Below are positions 1 to 41,137 of a stretch of 41,137 nt of DNA, piece by piece. Origin of the DNA: a virus. The notes under the pieces were generated by a model. It had not been told where the DNA came from. It ran no database searches and saw nothing but the letters and a program-made list of their open reading frames with translations. Every line of letters begins with the position of its first letter. Within the stretch, counting starts at the first letter, position 1. The position numbers and the translations under genes are program-made. The stretch is taken from positions 1 through 41,137 of the IMG/VR virus record IMGVR_UViG_3300010392_000279, one strand, 5' to 3'.

Positions 1-25
1 AATTGGGTATGAATACTTTTGCCAT
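1..25 (-). CDS. Partial second copy of the first leftward gene (contig overlap)
   Basis: The first eight codons of the leftward gene at 40706-41035, repeated only because the contig ends overlap. It is not a separate gene and reads off the left end of the window. Confidence 0.85.
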
Positions 26-127
26 TTCGTTCTCCTTATCTCGTTCTGAAATCAATTATTAACCCAAACTCAAGTTTAGAAAACCCCAAATACAAAAGTT
101 CTCAAAAAAATATGTTTTTCTGTCCCT
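1..127. repeat. Terminal direct repeat, left copy (circle closure)
   Basis: These 127 bases are identical to 41011-41137. A single exact copy of this length at both ends of a contig is typical of an assembler closing a circular graph, so it probably marks a circular or circularly permuted genome and not a biological terminal repeat. Positions 1-25 are the 5' end of the leftward gene that is complete at 40706-41035. Confidence 0.9.
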
Positions 128-221
128 GAGAAAAAGTTTCAAAAGTTTCGTTCAAAGTGCTTGACCTTTTGAATGATTGGATTTATTATACCTATAGAAC
201 GAAAGCAAAGGAAGTACGGAA
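128..221 (+). promoter_or_regulatory. Early rightward promoter with tandem and inverted operator-like repeats
   Basis: A sigma70-type promoter: -35 TTGACC at 161-166, 17-bp spacer, -10 TATTAT at 184-189. Upstream lies a tandem repeat AAAAGTTTC (132-149). An inverted pair, TTCAAA (151-156) and TTTGAA (168-173), straddles the -35 box. Nearly the same 40-bp block recurs at 3625-3670 before the next gene group, which suggests a common regulator. The ribosome-binding site AAGGAAG at about 208-214 serves the ATG at 222. Confidence 0.7.
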
Positions 222-428
222 ATGAGAGTAAACAAATCAGAAGTAATTTTTATATTGGATGCATGTTGGAATCAGTTTGTTAATGGTCTGGAGCAATTCT
301 GCGGAGATCAGGCAGTTGACATGCTAATGTGCGAATGTGGATATGTCGGGGAAGATTCTGGGGAATTATACGACATAGTTGCTGAGTATGAAGAAACATT
401 ATTCAGCGAAGGAAGGGTGGCAAGATGA
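222..428 (+). CDS. Small early protein, unknown
   Basis: First gene of the rightward early unit, 68 residues, acidic (many Glu and Asp in the C-terminal half) with three cysteines in the middle. It has a good ribosome-binding site (AAGGAAG, 7 bases before ATG) directly after the strong promoter, so it should be among the first proteins made. Its stop overlaps the next start (ATGA). I do not recognise a family; early phage proteins in this position often alter host functions, but nothing here shows that. Confidence 0.75.
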   Translation: MRVNKSEVIFILDACWNQFVNGLEQFCGDQAVDMLMCECGYVGEDSGELYDIVAEYEETLFSEGRVAR

Positions 429-736
429 GAAAGCAAGAATGGCTTGAGGACTTGGCTGAGAAGGTAGCTGCGCAGTTGGATACTTCCGGGAAATCCATGG
501 AACAGATTGCACTCAATTTTGAAGGGATTATGATGGAGAAATCCGGGTGGCAGATTGCTCCTTGCGACACGCTCCATTTGGGCTCTTCCAGAGGCTATTG
601 GGAAATGTGGTTCAAATCCCGGTGGGATGATCTTGAGATAAATGTCAACGTCACCCGGCATACCCTTTCAAGAACGGAAGGCAAACTGGTCATCGAAGTC
701 TCTGTTGTTGTGGACGTGTTCGGGGAGGAGTCATAA
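425..736 (+). CDS. Early protein, unknown
   Basis: A 103-residue soluble protein with an amphipathic N-terminal helix (about residues 4-40) and a beta-rich C-terminal half with alternating hydrophobic residues (about 55-98). It overlaps its upstream neighbour by ATGA and its downstream neighbour by one base, indicating translational coupling. No family recognised. Confidence 0.75.
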   Translation: MRKQEWLEDLAEKVAAQLDTSGKSMEQIALNFEGIMMEKSGWQIAPCDTLHLGSSRGYWEMWFKSRWDDLEINVNVTRHTLSRTEGKLVIEVSVVVDVFGEES

Positions 737-972
737 TGTTGCTTAATGGAGATTTGGGCCAAATGTGTCGCCAAAAAAGTGCTTTGAGAATGGCTGGTTT
801 CATAGTCGGGCAAACTGACATTTATCCGACTGTTGAAGAAAGTGATGTTGAAAGGGCATTGCTGTTTATATACATAAACAAAATTGATGGGTGGTGGAAT
901 TATGAAAGTGATTTCATCAATCACGGCATTTGTACCAAAGAGCAATTTTGGACAAAAATGGAGGACTCATGA
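736..972 (+). CDS. Early protein with a DGWWNY motif
   Basis: A 78-residue protein of unknown function. Residues 50-55 read DGWWNY, a rare hexapeptide that also occurs in the 222-residue protein at 1537-2205, and the DNA under the two motifs is nearly identical (GGGTGGTGGAATTA in both). The start overlaps the upstream stop (TAATG). Confidence 0.7.
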   Translation: MLLNGDLGQMCRQKSALRMAGFIVGQTDIYPTVEESDVERALLFIYINKIDGWWNYESDFINHGICTKEQFWTKMEDS

Positions 973-1154
973 ACTGGCATGGCATCGGAAGATATTTTTC
1001 AGACTGGAGAAGGAAAGTCAACGGCATCCAGAGCACCAATCAATACAAAGGTTTTGGGCGAACAAACAACCCAAGAAATCACAATTCAAAAAAAGCATCC
1101 AAGGCAAAAAAGAAAAACAGAGCCGGGAGCAAAAGAAGGAAGGCAAACAGGTGA
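969..1154 (+). CDS. Small very basic protein
   Basis: I place the start at the ATG of 969 (ATGA overlap with the upstream stop, GGAGG at 960-964), giving 61 residues. The first part is mixed; the last 20 or so residues are almost all Lys, Arg, Ser and Asn, which suggests binding to DNA or RNA. No family recognised. The open frame continues upstream of this ATG, but the ribosome-binding site and the overlap favour this start. Confidence 0.6.
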   Translation: MNWHGIGRYFSDWRRKVNGIQSTNQYKGFGRTNNPRNHNSKKASKAKKKNRAGSKRRKANR

Positions 1155-1348
1155 AAGCATATACAAGAAGACAGGTCATAACAATATGGTTGACGCAGCA
1201 AGACAGACTTCTGGATAGTTTTGTTTGTCCCGATTGCCGGGACATTCTGGAGCAGATAGCAGGTACATTAGAATGTACGAATGAAGCCTGTATAAACAAG
1301 CAGAGATTTGCTCTTAATGGGGAGGTATTATATGGGCACGATAATTAG
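1151..1348 (+). CDS. Small zinc-finger-like protein, GTG start
   Basis: A 65-residue protein with a CxxC pair (CPDC) and a second Cys pair (C-TNEA-C) about 16 residues later, typical of a small zinc ribbon. The start is inferred as GTG at 1151, which overlaps the upstream stop (GTGA) and has AGGAAGG ahead of it. A longer frame is open back to 884, but it would run through two other genes and has no ribosome-binding site there. Confidence 0.6.
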   Translation: MKAYTRRQVITIWLTQQDRLLDSFVCPDCRDILEQIAGTLECTNEACINKQRFALNGEVLYGHDN

Positions 1349-1535
1349 AAAGGACACCGACACGGATGTTATCCGGGAGATTACTTTGGATCATTCTCTG
1401 GTGGAAATTAAGATACAAAAACAGTACACCCATATTGTTTCTTTTTTGACCATCGGGGATCTGACTTTTGAGATGTCGCAGCACGACATGATAACACTCG
1501 CAGAACAACTAATTTCTGTAAGCAAAGGAGAATGA
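1332..1535 (+). CDS. Small early protein, unknown
   Basis: 67 residues, beginning at the ATG of 1332, which has GGAGG at 1321-1325 and overlaps the end of the zinc-finger gene. The sequence alternates hydrophobic and charged residues, suggesting a small beta-sheet domain followed by a helix. No family recognised. Confidence 0.7.
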   Translation: MGTIIRKDTDTDVIREITLDHSLVEIKIQKQYTHIVSFLTIGDLTFEMSQHDMITLAEQLISVSKGE

Positions 1536-1536
1536 A

Positions 1537-2205
1537 ATGAAAACATTAAAAAGGGGTGACTTTGTTACCAGCAAATCAAACGGACGCGGGATTGTATTGG
1601 ACAATTCAACTACAAATGGGATAAATGTTTTATTCGAGAATATGACAACAAGCCAATGGCATGTTCCTCGTGAAGAGCTATTTGTCAAAGGTGACAAGGT
1701 AATTTGTAAACCCGCAGACGGGTGGTGGAATTACAAAGAAGTCAAAACCTTCTATGAGCCCATGGTACATAACCCAAACTGCGATTCCCGGTACACCGTA
1801 AAACCGAAGAAATCAAACAAGGTGAATTATTGTTATGATATCAGGCATGTTGGAGTTAATCATGAGCAGAAGTTGCTCGACAAAGTTATCGATAAGACAT
1901 TAACAAATCACCCCATCTCAGTCCCGGAAATCAGCAGGACAATTTACAGAGCCGGGCAACTGGCAGATGTCGGCATCAAGGCAGACAAGGTGCTCAAGAA
2001 GGAAGTCTATGCCAAGAAGTACAAACAACAGGATCTCGTTTTTGAGACATTCCCTGCTGCTGTTGAAATTAAGGGGATGAGTGGTCATGAACTTGCTCAT
2101 TACACCAGATGCATTAGCATCCCAGTTGAGGAAACAAAAGAGCAGCTGTTGAAGCGAATTGAAATATTAGAATTGAAAGCGAGAATTGAGGAGTTGGAAA
2201 AATGA
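1537..2205 (+). CDS. 222-residue early protein with SH3-like start and C-terminal coiled coil
   Basis: The largest of the first twelve early genes. The N-terminal 60 residues (RGDFV, GRGIVL, KGDKVICK) look like a small beta-barrel of the KOW/SH3 kind. A DGWWNY motif at about 61-66 is shared with the protein at 736-972. The middle (about 100-170) is basic and mixed, and the last 25 residues form a heptad-repeat coiled coil. An RBS (AAGGAG) precedes the ATG. No function can be assigned. Confidence 0.75.
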   Translation: MKTLKRGDFVTSKSNGRGIVLDNSTTNGINVLFENMTTSQWHVPREELFVKGDKVICKPADGWWNYKEVKTFYEPMVHNPNCDSRYTVKPKKSNKVNYCYDIRHVGVNHEQKLLDKVIDKTLTNHPISVPEISRTIYRAGQLADVGIKADKVLKKEVYAKKYKQQDLVFETFPAAVEIKGMSGHELAHYTRCISIPVEETKEQLLKRIEILELKARIEELEK

Positions 2206-2555
2206 AGAAAATGTATGTGTTAGAAATGGAAGTGAACCCGGAGGCATTATCACCCCAAGCTGGGGACAGGGACGTGCCAATTGAGAAGGCTTTCCCGGAG
2301 GTAGACTCAAAGGCAATCCATGATCTGATAAATAATACAGAGGAAGAGTGCAAGGAGTCCGGGATGGCTTTCTCCACCCACCTTTCCCTATTAAAAAAAC
2401 TGGAAGCCGGGGAAGTTCCTGGAGCTATGCTGCTGGTGTTGTCAGGTTTATTTCTCCAGGAAAAATTGCGCGATATGCACCGCCCGCAGATTGCTGATAT
2501 CATGCAGAAACTCGACAGCATGCTTCAGGAGGAGATTGACCGTGACAAAATATGA
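2202..2555 (+). CDS. Acidic helical early protein, unknown
   Basis: 117 residues, mostly helical and acidic, ATGA overlap with the upstream gene. It ends in an amphipathic helix (about 85-113) rich in Gln, Lys and Glu. The ribosome-binding site for the next gene lies inside its last codons. No family recognised. Confidence 0.7.
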   Translation: MKKMYVLEMEVNPEALSPQAGDRDVPIEKAFPEVDSKAIHDLINNTEEECKESGMAFSTHLSLLKKLEAGEVPGAMLLVLSGLFLQEKLRDMHRPQIADIMQKLDSMLQEEIDRDKI

Positions 2556-2712
2556 GTTGAATCAGAAACGGATGAGAAGATGTCAGGAAGCTGCCCGGCG
2601 CGTTGGGAATTTTGCCATGGAAAAAATGTGGCGCCAGAAGGAAATTGCGCTGAGAGCAAAGGGTGATCGGATGAGTGCATCAGAGGGAGGTGAGAATGTC
2701 CAAGCACTTTGA
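2542..2712 (+). CDS. Small basic helical protein, GTG start
   Basis: 56 residues from the GTG at 2542, chosen because AGGAGG (2528-2533) stands eight bases ahead of it. It overlaps the upstream gene by 14 bases and the next by 17. The protein is a run of Arg/Lys/Glu-rich amphipathic helix. Function unknown. Confidence 0.6.
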   Translation: MTKYELNQKRMRRCQEAARRVGNFAMEKMWRQKEIALRAKGDRMSASEGGENVQAL

Positions 2713-2941
2713 TGTTGAGTATTACGGCACAGATCTCCAAGTGGAGTTTGATGAGGAGATGGAAGTTGTTAAAATATTACACAAAGGTGAGGACATTACT
2801 GAGATGATGTCTTATATGTATGACTGTGCTTTGGAGAGATTCCAAGAGCACGCGCATGAACAGCTCCGGGAGAACGGAAGACTGGACAGGGAAGATCACA
2901 TAGCAGATTTGATCGAGGAGAAAAAATGGGAAAGAACATAA
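2696..2941 (+). CDS. Small acidic protein, unknown
   Basis: 81 residues from the ATG at 2696, preceded by GGAGGTGA. Strand-rich start (about 5-35), then an acidic helix with several His residues (about 45-80). Overlaps both neighbours. No family recognised. Confidence 0.7.
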   Translation: MSKHFDVEYYGTDLQVEFDEEMEVVKILHKGEDITEMMSYMYDCALERFQEHAHEQLRENGRLDREDHIADLIEEKKWERT

Positions 2942-3348
2942 CAGACTTCAGTTTTAAATATTGGGATGATTCAAACTTGTTACATTCTTTATGTTCTGAA
3001 TGCAAACCGAGTGTTATGAAGTCCTTAAAAAGAAATGAGTTTGAAGTTGAGATTGACCTCTCAGTCAAATGTGTAGAATCTCAACCCGGCGATGGCACGG
3101 CATATTCATATTTTGTTTTCCGGGAAGGGTATGATAATTTTCATTTCATGCCGAGACACAATACATTCAGATATCCTCAAAGGTTGAGCTACTGGGAATG
3201 TAAAGATTTTGAAACATTTGCTCCTCATCAACGGCCAGAAGGATATCAACTTCAGGATAAACTAATCAAGCTTGCAGAAGAACATAATTGTAATCCGCAC
3301 ACTTTGCTGGAATGCATCAGGACTATGAAGGAGATAAAAAATGGATAG
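2926..3348 (+). CDS. 140-residue early protein, unknown
   Basis: Soluble protein rich in aromatic residues between about 50 and 90, with cysteines at about 23, 26, 49 and 92. GAGGAG precedes the ATG. No motif recognised. Confidence 0.7.
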   Translation: MGKNITDFSFKYWDDSNLLHSLCSECKPSVMKSLKRNEFEVEIDLSVKCVESQPGDGTAYSYFVFREGYDNFHFMPRHNTFRYPQRLSYWECKDFETFAPHQRPEGYQLQDKLIKLAEEHNCNPHTLLECIRTMKEIKNG

Positions 3349-3568
3349 ATTCATAATAACATTCGGGCAGAAGCATGCCCACCGGGTAAATGGAACAACA
3401 TTTGATAAAGATTCAGTTGCAGTTATCAGAGCAGAAGATTATGAGGAAGCTCGGAAGCTTGCTTTTAATTTTTTTGATAACAAGTTCCATAATTGTATGA
3501 CTGAAGAGGAGTTTGACGACGGAAATCTGATACAGTACTTTCCTCGTGGGAAATTTAATGCAAATTAA
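3341..3568 (+). CDS. Small early protein, unknown
   Basis: 75 residues, last gene before the terminator at 3573. The pattern of a strand start, an Ala-Glu-rich helix (RAEDYEEARKLAFNFF) and an acidic tail is common in small phage proteins of unknown role. Overlaps the upstream gene by eight bases. Confidence 0.7.
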   Translation: MDRFIITFGQKHAHRVNGTTFDKDSVAVIRAEDYEEARKLAFNFFDNKFHNCMTEEEFDDGNLIQYFPRGKFNAN

Positions 3569-3572
3569 AATA

Positions 3573-3609
3573 ACATCTAGTGCCTGTTTATCGGTGCTAG
3601 ATGTACTTT
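3573..3609 (+). terminator. Rho-independent terminator ending the first early gene group
   Basis: Perfect 8-bp stem ACATCTAG (3573-3580) with CTAGATGT (3597-3604), extended inward by a few pairs, followed by ACTTTTTG. It lies 5 bases after the stop at 3568 and just before the second early promoter. Confidence 0.75.
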
Positions 3610-3620
3610 TTGCGAAAAAA

Positions 3621-3735
3621 ACAAAAAAGTTTCAAAAGTTTCGTTCAAAACACTTGATCTTTTGGACGAATGGCGTCATACTGATATTAGGTTCTGGAAA
3701 CGGAATACTTCAAAAAGCCAAAACGGAGAACAAAG
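3621..3735 (+). promoter_or_regulatory. Second early rightward promoter, duplicate of the first operator block
   Basis: The AAAAAGTTTC-AAAAGTTTCG-TTCAAA block seen at 131-156 recurs at 3625-3650, followed by -35 TTGATC (3654-3659), a 17-bp spacer and -10 CATACT (3677-3682). The inverted half-sites around the -35 are less perfect than in the first copy (TTCAAA, TTTTGGA). It drives the 3736 gene and probably the whole replication group. Confidence 0.65.
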
Positions 3736-4245
3736 ATGACAAAATTAGATGTATTTAACGCAAAGACAAGTGAATTGGTAGCATTCTATAACGCAAACAC
3801 AACTGGCAGCCCGGTGAAGAGATTCGCAACAAGAGCAGCAGCAGAAAAAAGAGTCATGGCACTTATCGACGCACCAGCCCAGAAAGTAACACCGATTGTT
3901 GAAGAAGAACTTGCGGATGTCGACACAGCCACAGAAGAAATTGCTGAAGAAGAAACAACTGCGAAAATATCTGGTGCTGTAAAGCTCGCAGACGGGTCAG
4001 AGTGGAACAGTCAGCTGGCAGCTTCAATCCACGAAAGCTGGAAAGTGCCTGAGTTTGATGTAAAGAGGAGACAGCGATCAGCAGTTGTTGTAGACGGGAA
4101 TGAGTTTCCATCAGTTCGACAGGCTTTCATCGAGCTTGATCTCCCTCTGAGCAAGCACATAAAATTCAGAATGACTCTGAAAAAAGAAACAACTCTTGAA
4201 GAGTTCGGCATGACTTGGGAAATTGTACCCCTGAATTACAAATAG
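3736..4245 (+). CDS. Probable DNA-binding protein with phage AFYN-type N-terminus
   Basis: 169 residues. Residues 1-43 match a motif I know from many phage proteins (LVAFYNA, then PVKRFATRAAAEKRV). Residues 50-75 are an acidic Glu/Thr linker. Residues 110-145 (DGNEFPSVRQAF, then LPLSKHIKFRMTLK) resemble the NUMOD/IENR1 type of helix-turn-helix found next to homing nucleases and in phage regulators. It is the first gene after the second early promoter, so it is a good candidate regulator. The last base of its stop codon is also the first paired base of the hammerhead ribozyme that follows. Confidence 0.75.
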   Translation: MTKLDVFNAKTSELVAFYNANTTGSPVKRFATRAAAEKRVMALIDAPAQKVTPIVEEELADVDTATEEIAEEETTAKISGAVKLADGSEWNSQLAASIHESWKVPEFDVKRRQRSAVVVDGNEFPSVRQAFIELDLPLSKHIKFRMTLKKETTLEEFGMTWEIVPLNYK

Positions 4246-4315
4246 TCGAAACCACCCCGGGCAACCGGGGAATGGTCTGCCGGGGTTTGCCTCCCGGTAC
4301 TGATGAGACAGGCAA
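4245..4315 (+). ncRNA. Type II hammerhead ribozyme with a loop I pseudoknot
   Basis: All core bases are present in the type II order. GAAA is at 4248-4251. Stem III is 4252-4260 with 4265-4275 (GCAA loop, two-base bulge at 4271-4272). The cleavage triplet GUC is at 4275-4277. Stem I is 4278-4284 with 4293-4299 (7 bp, one G-U). CUGAUGA is at 4300-4306. Stem II is only G4245-U-C4247 with G4307-A-C4309. Loop I bases UUGCCU (4287-4292) are exactly complementary to AGGCAA (4310-4315) directly after stem II, giving a 6-bp pseudoknot. Predicted cleavage is between 4277 and 4278. The pseudoknot partly covers the AAGGAG ribosome-binding site (4314-4319) of the next gene. Cleavage would separate the upstream mRNA from the downstream one. 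Confidence 0.88.
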
Positions 4316-4326
4316 GGAGAACTAAA

Positions 4327-4611
4327 TTGAAAAGAACGAAACCAACAACCAACGCCAGAATAATCGCGATGCTGAATGCAAAATATCCCGGCATCACAGT
4401 ATTTGAAAGAGATGATTGCGTCATCATGTCCTGCGAAAGTGGATTTGAAGTCAACGGACTTCCTCTTGCTGATTATTATGCCGAGGATTTCATGGAAAAG
4501 ACCTACACCATGGGTGTTGAGAATAAGTTCAACAAATGGCTGGAAGATCATGAACTCTGGTCAGAATGGGACAATCCAGGATGCCTTTGCATCTATGACA
4601 ATTTAGCATGA
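4327..4611 (+). CDS. Protein downstream of the hammerhead, TTG start
   Basis: 94 residues of unknown function, acidic toward the C-terminus with several Trp and Cys. I choose the TTG at 4327, because AAGGAG (4314-4319) is seven bases ahead. The ATG at 4303 in the same frame lies inside the ribozyme core, and its mRNA would be folded. Its translation is therefore the likely target of the ribozyme or pseudoknot. Confidence 0.7.
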   Translation: MKRTKPTTNARIIAMLNAKYPGITVFERDDCVIMSCESGFEVNGLPLADYYAEDFMEKTYTMGVENKFNKWLEDHELWSEWDNPGCLCIYDNLA

Positions 4612-4616
4612 ACACC

Positions 4617-4646
4617 AAGCTCCCTCCGGGGAGCTTTATTATATTA
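4617..4646 (+). terminator. Hairpin, probable terminator or attenuator
   Basis: Stem AAGCTCCC with GGGAGCTT (4617-4624 with 4629-4636, loop UCCG) followed by an AU-rich TTATTATATT rather than a clean U run. It lies six bases after the 4611 stop and just before the GGAGG of the 4658 gene, so partial termination is more likely than a full stop. Confidence 0.55.
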
Positions 4647-4657
4647 TGGAGGTAATT

Positions 4658-4879
4658 ATGTCAAGACCAAGGACATTATTTGATGGAACAGAAGTTGCGC
4701 TGAGGGCAACAGGAGAAACAACATTACAGAAGGCATCAGACAGAAGGGCTGTTGTTGATCTATTAGTAAACAACGGAGGCAAAATGGAGATCCGTCAAAT
4801 CAATAAACATTTCGGGTTTGATATTTCTGCTGTTATCCGAGCGTTGCTGAGAACGGGATGGTTGGAGGTTGTTGAATGA
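4658..4879 (+). CDS. Small winged-helix protein
   Basis: 73 residues. The ATG at 4658 is preferred over the one at 4646 because GGAGG (4648-4652) sits correctly ahead of it. Residues 28-73 have the spacing of a winged helix-turn-helix (AVVDLLVNNGG, then IRQINKHFGF, then VIRALLRTGWLEVV). Probably binds DNA. It is translationally coupled (ATGA) to the flavoprotein gene that follows. Confidence 0.7.
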   Translation: MSRPRTLFDGTEVALRATGETTLQKASDRRAVVDLLVNNGGKMEIRQINKHFGFDISAVIRALLRTGWLEVVE

Positions 4880-5766
4880 TAATTGGAGCCGGGCTGACGG
4901 GATTGATCGCAGCACATGCATTCCCTCGGCAACAGATCATAGAGTCATCAGATGAACCTACGGACAACCACAAGGCTTTGCTTCGATTCAGGAGCTCAGC
5001 TGTAGCAGATTTGGTGGGGATTCCTTTCAAGCCTGTAACAGTTCGGAAGGGGATTTGGATGGATGATAAATGGCATTCTCCTCAGATTGACCTTGCCAAT
5101 TTGTACTCCCGGAAAGTGCTTGGGAAAATTATTGATAGGTCAATTTGGAACCTCGAAACTGTAACAAGGTGGATTGCCCCAGAGACATTCTATGAGCAAT
5201 TGATTGAGAATGTTAATCTGAGAATTGCTTGGGGAGTGGATTATGCTTTCTCTGATATAAATACAGCGCCAATTATCAGCACAGCACCTTTGTATTTGTC
5301 GGCATTTCATACCAGTATCAAAACTGAGCTCCCGGAGTTCCAAAGAGCACCAATTGAAGTGTTGAGATTCCGCATCACAGGGGACTGCAGAGTGTACCAA
5401 ACAGTTTACTTCCCGAGCCTTGAACATTGCCTATATCGGGCAAGCATCACCGGGAATTTATTGATCTGTGAGTTTGCCGGGAGTCCGTATGAAGGGAATT
5501 GGATGGTGGATGTTGAAAAGGCATTTGCGATTTATGATGCAGAACCGATTGAATCAACATCGCAGAGCTTCGGGAAAATTGCCCCGATAGATGAAGAACT
5601 GAGGCAACAGTATATTGCCACCTTGACTCGGGAAAAAAATATTTTTTCCTTGGGCAGATTCGCAACATGGCGCAACATCCTTCTGGATGACGTTGTTCAT
5701 GATATATCTGTAATCAGAAGGTTAATAACCTCAAATGAATATGGGAGAACTTTATGGCAAAAATAG
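4876..5766 (+). CDS. FAD-dependent oxidoreductase-like flavoprotein
   Basis: 296 residues. An N-terminal dinucleotide-binding fold is shown by GAGLTG at residues 4-9 (GxGxxG) and an acidic residue at the end of the second strand (E23). The C-terminus (about 265-290, SLGRFATWRN, then DDVVHD) resembles the second flavin-contact region of the UDP-galactopyranose mutase/amine-oxidase class. It is shorter than most members of that class. It overlaps thyX by 13 bases, and ThyX itself needs reduced FAD, so a role in thymidylate or modified-nucleotide synthesis is suggested by context. The substrate cannot be told from the sequence. Confidence 0.75.
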   Translation: MIIGAGLTGLIAAHAFPRQQIIESSDEPTDNHKALLRFRSSAVADLVGIPFKPVTVRKGIWMDDKWHSPQIDLANLYSRKVLGKIIDRSIWNLETVTRWIAPETFYEQLIENVNLRIAWGVDYAFSDINTAPIISTAPLYLSAFHTSIKTELPEFQRAPIEVLRFRITGDCRVYQTVYFPSLEHCLYRASITGNLLICEFAGSPYEGNWMVDVEKAFAIYDAEPIESTSQSFGKIAPIDEELRQQYIATLTREKNIFSLGRFATWRNILLDDVVHDISVIRRLITSNEYGRTLWQK

Positions 5767-6497
5767 AACTGATAGATTTTACAGGAGCAGGACATTATGA
5801 CGCGGAATGGTATGCTGCAGACATCCTGATCTTTACCAAACGCACCCGGCTCAATATGAGCCCAGAATCGTTCCGGGAAGTCCAGGATATGACTAGGGAA
5901 GAGAAGATCAAAGAGCTTGAGTATATGGCCACTACGATTGCCAGCTCATGGGAGTTTGCTGACCTGACCTTTATGATCTCAGGAGTCACCCGAGCTTGCG
6001 CCCAACAGATCACCAGAACACGCACCGGGAGTTACGCGATGCAGAGCCAACGAGTCACCGATGTCTCGGAAGCTGAAGTTGTAAATCCTTTTGCTGAAGG
6101 GGATTTTTCATTTGATTCCTTCAAGGAAGCTTCTGAAACGGCTATGCAGGAATATATGGGATTATTGAGTGAAGGAGCCAAGCCGCAGGACGCACGTGGG
6201 CTTCTCCCAATGAACATAACCTGTAATCTGGTAGCAAAGTACAATTTGAGATCCTTTGTGGATCTGGTCAAAGCCCGGAGAAGTCTCAGGACTCAAAGTG
6301 AGTATGCAGACATCATAGAACAGATGGTAAAACACGTGACAAATATATGGCCATGGGTTGAACCTTTCTTCGCAAGCGCAAATGAGAAAGCCTTGGATTT
6401 GCTCGGAGAAGTGGTTGAAGAAATGGGTCTGGAAACCGGGAAAGGGACAGGATGGAAAGTGGCCAAAGTCATGGACTTAATAAGGAGCTCAAAATGA
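5754..6497 (+). CDS. thyX: FAD-dependent thymidylate synthase ThyX
   Basis: 247 residues. ThyX methylates dUMP to dTMP using methylene-tetrahydrofolate, NADPH and FAD. The family signature RHRx7S appears at residues 88-98 as RTR-x7-S, followed by QR; the central His is replaced by Thr. The C-terminal signature is also present: NLRSFVDLVKARRSLRTQSE at about 167-186, where the family has the Asn, Arg and Gln-Glu pattern. The gene overlaps both neighbours and so belongs to a nucleotide-supply operon with the flavoprotein and the HAD protein. The altered RHR motif could affect flavin binding or substrate choice. Confidence 0.88.
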   Translation: MAKIELIDFTGAGHYDAEWYAADILIFTKRTRLNMSPESFREVQDMTREEKIKELEYMATTIASSWEFADLTFMISGVTRACAQQITRTRTGSYAMQSQRVTDVSEAEVVNPFAEGDFSFDSFKEASETAMQEYMGLLSEGAKPQDARGLLPMNITCNLVAKYNLRSFVDLVKARRSLRTQSEYADIIEQMVKHVTNIWPWVEPFFASANEKALDLLGEVVEEMGLETGKGTGWKVAKVMDLIRSSK

Positions 6498-7201
6498 AAT
6501 ATGCAATATTCGATTTGGATGGGTGTATCTCTGATGACAGATGGCGCAGGGACTTGATGCAAAAAGTTAAGTGGGATGATTATCATAAATGTTTATCCGA
6601 AGATGGCCCAATCAATATGGACATCGTTGCAGATTGCGTGGAACGGGGTTTGCAGATACTATTTGTAACAGCCCGTCCAAACAAGTACAGAAACATAACA
6701 AATGAATGGCTCATTGAACATCTTCCGATCTCATATGAAAGATGGAGTTTGTACATGCGACCTGATGGGAATGAAATGAAATCCCCGGAGTTGAAGAAAC
6801 ATTTGATTGATAACTCAGGAATAGGCTGGACAAATATCGCTGAGGCATATGACGACAGAGCAGACGTTCTCCAAATGTATGCTGATAGGGAAATCCCCAG
6901 TTGGACTTTATGTGCTAACAGGGAGCAAACTGGCGCCCCGGCTATATTGAAAGCTGGAGCAAAAACATTTGAGGAGCGTGGAAAAGTCTATGGGAAAAAT
7001 TATGTAACATTCGGACATGTTGGCAAAGCCTTATGGCCAGATGGAGTAAAACTTGAAACCCCGGAGGATTTTATCAGACATGGCATCCTTATCCAATGTT
7101 TAAGCAAGTTGACCCGATACGCAAACAACCCAAAAGGGCATAAGGACTCAGCTCACGATCTGATGGTCTATGCCGCTATGCTTGAGGAGGTAACAGAATG
7201 A
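6494..7201 (+). CDS. HAD phosphatase fused to a DUF6378-like nucleotide hydrolase domain
   Basis: 235 residues from the ATG at 6494 (ATGA overlap, AAGGAG ahead). Residues 1-145 are a HAD phosphatase: DLDGC at 7-11 (nucleophile D7, general acid D9), VTAR at 58-61 and DDRADV at 120-125, as in phage polynucleotide 3'-phosphatases and deoxynucleotidases. Residues 157-235 (KVYG, then FGHVGKALWP, then KLTRYANNPKGHKDSAHDLM) match the phage DUF6378 helical family, related by context to nucleotide pyrophosphohydrolases. The fusion suggests stepwise hydrolysis of a nucleotide feeding the neighbouring ThyX; this is inference. Confidence 0.75.
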   Translation: MKYAIFDLDGCISDDRWRRDLMQKVKWDDYHKCLSEDGPINMDIVADCVERGLQILFVTARPNKYRNITNEWLIEHLPISYERWSLYMRPDGNEMKSPELKKHLIDNSGIGWTNIAEAYDDRADVLQMYADREIPSWTLCANREQTGAPAILKAGAKTFEERGKVYGKNYVTFGHVGKALWPDGVKLETPEDFIRHGILIQCLSKLTRYANNPKGHKDSAHDLMVYAAMLEEVTE

Positions 7202-7728
7202 TAGCATTAGTATTTGATACAGAGACAACTGGATTGCCAAAACACCATACAGCTCCAGATTCTATACAACCGCAGATAATTGAGTGGGGAGGAGTATTGA
7301 TGGATGCTTCCGGGGAGATCCTTGAAGAACTTAATGTTCTGATAAATCCCGGTTGCGTTCTCCCGGCTGTAATAACTAAAATCACCGGGATAACAGATGA
7401 GGATCTTGATGGACTTCCCGGCTTTGATCATTTCATGCCGCAGATCCGAGCGATGTTTGAAAAGGCTGATGTTTTAATTGCTCACAATCTCCCGTTCGAT
7501 GCAACATTAATGGAGTTGGAACTTGCCCGATTGAAGGTGGAAGATTGGCCGTGGCCAAAGATCAATTTATGTACAGTTCAAGAGCATACAGAAGAATGGG
7601 GCAGACGTCCAAAGCTGACAGAATTGTATAAACATTACATGGGTGAGCCATTGGCGCAAACTCATAGGGCAATCGATGATGTTAAAGCTCTTGCTGCGAT
7701 CTGCATCAAAGCCGGGGTGTTGAGGTGA
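7198..7728 (+). CDS. DnaQ-like 3'-5' exonuclease (polymerase proofreading)
   Basis: 176 residues, DEDDh superfamily. Catalytic residues are visible: D7 and E9 (FDTETTGL), D101 (AHNLPFD), and H156 with D161 (HRAIDD). Length and motifs fit the epsilon proofreading subunit of DNA polymerase III. The polymerase it would serve is encoded one gene downstream, with a small unknown gene between. ATGA overlap with the upstream gene. Confidence 0.9.
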   Translation: MIALVFDTETTGLPKHHTAPDSIQPQIIEWGGVLMDASGEILEELNVLINPGCVLPAVITKITGITDEDLDGLPGFDHFMPQIRAMFEKADVLIAHNLPFDATLMELELARLKVEDWPWPKINLCTVQEHTEEWGRRPKLTELYKHYMGEPLAQTHRAIDDVKALAAICIKAGVLR

Positions 7729-7970
7729 AAGTGAACCTTACTGGTGTAGAATGGGACAAATGTTATTTGGTTGATGGTGATAGTGAGAACAGAAGAAAGC
7801 AAGTGGTTTGTGATTTAAATAAATATGTTTCGAACAATTCTGTTTCTGTTGATGAGCTGATAACCATCAACCTTGAAGACCACTCTTCAGGTTTTGAACA
7901 GTTTATTGTAACTGCCATTTTCCCAAAATCAAAAATAGTTAAAATGGAATACTATGGAGGTGGATCATGA
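7725..7970 (+). CDS. Small protein between exonuclease and polymerase genes
   Basis: 81 residues, start GTG at 7725 overlapping the exonuclease stop (GTGA); a second GTG at 7731 is also possible. Beta-rich and soluble, unknown family. It overlaps the polymerase start by four bases, so it is made together with both replication enzymes and might belong to their complex. Confidence 0.65.
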   Translation: MKVNLTGVEWDKCYLVDGDSENRRKQVVCDLNKYVSNNSVSVDELITINLEDHSSGFEQFIVTAIFPKSKIVKMEYYGGGS

Positions 7971-10744
7971 TACAATTAAGAGTGAGAACTGAATACAGTT
8001 TCAGAACCTGCTATGGGCCAATTAAGGAAGTGGTTTCCCGGCTAAAAGAAATCGGGTGTACAGCTGCTGGTATCGTGGACACAAAAGGGACATGGGGACA
8101 TGTAACTTGGGAGAAGGAAATGATTGCGGGAGGTATCGAACCATTATATGGCTCAGAATTCCGCATAGAGAATGCAGATGGGCGCAAGGCAGCGTTTTGG
8201 GCTTTGGCTGAAGAATTACCTGCCTTTTATCGTTTCAGCTCCTCCTGGAGCCAGGACGCAGCTCAACTCAAGAATAGGAAAGGAGTGATTGTTTTTGCCG
8301 GAGCGGTTCTGACAGATCCTGAAACCTTCGATTATATTGACATCAACCCGAGATCCACCCGGAGAACTCAACAGGCATTAGAACTTCACCGGGCAACCGG
8401 GAAGCCTTTGGTGTTAACTTCTGATAATGATTTCCCCGGCTTGGAGCACCGGGACAGATTCCTTGCTTGGGATGATTCTAAGAAAATGACACCACAACAC
8501 ATTTTGGATTCTGATGAACTCCGGGAAGCCTTCAGCGATCTCGATGATGCGACATTTGCAGAGGCAAGATTGAACACAGCAGAGGTTGGCGTGAGATGTT
8601 CCGGGTGTAAATTGCAAAGAGCACCAATAATATCCGTTGAAGGTGATTTCCCAGCGCTGGTTGAAGCCGGGAGGAAGTTCAGACTTGAGCGTGGACATAT
8701 CGGGGAATGGACAGAGGAGTATCAGCAACGTGTTGACCGGGAACTGAAGCTGATCAAAGAGAAGGAATATGAAAGCTATTTCATAGTTGTAGCAGATCTC
8801 ATCCTGTGGGCAAAACAAAGGATGCTTGTTGGCCCCGGTCGTGGTTCATCAGCAGGATCTCTCGTGTGTTACCTTCTCCAGATAACAGAGGTGGATCCAC
8901 TTGTCCACAATCTCATCTTTGAGCGATTTATTGACCTCAACAGAAGTGACCTGCCAGATATTGATATTGACTTCAGCGATACAAAACGAGAACAGGTGTT
9001 TGTCTATCTGAGTGAAAAATATGGCGCAGAGAATGTCGCCAGAATTGGATCTGTAAATCGGCTGAAACCCCGGTCTGTAATTGCTCATGTTTCTAAAAAA
9101 TTGGGAATACCTCATGGTGCGGCTTTCTCTCTCACGAATGTTTTAATTGAGCACAGCTCAGGGTCATCTTTATACGGGAGCGGTTTGCGTGATACCCTCG
9201 CAACAACTCAGCCGGGGAAGGATTTTATTGCGAAGTTCCCGGAAGCGATCCTGATGGCAGAATTAGAATTACACGCATCCCATACAGGAGTCCATGCAGC
9301 CGGGGTAATAGTTTCAAATGTTCCAGTCATCGAACATTGTACAGTCCGGGATGGCATCGCTCAAATTGACAAAAAAGATTCTGAGCGTTTGAACCTCCTG
9401 AAGATAGATGCTTTGGGACTCCGAACATTGGGAATTATTGAGGACTCTGGAGTGGTAACATCTCAGGAATTGTATGACTTGAAATTGGATGATCCGAATG
9501 TATTCTCAATTTTTAATGATCATAAGTTCTCCGGGGTATTTCAATTTGAAGGAGCAGCACAGAGATCCGTGTCAGTCTTCATCCCGGTGACCAGCTTTCA
9601 ACAGATTGACCATATCACAGCCCTGTCCCGTCCTGGGCCATTGGGAGGTGGAGCAACCGCTCATTACACAGCCCGGAATGCAGGCAAAGAAGAAATTACA
9701 TTCAGGCATCCTTCGATGGAAGCTTATTTGGGTGATACACTCGGGTTGGTGTTGTACCAAGAGCAGGTCATGAATGTTTCCCGGCATATCGGGAAGCTGA
9801 GTTGGGAAGTGGTTTCAGACATCAGGAAAGCCATGTCTGGATCCAAAGGTGAAGAGTATTTCAACCGCCATGGAGCCAACTTCATAAAGGGTGCAGCTGA
9901 GTCCGGGATCTCGGAAGAGGATGCCCAAGTGATCTGGGATGAAATTGTTTCATTCGGTGCTTGGGGTATGAACAAATCTCATACAGTTTCTTATTCGATA
10001 ATCAGCTATTGGTGCGCGTGGATGAAGTACTACCACGGTGCTGAATATGCCGCAGCCTCCCTTCGGAATGCAAAGGACTCCGAACAAACAATGGAAATCC
10101 TCCGGGAGCTTCAAAAAGAAGGCATTCCATACAAGCCTTTTGACGCGATGAAATCTGGCATAAATTGGGTTGCCGCAGACGGGATGTTAATGGGTGGATA
10201 TTCATCGCTGAAAGGAATTGGACCAGTCAAAGCTGCATACTATGTTAACAAAAGGGAGCAGGAAGGATTGACGGAAGCTGACCTGAAAAAGCTGAAGGAG
10301 AAGCACCCACCAGAAATTACAGACCTTGCCCCGGCTCATACCATGTGGGGTGACATCTACGATTACCCGGAGGAGCACAATATTCATGGAGCGGTGAAAG
10401 AGTTCGGTGAATTAGATAAACAGGAAAGCGTGGTTGTTATTGGCCACCTGATTGATGTAAAGAGAAGAGACCAGAATGAAGCTGTAATGGTGAATAAGCG
10501 CGGTGGGAAAGTCTACAAAGGACAAACCTTATTTTTGGATACATTCATGGTGGATGATTCCGTGAGCAAGCCCATCCGCTGCAGAGTCCCGGCTCGTGAT
10601 TGGTATACCTTCGGGGAAGCGATTGCCGACAAAGCTGTGACCAAAAAAGATTGGTTCTTGATCCGGGGAAAATGGCTGGTCAATTTCAACATGATGTCGA
10701 TTGAGAAAATAAAATGCTTGACTAATAAGGAGATGTTTGAATAA
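7967..10744 (+). CDS. Family C DNA polymerase (Pol III alpha-like)
   Basis: 925 residues, shorter than bacterial DnaE (about 1160). Order: degenerate PHP domain (1-70), palm with the nucleotide loop GPGRGSSAGS (279-288), catalytic Asp pair in PDIDIDF (D321, D323) and third Asp in KIDALGL (D471), fingers (about 500-690), HhH region (YSSLKGIGPVKAAYY, 735-749) and an OB domain (about 812-895). In the PHP domain the usual metal-binding His residues are missing (LRVRTEYS where LHVHSEYS is usual), so intrinsic PHP nuclease activity is unlikely. Proofreading is presumably supplied by the DnaQ-like gene just upstream. No beta-clamp gene was recognised, so it may use the host clamp. Confidence 0.93.
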   Translation: MIQLRVRTEYSFRTCYGPIKEVVSRLKEIGCTAAGIVDTKGTWGHVTWEKEMIAGGIEPLYGSEFRIENADGRKAAFWALAEELPAFYRFSSSWSQDAAQLKNRKGVIVFAGAVLTDPETFDYIDINPRSTRRTQQALELHRATGKPLVLTSDNDFPGLEHRDRFLAWDDSKKMTPQHILDSDELREAFSDLDDATFAEARLNTAEVGVRCSGCKLQRAPIISVEGDFPALVEAGRKFRLERGHIGEWTEEYQQRVDRELKLIKEKEYESYFIVVADLILWAKQRMLVGPGRGSSAGSLVCYLLQITEVDPLVHNLIFERFIDLNRSDLPDIDIDFSDTKREQVFVYLSEKYGAENVARIGSVNRLKPRSVIAHVSKKLGIPHGAAFSLTNVLIEHSSGSSLYGSGLRDTLATTQPGKDFIAKFPEAILMAELELHASHTGVHAAGVIVSNVPVIEHCTVRDGIAQIDKKDSERLNLLKIDALGLRTLGIIEDSGVVTSQELYDLKLDDPNVFSIFNDHKFSGVFQFEGAAQRSVSVFIPVTSFQQIDHITALSRPGPLGGGATAHYTARNAGKEEITFRHPSMEAYLGDTLGLVLYQEQVMNVSRHIGKLSWEVVSDIRKAMSGSKGEEYFNRHGANFIKGAAESGISEEDAQVIWDEIVSFGAWGMNKSHTVSYSIISYWCAWMKYYHGAEYAAASLRNAKDSEQTMEILRELQKEGIPYKPFDAMKSGINWVAADGMLMGGYSSLKGIGPVKAAYYVNKREQEGLTEADLKKLKEKHPPEITDLAPAHTMWGDIYDYPEEHNIHGAVKEFGELDKQESVVVIGHLIDVKRRDQNEAVMVNKRGGKVYKGQTLFLDTFMVDDSVSKPIRCRVPARDWYTFGEAIADKAVTKKDWFLIRGKWLVNFNMMSIEKIKCLTNKEMFE

Positions 10745-11001
10745 TGGAATATGTAAATGTAATGAGAACAAAAGAAGAACTTGATAATGGGATTATTTTT
10801 TTGAAAGCAGAAAGGGAGCGACTTCCTGAATTCAGCTTTTTTGGAGACAATAATTGGAAAGAGACTGACAGGTGTATTGAATTACTTAACAAATCATATA
10901 CTGAATCTGCATTCTATGTATTGGATGCAGATGGACAGTTTTATGATTGTATCCAATGGCTGAATGGAGAGATGGAAACAGATGAGTTTTTCTGTGAATA
11001 A
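10744..11001 (+). CDS. Small acidic protein, unknown
   Basis: 85 residues, mostly helical then strand-rich, with the ATG one base inside the polymerase stop (TAATG). AAGGAGATG lies about 12 bases ahead. No family recognised. Confidence 0.65.
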   Translation: MEYVNVMRTKEELDNGIIFLKAERERLPEFSFFGDNNWKETDRCIELLNKSYTESAFYVLDADGQFYDCIQWLNGEMETDEFFCE

Positions 11002-11013
11002 GGAGATGTTTTC

Positions 11014-11196
11014 ATGAACAAATGTAAAACTTGTAAACATTGGAAGCATGCGTGGGGCAAACGGTTCTGTAGTGAGTTGGGCCAAGTTCCTGCCGATGAA
11101 ATGGGGGATTCTGACGCGACAATTGAATGCCTTCACGACAGCCTGATTTATACTGGGCCAGAGTTTGGGTGCGTCCATTGGGAGGAGACAGAATGA
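11014..11196 (+). CDS. Small Cys-rich zinc-binding protein
   Basis: 60 residues with CxxCxxW at the start (CKTCKHW) and further Cys at about 19, 38 and 52 (FC, EC, GC), plus His and Trp residues. Such small zinc-knuckle proteins of the CxxCKHW kind are common in phage replication operons; their role is unknown. AAGGAG precedes the ATG. Confidence 0.7.
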   Translation: MNKCKTCKHWKHAWGKRFCSELGQVPADEMGDSDATIECLHDSLIYTGPEFGCVHWEETE

Positions 11197-11588
11197 GATT
11201 AAAAGAACAGAAATTATGGGACAGCTTCTCACGGCACGGGAAGCAAAAATTGAAACTGGAACGGGTTGAGAATGTCGTGCTCAATGGAATGCCTGATGTT
11301 TACGCAAAGAGATCCGGGAAGTGGATTGAACTCAAAGCTCCGATTGCTCCGAAAAAGTTTGAAACAAGAGTCCTTGGAACAGAAGGATTGAGCCAAGATC
11401 AGAAAAATTGGCACATGGAAGCCTTTCAATGTAACCGGGAAACATATGTTTTGATTCGGGATTCTGAGAAACGATTATGGCTGATTGAAGGGAAGTATGC
11501 TGATGATATAAATGAGTGGGATGCTATGGAATTGGATGATCATAATCTCAGCGCGAATTGGAATGGAATAATTGAGGAGTTGTCATGA
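11193..11588 (+). CDS. VRR-NUC domain nuclease
   Basis: 131 residues from the ATG at 11193 (GGAGGAG ahead, ATGA overlap). The core motif of the PD-(D/E)xK VRR-NUC fold is visible: GMPD (32-35) and E46-L-K48, with a Glu at residue 5 in the first helix. Phages often place a VRR-NUC gene directly beside an SNF2 helicase, as here, where the genes overlap by four bases. The two proteins probably act together on branched DNA during replication or recombination. Confidence 0.85.
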   Translation: MRLKEQKLWDSFSRHGKQKLKLERVENVVLNGMPDVYAKRSGKWIELKAPIAPKKFETRVLGTEGLSQDQKNWHMEAFQCNRETYVLIRDSEKRLWLIEGKYADDINEWDAMELDDHNLSANWNGIIEELS

Positions 11589-13033
11589 AAACAAAACCGA
11601 TGGAACACCAGAAAATAGGGGTGGCCAGATTGAATGCATGTCCCGATCAATTTGCACTCGGAGCAGAGCAGGGAACGGGGAAGACATGGATGATTCTCGC
11701 TGAGATGGAACAGCGATGGAAATCCGGGGAGCTGGAAGCCTTATTGGTGGTTGCTCCGAAGGGAGTCCACGTCAACTGGGTGACTCGGGAGATCCCCAAG
11801 CACCTTTCTATACCCTGCACAGCTGAAGCGTGGGTCTCTGGAGCTTCCCAAAAGAAAATGAGGAAGTTGGATGGCTTGATGAATGCGAGCGATTCTGGGC
11901 TCATTATGCTGGGCATAAATATTGATGCGATAAATACCAAGAAGGGGTTTGACTTTGCTGAGGCATTTTTAACAAAGTACAAATCAATGATGGTTATTGA
12001 CGAATCGCAGAGAATCAAAAATCCAAAAGCCAAACGGACAAAGAAAGCAATTGCACTCGGAGGCAAGGCACATTCCCGAAGGATATTATCAGGAACACTC
12101 GTGGCCAACTCGCCATTGGATCTGTTCAGTCAATATGCTTTCCTCCAAAATGGGCTTCTCGGCACAACCAGCTTCCGGGCATTTGTAGCAGAGTTTGCAG
12201 AACTCCTCCCGGAGAACTCAGCCATGGTTCAAGAGATCCGGGCAAAGAGCAGGTATGGAATAGCACCGCAGATCGTGAAGAGAACAAAGGATGGGAGACC
12301 AATGTTCAAGAATCTTGAAAAGCTCCGAGACATGATGAAGCCATGGACATACCGTGTACTCAAAAAAGATTGCTTGGATCTCCCGGAAAAAATATACAAG
12401 ACTTTTGACTTCAACCTTTCCCCGGCTCACATGAGGCATTACCATCTCGTGAAAGAGCAGCAGCGATGGGTGAGAGCGGATGGTGAGATTGATATTTTCA
12501 CGGCATTAACAGTCATCAATAAGTTGCAGCAAATTACTTCGGGATTTATTCTGGAGGATGGGATGCCGACACAGATGACGGAAGGCAAGCCACGACTGGA
12601 TCTGCTCAAAGAAGTCCTTGAAGATACAGAAGGTCAGGTGATCATTTGGGCGCGATTCCGGGAGGAGATTGCAAGCCTTGTCCGGGAGCTTTCCCCGGAT
12701 TATACATATGTCCAATATCACGGAGGAGTAAAGGACAAAGACAGGGAAACTGCTGTGGATTTATTTCAGTCAGGAGAAGCCCGGCTGTTCATAGGGAATG
12801 CCGCAGCTGCAGGGACTGGACTAACATTACATGCCGCAGAGACTGCTATTTATTACAGCTCAAGTTATTCGTTGGAGGAGCGGTTGCAGAGCGAGGACAG
12901 ATGCCACAGAATTGGTACCAAGAACCCGGTTGTTTATATTGATCTGGTTGCCTCCGGGACTATCGATGAAAGGATTGCTGCGACACTTCAGGCCAAACAG
13001 GAAGTTGCCGCAAGTATATTGGATGGGCTATAA
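11585..13033 (+). CDS. SNF2-family DNA helicase/translocase
   Basis: 482 residues. Motif I AEQGTGKTW (27-35), motif II DESQ (139-142), motif III SGTLVANSP (169-177), and motifs V-VI near the C-terminus (AAAGTGLTLH; Q435 to R442 in QSEDRCHRIG). The ATPase uses ATP to move on duplex or branched DNA. Last gene of the rightward unit; paired with the VRR-NUC nuclease. It lacks accessory domains of large bacterial homologues, as usual in phages. Confidence 0.9.
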   Translation: MKTKPMEHQKIGVARLNACPDQFALGAEQGTGKTWMILAEMEQRWKSGELEALLVVAPKGVHVNWVTREIPKHLSIPCTAEAWVSGASQKKMRKLDGLMNASDSGLIMLGINIDAINTKKGFDFAEAFLTKYKSMMVIDESQRIKNPKAKRTKKAIALGGKAHSRRILSGTLVANSPLDLFSQYAFLQNGLLGTTSFRAFVAEFAELLPENSAMVQEIRAKSRYGIAPQIVKRTKDGRPMFKNLEKLRDMMKPWTYRVLKKDCLDLPEKIYKTFDFNLSPAHMRHYHLVKEQQRWVRADGEIDIFTALTVINKLQQITSGFILEDGMPTQMTEGKPRLDLLKEVLEDTEGQVIIWARFREEIASLVRELSPDYTYVQYHGGVKDKDRETAVDLFQSGEARLFIGNAAAAGTGLTLHAAETAIYYSSSYSLEERLQSEDRCHRIGTKNPVVYIDLVASGTIDERIAATLQAKQEVAASILDGL

Positions 13034-13034
13034 A

Positions 13035-13062
13035 TAAAAAATCCTCCCCCGCAAAGGGGAGG
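13035..13062 (-). terminator. Rho-independent terminator of the leftward unit
   Basis: Stem CCTCCCC (13043-13049) with GGGGAGG (13056-13062), six-base loop. Read leftward it is followed by ATTTTTTA, a good U run; read rightward it has no U run. A weak second hairpin followed by TTATTTTTTC at about 13092-13107 may serve the rightward unit. The two units end only 61 bases apart. Confidence 0.75.
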
Positions 13063-13094
13063 CAAAAGGAGAAAAACCAACCACCCAAATTGGC

Positions 13095-13556
13095 TTATTT
13101 TTTCTTAATAATAATTATTGTTTCAACTGCCACTATCAGGGACAGAGATATCAGAACTGCTATCGATATTTTCAACCAGAATGCCTTGAGCTTCGAGGTA
13201 CGTTCTAATTGCGTCAAGTCCTCTGATAAGGCTTTCGACAATGTCCGTTCCTTCTTCAAAGATTCCTGATATCCTTTCAGCAAGTTTTCTTTCAGCAGCA
13301 ATTCTCTGTCTTTCTGTCTCAAGATACTTTTCAAGCTCATATCGCTTTTCAGCGAGGACTCTTTCAAGCTCTTCATTTCCAACTCGCTCTGATTCAAGGA
13401 GTTTTGCAAGCTCTGTATTTCTAATTCCCCCTGCTTCATTAAGTCGTTCAAGCTCAGCAACCCGTTCTCTTGCTGATTGAAGAGATCTGACAGTGGAACA
13501 GCTTGAGAGTAAAGGGAAAATGATAACAAGAAAAATAATATAATTTTTAGACACAT
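13095..13556 (-). CDS. Spanin-like coiled-coil membrane protein, overprinted on the lipoprotein gene
   Basis: 153 residues from the ATG at 13556, which shares bases with the upstream stop (TGATG). A hydrophobic signal (residues 3-16) ends in YSQA, a likely signal peptidase I site. A long Leu/Ser/Gln/Lys coiled coil follows (about 30-122), then a C-terminal membrane helix (about 125-149) ending in KKK. This predicts an inner-membrane-anchored periplasmic coiled coil, a reversed i-spanin. Of its 462 bases, 434 are shared in another frame with the lipoprotein gene at 13123-13563. Either frame alone might be real, but both have complete export signals. Confidence 0.6.
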   Translation of the reverse strand: MCLKIILFFLLSFSLYSQAVPLSDLFNQQENGLLSLNDLMKQGELEIQSLQNSLNQSELEMKSLKESSLKSDMSLKSILRQKDRELLLKENLLKGYQESLKKERTLSKALSEDLTQLERTSKLKAFWLKISIAVLISLSLIVAVETIIIIKKK

Positions 13557-13563
13557 CACTCAT
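13123..13563 (-). CDS. Outer-membrane lipoprotein with coiled coil, probable o-spanin
   Basis: 146 residues. N-terminal hydrophobic stretch (8-19) and lipobox LSSC with the lipidated Cys at 22 and Ser at +2, which favours the outer membrane. A long Arg/Glu coiled coil follows (about 25-110), then an acidic tail. It lies at the end of the lysis cassette, where phages of two-membraned hosts keep spanins, which fuse inner and outer membranes. Its start is seven bases upstream of the overlapping gene's start. A shift into the +1 frame would join this lipobox to the other frame's C-terminal membrane helix, which is the layout of a single-protein u-spanin. Confidence 0.7.
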   Translation of the reverse strand: MSDVSKNYIIFLVIIFPLLSSCSTVRSLQSARERVAELERLNEAGGIRNTELAKLLESERVGNEELERVLAEKRYELEKYLETERQRIAAERKLAERISGIFEEGTDIVESLIRGLDAIRTYLEAQGILVENIDSSSDISVPDSGS

Positions 13564-13744
13564 CCTTTTTCTTTTTCAGCGAAGTTACAGTCATCCATGA
13601 ACCTACAATGCCCAAGACCAAAACAAAAGTTCCAGAAATCCACCCGGCATCAAAGTCCAATTTTATGCTGAAAAATGAAACAACTGTTACATAAGCAATG
13701 CACCAAATGACAACCCACCATCGCCGGGATTTTGCTTTGCTCAA
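13556..13744 (-). CDS. Two-helix membrane protein, probable holin or lysis membrane protein
   Basis: 62 residues with two membrane helices (about 9-27 and 34-54), basic N-terminus and KKKK tail, the form of a class II holin. Start is TTG at 13744 with AGGAGG five bases ahead, overlapping the endolysin-like gene's stop. Context (between the putative peptidase and the spanin-like genes) supports lysis. Confidence 0.7.
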   Translation of the reverse strand: MSKAKSRRWWVVIWCIAYVTVVSFFSIKLDFDAGWISGTFVLVLGIVGSWMTVTSLKKKKDE

Positions 13745-14205
13745 CTGATCCTCCTGAATACTCTACGGGATTCAATGAAAGCAATGCCTTCCTTGTATGC
13801 CTTCCCGGTCACACTTTCCCCCAGTGAATCATAAACTATATTGTCTCCATGATCCCCTACAACAAAATGATGAAACCCGGTTTCTGGATTGAACAAAAAC
13901 AGCAGCTGAAGCTCATTCTCTTCAAGCTTCCGAAGGGGATCCAATTTATGAGTCCCGTGCTCGAATACCATACGATATGGCAGCCCGGAGTCCTGCATCA
14001 TCTTGTCCCAATTCTGGATTGATGTATCGGGAAGCATCACCCCGGCTTTGACCCAATTTTCGCAATCATCAATGAAATGTGCACGGGTAAAAATATTTGA
14101 CCCGTGCATCACCGATAAGTATTGTATGTCCATGACAGCACACCCAAACTTGTCAAATGGAAACTCAGACATCGTATTCAGTAAAACATCATCCTGTCTT
14201 ATCAT
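13741..14205 (-). CDS. DUF261-like putative cysteine peptidase, candidate endolysin
   Basis: 154 residues. The pattern FGCAVMDIQYLS (Cys at 22), HHFVVGDHG (His at 112-113) and YDSLGE (Asp at 126) has the order and spacing of a C39/papain-like Cys-His-Asp triad. The sequence resembles DUF261, a family I know mainly from spirochaetes. It has no signal peptide and sits between two membrane proteins in the lysis region, where no other muralytic enzyme is found. So it is the best candidate for peptidoglycan cleavage; this is inferred. Confidence 0.6.
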   Translation of the reverse strand: MIRQDDVLLNTMSEFPFDKFGCAVMDIQYLSVMHGSNIFTRAHFIDDCENWVKAGVMLPDTSIQNWDKMMQDSGLPYRMVFEHGTHKLDPLRKLEENELQLLFLFNPETGFHHFVVGDHGDNIVYDSLGESVTGKAYKEGIAFIESRRVFRRIS

Positions 14206-14609
14206 GGCATTCCTCCCTTGTTAACAGCCACCCAGATTATACCTCCAATAATTGAAATCAAGATCAAAACAGAAGGAAGCCAAGCTGTCACTCTTTCAGA
14301 AACGTGTTCTTCTCTTCTCGATTCATGATCTAAAAGATCAGTAACAGTAGACTCAAGCCGGGTGACTCTGTCTTCGCAGTCCCGAACTCGCAAGCCTTGT
14401 TTCTCCCGATGGTTTTCGCAAGTGTCTTTTGCAACATATGTTTTGATTTCAGATTGGAGCAGATCATGATTTCCTTTCATTTTCCCGGATAACTCAGTCA
14501 ATGCCTGTTTTGTTTCTCCCTCGAATGATGTTAACCTATCGGTGAGGGCAGAAAGTGATTCATTCATTGTGTCCACCTTTGCGAGCAATGTCTTTTCAAA
14601 ATCTGTCAT
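14202..14609 (-). CDS. Coiled-coil protein with C-terminal membrane helix, XhlA-like lysis protein
   Basis: 135 residues. ATG at 14609 is preferred (AGAGGTGA ahead); a GTG at 14615 is possible. A coiled coil covers about 10-105, and one membrane helix covers about 110-128. The layout resembles hemolysin XhlA-type proteins that work with holins. ATGA overlap with the next lysis gene. Confidence 0.65.
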   Translation of the reverse strand: MTDFEKTLLAKVDTMNESLSALTDRLTSFEGETKQALTELSGKMKGNHDLLQSEIKTYVAKDTCENHREKQGLRVRDCEDRVTRLESTVTDLLDHESRREEHVSERVTAWLPSVLILISIIGGIIWVAVNKGGMP

Positions 14610-14611
14610 GT

Positions 14612-15220
14612 TCACCTCTCATCCCTGAACAGAGTCTCACCCTTTATGAACCACGATATTCCGAATGCCAGCAGCATTACAGTCTCCGAGTAATATGTAA
14701 AATCTCCCCAGTCCAATTTGAACCCATTCATTATCCCGAGAGCAACCAATAACAATAATATAATTATACCCGAGATCCTGTAAATAAGATTCCTGATTTT
14801 CTTTTTTGTTGTCATGAACCCGGAGGTTTTGGTGAAAAGGAATAAGCTCATGACGGCAATAAGGATAAAAAGCAGGGCTGAAAAAATCATATGTAATATT
14901 CCTGATAATTCCGGGGAGATTTTCAAGAAGCTCACCCATTTCAAATTATCATTCTCAGCCGGGAAGAGTGCTGCCAAAATTGCTGAAGCCCCGGCAATAG
15001 TCGTGACTACATTATCCCAGATAGAATAAATAGAATATATTATCAGAAATACTCCGATAATGATCAATGCCCCTGAAAAAATATCTTCCATATTCGTATA
15101 ATAGTACGCTGATAAGCTTTGCCGCAGCCCTGCTCCCATAAGTAGGATAAATGGTAGCAAAATACCAATCGCTCCAATCAGTCTTCTATAGGCAATATAT
15201 GCCTCAGTGGTTCCTCTCAT
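14612..15220 (-). CDS. Six-helix membrane protein of a bacterial DUF998-like type
   Basis: 202 residues with about six membrane helices (near 13-32, 47-68, 71-88, 106-130, 145-165 and 175-193). The conserved features RxxIGxxGxLLPF at the start, SAYYYTNMEDIFSG, and FGISWFIKGE at the end match an uncharacterised bacterial family. It is unusual in a phage. Lying between fibre and lysis genes it might be a host-derived gene acting in superinfection exclusion, or part of lysis; neither is shown. Confidence 0.65.
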   Translation of the reverse strand: MRGTTEAYIAYRRLIGAIGILLPFILLMGAGLRQSLSAYYYTNMEDIFSGALIIIGVFLIIYSIYSIWDNVVTTIAGASAILAALFPAENDNLKWVSFLKISPELSGILHMIFSALLFILIAVMSLFLFTKTSGFMTTKKKIRNLIYRISGIIILLLLVALGIMNGFKLDWGDFTYYSETVMLLAFGISWFIKGETLFRDER

Positions 15221-15721
15221 TTATGCCTCCATATATGTATTAAAAATCGTTTCAACTTCTTCAACTGATACTGCAGAATCAATCTGATCTTTAGCAGTCC
15301 ATGACTCCGCGAAATGTCCATTTATATGAGCTGTCATGGCATCGGTGAAAGCTGTGAATTCTACACTGTCGATAATCTGCATATATTGATTATCCATAGT
15401 TCTCCATGTTATCGGGAAAACAACCATTCCGGCAATCTGTTTTGTAAGATACTGGTGAGCGATGGCTTGAGATCCTGAATCAGCCTGAATCTGAAAACCG
15501 TTAAAAGAAAACCCTTCCAAAATCCTTTTGTCTCTTTCGGCTGTGATAAGATTGTGTTTTTCTGATTGAACAGTTTCTATGGGCAATGACCATGTGTAAT
15601 CATCTGTATTCAGCACATATCTTCTGTCTGGTCTTTTTTCGATTTCTATATGATGGTCTGCGCCTTTAAGTGTATGCTCGTAATACATGTTTGTATCTTT
15701 TGCATAAAACCCTTTCTTCAT
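15221..15721 (-). CDS. DUF4376-like tail fibre-associated protein
   Basis: 166 residues. The C-terminal half (ITAERDKRILEGFSFNGFQI, then WRTMDNQ) has the features of DUF4376, found in phage fibre assembly or fibre-tip proteins. AGGAG precedes the ATG. It follows the fibre-like gene, as fibre chaperones do. Confidence 0.7.
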   Translation of the reverse strand: MKKGFYAKDTNMYYEHTLKGADHHIEIEKRPDRRYVLNTDDYTWSLPIETVQSEKHNLITAERDKRILEGFSFNGFQIQADSGSQAIAHQYLTKQIAGMVVFPITWRTMDNQYMQIIDSVEFTAFTDAMTAHINGHFAESWTAKDQIDSAVSVEEVETIFNTYMEA

Positions 15722-15730
15722 ACTTTCTCC

Positions 15731-16474
15731 TTATGTTAGCTGGATTATTTCTTGTACTGCAATTGGTGTTCCAATAAATGGGATTTCTGCAGCGTCTAAT
15801 TCAACTGGATTGAATGTTACCCCCTCATTACTTACGTTACATTTAGTTCTCCATAAAAATGTGTCGCCGACAGCAATATTTATATCAATTGACACCTCCA
15901 ATCCGGGACTTACAAGAGAGGTATTGCCTGACCATATTGACACCCCATTTTTGAAGATTTCACCATCAACAGAAGATGGGCCGGAAGTAGACCAAAGATA
16001 TGACTTAAGAGTACATTGACCAGAGAATAGAGTATTTTCGAACTCATATATATCTTTCCAAATAGTTGTAAAATTGTTTGCTTGACCGAGGTTTTCCGCA
16101 ACTGGAATATCACCATAAGTCAGGAGAGGATAAATGCTTGTGGCTGAAAACTTGACATCAAGATTCACCCAAGAGGAACCAGTATAAAGGACTCTAGCAC
16201 TAAAATTCGAAGGTAATGCCAGTACAATGCCAGATGTCCCTAATGTTAAATATACCGAAACAACACCAATATTCTTAAATATCTGAACTTTGTTAACTTC
16301 TGAGGCTGTTTCCGGGGCAGTAAAGTTTGCGCTGATCTCCGTATAACTCTGTATTGCTTGCCGAAGATTTGGCATGGTAATTTTTTTATCCAATCCTCCT
16401 GTTGTCCTAAGATGAAAAATATCATCAAAGACACTGGTTATGGTTGCTTGTAATTGATTTAATCTTAAGCCCAT
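15731..16474 (-). CDS. Putative tail fibre or receptor-binding protein
   Basis: 247 residues. The N-terminus (about 1-45) is helical and may attach to the tail tip. The rest is beta-rich with many Ser, Thr, Asn and Gly. It lies between the tail-tip gene and the DUF4376 gene, the normal place for receptor-binding proteins. No enzyme motif seen. Confidence 0.65.
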   Translation of the reverse strand: MGLRLNQLQATITSVFDDIFHLRTTGGLDKKITMPNLRQAIQSYTEISANFTAPETASEVNKVQIFKNIGVVSVYLTLGTSGIVLALPSNFSARVLYTGSSWVNLDVKFSATSIYPLLTYGDIPVAENLGQANNFTTIWKDIYEFENTLFSGQCTLKSYLWSTSGPSSVDGEIFKNGVSIWSGNTSLVSPGLEVSIDINIAVGDTFLWRTKCNVSNEGVTFNPVELDAAEIPFIGTPIAVQEIIQLT

Positions 16475-16486
16475 TTTTTCTCCTTA

Positions 16487-18793
16487 TTATTGTTTACTGA
16501 ATACTGACAAAGCAATATTCCCTTCTTTCACTTCACCCTTAATTTCATCCACAAGGCTATCAATTTTAGTCCCAAAGACAGCATTTGCGATATAAGATTT
16601 GCTCAGATCATATTCGATTTCTTCAAGGATAATGTTTCTGTAAGCATATGTGTTAGCTTCAACGGATAAAGCATCAACATACATAACAGAAGGAACATTA
16701 GTGTTTATTCCAATTTCCACTCTTACTATATCCGTCACACCCTCCCGAAGTAAAGTATCAACAGTCAGATTTCCGTTAATAGAAATGTCATAATCAACAG
16801 TCATAAAATCGGAAGTACTCAAGTCATAATCTACTATTATGTCATCCGTATCGAGCAACAGAGAAACCGGGACAAGTCTCTTTATCCAGTCTGTATTTGG
16901 ATCTAAGTACAATGAATTTAGCCATGTAATTTCAGCTTGAGAAAGGAACTTGTTATATAATCTTACTTGCTGATAATCTCCATCAAACCTATTACTTGTC
17001 GGACTTGGAACATCTTCGGTATTACAACCCATGACTACAGCTTTATCCAAACCAGTAGGGATATAGTTTGAGCCTGAATCTAGCAAAACTCCATCAAGCC
17101 AAAACTCCCAATCACCAGTACTCTCATTGAGTTGAAGACAGGTGAAGTGCCACTCTGTATCGGTAATAACTGCAACGGTACTATTTGCCCTTTCATTTTC
17201 AATGTATATTGCAAGATCCATTCCCACCGAGGTTGTTACAGATTGGTCCAAAACAACCGCCCAGTAGTCAGAAGCATCCCGACCGATAATCCTAGCAACA
17301 TCCATTCCAGAGCCATCCAATAATCCAGACCTAAACCACATCGAATAACTCTGGATAACTCCCACCGTGTCAGCTTCGGCTGAAGTCATCAATTGGGTGT
17401 AGGTATCTGCAATAGCTGTATCAAGCCGGAGCATTTTAAAAGCATTTAAATCAGAATCTATATATGAATTTCCAGCTCCGTCAATCCCGTCAAAATTCCC
17501 TTGAGAATCTTCCGAGTTGCCATTCATGAACCACTCAGAAATTAAGCCACTGATATCAAAGTCTCCTGTTTTGTTGAAGTCAATATCTACTGTATTATTA
17601 TTTGAGTCTATTAACTTAATTGTAAGTGATCCAAAAATATCTTGCAGGAGAACAAATGATCTGAATATATCCGGGAAACGAACCGGGACAGGCAAATCAT
17701 ATGAAAGCATATCCCCTTCAGCCCCGGCAGAGGTAACAAGCTTCATTGCCCTTCTCCCGGTGAAAACTTCCTCAGAAGAAATGACCACTGTTGTATTATT
17801 TAACCCTGTCAAATCCCAGTCTGTTATATCTTCCATGTCGTTAATTTTTACAAAATATTTTTCACGTCTATTTGACAAACCATAGAATCCAATATCAAAC
17901 TTATCAACAATATTGAGGTCATTGATTTCAACCCGGTCAACAGGTTGTGAGTTTTTCTCCAAAACACTCTGGCAAATATTTGCGATTGTCGTTGTATCAA
18001 TATAGTTCGGGAAGGTTATTTTTTTCTCAGAAAGCCCATTCAATTCTATACTGCTTGAATCGGAATAAGTCGCGACATATTCTGTTGCTTTGCTATCGGC
18101 AGCTGTCGTTCTATAAGCAAGAATCTGATTCACCATTTTTCCGCTGAGTTGTCCAACTTCTGGATTCTGATAATGATATCCTTCAAACAAATGACTCATC
18201 TGATCATTGGAGACAGGTCTGAAATATAATTCCTTTTCTTCATCAACTCCCCATGTATATTGCTGAGTTGAATATTGGTAGTTGCAGATTTCTCCGAGCT
18301 CAGAAAAAACTTCCATCAAGTCCTGATCTTCAAAGTTCATGCTGATCCCGGATAGAGCCGGGACATCAATTTTTGCTACATTGTAATAGACATTTATGTC
18401 AGTTCCCAATTCATTTGAGGCAACTGATTTCACAATAGCATCGAGAGTCTGCGCTGAATATGTTCTGTTGATTGTTTTAACTTTCAATTTGTGAAAGAAT
18501 CCCTGTCCAGTAATTTCAATTATTGGCTCAGAATTATCCCGGCTGGGAATAATATCTGAGAATCCAGAATACCATTTAACTCCATCCACCCAGATCTGAC
18601 ATTCCATGTCATTGAACAATGGCTCCGGGGTAGTACTTGGAATTGTAAAAGAAAACTTATCCAAGCCACCGATACGCAATTCATTACAGACCACTTTGAG
18701 ATTCTCACCACGCTCAGTATTGTTGTAATAGGAAGCCACCAGAGCGCCAGTAACAGAGTATATTTTAACAACAACATTCTTGGGTGAAACCAT
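16487..18793 (-). CDS. Tail-tip (Tal-like) protein with an inserted LamG domain
   Basis: 768 residues from the ATG at 18793 (AAAGGAG ahead, TGATG overlap with Dit). Residues 1-320 resemble the gp27-like fold of siphovirus tail-associated proteins. A concanavalin/LamG domain sits at about 415-625 (SEWFMNG, then WHFTCLQ, then WEFWLDGVLLD, then QVRLYNKFLSQAEI). It should bind a surface sugar or protein. The C-terminal part is beta-rich and ends in a short helix. No peptidase domain was seen. Confidence 0.75.
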   Translation of the reverse strand: MVSPKNVVVKIYSVTGALVASYYNNTERGENLKVVCNELRIGGLDKFSFTIPSTTPEPLFNDMECQIWVDGVKWYSGFSDIIPSRDNSEPIIEITGQGFFHKLKVKTINRTYSAQTLDAIVKSVASNELGTDINVYYNVAKIDVPALSGISMNFEDQDLMEVFSELGEICNYQYSTQQYTWGVDEEKELYFRPVSNDQMSHLFEGYHYQNPEVGQLSGKMVNQILAYRTTAADSKATEYVATYSDSSSIELNGLSEKKITFPNYIDTTTIANICQSVLEKNSQPVDRVEINDLNIVDKFDIGFYGLSNRREKYFVKINDMEDITDWDLTGLNNTTVVISSEEVFTGRRAMKLVTSAGAEGDMLSYDLPVPVRFPDIFRSFVLLQDIFGSLTIKLIDSNNNTVDIDFNKTGDFDISGLISEWFMNGNSEDSQGNFDGIDGAGNSYIDSDLNAFKMLRLDTAIADTYTQLMTSAEADTVGVIQSYSMWFRSGLLDGSGMDVARIIGRDASDYWAVVLDQSVTTSVGMDLAIYIENERANSTVAVITDTEWHFTCLQLNESTGDWEFWLDGVLLDSGSNYIPTGLDKAVVMGCNTEDVPSPTSNRFDGDYQQVRLYNKFLSQAEITWLNSLYLDPNTDWIKRLVPVSLLLDTDDIIVDYDLSTSDFMTVDYDISINGNLTVDTLLREGVTDIVRVEIGINTNVPSVMYVDALSVEANTYAYRNIILEEIEYDLSKSYIANAVFGTKIDSLVDEIKGEVKEGNIALSVFSKQ

Positions 18794-19587
18794 CAGATAA
18801 AACTCCTTTCTTTCCATTCAATTTTTACATCAATTGTTTCTGATGAAAGTACATTTATTATGTCTGATCCAACTGGAATCTCAAAGAATCCAGTGCCTGG
18901 AACGATTGAGACATTTCTGTCAGTATCACCAATTGACACCAAGCCTTGTTCACAGTCAATCACCATCTCAAGATTCCCGGAGGTGCCAAAGGCAGAATCC
19001 TGAATCTGTATCCCTGTATTATCAGCAGTAATATATATTTGAACATTGTCAGTTGCGATTGCTGCAGTCAATGTAATAACCGGGAATGCTTTCAAAAAAC
19101 CATTATTTGTAACAGCAATCTCCTCGATGATATCTGCAGCAGCTGTAGCAGTTTCCTCAACAACTTCCAAAGCTTTCCAATAAGGAGTCAGCGCTGTAAA
19201 ATTGAAACTATTATCCGAGGATAATTTATTGCTACCAGTATCATATGTAATGTCGATTGTGTCGATTGTAACTTCAATTTCAGCTGCATTTTTAACATCA
19301 ATTATGCTAACAGTTTTATTCAGCCAGAATAAAATTTCATTCATGGAATCCCGGAAGTCAGCAGACTCAGGAAATGTCAGATTCATGAACATCGTCAAAG
19401 GTCGTGACATCAACCGTTTCTCCCCTATAAGAGATGAGCCGGGGAGGAATGACCTATCAATAATTTTATTGTCATAACTGAAGTTGTCATCCTGCGGTGT
19501 CCACGAGTCCTTCAGAGGAGTTGTGACCAAATCGCCATTGAGTGAAAAAGTATTTCCATCTTTGTCTTTTAATTGATATTCTATCAT
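18793..19587 (-). CDS. Distal tail protein (Dit)
   Basis: 264 residues directly after the tape measure gene, with overlaps at both ends. An N-terminal belt-forming part (about 1-150, RPLTMFMNLTF) and a C-terminal beta-sandwich (about 160-264) follow the pattern of siphovirus Dit, which forms the hub joining tail tube to tip. Confidence 0.75.
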   Translation of the reverse strand: MIEYQLKDKDGNTFSLNGDLVTTPLKDSWTPQDDNFSYDNKIIDRSFLPGSSLIGEKRLMSRPLTMFMNLTFPESADFRDSMNEILFWLNKTVSIIDVKNAAEIEVTIDTIDITYDTGSNKLSSDNSFNFTALTPYWKALEVVEETATAAADIIEEIAVTNNGFLKAFPVITLTAAIATDNVQIYITADNTGIQIQDSAFGTSGNLEMVIDCEQGLVSIGDTDRNVSIVPGTGFFEIPVGSDIINVLSSETIDVKIEWKERSFI

Positions 19588-22064
19588 TATGCTGTCCTCA
19601 AGTTTCTTCCGAGCTTCCGGGAAACTTTATTCACTATCATATCAACATCTCTGTCATCACGGATTGTCGCGCCAGGGAAGTTGAAAATGTTAGTCTGACC
19701 ACCTCCAGACCCCCCGGCAATCTTCTGAGATATGTCATTTGGAATCACCTGAGATCCGTCAGGCAATGATATAATCTCACCACCAGCTTCATTTACTCTG
19801 GTCATACCCGAAGCCATTCCACCAAATCTACGTGCTGGAACAAACTCCTGAGAGCCTATCATGCCAGCCTGAGCGATCCCCATTGCCGCAGTAGCAGCAG
19901 TCATAGTCCCAGCCCAAATTGGACCAGCAATTGGACCAAGTAAAGGAGCTTGAGCCCACCACCCGGAGATTGACCCGGCTGCGTTCATTCCTACATTCGC
20001 GATGTTTAGTGCTTTCTCAGTATTGAACTGTTTTAATGCCATAGCATTCTTGTCAGCCAGAGCATTCTTGTCCAATGTTTTCTGAGCAGCTTCATACTCT
20101 TCCTGACTGATGATCCCATTTTCTAAATCTGCATCAAGTTTTTCTTGTTTTCTCGCCTGAGCATTATCAAGTTTTGCTTCCTCATTTGTAAAATACTGGG
20201 ATGAGAGATCACTGGCAGCTCCGAGTCCATATTCAATTGTTGATTGCGCAACCTCAGCAAGCCCTTCCCAGCTGAACTTTGCCTCAGCAAAATAGGCTTT
20301 CCAAGCTTTGCTTAATTTTCCGATCAATGTCAGATTCTCTTCTTCAATTACATCAGAAGTTGTTTCAGTTTCCTCTTCAATTGTCTCGCCACCTTCCTGA
20401 TATGTACCGATGAAAGCTGTCTGACCAGTTATCATCGCATCCCAATTCGATGTTACATATTCCTGAGTTGCTGCCTGAGTTGTTTTTATGTTTGTTGAGA
20501 TTTCCAGAACAGTATCTTCAACCGCAACTCCAAACCCGGCAAACTGATCTTTTGTCTCTGTTACAAGATCCCCGATTCCACCCATGAAGTTTGACCCGAG
20601 ATTTTTGAAAGCATCCGCAGCTTCCCCAAACTGTTCTTTGACTTCTGAAAACTTTACTTTTCCAGTCATCATGTCCCAAAAGGATCCAACTGCCTGTGCT
20701 GATTGCTGTATTCCGATAATGAGATCCGCAATTGCTATTGCAGTTATTTCTGCCACCTTCCCGAGCAAAGACAACCCCATGGATACTCCCTGTATTGCTA
20801 CAGAAAATAATTTAGTGAATCCAGCTCCTTCATCAGCTTCCCCGGAGAACTTGGCAAGGATCTCAGTTGCAGTTCCAAATAAATCACTCATAACAGGAAG
20901 AACATTTTCAACCAGAACAGTCAAGCCTGTTTTTAAAAACTCAAATCCACCAGCGAGATTGCCGACAACCTGCGACACAATTTCCATTCCCCGGTTGGAG
21001 TTAATGAAATCAACAATAGCTGTCCCGGCTTGAATTGCCCCAACTGCTATTTTGTCTATAAAGAACCTGCTAATATTTCCCATTATCAGTTCAATCTTTT
21101 CCATGTTTGTTGCTAACATTTCATAAGTAGATTTTTGTTCTTCAAAAGCAATGTCAGTTGCTCCTGCTGCTTCCTCCATTTCTCCGAGAATCTTGACAAA
21201 CTCCTCTCCACCCTTCCCAGTCAGAGCGAGCGCACCACGCACAGCTCTGGTGTTTGGTAATAGTTCAGACAGTGCATCTTTCGATCCACCTGATTGTTCT
21301 TCCAAGAACTCCAATGCCCCAGCCAAGCCTTCTGATTCAAGGAGTGCTGACCCGGAGGCATAGCCTTGTTCCTCAAGCGCAGTCACCATTGCTTCGGAAG
21401 GTTTCAGAAATGAGTTTACGATCGCATTCAATTGAGTTGTTGAGTTTGCTGCATTTACCCCTTGCTTGGTCATTGCAGCCATCCCTGAAGATAGCTCCTC
21501 AAGGGGTATTCCCATAGATGCAAATAATGGTATCGAAGTACCAATTGAAGTGGCAAGCTCCTCCCCGGTGATTTTTCCTTTCTTGATAGTTGTAAAGAAA
21601 ATATCAGAGGCAGCCGCAGTGGACATGTTTTCTTTTCCGTATGCATTCTGGGCTGTTGTAAGAACATCAACCGCAGTGGCTGTATCCATTACCCCGGCTT
21701 TTGCGAACTTGGCTGAATCGACTGTAATCTGCATCGCTTCATCCATGGTCTCAGCCCCGGAAGAAAATGACTGATACAGAGCATCAGTCAATTCAATAGT
21801 TTTCCCCAGTGCAGGATCCAATTTGATAAGAGATTTTGCCATTTCTTGACTATTGATTACAGCTTCATCAGTAAGGGTGTTAACATTACGTAATGACTTT
21901 TGCCATTGCTCCGCTTTGAGCGAGGACTTTACCATTACAGCACCAACAGCAGCAGCAGCTACAGTCAGCCCACCAAGTCCTTTCATCATTCCTTTCAAGC
22001 CACGGTTGAATCCAGCTGCATCAACTTTGGCTTTTGTGACTATTGCTCCTGCATTAAAAGGCAC
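19587..22064 (-). CDS. Tail tape measure protein
   Basis: 825 residues. The N-terminal part has the TP901-type tape measure features (KGMMKGLGGLTVAAAAVGAV, then GKITGEELATSIGTSIPLFA) and hydrophobic segments in the middle (about 340-450). A coiled coil lies at about 630-690, and Gly/Ala-rich helices follow. Tape measures set tail length; at about 0.15 nm per residue this would give a tail of roughly 120 nm. The start is GTG at 22064, overlapping the TAG of the gpGT frame (TAGTG), with AAGGTGG ahead. Confidence 0.92.
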   Translation of the reverse strand: MPFNAGAIVTKAKVDAAGFNRGLKGMMKGLGGLTVAAAAVGAVMVKSSLKAEQWQKSLRNVNTLTDEAVINSQEMAKSLIKLDPALGKTIELTDALYQSFSSGAETMDEAMQITVDSAKFAKAGVMDTATAVDVLTTAQNAYGKENMSTAAASDIFFTTIKKGKITGEELATSIGTSIPLFASMGIPLEELSSGMAAMTKQGVNAANSTTQLNAIVNSFLKPSEAMVTALEEQGYASGSALLESEGLAGALEFLEEQSGGSKDALSELLPNTRAVRGALALTGKGGEEFVKILGEMEEAAGATDIAFEEQKSTYEMLATNMEKIELIMGNISRFFIDKIAVGAIQAGTAIVDFINSNRGMEIVSQVVGNLAGGFEFLKTGLTVLVENVLPVMSDLFGTATEILAKFSGEADEGAGFTKLFSVAIQGVSMGLSLLGKVAEITAIAIADLIIGIQQSAQAVGSFWDMMTGKVKFSEVKEQFGEAADAFKNLGSNFMGGIGDLVTETKDQFAGFGVAVEDTVLEISTNIKTTQAATQEYVTSNWDAMITGQTAFIGTYQEGGETIEEETETTSDVIEEENLTLIGKLSKAWKAYFAEAKFSWEGLAEVAQSTIEYGLGAASDLSSQYFTNEEAKLDNAQARKQEKLDADLENGIISQEEYEAAQKTLDKNALADKNAMALKQFNTEKALNIANVGMNAAGSISGWWAQAPLLGPIAGPIWAGTMTAATAAMGIAQAGMIGSQEFVPARRFGGMASGMTRVNEAGGEIISLPDGSQVIPNDISQKIAGGSGGGQTNIFNFPGATIRDDRDVDMIVNKVSRKLGRNLRTA

Positions 22065-22752
22065 TATTTACCACCTTTGAGTTTCGAGAAAAGTGTTTTT
22101 CTCTCTGATTTATTTTTTAGTTTAGAAAATAAAGTTTCAGCCGGAAGTCTATCAGATTGAGAGCGGATTTGGTCAGATTTGTCCATGCGCCATTTTTTGT
22201 AAGATTGCGCACCAGACTTTCCATTCATTGATGCAATAGCAACTCTGTATGTTTCAGCCATATTCATCTGCTCCACAATGCTCTTCCTCTGTTTTATATC
22301 ATAGTACTTCCCGACAAAATAATCAATCTCAATCGGGTCAAAGGTATCCAACAAATGGATAGCTTCTGTTGGCGGTATACCATAAGACACGAGAGTCAGA
22401 ACCGCGTCTAATTCCCGTCTTCTTTTTTTACTCCAAGTAATCCCTGAAAAACTGAATCCCTGATTTCACTTATTTCAACCGGGGTGAAGTTCTTCAACAT
22501 CCAGTCAATATCAAAATCTTTGTATATCCATCCCAAGAACTTCAGGTTGCCAACATACATTCTGTCCTGTTCTGACACCGGGAGTAACTGTTGATTTTTA
22601 ACATATTCATCAGTCTCTTTGATAATACTTCCTGCCCACTCTGCTGTTACTTCTTTGAATGGTTTGAAAGTTTTCTTCTCTTTTTTTCCGTCAGATCCTT
22701 TCTTTGCTACCAGTTCCAGATCAATGTCAATTTCTCTTGCTTCAAACTTCAT
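22064..22752 (-). CDS. Tail assembly chaperone gpGT-like, made by -1 frameshift
   Basis: The frame that ends at 22064 is in the -1 frame relative to gpG and has no start of its own with a ribosome-binding site. It is open back past the A AAA AAA heptamer at 22423-22429. A -1 slip there joins 110 gpG residues to 119 residues of the second frame (about 229 total), the T domain that recruits the tape measure. A frameshifted G/GT pair is the rule in siphoviruses. Confidence 0.8.
22408..22752 (-). CDS. Tail assembly chaperone gpG-like
   Basis: 114 residues, located between the tail tube and tape measure genes, the fixed position of the G/GT chaperones. AAGGAG precedes the ATG. The product of normal decoding ends six codons after an A7 slippery run (22423-22429). 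Confidence 0.8.
   Translation of the reverse strand: MKFEAREIDIDLELVAKKGSDGKKEKKTFKPFKEVTAEWAGSIIKETDEYVKNQQLLPVSEQDRMYVGNLKFLGWIYKDFDIDWMLKNFTPVEISEIRDSVFQGLLGVKKEDGN
22423..22429 (-). other. Programmed -1 frameshift site (A AAA AAA)
   Basis: Seven T on the plus strand give A7 in the mRNA, in register as A AAA AAA with gpG codons (GTA AAA AAA GAA). The -1 frame stays open downstream, while the zero frame stops at 22408-22410. Confidence 0.78.
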
Positions 22753-22778
22753 AAAATCTCCTTTTGTTTTTTTGGGTG

Positions 22779-22802
22779 AAAAAGTCCTCCCCGAAGGGAG
22801 GA
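22779..22802 (-). terminator. Terminator after the tail tube gene
   Basis: On the minus strand TCCTCCC and GGGAGGA (22802-22796 with 22791-22785) close on a UUCG tetraloop of the stable C(UUCG)G type, followed by CTTTTT. It lies between the abundant tail tube gene and the low-level chaperone genes, so it probably lowers downstream expression by partial termination. Confidence 0.8.
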
Positions 22803-22808
22803 TATTAT

Positions 22809-23732
22809 TTACAGAGCATTGACCGCTGCATAAGCATCAATCTGCTCATTCGCATTACTTTCTGCATCTTCAAAAGTCCCGGCTCCAACAGATGTTTCCA
22901 CGCTGTCACCAGAGGCAATTGATGCCGCAGGAAGGGTGAGTGTTACAACATTAGTCGCATAACCGACCACTGTTGGAACAACAAACTTGCTATTGACTTT
23001 TACAACTATCTGTTCAGTTGAAGTTACAGCAGCAATCTCAGTCGCATTCTCCGAAAGTGTTAGAGTCACTTCTGTTGCAGAAACTACAGCAGAAGAAACT
23101 GCATAAGGAGCTTCCAAATCAGGCCAATCAGCCACAGGGACATCCTCAACTGATGGATCACCGAAGTAACCAAATACAGATTTGTTAGCGTACTTTGTAG
23201 ACTCACTTGCCAGGACTGTTCTTGGCTTCAGTTTAATCTCAAACGGGAGATTCCTCTGAGAGTCCGCACCCCAATTTATCAGAGCTGCATTTATCAAGAA
23301 AATACCTTTGTAAAAAAACATGGTATCTTCAACAGCTTCTGAAGGCTGCTGGTCAATAATACTTGCCAACTTAATAGTGTCAGCAACAGTAGCCAGAAGG
23401 CTCTCATACATCGATGCTTTGAATGTACCAGAATCCGCTCCAACCTGTCCATTTGAATCGAACAAATACGGAACGATTATTTTGAGGAGCTCAGTTTTGA
23501 TTTCTCCGAATGACCCAGAGATTTTCCAATCTGCTCCAGTGACAACATGGTCACTTCCCTTTGTACCGTACTGCTGGTACATAATATCTTTGACATCAAG
23601 ATCCGGGGCAAGTTCTGCATCATCAACAGTCTTCCCAAGGTCATAACCTTTGTATCCAATCTGAACTACCCCGAGTGGGCCAGCTGTCAAGCCTGAGCCA
23701 TAATCGGATAAAGCTTTACCAAATTTCGCCAT
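22809..23732 (-). CDS. Major tail tube protein with a C-terminal Ig/SwmB-like domain
   Basis: 307 residues. The first 200 or so residues form the tube domain (MAKFGKALSDYGSGL, then VQIGYKGYDLGKT). Residues about 210-305 (SAVVSATEVTLTLSEN, then VTLTLPAASIASGD) resemble an Ig/SwmB-type surface domain, a common addition on tail tubes. GGAGG precedes the ATG. A terminator follows directly. Confidence 0.85.
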   Translation of the reverse strand: MAKFGKALSDYGSGLTAGPLGVVQIGYKGYDLGKTVDDAELAPDLDVKDIMYQQYGTKGSDHVVTGADWKISGSFGEIKTELLKIIVPYLFDSNGQVGADSGTFKASMYESLLATVADTIKLASIIDQQPSEAVEDTMFFYKGIFLINAALINWGADSQRNLPFEIKLKPRTVLASESTKYANKSVFGYFGDPSVEDVPVADWPDLEAPYAVSSAVVSATEVTLTLSENATEIAAVTSTEQIVVKVNSKFVVPTVVGYATNVVTLTLPAASIASGDSVETSVGAGTFEDAESNANEQIDAYAAVNAL

Positions 23733-23733
23733 T

Positions 23734-24123
23734 CTATTCCTCCGTTGTTATTTGAAAATTAACAGACCACTGATGAAGCCCGTTATTATTTGTACCAATA
23801 TATCCGGGAGTTTGGCGAGGTAACATTTGACTCACTTCCACGGCTGGATACACCTTGTTTTTTACTGTCACTTCTGGCAGCAATATTTTAAACCTATTTT
23901 TCAATAAGTCAAATACCTCTCTGATCAACTCATATGCCGTCACCTGATCGGTTGACCGGGATAAAAATTGGACATTGTCATCTATCTTCAAACCGCGAGA
24001 ATCATCAGAACCTCCAGAGAGAATAATGTTCACGCCATCCCCTTCTGTGGCTGGATTATACCCGTTTGTTATCAGGTCGATAGTTGTATTGTCATCAATA
24101 TATTTTGCTAAATTATATATCAT
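23734..24123 (-). CDS. Tail terminator-like protein
   Basis: 129 residues in the usual place just before the tail tube gene. Alternating helices and strands (YELIREVFDLLKNR, then HQWSVNFQI) fit the tail terminator fold, which caps the tube. Overlaps the upstream gene by four bases. Confidence 0.7.
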   Translation of the reverse strand: MIYNLAKYIDDNTTIDLITNGYNPATEGDGVNIILSGGSDDSRGLKIDDNVQFLSRSTDQVTAYELIREVFDLLKNRFKILLPEVTVKNKVYPAVEVSQMLPRQTPGYIGTNNNGLHQWSVNFQITTEE

Positions 24124-24584
24124 TTTGTTCCCAACCCTTTCGCAAACTCAGTCCCAATCATAGTCAACAGTGCATCCCGATCTGCATCGATATGAAGCTC
24201 TGCCCATTTTCTCCCCGCATCCCCATCCTGTTGTGACATTGGTCCAGGTTCATAAACACCTTCATGCATCCTTGTAGCATAGACTGAGTTCCATCCCCAA
24301 GTCAACACAAAATCTTTTTCAGAATAAGCGCGGTTGACATCTTTATTATCGCCACCGCTGTAGACTCCAATCAATTTGCTCCCGAGGAAAGCAGAACTTG
24401 AGCCCCTCAAGAATCCTCTTCTGATTGGTGGTTTTCTTGGTTCGCGAGTACTCCCATTGTTTGACCAATTAAGGAACTCCAGCCCAGCTTTCTCCATCGC
24501 AGCTTCCAATGCCGCTGGGGACTTCCGCATGAGCTCTTTGATCCGAGCTTCCCAAGCCTTATTGTCCATCTTAAGATCAAACAT
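24120..24584 (-). CDS. Tail completion protein (HK97 gp10-like)
   Basis: 154 residues: helical start (about 8-40), then KPPIRRGFLRGSSSAF and YATRMHEGVYEPG, both typical of HK97 gp10-type head-tail joining proteins, then a C-terminal helix. Gene order supports this. Confidence 0.8.
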   Translation of the reverse strand: MFDLKMDNKAWEARIKELMRKSPAALEAAMEKAGLEFLNWSNNGSTREPRKPPIRRGFLRGSSSAFLGSKLIGVYSGGDNKDVNRAYSEKDFVLTWGWNSVYATRMHEGVYEPGPMSQQDGDAGRKWAELHIDADRDALLTMIGTEFAKGLGTK

Positions 24585-24894
24585 TGTAAATTACCACTTC
24601 AATGTGATGCGGCTTGAATCTTCCGATTGGAAATACTTCATCAATAGACGCATATTGGTCCACTACTACCACGCCACGCCTTTTAATGGTCTTTACCCTA
24701 TCTCCAATGGAAACTTCGATTCCCGGTGGAAGAACGTATAAACGTTTGGCGCCTATGCCACTACCACTCTGCCCTTTCTTCAAAGTATCATTATTTTCTT
24801 CCCTACATTTTGTTTCAAACGCAGTTCCGAGGACTTCATCACCATAAGTCGCATTCCGGGAAACTGGGAGTATTTCGCACACATCTGTATACAT
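24577..24894 (-). CDS. Head closure/head-tail connector protein
   Basis: 105 residues from the ATG at 24894, sharing bases with the upstream stop (TGATG). A small beta-barrel protein (IEVSIGDRVKTIKRRGVVVVDQ) in the head-completion position. Fold assignment is from context. Confidence 0.65.
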   Translation of the reverse strand: MYTDVCEILPVSRNATYGDEVLGTAFETKCREENNDTLKKGQSGSGIGAKRLYVLPPGIEVSIGDRVKTIKRRGVVVVDQYASIDEVFPIGRFKPHHIEVVIYNV

Positions 24895-25961
24895 CAAGCA
24901 CCTACCTTTCTTGCTGCTCTGCGTTCCTTCCTTCTCCGGGCATCAAACTGTTTTGATGTTTCATTTGGCTTCAACCTATCTTTTACCGGGATGAAGTTTG
25001 CCGGGGAGGGTGGTCTGTCAATTTTGTTTTTACTAAACTCAGACCATTTTTCAACTCCACCATTTACTTCCAAACCGCTTTCAAAAGTTGGGAACATTAA
25101 ATGGAGGCAATTTACATGAAATGGGGATAATGTTTCAACGGGAGGAAATCTGTTATCTTTTCCACCGATACTGAATATTTTCCCCTCATAGTCCAGACAG
25201 ATTGCAGTTGAGGTGTTATGGGAAGAAACTTGGAGCAAAGATGTCCCATAATTCCCGGCTGTCCCAACAGCTGCCAATGACTGTGCTTCGTGAAATTTAA
25301 CACGGGTAACCATCTCAGCATAATACTTCGGTCTGTATCTCCGGGAGCCAGCAATGACATATTTCTCCCCGTCAATAATTTCAGCAACCTCATTCAAAGC
25401 CCCGGCCAAAGTATCTGACATATTTATGGATTTGATAAAAGTATTATTCATCAGATTCCCAGTTCCAATTGCTTTAACAACTGAGGTATCAACAAATGAT
25501 TGTTTCACCAAAGCCTGTTGTGTTTTTCGAGTCATCCGATTCAGATTTGTCTGACCCTTCTTCAATGAAAGTGTCCAATCAGCAATAGCATCCTTAACAA
25601 GTACATTTTGAATCCGATTTGACCGTGGGCTATTCACCAAGTCCAGATAGGATCTTTTTGACCTTCTGGCAATATCCTTTGAGCGATTCAATTGCTTGAA
25701 CAAATCACGCATTGCAGACTTATATGCAGCCGGGATATTTTTGTTTGACCATTTGCTATAGATCGCCTGCAACTCGCGATATTGTACATTCAAATCCCTC
25801 CGAACGGCTGCCCAATATTTTGATGTTGGATTTGGTTCGGAATATGCCCGGACTAAAATGGCAGAAATCTTGTTTGTTCGTTTCTGGATGCTGACCTCAA
25901 GTATTTTGATGCTTGCTGTCATATCCTTCTCAAACCTGCTATGTTTTCCGCCAATTTTCAT
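24894..25961 (-). CDS. Phage minor head protein (minor capsid 2-like)
   Basis: 355 residues. The N-terminal 180 residues are basic and helical. The C-terminal module SSHNTSTAICLDYEGKIFSI, then PFHVNCLHLMFP (about 250-295), carries the conserved Cys and His of the SPP1 gp7/minor capsid 2 family, which joins the portal and may help DNA ejection. It lies downstream of the capsid instead of next to the portal, which is less common. Confidence 0.8.
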   Translation of the reverse strand: MKIGGKHSRFEKDMTASIKILEVSIQKRTNKISAILVRAYSEPNPTSKYWAAVRRDLNVQYRELQAIYSKWSNKNIPAAYKSAMRDLFKQLNRSKDIARRSKRSYLDLVNSPRSNRIQNVLVKDAIADWTLSLKKGQTNLNRMTRKTQQALVKQSFVDTSVVKAIGTGNLMNNTFIKSINMSDTLAGALNEVAEIIDGEKYVIAGSRRYRPKYYAEMVTRVKFHEAQSLAAVGTAGNYGTSLLQVSSHNTSTAICLDYEGKIFSIGGKDNRFPPVETLSPFHVNCLHLMFPTFESGLEVNGGVEKWSEFSKNKIDRPPSPANFIPVKDRLKPNETSKQFDARRRKERRAARKVGA

Positions 25962-26405
25962 TTAATCTTCCACCGTTAAATGTACAGTAACATTACTGCA
26001 TATATATTTATTCAGAAAGGTACTAACAGAGAAGGGAAGAGCATAATCATCAACCCAATTTGTTCCAAGGCTTTCTCTCCATTTGGATACCTGAAAACTT
26101 GTAGTACCTTTCCCCTGAGAGTTTGCCTCATCTTCAAATGTCGTGAAGTTATCCACGAAATAAAAGGCAAACTCAATCTGAGCATACTTCACCTCATCAT
26201 CGGTGAGAGCCTTGTCCAAACAATAACCTCCCTTATTGATCAGATAGTTAAAAGCCATACTCAAGTATGATTCCTTTGAAGGTTCTCCCGGAGCTGCAGG
26301 ACTTTCATCCAACAAGAACCAGTTCTGAGTCCCTACTCTATCAGCCAAATAAGCATCAGCTTCAGCTACGGTTGCCCAAGTATTCTCACCAACAATAAGT
26401 GCCAT
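25962..26405 (-). CDS. Head-tail adaptor (DnaT-like/gp6-like)
   Basis: 147 residues beginning with MALIVGENTWATVAEADAYLA, the characteristic start of phage adaptor proteins often annotated as DnaT-like. Helical bundle. It lies directly after the capsid gene, as gp6-type adaptors do. Confidence 0.8.
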   Translation of the reverse strand: MALIVGENTWATVAEADAYLADRVGTQNWFLLDESPAAPGEPSKESYLSMAFNYLINKGGYCLDKALTDDEVKYAQIEFAFYFVDNFTTFEDEANSQGKGTTSFQVSKWRESLGTNWVDDYALPFSVSTFLNKYICSNVTVHLTVED

Positions 26406-26414
26406 ATTCTACCC

Positions 26415-27461
26415 CTACGCGAACGACAGTTCTGCAGTCTGGTCTGTGTCACCGACAATAGCGCCAAATGCAGTAAATGAAGACTTCAGAAAAGAAAGGT
26501 TATCAGCATTCTGTCTCTCGAATGATTTCTCATCCATGTATACAGAGTTCTGAACTTTATTCCCCGGAAGAACCATGATGCCTTTGTTCACAGGTATTGA
26601 GGAGTTGTATGTATAACGTATCTCAATATTTGCATCAACAGTCTGTCCCTGATTTGCTCCCCTGATTACATCAGCTGAAGTTGCTCTGAGAGCAGCATTC
26701 AATCTATTTCGTAACTTCGGAGAAACATACAGAAGCATTCTAGCATTCGCAGTATCACCATAGCCTGAATCTTTTGTATTCTCACCAATAGTGACATTAC
26801 CTTCATTCATAGTCTGGATGTCTCTGTCGATAGTTGTATCTTCAGCCGCACCCTGCCATGCTACCTGATTTGAAAGTGCAGCAGCAGCCAGAAGTCCATA
26901 ATGAACATCGGCATATTCGGACATTCTTTTTGCTCTGAAATCAATCATTGCATTGTAGAATCCCGCAAGGTCACGACCTTCCATAGTTTTCCAAGAAATC
27001 TCAAGACCAGAACCATAAAGCTCAACACCAGCTTTTACAGTTGTTCCTTCAATTCTTGCATACCGAACTTTTTCACCTTCTTCAAGGAGCTGGAGGATGA
27101 CACCAGATGTTACAGAACCAATTGTCCATTCCAGCTGACCCTTTCTAAGTGGTACAGCCCGGAAAGCTTCCTGCCATAACATATCAAAGTTCGGAGTTTC
27201 CTGAAAGGCATTCCAAACATTTGTGGTTATCTTCTCCAGATCAGTTGACCCGGTAAAAGCCTGAATTGCTCTGCTTGTTCCGACAATCGGACTATAAGCC
27301 GCAACCAGCATTGCATGTATTGATTTTCCTACAAAAGCCTGAACCTGCTTGGCTTTGTAAGAGTGATTCCCTTTCTTTGTTTTCATTACGAAAGGAGTAT
27401 CAGGATTTTCACCAAGGTATGTAACCATGTTGAAAAGTCTCTCCATTGATTTGCTTTTCAT
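26415..27461 (-). CDS. Major capsid protein
   Basis: 348 residues, expected size for an HK97-fold shell protein. It has a helical N-arm (1-60), a central domain with strands and a long helix (GFYNAMIDFRAKRMSEYADVH at about 167-187) and a strand-rich C-terminal part. Its position between a decoration-type gene and the adaptor gene, and its tight operon, support the call. Family details cannot be fixed without a search. Confidence 0.8.
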   Translation of the reverse strand: MKSKSMERLFNMVTYLGENPDTPFVMKTKKGNHSYKAKQVQAFVGKSIHAMLVAAYSPIVGTSRAIQAFTGSTDLEKITTNVWNAFQETPNFDMLWQEAFRAVPLRKGQLEWTIGSVTSGVILQLLEEGEKVRYARIEGTTVKAGVELYGSGLEISWKTMEGRDLAGFYNAMIDFRAKRMSEYADVHYGLLAAAALSNQVAWQGAAEDTTIDRDIQTMNEGNVTIGENTKDSGYGDTANARMLLYVSPKLRNRLNAALRATSADVIRGANQGQTVDANIEIRYTYNSSIPVNKGIMVLPGNKVQNSVYMDEKSFERQNADNLSFLKSSFTAFGAIVGDTDQTAELSFA

Positions 27462-27472
27462 TTATCTACCCC

Positions 27473-27823
27473 TTATGCTTTGGCAAATGCCAGAGTTCCA
27501 TCAAAGTCAATGTTCACATGAGTGTCGCCACTAAGCGCAGCCTCATTAACATGTCCAATAAGAATATCACCAGCCCCGGCTACATTCTTGGTTGCATTGA
27601 CCCAATAAGCCGCAGCCCCGGCTGCCAATGCTCCAGTTGCTTTGGCTGCTTTCACTTTTGCGGATTTGTAAACTCCCGCAAAGTCAGCGCCACTTTCAAC
27701 ATCAACCATAGGGAACACATTTGTTACCCCTTCCGTCAGCAAGTCACCAGCTACCCGAGCTGCGCCAGCATTGACTTTCATTTCCTCATAATGAGGACTC
27801 TGATTGTCTAAGTTTTTTGACAT
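27473..27823 (-). CDS. DUF2190-like capsid decoration protein
   Basis: 116 residues, Ala, Gly and Val rich, beta type (AGAARVAGDLLTEGVTNVFP, then GALAAGAAAYWVN). Matches the style of DUF2190, small trimeric proteins that stabilise the shell. Located directly ahead of the capsid gene in the transcription direction. Confidence 0.75.
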   Translation of the reverse strand: MSKNLDNQSPHYEEMKVNAGAARVAGDLLTEGVTNVFPMVDVESGADFAGVYKSAKVKAAKATGALAAGAAAYWVNATKNVAGAGDILIGHVNEAALSGDTHVNIDFDGTLAFAKA

Positions 27824-27835
27824 ATTTTCCCTCTC

Positions 27836-28906
27836 TTAATCTTCAAGAAAAGCGTCATCAATAGATGTATCGCCCGGCTCAAAGTCATTTTGATCATCAA
27901 GATTCTCATCATTATTCATTGACTCTTTATCTCCGAACAAATCAGCATATTCCTGAAAATCCTTTTTGCTATCTGCGATGAACTTATCCACAGAAGCTTC
28001 ATCCAGATTTTCCATGCTCTCTGGGTCAAACTTCTTTTCAATAAATCCCTTCTGTTTATCCGTCAGCCCGGCTGGCATTCGGGATTTCAATAATTCAGTT
28101 GCAGAAGACACCTGAGATTTTCGCTCAGCTGAATCAGCCCGTTTTGTCTGTGTATCCAGCTTGTCCAATAATTCCTTATTGACTGTTGTTAAATCATCTC
28201 TGTCCTTAAAAATCTTGGACAAGTTATTGTCTTTCTGCATGGCGCTTTCATCGAATAATTGCGAAGGGTGCATTTCTCTCGAAATGACCGCCTGTCTAAT
28301 CAAACTAATCGGTGCTGCCATAATCTCTTCTAATGTTATCACGGTTTTGGTCTCCTTTCCGGGTTTCTCAGGCTCATCCTGAGAATCAAAACATTGTACG
28401 ATCTGCATCCGTTTTGCGTTCTTGAATGCAGGGTTGTCAATCTTACTGTTTGAAACTGCGATTCCAGTGACTTTTTCTACACCACCGACAATCCCATTTT
28501 CCTCAAATATATTTGCCTCGATTGAGCAAATATCATATATCAAAGAGTCAGCCTTCATCATAGCCGCAATAGCTATTGTTCTCAGCTTTCCTCCGATTTC
28601 TTTGGTGAATGAAGTAACAACTGTTCCAACAGGACTTCTGTCAGTGTGGGAGTTATCCTCATTGTGTCTGTTGAATAATTTTACCCCAGACGTCACAGAG
28701 TCCTTAACTGCCTGAATCACCTTCCTTGGCCATGTCAGCTTTTGGTTTCCTTCTCCCAGTACCACCGGGTGACTTTCCCCTTCCTCCGCGACTGTGTATG
28801 CTACCAGACTCAGCCCCTTTGCTTTCAGGATCTGTTCCGGGGTCAGCTTTGACCTTAATTCCTGCTGTGTTATCTCCGCTGTGTTTGCTTGGATAATTAT
28901 CTTCAT
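27836..28906 (-). CDS. Prohead protease/scaffold-like protein
   Basis: 356 residues. N-terminal domain (1-180) has VKLFNRHNEDNSHTDRSPVG (His candidates near 81 and 87) and GIAVSNSKIDNPAF, resembling phage prohead proteases. Residues 215-356 are a coiled coil ending in a very acidic tail, typical of scaffolds. A protease-scaffold fusion is a known arrangement. The catalytic residues are not certain. GGGAG precedes the ATG. Its first 200 bases overlap the gene at 28704-29156. Confidence 0.65.
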   Translation of the reverse strand: MKIIIQANTAEITQQELRSKLTPEQILKAKGLSLVAYTVAEEGESHPVVLGEGNQKLTWPRKVIQAVKDSVTSGVKLFNRHNEDNSHTDRSPVGTVVTSFTKEIGGKLRTIAIAAMMKADSLIYDICSIEANIFEENGIVGGVEKVTGIAVSNSKIDNPAFKNAKRMQIVQCFDSQDEPEKPGKETKTVITLEEIMAAPISLIRQAVISREMHPSQLFDESAMQKDNNLSKIFKDRDDLTTVNKELLDKLDTQTKRADSAERKSQVSSATELLKSRMPAGLTDKQKGFIEKKFDPESMENLDEASVDKFIADSKKDFQEYADLFGDKESMNNDENLDDQNDFEPGDTSIDDAFLED

Positions 28907-29156
28907 TTGCTAGTTCTCCCAAAAATAAACTTTCAAGATAATTGGTCAATTTTACCTTGACCTCAAGATGGGTGGAACGGGGATACTGCATCCTGATAAT
29001 CCCATTCTCATATCCCATCTTTTTATCTTCAGCTACAGCCTGTATAAATGGTAAAGTGATCCTTGAGGTGTCTTTACTAATTTGATCAACCTTTGCTATA
29101 ATCACTTTACCATTGGTGTCACAGACCTTCAGTCTCACCTCATAAGATCGTGCCAT
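28704..29156 (-). CDS. Small head-region protein whose C-terminus overprints the protease/scaffold gene
   Basis: 150 residues. Residues 1-85 look like a folded beta domain (YEVRLKVCDTNGKVIIAK, then HLEVKVKLTNYLESLFLG). Residues 85-150 are Gly, Ser, Lys and Pro rich and lie wholly inside the next gene in another frame. The tail is probably disordered and may be a by-product of the overlap. Function unknown. Confidence 0.6.
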   Translation of the reverse strand: MARSYEVRLKVCDTNGKVIIAKVDQISKDTSRITLPFIQAVAEDKKMGYENGIIRMQYPRSTHLEVKVKLTNYLESLFLGELANEDNYPSKHSGDNTAGIKVKADPGTDPESKGAESGSIHSRGGRGKSPGGTGRRKPKADMAKEGDSGS

Positions 29157-29261
29157 TTATTTCCCCTTCTTATCGGGTACTTTCTTCGCATCTTTCTTTG
29201 CGGCTTCCGCAGCTTTCATAGCACGGACATCCGCAGTTGTAACAAACTTTTTCTTTGCCAT
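29157..29261 (-). CDS. Tiny basic protein after the portal gene
   Basis: 34 codons, ATG at 29261 directly against the portal stop, with GGAGG seven bases ahead. The protein is Lys/Ala rich (KKKFVTTADVRAMKAAEAA, then KKDAKK). Its stop is next to the ATG of the following gene. The tight packing and ribosome-binding site make it a real gene despite its size; role unknown. Confidence 0.7.
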   Translation of the reverse strand: MAKKKFVTTADVRAMKAAEAAKKDAKKVPDKKGK

Positions 29262-30656
29262 CTATTTGTCCTCCTCAGGATCAATTATATCACTTCCCTC
29301 ATCTCCGAGGTTAATGTCAGATTTCTTGACAGGCTCTTCTTCAGATCCCTGCTCTTCTTCAATCTGTTCCTTCTCTCTCACTGGGTCAATTCCAGGCACA
29401 ATATTCCTGTATGTCCCCTCTGATATTATATCATCAGAAAATAAAAGGGAATAGGCTTTGACCATGCTTTCAAACTTCCCGAGATCCATCAAAGGGAGCT
29501 TCACTTGGAAATCCTCTGTGACTTCCGTGATCAGCTTCCCGGCAGAATCGATATGAGCTCTCTGCATTTTGATATAGGCTTCTCTGAGCCCATCCTCAAT
29601 CGCTCCACGCTCACTCTTGGTACCGTTATCAACTAAAGTGAAAAGCTCTTGCGCTGTGGCTCTATTGCTGAGCTGATCTACCCAACCGAACCAATGAACC
29701 GGGACGGAAGTGCCGCCAGCTATTGTTTTCAGGTTTGATGTCATTTCAGTCTGTAAACCTTCATGCGCGCTTTTGCTCGGGACTTCATAACTGAAATCTG
29801 CAGTGCCGATAAATGCATCACCAATCTTCCAAGAGGTCTCAGAAAGGAACTTCATAACAGCAGTGGTCTCTGATTTGTTGGCTGTTTTAAAAGTTGGAGT
29901 AATCCGAGCGCAATAATGATTCAGTCTTCGGAGATCCTTCAATGCCCGGTCATAATTCTCGCATTCAGTAAGTACAATGCCTATTTTAGTTGTCGGAGTA
30001 TCAGCCCAACAGCCATAACCGCCTGTGCGGATAAATATTGGATTGTCTATCTTGATTGGTTCCTTCCGTGTCTTATCCACCTGTCGATTGATTGCTTTTA
30101 TCTCATAAGGGAATAATGGATTGACAAACTCAGGTTCATAATATTTCTTCCCACGGCTTGTACCAATCAAACCAAGCAAGGGGATCTTCAATTCATCCTT
30201 CTTGTCTGGTATTACTGACAATACTGCATAGCCGGACATTTCAGTGGTATTCGATATATCAGAAGCTCTTGTTGAGCCCAGTCGGTTCTTCTGAGTGAAT
30301 TTATCGAACAACTCTTTGTGGGACTCTCTGACAGATTCCCCAAGGTTGATCGATACACCTTCCCCGGAGATGAATGCCGAACGGATATCAACTACAGCCC
30401 GAACTTGGTCATTCCCAAAATCCGCTTCACCGCAATATTTCTTGTATGTTTCAGTGACCTGCTGAGTATAACCCGTGTAAGTATTTTCAACCCCGGATAC
30501 ACCAGTCACTCGTTTCCCTGTTAACAGAGAATCAAGTTCTACATCGAACTTTTCAGCCTCAGATGCCATGGCTTGAATCGCTTTCTTTTGCTCACCCGGA
30601 TTCATTGCCTGGATTTGCTTGAAAGCTTTATTCATCGCCTTTGTTGCTTTATTCAT
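29262..30656 (-). CDS. Portal protein
   Basis: 464 residues, normal length for a portal. It has a helical N-terminus, a central wing with beta strands (SGYAVLSVIP, then FIRTGGYGCWADTP) and a long helical stem (ATAQELFTLVDNGTKSERGA at about 354-373). The C-terminal tail is acidic. It lies two genes after the large terminase. The dodecameric ring forms the DNA gate of the head. Confidence 0.85.
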   Translation of the reverse strand: MNKATKAMNKAFKQIQAMNPGEQKKAIQAMASEAEKFDVELDSLLTGKRVTGVSGVENTYTGYTQQVTETYKKYCGEADFGNDQVRAVVDIRSAFISGEGVSINLGESVRESHKELFDKFTQKNRLGSTRASDISNTTEMSGYAVLSVIPDKKDELKIPLLGLIGTSRGKKYYEPEFVNPLFPYEIKAINRQVDKTRKEPIKIDNPIFIRTGGYGCWADTPTTKIGIVLTECENYDRALKDLRRLNHYCARITPTFKTANKSETTAVMKFLSETSWKIGDAFIGTADFSYEVPSKSAHEGLQTEMTSNLKTIAGGTSVPVHWFGWVDQLSNRATAQELFTLVDNGTKSERGAIEDGLREAYIKMQRAHIDSAGKLITEVTEDFQVKLPLMDLGKFESMVKAYSLLFSDDIISEGTYRNIVPGIDPVREKEQIEEEQGSEEEPVKKSDINLGDEGSDIIDPEEDK

Positions 30657-31452
30657 TCATCGCCTCTTCCAGTAATTGTTCATAGTTTTCTATATCGAAC
30701 ATTTTCACCCATAATAGGCTTGATGCATTTGTTGACTGGGCTGTTACAATAACCAAGCAAAGATCAGTTCCCGGTGTTATGTATTCCCTGTTACCTTCTG
30801 GCCATGATGGCTCTGTAAGGAATCCATCTTCATCAAGCTGTCCAACGTTGATCCATGATTCGTTGATACTATTTCTTGCAAATAGCTGTCCAATAATAGG
30901 TTTCCCGGATTGAGGATAAACACCAATCTTTTGAAACTCTGCATACTTGTTTTTTGGACATCGCCAAACAGCCATTTGAGTTCTTCCGAGGTTGGGTAAT
31001 ATTGCAGCCATAATCCTGGTTATTTGTGAAGCCGGGTAAACTGTAACTTGCCCGTCATTGCAGCCATTTATGGGGGAGGTATTCCCATTTGTTACTGCAT
31101 CAGTGTTAATTACCTGAGCTGAATATATGATGCTGAACTTCCCTACTGATTGAACAGGTACTTGCCCCTGAAGGATAATGACTTCAGTTTTCTCAATTCC
31201 ATCCTCTGCTTGCCCTCTGATTTGAAGCGCATATGCACCCGAACCACCAACAGCATCATTGATAGATGTTGAAACAGCTTCCACTATTTCTTCAGCCTCA
31301 AGCCACCCCTGATAATCAGGCTGACTGATAATTCCGTTTGCGCCATCCCACATCACCCCGGTTCCAGAAAAGCCATCCACTCTTGCAAACTTTCTTACAT
31401 TGTTTCTGTACCCTTCTGATCCATATGTGTCCAACTCATCTTGCAAACTCAT
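30649..31452 (-). CDS. Unknown protein between terminase and portal genes
   Basis: 267 residues from the ATG at 31452 (AGGAG five bases ahead). Residues 15-60 are mixed (DGFSGTGVMWDGANGI); most of the rest is beta-rich and soluble, with several Trp. Its place between terL and the portal gene and its own promoter-like sequence suggest a virion protein, perhaps a decoration or accessory protein. No family recognised. Confidence 0.6.
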   Translation of the reverse strand: MSLQDELDTYGSEGYRNNVRKFARVDGFSGTGVMWDGANGIISQPDYQGWLEAEEIVEAVSTSINDAVGGSGAYALQIRGQAEDGIEKTEVIILQGQVPVQSVGKFSIIYSAQVINTDAVTNGNTSPINGCNDGQVTVYPASQITRIMAAILPNLGRTQMAVWRCPKNKYAEFQKIGVYPQSGKPIIGQLFARNSINESWINVGQLDEDGFLTEPSWPEGNREYITPGTDLCLVIVTAQSTNASSLLWVKMFDIENYEQLLEEAMNE

Positions 31453-31465
31453 AAACACTCCTAAA

Positions 31466-31499
31466 ATTATAGCATAATACCAAAGCTGATAAAAATCAA
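31466..31499 (-). promoter_or_regulatory. Possible internal late promoter
   Basis: The 50-bp gap after terL has TATAAT (31471-31466) with TTTATC 16 bases upstream, overlapped by TATGCT (31476-31471) with TTGATT 17 bases upstream. Either could be a sigma70-type promoter for the 30649-31452 gene and beyond. Confidence 0.4.
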
Positions 31500-31502
31500 C
31501 TA

Positions 31503-32798
31503 CTATGTAACACTCACCGTATCGAATGCATAATTCTCACCATCATCGTAGAACAGCATGATAGCAGCATCAGCATAATCCGGGGAAGCCATCTTGGTTC
31601 TCTTCTTGTACTCTTCTTTTGATTCCACCTTCCTGCGTCCATCGGGGAGGTACGAATAGTTGCGGCTGATCAGTTCCTTCTTCAAGCGATCGTGGTTTGG
31701 TAATCCTATGATATCAATCTTGTCTTTGAGAGAGAACCACATCTCAGAAATGATGTCTTTATATCTCAGTTTATCCTCAGCCCCTTCAGCAAAATTGATA
31801 GGCTTCACCTCAGTGAACTTACAATCAGATGTCTGTTGGATCTCTTCCAATTTGTCAGTGACTCCTCCACCAACCCCGGTATCATCAATTGTTATGTCTC
31901 CACCTTCCGCGAAATCATTCAATCGATAGGCTGTTTCAACTGTACTCATCTTGGAATGTTCTTCCATATCAATGACTTGATTCCCGTCCCGTTTCATAAA
32001 CACTATCTTATCAGATCCATAACGAGCAATGTCTGCTGAGCTGTGTATGTCTCCATTCTTTTCAGCCACCCGGTTCATAGCATCTTCAATACTCTGTCTT
32101 CCGAGGACTCCACGCTCACCATCATCGAACGGAATGCCGCGCCATATCCTGTTATACTCTTCTGTGGACAGGGTTTCTTTTTGCTGTACTCTTTCACTTT
32201 CAAGGGACTTCGGGAAGTAGGGGTTGTCATCATGATTGACGATTATTTCTTGTACATCTTCACGGTGGGTAGGTAAAACCATATCAACAGGATCTGCCCA
32301 TGAGAAGGGGTTCATTGTATAGATGAACATCCTGAGAGGAAACACTCTCATTATACCATCCCCGAGATCAATCTGAAAATAACCATCCTCCCGGAGCGTT
32401 GGCACCAGAGTCTCCAGCGATTGAGCCGACACAGCATGAGCTTCCTCAGTCCATGACCAGTGAAATCCTGTATATGATTTAATCGAATCAACAGTGTGTT
32501 CTTTTAATCCGATGAATACGCACCTACCTCCAACAGCTGAGGAAATCTCCCCATTGTGGAATGTAAATCGATCACCAAGATGCTGTCCGTATATGGCTTT
32601 CTTCAGCATACTGTATGAAGACTCTTTCAGTGACTTCTGAGTTTCCCGGCTACACAGAACCTGCAACGGGACTTTACTCATGATCAGTGCTATTAGATCA
32701 CCAACTGTATATGATTTTCCTCCTCCACGTCCACCCTTCAATTTGTTATGGGTATGTGGGGTATCAATCAACGGGAGAAGTTTTTCAATATACTTCAC
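31503..32798 (-). CDS. Terminase large subunit
   Basis: 431 residues. Walker A GGRGGGKS (22-29), Walker B region WSWTEEAH (114-121) with the catalytic Glu, and an RNase H-type nuclease domain with SADIARYG, DTGVGGGV and DYADAAIML carrying its Asp residues. The PBSX/Terminase_3 type of packaging motor and nuclease. Start is GTG at 32798, overlapping the small subunit stop (GTGA). Confidence 0.93.
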   Translation of the reverse strand: MKYIEKLLPLIDTPHTHNKLKGGRGGGKSYTVGDLIALIMSKVPLQVLCSRETQKSLKESSYSMLKKAIYGQHLGDRFTFHNGEISSAVGGRCVFIGLKEHTVDSIKSYTGFHWSWTEEAHAVSAQSLETLVPTLREDGYFQIDLGDGIMRVFPLRMFIYTMNPFSWADPVDMVLPTHREDVQEIIVNHDDNPYFPKSLESERVQQKETLSTEEYNRIWRGIPFDDGERGVLGRQSIEDAMNRVAEKNGDIHSSADIARYGSDKIVFMKRDGNQVIDMEEHSKMSTVETAYRLNDFAEGGDITIDDTGVGGGVTDKLEEIQQTSDCKFTEVKPINFAEGAEDKLRYKDIISEMWFSLKDKIDIIGLPNHDRLKKELISRNYSYLPDGRRKVESKEEYKKRTKMASPDYADAAIMLFYDDGENYAFDTVSVT

Positions 32799-33109
32799 TC
32801 ATCATCCTCAACAACTGGATTTCCATCCTTGTCCACGATCTCAAAACCTTCATGTTTATTGAGATCAACATCCAATACCTGATGTACTGTTTGCCGGGGA
32901 GTTCCATCTATTCTGTCATAGATATATTTCATTGCATTGAAATCCCCAGACATAGCCAAGGCATGTAGCCGCAAAGCAATCTGTTCTGGGTCAATGTTCT
33001 CCCGGAGGATATCAGTCATTGTTTCACCCTTCTTCGGTCTGCCTTTTGGGTTTGCGCAGTTCCCTGCTCCAAACCTGCCCTTGTCATCGCGCTTGTCTTT
33101 ATCTCCCAT
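32795..33109 (-). CDS. Terminase small subunit-like (DUF5681 type)
   Basis: 104 residues from the ATG at 33109 (GGAG ahead). The N-terminal motif KGRFGAGNCANPKGRPKKGE is the DUF5681 signature seen in proteins encoded directly before large terminases; a helical part follows. It should recognise the packaging site, which may be the repeat region immediately upstream. Confidence 0.75.
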   Translation of the reverse strand: MGDKDKRDDKGRFGAGNCANPKGRPKKGETMTDILRENIDPEQIALRLHALAMSGDFNAMKYIYDRIDGTPRQTVHQVLDVDLNKHEGFEIVDKDGNPVVEDDE

Positions 33110-33155
33110 TCTCAATCTCCGTTTTGTTTCCGATTTTATCGGATGTCATAATCCA

Positions 33156-33223
33156 ATTATACTTCCACTTCACCAGAAAAGTAAAGTTCAAGGAAATCAA
33201 GTGGGAACTTCACCAGAAAAGTA
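33156..33223 (-). promoter_or_regulatory. Probable late promoter with a 17-bp direct repeat
   Basis: On the minus strand, TATAAT (33161-33156) is preceded at 18 bases by TTTACT (33185-33180), four of six matches to the consensus. The 17-mer ACTTCACCAGAAAAGTA (plus-strand sense) occurs twice, at 33167-33183 and 33207-33223, exactly 40 bp apart; the near copy overlaps the spacer and -35. This looks like a promoter with activator or repressor sites four helical turns apart, driving the terminase and virion genes. Confidence 0.6.
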
Positions 33224-33234
33224 GTTTTGCCGGG

Positions 33235-33363
33235 TTATTCCCTTACTGCCACTCCAATGAGTCCTGCTTGTCTTCTCATTTTCTTCAACAGCTTCAAATA
33301 ATCCCTCCCTGTAAAAACCAAATCCCTCTTCTCAGCATAATCATTCAAAGTCAAATATTCCAT
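33235..33363 (-). CDS. 42-residue protein ahead of the terminase genes
   Basis: ATG at 33363 with TTGGAGG ten bases ahead, stop at 33235-33237. The sequence begins MEYLTLNDYAEKRDLVF and continues with a basic helix (KLLKKMRRQAGL). It may bind DNA, but no family is recognised. It is followed by the late promoter region. Confidence 0.65.
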   Translation of the reverse strand: MEYLTLNDYAEKRDLVFTGRDYLKLLKKMRRQAGLIGVAVRE

Positions 33364-33386
33364 GTTTCCTCCAATTTAAAATAAAA

Positions 33387-33536
33387 GTGGCGCGGTACGC
33401 GGATACGCGGTAAATCCCTTCTCATTTCTTAGAAAAACTTTACGGACAACAGAGCCGAAAAACCCCAAGTCTGTCTTTAAAAGACTTTTCAAAAGTGAGA
33501 ATGCATATTTGCCGCGTTTCCGCGTTTCCGCGCCAC
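33387..33536. repeat. GC-rich inverted repeat with CGCGG iterons, candidate origin or packaging site
   Basis: Left arm 33387-33414 and right arm 33508-33536 are inverted copies matching at about 25 of 29 positions, with outer ends GTGGCGCGG and CCGCGCCAC. Inside each arm CGCGG occurs three times, at 8-9 bp spacing. The 93 bp between the arms is AT-rich and holds a palindrome (GTCTTTTAAAGAC, 33475-33487). It lies in a non-coding gap between the primase-helicase and terminase genes. Iterons plus an AT-rich core suggest a replication origin; closeness to the terminase suggests a pac or cos site. As RNA it would form a very long stem. Confidence 0.7.
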
Positions 33537-33565
33537 CTTCTCGTGCGGCTATACAGGCACTAGAA

Positions 33566-34957
33566 CTACCTTTCGGCAATTTCAGCCTCCAATGCCGTGA
33601 CTTGCTCTTCCGGGAGCAGTTGCCTTTTGGCAAACCCTGCCCGGCTTCTGAACTTCCCTTTCCGCCACTCATTTTTAGTCGGGCATCTCACCAAGTCATA
33701 CCCTCGCTCAGCCATTTTGAAGTGAAAGTTCTTTGCATTTAAGGTGGCGATGACCTTGGAAGCATCATCAAAATAATCAGAATTGCGAACAAACATGATG
33801 AGATCACGCTGGAAAAATGCATCAGGCTTCCCATCAATGGAATCGCAATAATGCTCAAACACATCATCCACCATCGAACGTCTAACCTGATGGGCTGATT
33901 CAATAATTGCTTTCTTCCCCCGAGTCATGGGTGGAGGAGCAGCTGCAGCAAATCCTTTCAGGTTTCTCATACGTAACCACCAGATCACAGCTGAAGTTCC
34001 CCCTGCGGCAAGATACGCATGGATCTCGTCAAAATACCCCGGTTCAAAGTCATCCGATATTTTAGGATCTTCAAGAGCAGACGTCATTACAAATAATCTT
34101 CTATCCTCAGCCGGGATATACATTGTTAATGGATCGTTTGTCGTAAGAAGAACGTGGCAGAGATTTCTGACATAAATAGTATTTGCATACTTCAACGTCA
34201 TAGGCAGCATATCAGGAGGACTCGCAAGCAAAGGCTTCAACATATTATAGAAGTTGGATGCCTTGAAGTCCTCATCATTCGGTCGTACTTCATTAATGAC
34301 AAGGAGCACACTTTTAACATGAGGATTGTAAGATGAAGTTATAGCATCCGGGCCAATCTCTGCAGCATTCCATTCACCCACTCCATGACGTACCGGGAGC
34401 AGCGCGGTGTCTTTCCCGATACCCTGAGAACCTGCCATCACTATCCCATGATTCACTTTCTCCTCCGGGTGCTGAATCATATGAGCGCAGACATCAAAGA
34501 AATGTTCATGCTCAATGGGATCTGGATATAATTTCTTAACATGCTTGATCCATTTATCCGGGCTTCCACCAGGATTCTTTTTGCTGTGAATCGGAGGAAT
34601 ATATGAATTGTAACATACTGCCCCTTTCAAGTCCATCGCACCCCTTTCAGAGATAACCATGTTCTCAATAAATTGATCTCTTCCCGGCCACCATGTGGAA
34701 CCTTCAACAGTCAGCCCGGAGTCAATTGCATTTATAGCAAGAGAAGGTTTCAAAGGCTTCTCCTCTTCCCCGTAAACAGGCCAATCAATCCGATGTATAG
34801 CTCCATCCACAGACTTCGCGCCAAGGAGATTCCCTGTGGTCGTGTCCCAGAACTTTTCTTGTTGTTCGTCATATCGGAAATCAGCCATGATCCGCTTTCG
34901 CCGGACAAACTCTTTTTCTTTTTGATCAGCCAAAGCCAGCAGTTCAAGATCCGTCAT
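33566..34957 (-). CDS. Replicative primase-helicase (D5/SF3-like, DUF5906 type)
   Basis: 463 residues from the ATG at 34957 (GGGAG five bases ahead); the TTG at 34969 is less likely. Walker A AGSQGIGKDT (175-184) and Walker B VLLVINEV (217-224), then the sensor region LLTTNDP and the arginine-containing PAEDRRLFV. These are features of the superfamily 3/D5 helicases paired with phage primases. The primase is encoded upstream in the same unit (37612-38583). Confidence 0.88.
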   Translation of the reverse strand: MTDLELLALADQKEKEFVRRKRIMADFRYDEQQEKFWDTTTGNLLGAKSVDGAIHRIDWPVYGEEEKPLKPSLAINAIDSGLTVEGSTWWPGRDQFIENMVISERGAMDLKGAVCYNSYIPPIHSKKNPGGSPDKWIKHVKKLYPDPIEHEHFFDVCAHMIQHPEEKVNHGIVMAGSQGIGKDTALLPVRHGVGEWNAAEIGPDAITSSYNPHVKSVLLVINEVRPNDEDFKASNFYNMLKPLLASPPDMLPMTLKYANTIYVRNLCHVLLTTNDPLTMYIPAEDRRLFVMTSALEDPKISDDFEPGYFDEIHAYLAAGGTSAVIWWLRMRNLKGFAAAAPPPMTRGKKAIIESAHQVRRSMVDDVFEHYCDSIDGKPDAFFQRDLIMFVRNSDYFDDASKVIATLNAKNFHFKMAERGYDLVRCPTKNEWRKGKFRSRAGFAKRQLLPEEQVTALEAEIAER

Positions 34958-35312
34958 GTACACTCCCAATCACTTCAATAAAGTTAAGGCAATACACAGA
35001 TTCTGGGTCATTCCATGACCATCTGTACCCGGCTTTGTCAACTATGATCATCCCCTCTTCGGGTGTAATGCTAACTGTCGCAATCTCATCCCTAGCCCAA
35101 TGGTCAATATCTTCACCAACAAAGTTCTCTGTGATAACCTTATCACCTGCATAGATTTCTTTTCCATTTTTGTCTTTCTTCTCGGAGTATTGCTCACTAT
35201 TTTCCTTCAGATAATCGAACCCAAAGCCAGATGGAATTGAGACAAATGAATCTCCGATGAATCCAAAATATTCGAACCTCTCCTGTTGCTCGTTCCATAT
35301 TCTATATTTCAT
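34944..35312 (-). CDS. YopX-family protein
   Basis: 122 residues. It begins MKYRIWNEQQERF and contains EQYSEKKDKNGKEIYAGDKV, the central signature of the YopX family, then WSWNDPESVYCLNFIEVIGS. The family is widespread in phages and has no settled function. Overlaps both neighbours. Confidence 0.85.
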   Translation of the reverse strand: MKYRIWNEQQERFEYFGFIGDSFVSIPSGFGFDYLKENSEQYSEKKDKNGKEIYAGDKVITENFVGEDIDHWARDEIATVSITPEEGMIIVDKAGYRWSWNDPESVYCLNFIEVIGSVHDGS

Positions 35313-35481
35313 CACTCTTCACCGCCTTTTTTATGACTTTGTCGGCAAACTTCCGCATGGAAGAAATATCATCAGCCGTGTCCAATCTTCCGTCCCGGAT
35401 TCTCACCAAATCTGCTAGCATACCAGCATTCTCATGACATAGCAAATTGAGCTCTTCCTGTGTACTATTTTTTAGATTCAT
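35302..35481 (-). CDS. 59-residue protein, unknown
   Basis: ATG at 35481 with GGGAG ahead, stop at 35302-35304. Helical and mixed in charge (STQEELNLLCHENAGMLAD, then DDISSMRKFADKVIKKAVK). It overlaps the upstream gene by 17 bases and the YopX gene by 11. No family recognised. Confidence 0.65.
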   Translation of the reverse strand: MNLKNSTQEELNLLCHENAGMLADLVRIRDGRLDTADDISSMRKFADKVIKKAVKSDEI

Positions 35482-35647
35482 TTTTCTCCCTCGCGCCCCA
35501 GAATATCATCCATGACATAACAGCTCTCATCGGGAAAGGAGCTTTCATCATCTCCTCAACAACTTCCATTTTGATCAGCTGTTTGTTCTTCCCGGCTTCC
35601 CGTTCTGCCAATCTTTTGATTGACTTTATTCTTTTACCCTTTCCCAT
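35465..35647 (-). CDS. Small basic protein, unknown
   Basis: 60 residues, ATG at 35647 with GAGGAG seven bases ahead. Basic N-terminal half (KRIKSIKRLAEREAGKNK) and a hydrophobic patch around 41-51 (RAVMSWMIFWG). It could bind a membrane or a partner protein. No family recognised. Confidence 0.6.
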   Translation of the reverse strand: MGKGKRIKSIKRLAEREAGKNKQLIKMEVVEEMMKAPFPMRAVMSWMIFWGAREKNESKK

Positions 35648-35650
35648 TAT

Positions 35651-35779
35651 TCAACTCCTCAATTTTACTTTATATGCTTGGATTTCTTCCGGGGATTTCT
35701 TCTCAGCCTTCATGCATTCACTTACATATCCGATTATCGAGAAGGCATTCCCACCCTTTCCAACTAAACTATATTTCAT
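35651..35779 (-). CDS. 42-residue conserved-type phage protein
   Basis: ATG at 35779 shares bases with the upstream TGA (ATGA); stop at 35651-35653. It begins MKYSLVGKGGNAFSIIGYVS and continues with EEIQAYK. Short proteins with GNAFSIIG-type starts are frequent in phages, with no known role. Confidence 0.7.
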   Translation of the reverse strand: MKYSLVGKGGNAFSIIGYVSECMKAEKKSPEEIQAYKVKLRS

Positions 35780-36033
35780 CTGTATGCTCCATATGCTGAG
35801 ATTCTTGTAACGAGACCCAATTTGTAATTATCGCTCAAAGTTCTGCCTGATGCTTTTCCTTTCCAACCGCCCCTTTTCCCCGGCTTATGATTTCTCAACT
35901 TTTCCGCATCCTCATCAGAAACGCAAATTGCCATCTGTTCATTTTTAAAAGTAGGAATCTCATCAAGTTCCACCCACCCGGATAATGTCTGTCTATTGCA
36001 ACCAATCTCATTTGCCAAATCTATCAATCTCAT
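35776..36033 (-). CDS. Helix-turn-helix DNA-binding protein
   Basis: 85 residues. The N-terminus LIDLANEIGCNRQTLSGWV is a clear helix-turn-helix of the Xre/MerR-like style; the second half is basic (HKPGKRGGWKGKASGR). A possible regulator of the leftward unit. ATGA overlaps at both ends. Confidence 0.7.
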   Translation of the reverse strand: MRLIDLANEIGCNRQTLSGWVELDEIPTFKNEQMAICVSDEDAEKLRNHKPGKRGGWKGKASGRTLSDNYKLGLVTRISAYGAYR

Positions 36034-36278
36034 TTCAACAGCTCCTCAATTTTTTCATATGATCTATACACCATAGCTCCTGTCTGGAGTAATTCTGTTT
36101 TCACCTTTTCAATATCACCGCCGTGGTAATATGTATTCATGGCAGCTTGTAAAGCTTCCCCAGCTTCTTCAGCCATAACTCCCACAATATGCACTATATC
36201 TTTATCCGGGAACTTTGGATGCTTTTTGACTGCCTTGCTGTACTCTGCTTTTATCAGCCTTGTTGTACTACGTTTCAT
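36030..36278 (-). CDS. MazG-like nucleotide pyrophosphohydrolase
   Basis: 82 residues. The helical metal-binding motif is partly kept: EEAGE at 37-41 and E62-L-L-Q65 in the place of the second ExxD, as in many small phage MazG-like proteins. The enzyme would hydrolyse (d)NTPs to monophosphates. The Gln in place of the last Asp lowers certainty about activity. Confidence 0.65.
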   Translation of the reverse strand: MKRSTTRLIKAEYSKAVKKHPKFPDKDIVHIVGVMAEEAGEALQAAMNTYYHGGDIEKVKTELLQTGAMVYRSYEKIEELLK

Positions 36279-36613
36279 CTCTTCTCCTTTATCTTGCGTA
36301 GGGTGTCTTCAATATCAGAACAGTCCCACGAATAGCTTTTAAATACAGTTATTATATCTTCAAACTTTTTACAGGCAACCTGTCTCTTTACTTCCAGCTC
36401 ATCGATTCTCGATTGTTGGTGCGAGTATGCTGATTCAAGTTCTCTGACTTCATGCTCTTTGCAGTAGTCATAATCTTTTCCCTGCCGATGGAAATATTGG
36501 ATCTCTGTAATAGAATATGATTCTATTTCCTGCCTTTCTCTTTCGTATGGTTCACCCATATATAATGCTTTGAACTTCCCATAACTAGGCTGTTTGTCTT
36601 TGTCATTTTTCAT
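36275..36613 (-). CDS. Coiled-coil protein sharing two blocks with its neighbour (Ea22-like)
   Basis: 112 residues from the ATG at 36613 (ATGA overlap). It contains KDKQPSYGKF near the start and SAYSHQQSRIDELE at about 60-73. The upstream gene carries the same two blocks in the same order (QDKQPSDAF and SAYSHQQLRIDELE). The AxxHQxRIxELE style is typical of the mosaic Ea22/Ead early proteins of lambdoid phages. Function unknown. Confidence 0.65.
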   Translation of the reverse strand: MKNDKDKQPSYGKFKALYMGEPYERERQEIESYSITEIQYFHRQGKDYDYCKEHEVRELESAYSHQQSRIDELEVKRQVACKKFEDIITVFKSYSWDCSDIEDTLRKIKEKR

Positions 36614-37083
36614 GCTTGCCCCCATAAGTAATATTTCCCTGTGCATAGTTCTGGGTCTTTTTTACACCCTGTTGGGACATTATGTTTACAATTCCCACAT
36701 CGCTTCATACTCTCAAGTTTTTTCTCAAGCTCATCAATTCTCAATTGTTGGTGCGAGTATGCCGATTTCACTTTCATCCATGATGCTGTTTCATATCCAT
36801 CACTTCTCGCATCTATTACTTGATCTATAACATCAAAAGCATCACTAGGCTGTTTGTCTTGGCAATCGGGGCAAGCTTCCCATGTAGTATGAGACTCTCC
36901 GTCATCTTCAATATGTTTAATTAGCTTTATTTTACTATCGCCACAAGTCTTGCAGATTGGCTCTTTTAATAATGCATCATAATCAGTCTTATCTAAAAAA
37001 ACGTCTTTATCCCCTCCAATTGCTTTTTCCATCATTTCATTGAGCTTTTGCTGATCTCTTTCGCATCTCTTCCCTTTCCTCAT
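36610..37083 (-). CDS. Zinc-finger coiled-coil mosaic protein
   Basis: 157 residues: helical start, CKTCG (44-48) with CPDC (71-74) as a four-Cys zinc site, then a coiled-coil block SAYSHQQLRIDELEKKLE (about 107-124). A second Cys cluster lies near the C-terminus (CGNCKHN, GCKKDPELC). The mixture of short modules looks like the Ea22-type mosaic genes. Function unknown. Confidence 0.65.
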   Translation of the reverse strand: MRKGKRCERDQQKLNEMMEKAIGGDKDVFLDKTDYDALLKEPICKTCGDSKIKLIKHIEDDGESHTTWEACPDCQDKQPSDAFDVIDQVIDARSDGYETASWMKVKSAYSHQQLRIDELEKKLESMKRCGNCKHNVPTGCKKDPELCTGKYYLWGQA

Positions 37084-37403
37084 CTCAGTTCCTCCCGAGA
37101 ATAATAGTTCAATAATTCCTCCATCAATTGCCGGGCTTCCTCCGGGGTTTGGAAAGTTTGAACAGGTTTATTATCAACACAGATCATGTGCCCATTATAC
37201 CCGAGATCATCATATGTAATTATTGTTTTATTGACAATGTACAACCCGGAGGTTTCCGTGAAATGCGAGACCACATATGGTTGTTCCACGACAACAGGCT
37301 CTTCCCCTGATAAAGCATAAGTAATTGCCAACAAGGTTGCGACAAGGATTCCTGCGACAAGAGCTGTAAAAATCATAGCAATAGGTATTTTCTGACCACT
37401 CAT
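37080..37403 (-). CDS. Small membrane-anchored protein
   Basis: 107 residues with one N-terminal membrane helix (about 8-31, MIFTALVAGILVATLLAITY). A soluble domain of about 75 residues follows, beta-rich then a helix (TPEEARQLMEELL). No signal cleavage site seen. Overlaps both neighbours. Function unknown. Confidence 0.65.
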   Translation of the reverse strand: MSGQKIPIAMIFTALVAGILVATLLAITYALSGEEPVVVEQPYVVSHFTETSGLYIVNKTIITYDDLGYNGHMICVDNKPVQTFQTPEEARQLMEELLNYYSREELR

Positions 37404-37615
37404 TCTTTCACCACCTTCGGGAGAACTTCAGTCAGAACCTTCTCAACCTCACGATAACAGGACACGCAAAGGTCAGCTGATTTGCCATTTGTATCTTCCC
37501 GGTAACCATGCTCATTAACACCAGTATGAAATGTTAAATGGATCATCTGAATGGTTGGTTTATTATACTCTGTTTTTGTATTCTTTCCGCATCTGTCGCA
37601 TTCTTGTATTGTCAT
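37400..37615 (-). CDS. Zinc-ribbon protein
   Basis: 71 residues with two CxxC pairs, CDRC (6-9) and CVSC (50-53), which form a classic zinc ribbon. Overlaps the primase stop. Phage zinc-ribbon proteins next to primases are common, but their role is unknown. Confidence 0.7.
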   Translation of the reverse strand: MTIQECDRCGKNTKTEYNKPTIQMIHLTFHTGVNEHGYREDTNGKSADLCVSCYREVEKVLTEVLPKVVKE

Positions 37616-38583
37616 AAATAGAACTCCAATTCATTAGCATTTTTGTTAATAGCATCCAGCACCTCAGCTTGTTGTTCTGAAAGCCAAGTTGTCAGATCAC
37701 TCCAATGTTTTTCCTCGCAACCTCCGTGATGGCATTTGAAAGCTCCAACGAAACCATTATCAGCATCGGGTATTCTTATGGATGCCCCGTTGTCTACAGA
37801 GCCAGTGTGATGGGCTGTCCATGGGCATTTTATATCCAGCCACCCTTCCATATTCTCCACATCAGCTTTCACCATCCCGGCTGACCGCAGAGCAGTCCTC
37901 ACATTTACAAAATCCCGGATGGATGCTGCCTTGTCAATAGTTGCTCCCCGAGGTATTTGCCGGGAAGGTCTATTCAAATTTATTCCGAAGGCTTCAGCAA
38001 TCTTCTCCGGGCTATATCTTCTCATTGGCACCCATTCTTCCATCCGCACCTGCCAAGGCTTTCCATCACGCAAATATTTCTCTTTGCCGTTGATTCCGTA
38101 TGGTGGTCTGAATACCCGATTAACACCAGCCATCCCGGTGTCAGATCCAAGAAATTGTTTCTCAATAAATCCCTTGATCAGATTCTCGAACTTCACCCGG
38201 TCAGTCACCAATCGGTCAAACATATAGATAGCCTGAAAATTGCCCGGAGAAGTCTCAACCAGAGCTGTGGGTGGTAAAGGATCAATAGTGCTCATCGGGA
38301 ACTTTGCGCCCACACCTGAGCCCAGGTCATCGATCATAAGGAGCAATCCCCCTGCAAAGTTCTCCTTTCTTCTCCGATACTCGCCACGCTCATTCTGCTT
38401 CATAGCTGAAACTGTCAAATAAATATTCGCGACAGGATCCAATTGTTGAATCTGCGACAGCGGTTTGGCTTTCCACTTCCCCCGGCTATCTGCATGGGGA
38501 TCTCCCCGGAACTGACACAGCATCATCCGGGCTTGCTTCGGGACAAACAGATTCATCTCATGCAAAAACTCAGTTATCAACAT
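37612..38583 (-). CDS. DNA primase (RepB-like/AEP type) with zinc finger
   Basis: 323 residues. The archaeo-eukaryotic primase-type core has DD at 85-86 (LLMIDDLG), ETSPGNFQAIY (110-120) and GVNRVFRPPYGING (153-166), as in RepB-like phage primases. The C-terminal zinc finger has C253, H258-259, C284 and C289, with His residues between. It synthesises primers at the fork; the helicase partner is the 33566-34957 product. The ATG overlaps the upstream stop. Confidence 0.85.
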   Translation of the reverse strand: MLITEFLHEMNLFVPKQARMMLCQFRGDPHADSRGKWKAKPLSQIQQLDPVANIYLTVSAMKQNERGEYRRRKENFAGGLLLMIDDLGSGVGAKFPMSTIDPLPPTALVETSPGNFQAIYMFDRLVTDRVKFENLIKGFIEKQFLGSDTGMAGVNRVFRPPYGINGKEKYLRDGKPWQVRMEEWVPMRRYSPEKIAEAFGINLNRPSRQIPRGATIDKAASIRDFVNVRTALRSAGMVKADVENMEGWLDIKCPWTAHHTGSVDNGASIRIPDADNGFVGAFKCHHGGCEEKHWSDLTTWLSEQQAEVLDAINKNANELEFYL

Positions 38584-38864
38584 TCTGGTTCCTCCGGGAG
38601 TTCACACCAATGAGTAATTTCAATTTCATCAACATGGTAATGAGTCTCCTCTGATAAGTTCCATTCATACCACCCCTCAGGCCAATAGAACTTATCCTCT
38701 GTTTCTGAATAATCACAATCGCCATCATAATCGCCATCCTCTTCCTTGGTCATAGCCGGGAAGTATACAGCTTTTATTTTTCTGCCCTTTTTGTAATGAT
38801 TCTTGCCAAATGCAAGAACTGCTCTTGGGGGTGGGAAACCAACAATTGCTATTTTATTCCACAT
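38577..38864 (-). CDS. Small acidic protein, unknown
   Basis: 95 residues from the ATG at 38864. A basic first third (NHYKKGRKIKAVYFP) is followed by a very acidic part with many Trp, Tyr and His. It overlaps both neighbours. No family recognised. Confidence 0.65.
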   Translation of the reverse strand: MWNKIAIVGFPPPRAVLAFGKNHYKKGRKIKAVYFPAMTKEEDGDYDGDCDYSETEDKFYWPEGWYEWNLSEETHYHVDEIEITHWCELPEEPEC

Positions 38865-39120
38865 CAATAAACCCCACCAAATCTTTCAAAATATTTTTTG
38901 CTTCCGGGGTCAGCTCATCCACGATGTAGCAAAGTTGCGTCCCCCGGTTATGGGAGGAAATCTGACCAAGGGAATGACAGAAGCCATTCAACAATTTCGC
39001 TTGTATATCGTTTGAGCTATGCCCAATATCTATACCTATGTCATAGGCAATAATTTCTATACTCGATTTTATCATATCAATCCAACTTTGTAAGCCAATA
39101 GAATCTGAATGGCTTTCCAT
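38854..39120 (-). CDS. Small protein, unknown
   Basis: 88 residues, helical and acidic, ATG at 39120 overlapping the upstream gene by 44 bases. It ends in a Leu/Ile-rich amphipathic helix (PEAKNILKDLVGFI). No family recognised. Confidence 0.6.
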   Translation of the reverse strand: MESHSDSIGLQSWIDMIKSSIEIIAYDIGIDIGHSSNDIQAKLLNGFCHSLGQISSHNRGTQLCYIVDELTPEAKNILKDLVGFIDVE

Positions 39121-39343
39121 CGATATTTATTCTCACAGCAGATTCAGCATATTCACCGCAACGGGCTGGTTTTTCAATCATAGCTTCCGGGAAAAGTTTC
39201 CTGCCGCCTGCAATATGAAGCTGATCCATCTCATAACACATCAGGTGATTCCCGATCGATTTTGAGCAGGAAAATTGCGCCAGTTGTCTACTCTTCCGGG
39301 CAAACCGTATCAAATCTTTGATTGCTCTATTTTTTTCGTTCAT
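39077..39343 (-). CDS. Small protein, unknown
   Basis: 88 residues with GGAGAACG before the ATG, the same ribosome-binding site context as the first gene of the unit (41035). Basic helix at the start (RAIKDLIRFARKSRQL), three cysteines, then strands. Follows the hairpin at 39360-39387. No family recognised. Confidence 0.65.
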   Translation of the reverse strand: MNEKNRAIKDLIRFARKSRQLAQFSCSKSIGNHLMCYEMDQLHIAGGRKLFPEAMIEKPARCGEYAESAVRINIDGKPFRFYWLTKLD

Positions 39344-39359
39344 TTCGTTCTCCTTGTGG

Positions 39360-39387
39360 GATGGGCTTCCATTTTCGGAAGCCCATC
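39360..39387 (-). terminator. Perfect 11-bp hairpin between leftward genes
   Basis: GATGGGCTTCC (39360-39370) pairs perfectly with GGAAGCCCATC (39377-39387) around a six-base loop. There is no U run on either strand, so it may be an attenuator, an RNA processing site or a stability element rather than a simple terminator. It sits between the abundant DNA-binding-type gene and the next gene. Confidence 0.5.
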
Positions 39388-39390
39388 AAA

Positions 39391-40203
39391 TTAAAACTTG
39401 CCGTCAGTCTCTTTTGCTTCGGATGATTCGTTATAGTTGACACGAGCTTCCCCGGCTGCAACAGTCTCATGGAAATCTTTCCCCATAGCATACAACCCAG
39501 CATCGGTGATGAAACCTTCAGATTCTACCTTGACACCAAACCAGCTTCCCTGATCGTTGGACTCGGGAACGGTTTTGATGCGTATTTTATTCATCCATGT
39601 CGGAGGTGTCTGAAGTCCTTTTGGGGTTTCAACCTTCACCGCGCTCAGCAGACTCATCAGCTGTTTAGACTTCTTGATCTGAGAACTGCTCAGAGACAAG
39701 AGAACCTGCGAAGCTCCCGCATCAGAAATGAGGATGCCAAAATGGTTTCTTGTATCCACCATCTGATCATGTTTTTTGGGATCTGGAACAGGCTCAGCCG
39801 TGACATAAAGCTTTCCGTCAAGCTCTGTAATAGGAAGATCAGCAGAACCTCTCTGAACCGCGAAGTCCTCAGGAAGCATTTCACCCTTATACCCGGCTGA
39901 ATCTCCTCTTGGCGCCCATCGCACGAATCTTCTCTGGAAAGATGACGGAAGGAAAATTGTCCCCTCATCGCCATCAATCAGTTCATTTGTTACAGTATTC
40001 AGGAGCATCCCCGGTTTTGCTGCTTCCATATACAGCGCATCATTCCGGGTGACCTGTGGGGAATTACTCTGGATAACTCTCAGAAAGGGGATTGCAAATG
40101 ATTCCTTGTCTGTTCCTTCCATACCTGCGCCAGCATCTGCGCTGAAATCGATACCTGTCATTAGTGATTTGTCTTTTACTTCTTCTAGTTCTTTTTTAGC
40201 CAT
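39391..40203 (-). CDS. Probable ssDNA-binding-like replication protein
   Basis: 270 residues. The pattern FAIPFLRVIQSNSPQVTRN near residues 36-54, then AAKPGMLLNTVTNELI, belongs to a phage family found at the start of replication operons. It is often thought to bind ssDNA. The charged N- and C-terminal tails (acidic end) fit this. The third gene of the leftward unit, after the two genes that often accompany it. Function inferred from context. Confidence 0.6.
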   Translation of the reverse strand: MAKKELEEVKDKSLMTGIDFSADAGAGMEGTDKESFAIPFLRVIQSNSPQVTRNDALYMEAAKPGMLLNTVTNELIDGDEGTIFLPSSFQRRFVRWAPRGDSAGYKGEMLPEDFAVQRGSADLPITELDGKLYVTAEPVPDPKKHDQMVDTRNHFGILISDAGASQVLLSLSSSQIKKSKQLMSLLSAVKVETPKGLQTPPTWMNKIRIKTVPESNDQGSWFGVKVESEGFITDAGLYAMGKDFHETVAAGEARVNYNESSEAKETDGKF

Positions 40204-40709
40204 TATTTACTCCTTGTAATTGTAGCTTTTGAATATGGGAATACATTGAACAGATCCATGGGGATTTTATTCCCAGCTGTCATCTGTTCTTTTACGAATG
40301 CTTTCAAAGTTCCGGGGTGGACTGCCTCTTTGAGTTCAGGTGAATAACCAAGCTCTTTGAGCTCTTCTGTTACCTTATCAGCAACCACTCTGTCTCCTCT
40401 TCCGAATGCCATCGCAACTTCTGTTTTAATAAGTCCACCGAACTTATTGTCCAATAACCATTTCAGAGCTGGGCCAGGATTACTCTTTGTAATACTCGCG
40501 TCAACTTCCTCCTTGATTTTTACTTCCGAACCATCAGTCAATGTGAACTTGGTCAATCCCAGTTCATTCATCAGGGCTGGAAGGTCTTCACGCTCCAAAC
40601 TGGTCACAATTTTCTTTACTGCTTTTGCCTCCTGTTCTAATCTTTTTAGTTCTGTCTGCTGTTCCTGAAGCAGTTCAGCCAATTTTACAACTCTTTGTAA
40701 ATCGCTCAT
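40203..40709 (-). CDS. Conserved phage replication-operon protein with coiled coil
   Basis: 168 residues. Residues 8-45 form a coiled coil (ELLQEQQTELKRLEQEAKAV). The C-terminal part has AVHPGTLKAFVKEQMTAG and LFNVFPYSKATITRSK, a signature I know from podo- and siphophage early operons without a settled function. It overlaps both neighbours, so it probably works with the ssDNA-binding-like protein. Confidence 0.7.
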   Translation of the reverse strand: MSDLQRVVKLAELLQEQQTELKRLEQEAKAVKKIVTSLEREDLPALMNELGLTKFTLTDGSEVKIKEEVDASITKSNPGPALKWLLDNKFGGLIKTEVAMAFGRGDRVVADKVTEELKELGYSPELKEAVHPGTLKAFVKEQMTAGNKIPMDLFNVFPYSKATITRSK

Positions 40710-41035
40710 AGTTTCACCTCAACTTTTTCGTACCTATGCTGTTGTCTGTCCCATCGCAATACCCGAGCGCAATCAAATGCCTCGTTTGCATAAAGGATAG
40801 CCGCAGCCACCAATATAACGTCCCCCACGCTCAAAATGTAATCCCCCGGCATCATTTCTCCTTTGATACAATCCTCAATCGCATCGAAAGCATCATCATA
40901 ATTTGATGGCTTTCCTTCAAAAATCGGTTGAAGTTCTCCGAAGACTGAAGCTGGGTTGAGATCAATTGATGGGATTCTTTTTTGCGTGACATTGTCATAC
41001 CGGGTAGGTAAATTGGGTATGAATACTTTTGCCAT
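40706..41035 (-). CDS. First gene of the leftward unit, conserved phage protein
   Basis: 109 residues; ATG at 41035 chosen over 41065 because AAGGAG stands nine bases ahead. Features such as FIPNLPTRYDNVT, LNPASVFGEL, GDVILVAAAILYANEA and LRWDRQQHRYEKVEV are conserved in many phage early operons. No biochemical role is known to me. The beginning is repeated at bases 1-25 because of the contig overlap. Confidence 0.75.
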   Translation of the reverse strand: MAKVFIPNLPTRYDNVTQKRIPSIDLNPASVFGELQPIFEGKPSNYDDAFDAIEDCIKGEMMPGDYILSVGDVILVAAAILYANEAFDCARVLRWDRQQHRYEKVEVKL

Positions 41036-41137
41036 TTCGTTCTCCTTATCTCGTTCTGAAATCAATTATTAACCCAAACTCAAGTTTAGAAAACCCCAAA
41101 TACAAAAGTTCTCAAAAAAATATGTTTTTCTGTCCCT
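41011..41137. repeat. Terminal direct repeat, right copy (circle closure)
   Basis: Exact copy of bases 1-127. It contains the start codon and ribosome-binding site of the first leftward gene (ATG at 41035) and part of the AT-rich divergent control region. When the circle is closed the control region runs from 41036 through the junction to base 221. Confidence 0.9.
41036..41137 (-). promoter_or_regulatory. Divergent control region upstream of the leftward unit
   Basis: AT-rich non-coding stretch continuing at bases 1-221 when the circle is closed. The leftward unit must start here, but I could not find a clear -35/-10 pair on the minus strand; the best -35 candidate (TTGAGA) lacks a good -10. 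An A/T-rich hairpin (A5-TATG-T5, bases 106-119 of the joined region) and CAAAAGTT elements shared with the rightward operator are visible. It could also hold a replication origin; nothing proves this. Confidence 0.4.

Follow-up and report, generated by a model that had tools for sequence, protein, structure and literature searches.

Type II hammerhead ribozymes were described in 2011 by Perreault et al., who reported a pseudoknot between loop I and the 3′ tail as characteristic of the type and found prophage arrays flanking genes (PMC3088659). Tandem arrays of the phage type cleaved in vitro and in E. coli, and it was proposed that long phage transcripts are processed in this way to gene-length messages; a halovirus transcript had its 5′ end no more than 3 nt from the hammerhead site, and 4 of 18 hammerheads that conformed to the consensus were inactive in vitro (PMC3088659). 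RiboJ, a hammerhead-derived leader, raises transcript level about twofold (PMC6206723), and a 2017 review still counted the role of hammerheads in phages as an open question (PMC6155905).

Here we analyse a viral record of 41,137 nucleotides from IMG/VR (the window) that carries one such element. With the type II hammerheads of RF02276 it shares the core, the permutation, the short stem II, the pseudoknot between loop I and the 3′ tail and the phage context, but it differs from them in a two-nucleotide bulge in stem III, in a new phage lineage and in a pseudoknot strand that overlaps the Shine–Dalgarno sequence of the next gene (PMC3088659). The prophage tandem hammerheads of the Agrobacterium ardA region, Azorhizobium and Clostridium scindens are likewise intergenic, with a proposed processing of transcripts to gene-length messages, whereas the window has a single copy beside one accessory gene (PMC3088659). 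HHphage of haloviruses HF1 and HF2 also lies closely upstream of a start codon (13 nt in HHphage), although it is a core variant located upstream of a helicase gene in an archaeal virus and the core in the window is canonical (PMC3088659). As predicted for the window, self-cleavage of RiboJ, a synthetic insulator made of the sTRSV hammerhead and a hairpin, gives the downstream message a 5′ hairpin; RiboJ is engineered and placed after a promoter, however, whereas the window element is natural, lies between genes and would leave a hairpin on the upstream message too (PMC6206723). The theta (HDV-like) ribozymes of gut phages are also small self-cleaving RNAs in phage transcripts, cleavage in the window being predicted, but they have the HDV fold and lie beside tRNAs (PMC10879173).

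An earlier reading of the window (the sequence-only reading) had implied novelty. This is not supported, as phage and prophage type II hammerheads, several of them with cleavage in vitro and in vivo, were published in 2011; since the type, its pseudoknot and the phage arrays were all described then, the ribozyme in the window belongs to a known kind. It is an ordinary member of a known family in a new phage lineage.

Identity, core and fold of the ribozyme

The sequence-only reading had identified a type II hammerhead and proposed a covariance-model search as a check. An Rfam cmscan of the window returned RF02276 (Hammerhead_II) over the full model length at positions 4244–4317 (+), with 44.8 bits (E 4e-6) against a curated cut-off of 37 bits, and no other Rfam family was over threshold in the window. 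The invariant core (GAAA, GUH, CUGANGA) is present in the type II order, stems I and III are closed, and stem II is open with 3 bp, above the minimum of 2 bp for the family. The pseudoknot between loop I and the 3′ tail, a majority feature of type II, forms with 6/6 Watson–Crick pairs, as had been claimed (UUGCCU with AGGCAA). Direct reading also gave the lengths previously proposed for stems I and II (Table 1). In stem III, the ten pairs and the GCAA loop stood but the continuous helix did not, since the bulged A4271 and A4272, which separate a 4-bp from a 6-bp segment, had been overlooked.

The minimum free energy fold contains both the stem III and the stem I hairpin; at −30.1 kcal/mol with the pseudoknot uncounted, the intended nested structure lies within 1 kcal/mol of that minimum (−30.9 kcal/mol). 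The folding energy of the ribozyme is not unusual (z −1.25), and the case for a ribozyme therefore rests on the motif and not on stability. A descriptor of the core and minimal stems had a single match in the window and none in any of 300 random genomes (first-order Markov, with the length and dinucleotide make-up of the window), and the RF02276 model matched 0 of 14 control genomes; together with the E value of 4e-6, these counts bear out the view that chance agreement is very unlikely. By these sequence criteria, we confirm the window element as a type II hammerhead whose loop I forms a pseudoknot. The covariance model, the full set of core residues and the published type II consensus agree with this identification and with predicted cleavage after C4277. 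The covariance search found one ribozyme copy in the 41,137-base record, which is possibly incomplete, and a tandem array, with several ribozymes flanking the genes of one operon, was not seen in it.

Table 1. Coordinates of the ribozyme, its parts and the flanking features in the window
Feature	Position	Strand	Basis
Terminator-like hairpin upstream of the two-gene unit	3573–3604	+	
Upstream gene, 169 aa, stop TAG 4243–4245	3736–4245	+	phrog_4730 (E 1.9e-31)
Type II hammerhead ribozyme, stem II to stem II	4245–4309	+	RF02276 match and core read directly
Stem II (GUC/GAC, 3 bp)	4245–4247 with 4307–4309	+	sequence
G12A13A14	4248–4250	+	sequence read directly
A15.1–U16.1 pair	4251–4276	+	sequence read directly
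Stem III hairpin, 10 bp including A15.1–U16.1, GCAA loop 4261–4264	4251–4276	+	sequence
Predicted cleavage site, C17 4277 / U4278	4277–4278	+	H17 position in family model
Stem I hairpin, 7 bp (4278–4284/4293–4299), loop GUUUGCCU	4278–4299	+	sequence
Pseudoknot strand in loop I, UUGCCU	4287–4292	+	6/6 Watson–Crick with 4310–4315
CUGAUGA core, G8 = G4305	4300–4306	+	direct reading and RF02276
Pseudoknot strand in 3′ tail, AGGCAA	4310–4315	+	pairs with 4287–4292
Shine–Dalgarno AAGGAG of downstream gene	4314–4319	+	sequence
Downstream gene, 94 aa, TTG start 4327	4327–4611	+	Shine–Dalgarno placement
Terminator-like hairpin, 5 nt past the 94-aa gene	4617–4636	+	

Position between two genes

The ribozyme occupies the whole gap from the stop codon of the 169-aa gene to the Shine–Dalgarno sequence of the 94-aa gene. 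G4245 is both the final base of the upstream TAG stop codon and the first base of stem II and, at the other end, the pseudoknot strand in the 3′ tail shares 2 nt with the Shine–Dalgarno sequence. An in-frame ATG at 4303 sits within the ribozyme core. The longest open reading frame call (4303–4611) would begin there, and the Shine–Dalgarno sequence indicates TTG 4327. Since ATG 4303 is in frame but lacks a Shine–Dalgarno sequence, automatic gene calls may misplace the start, a trap into which the annotation of genes behind type II hammerheads is likely to fall.

The overall number of terminator-like hairpins in the region is not above that in shuffles, so that those at 3573–3604 and 4617–4636 are suggestive only. 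The sequence-only reading had placed the ribozyme in an ‘early operon’; this label is unsupported, as the unit that holds the ribozyme has two genes, is delimited by these hairpins and lies upstream of the replication genes. The genes that follow are thyX, a PNKP-like phosphatase, a DnaQ-type exonuclease and DNA polymerase III alpha, and the thyX-to-polymerase module is common, whole or in part, to PB1-like Pseudomonas phages, Wifcevirus, Myosmarvirus, Carpasinavirus and Vibrio phage PVA7. In the protein encoded at 6452–7201, a PNKP-type HAD phosphatase domain precedes a C-terminal part that weakly resembles DUF6378, under the Pfam cut-off. In the PVA7 record (L087), the annotation divides both the DNA polymerase and the 4876–5766 homologue into several open reading frames, which suggests frameshift errors in the deposited sequence.

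Placement of type II hammerheads in other phages

A pattern scan yielded 81 viral stretches with type II hammerheads, and a covariance search of 45 genomes from the pattern set found additional ribozymes; array members were taken from covariance-model matches in the pattern genomes and from a looser descriptor. The resulting survey set comprises 109 judgeable type II hammerheads, the window and 108 from viral contigs. The stop codon of an open frame ends within −7 to +1 nt of stem II in 88 of the 109, compared with 3.8% of random positions, and when one ribozyme is taken per locus the stop-codon rule holds in about 40 of 45. As in the window, a TAG shares its G with stem II in 23 of those 88, a fraction that is partly built in because the pattern behind the first survey set required GTC before GAAA. 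Median distances from CUGAUGA are 13 nt to the beginning of the Shine–Dalgarno sequence and 26 nt to the start codon, and a pseudoknot of at least 5 pairs is possible in 64 of 109 ribozymes compared with 13% of shuffles. Thus the fit of stop codon, ribozyme and Shine–Dalgarno sequence is common to most surveyed phage ribozymes and the window conforms to it; the comparison supports this arrangement as a probable general rule, and its tightness hints at the job of the ribozyme.

Runs with one ribozyme per gene were found in contigs L095 (nine), L097 (seven) and L103 (three), and also in parts of L092, the maximum in one contig being 17 type II hammerheads (covariance search, 45 genomes). L092 (18.5 kb of a 64.8-kb viral contig), L095, L097 and L093 carry 7 to 17 each; in places these long arrays have a ribozyme in each gap (∼84 nt) that separates neighbouring small genes. 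Natural arrays of 7–17 members far exceed the triple arrangements tested in 2011. A search for type III hammerheads gave one sub-threshold match; it covered the window, 32 pattern-derived contigs and one named phage (34 genomes or records). No published statement of the stop-codon/Shine–Dalgarno rule or of longer one-per-gene arrays was found in a search that covered few subscription journals and is weak evidence of novelty.

Relatives without the ribozyme

Alignment of the protein encoded at 4876–5766 gathered 80 viral contigs as relatives. No ribozyme was found in the ∼90 related contigs and records examined, and no orthologous ribozyme in 85 contigs or records with the neighbouring gene family or in four further named phage records; the same search does recover the ribozyme in the window and in 40 of 45 pattern-derived contigs. 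Since no relative examined has the motif, orthologous covariation gives no support to selection on the window copy. In 11 close relatives, no other Rfam family was over threshold.

In relatives L121, L174, L168 and L179 the homologue of the post-cassette gene is the immediate neighbour of the phrog_4730 gene, and in L113 and L114 the two are separated by a terminator-type hairpin alone, 5 nt past the phrog_4730 stop codon. The window has a similar hairpin 5 nt past the 94-aa gene. Because phrog_4730 adjoins the next gene or a terminator hairpin in some ribozyme-less relatives, the ribozyme and the 94-aa gene look like an accessory cassette. On the simplest reading, this cassette was inserted between phrog_4730 and the terminator that originally followed it, and the comparison of relatives supports such an insertion. 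The gap downstream of phrog_4730 is a variable site, with other genes there in other relatives. Contigs L112, L115, L116, L118, L120 and L125 have different small genes between the phrog_4730 homologue and the counterpart of the gene at 4646, and in several of these six the gap holds a similar ∼250-aa protein.

Roseobacter phages encode weak relatives of the 94-aa protein, and the gaps beside these apparently hold no ribozyme. A single-sequence scan of viral contigs found no relatives of the 169-aa or the 94-aa protein, no match to the 94-aa protein was obtained in genome contigs, and there were no DNA-level relatives among phage records.

Discussion

Among the hammerhead permutations, type II alone places the cut between two closed hairpins, so that a hairpin would cap both new ends. 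We consider it reasonably likely that an active ribozyme divides the transcript of the two adjacent phage genes and gives separately protected messages. After transcription, the ribozyme would fold in the gap between the stop codon and the Shine–Dalgarno sequence and then cut after C4277. The upstream message would end in the stem III hairpin, 5 nt past the stop codon, with a 2′,3′-cyclic phosphate and a 1-nt overhang; the downstream message would open with a 5′-OH immediately at the stem I hairpin, then run through the Shine–Dalgarno sequence and the 94-aa gene and end at the terminator-like hairpin beyond that gene. Such hairpin ends should withstand 3′ exonucleases and 5′-end-dependent decay, and the ribozyme would restore a hairpin 3′ end to the upstream gene and supply the newcomer gene with a 5′ end of its own. 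We infer that cleavage would take place in the cell, protect the ends and affect expression. The compact fit could stem from the economy of phage genomes instead of from end protection.

Given the general size of ribosomal footprints, a ribosome terminating at TAG 4243–4245 would sit over stem II and GAAA, as would a 30S subunit at TTG 4327 over the pseudoknot strand. Since ribosomes at either place would overlap the ribozyme, translation may gate it: cleavage would report translation of both genes, and the pseudoknot, which falls entirely inside the predicted downstream product, would modulate translation initiation on the 94-aa gene. The overlaps of the stop codon with stem II and of the pseudoknot strand with the Shine–Dalgarno sequence fit this account, as does the generality of the same spacing across the survey, but simple compactness predicts identical spacing, and we regard such a translation-gated regulator as unlikely. 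Absence from all relatives examined, the single copy, and the apparent lack of a ribozyme beside the weak relatives of the 94-aa gene would agree with a genuine hammerhead by descent that came with this accessory gene as a neutral or slow passenger and has no selected role. That is quite unlikely in our estimate, as core bases, three stems and a 6-bp pseudoknot are all intact in a 43% GC genome, and the element sits exactly at the position favoured in the survey.

A chance resemblance with no catalytic function, to which the ordinary folding energy might point, is very improbable in view of the E value, the 300 random genomes without a match and the position between stop codon and Shine–Dalgarno sequence. 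The PNKP-like phosphatase gene (6452–7201) in the neighbouring gene block raises the idea of a circular-RNA or ligation system in which this enzyme heals the ends. With one ribozyme in the record there is no flanking pair to release a circle, however, the ribozyme-less relatives TH15 and FEC19 also carry a PNKP gene, and Perreault et al. sought spliced or circular products and found none (PMC3088659); we regard such a system as improbable in the extreme. A link between the ribozyme and the PNKP-like phosphatase was dropped, because ribozyme-less relatives carry PNKP too.

Beyond division of this one transcript, it is conceivable, although doubtful, that type II hammerheads act as a standard joint that gives single-gene, hairpin-ended messages, is gated by ribosomes and travels as the head of accessory cassettes. 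If true, such a joint would let a gene join an operon without disturbing the gene that precedes it. The tight placement and one-per-gene runs give specific predictions on message ends, stability and translation.
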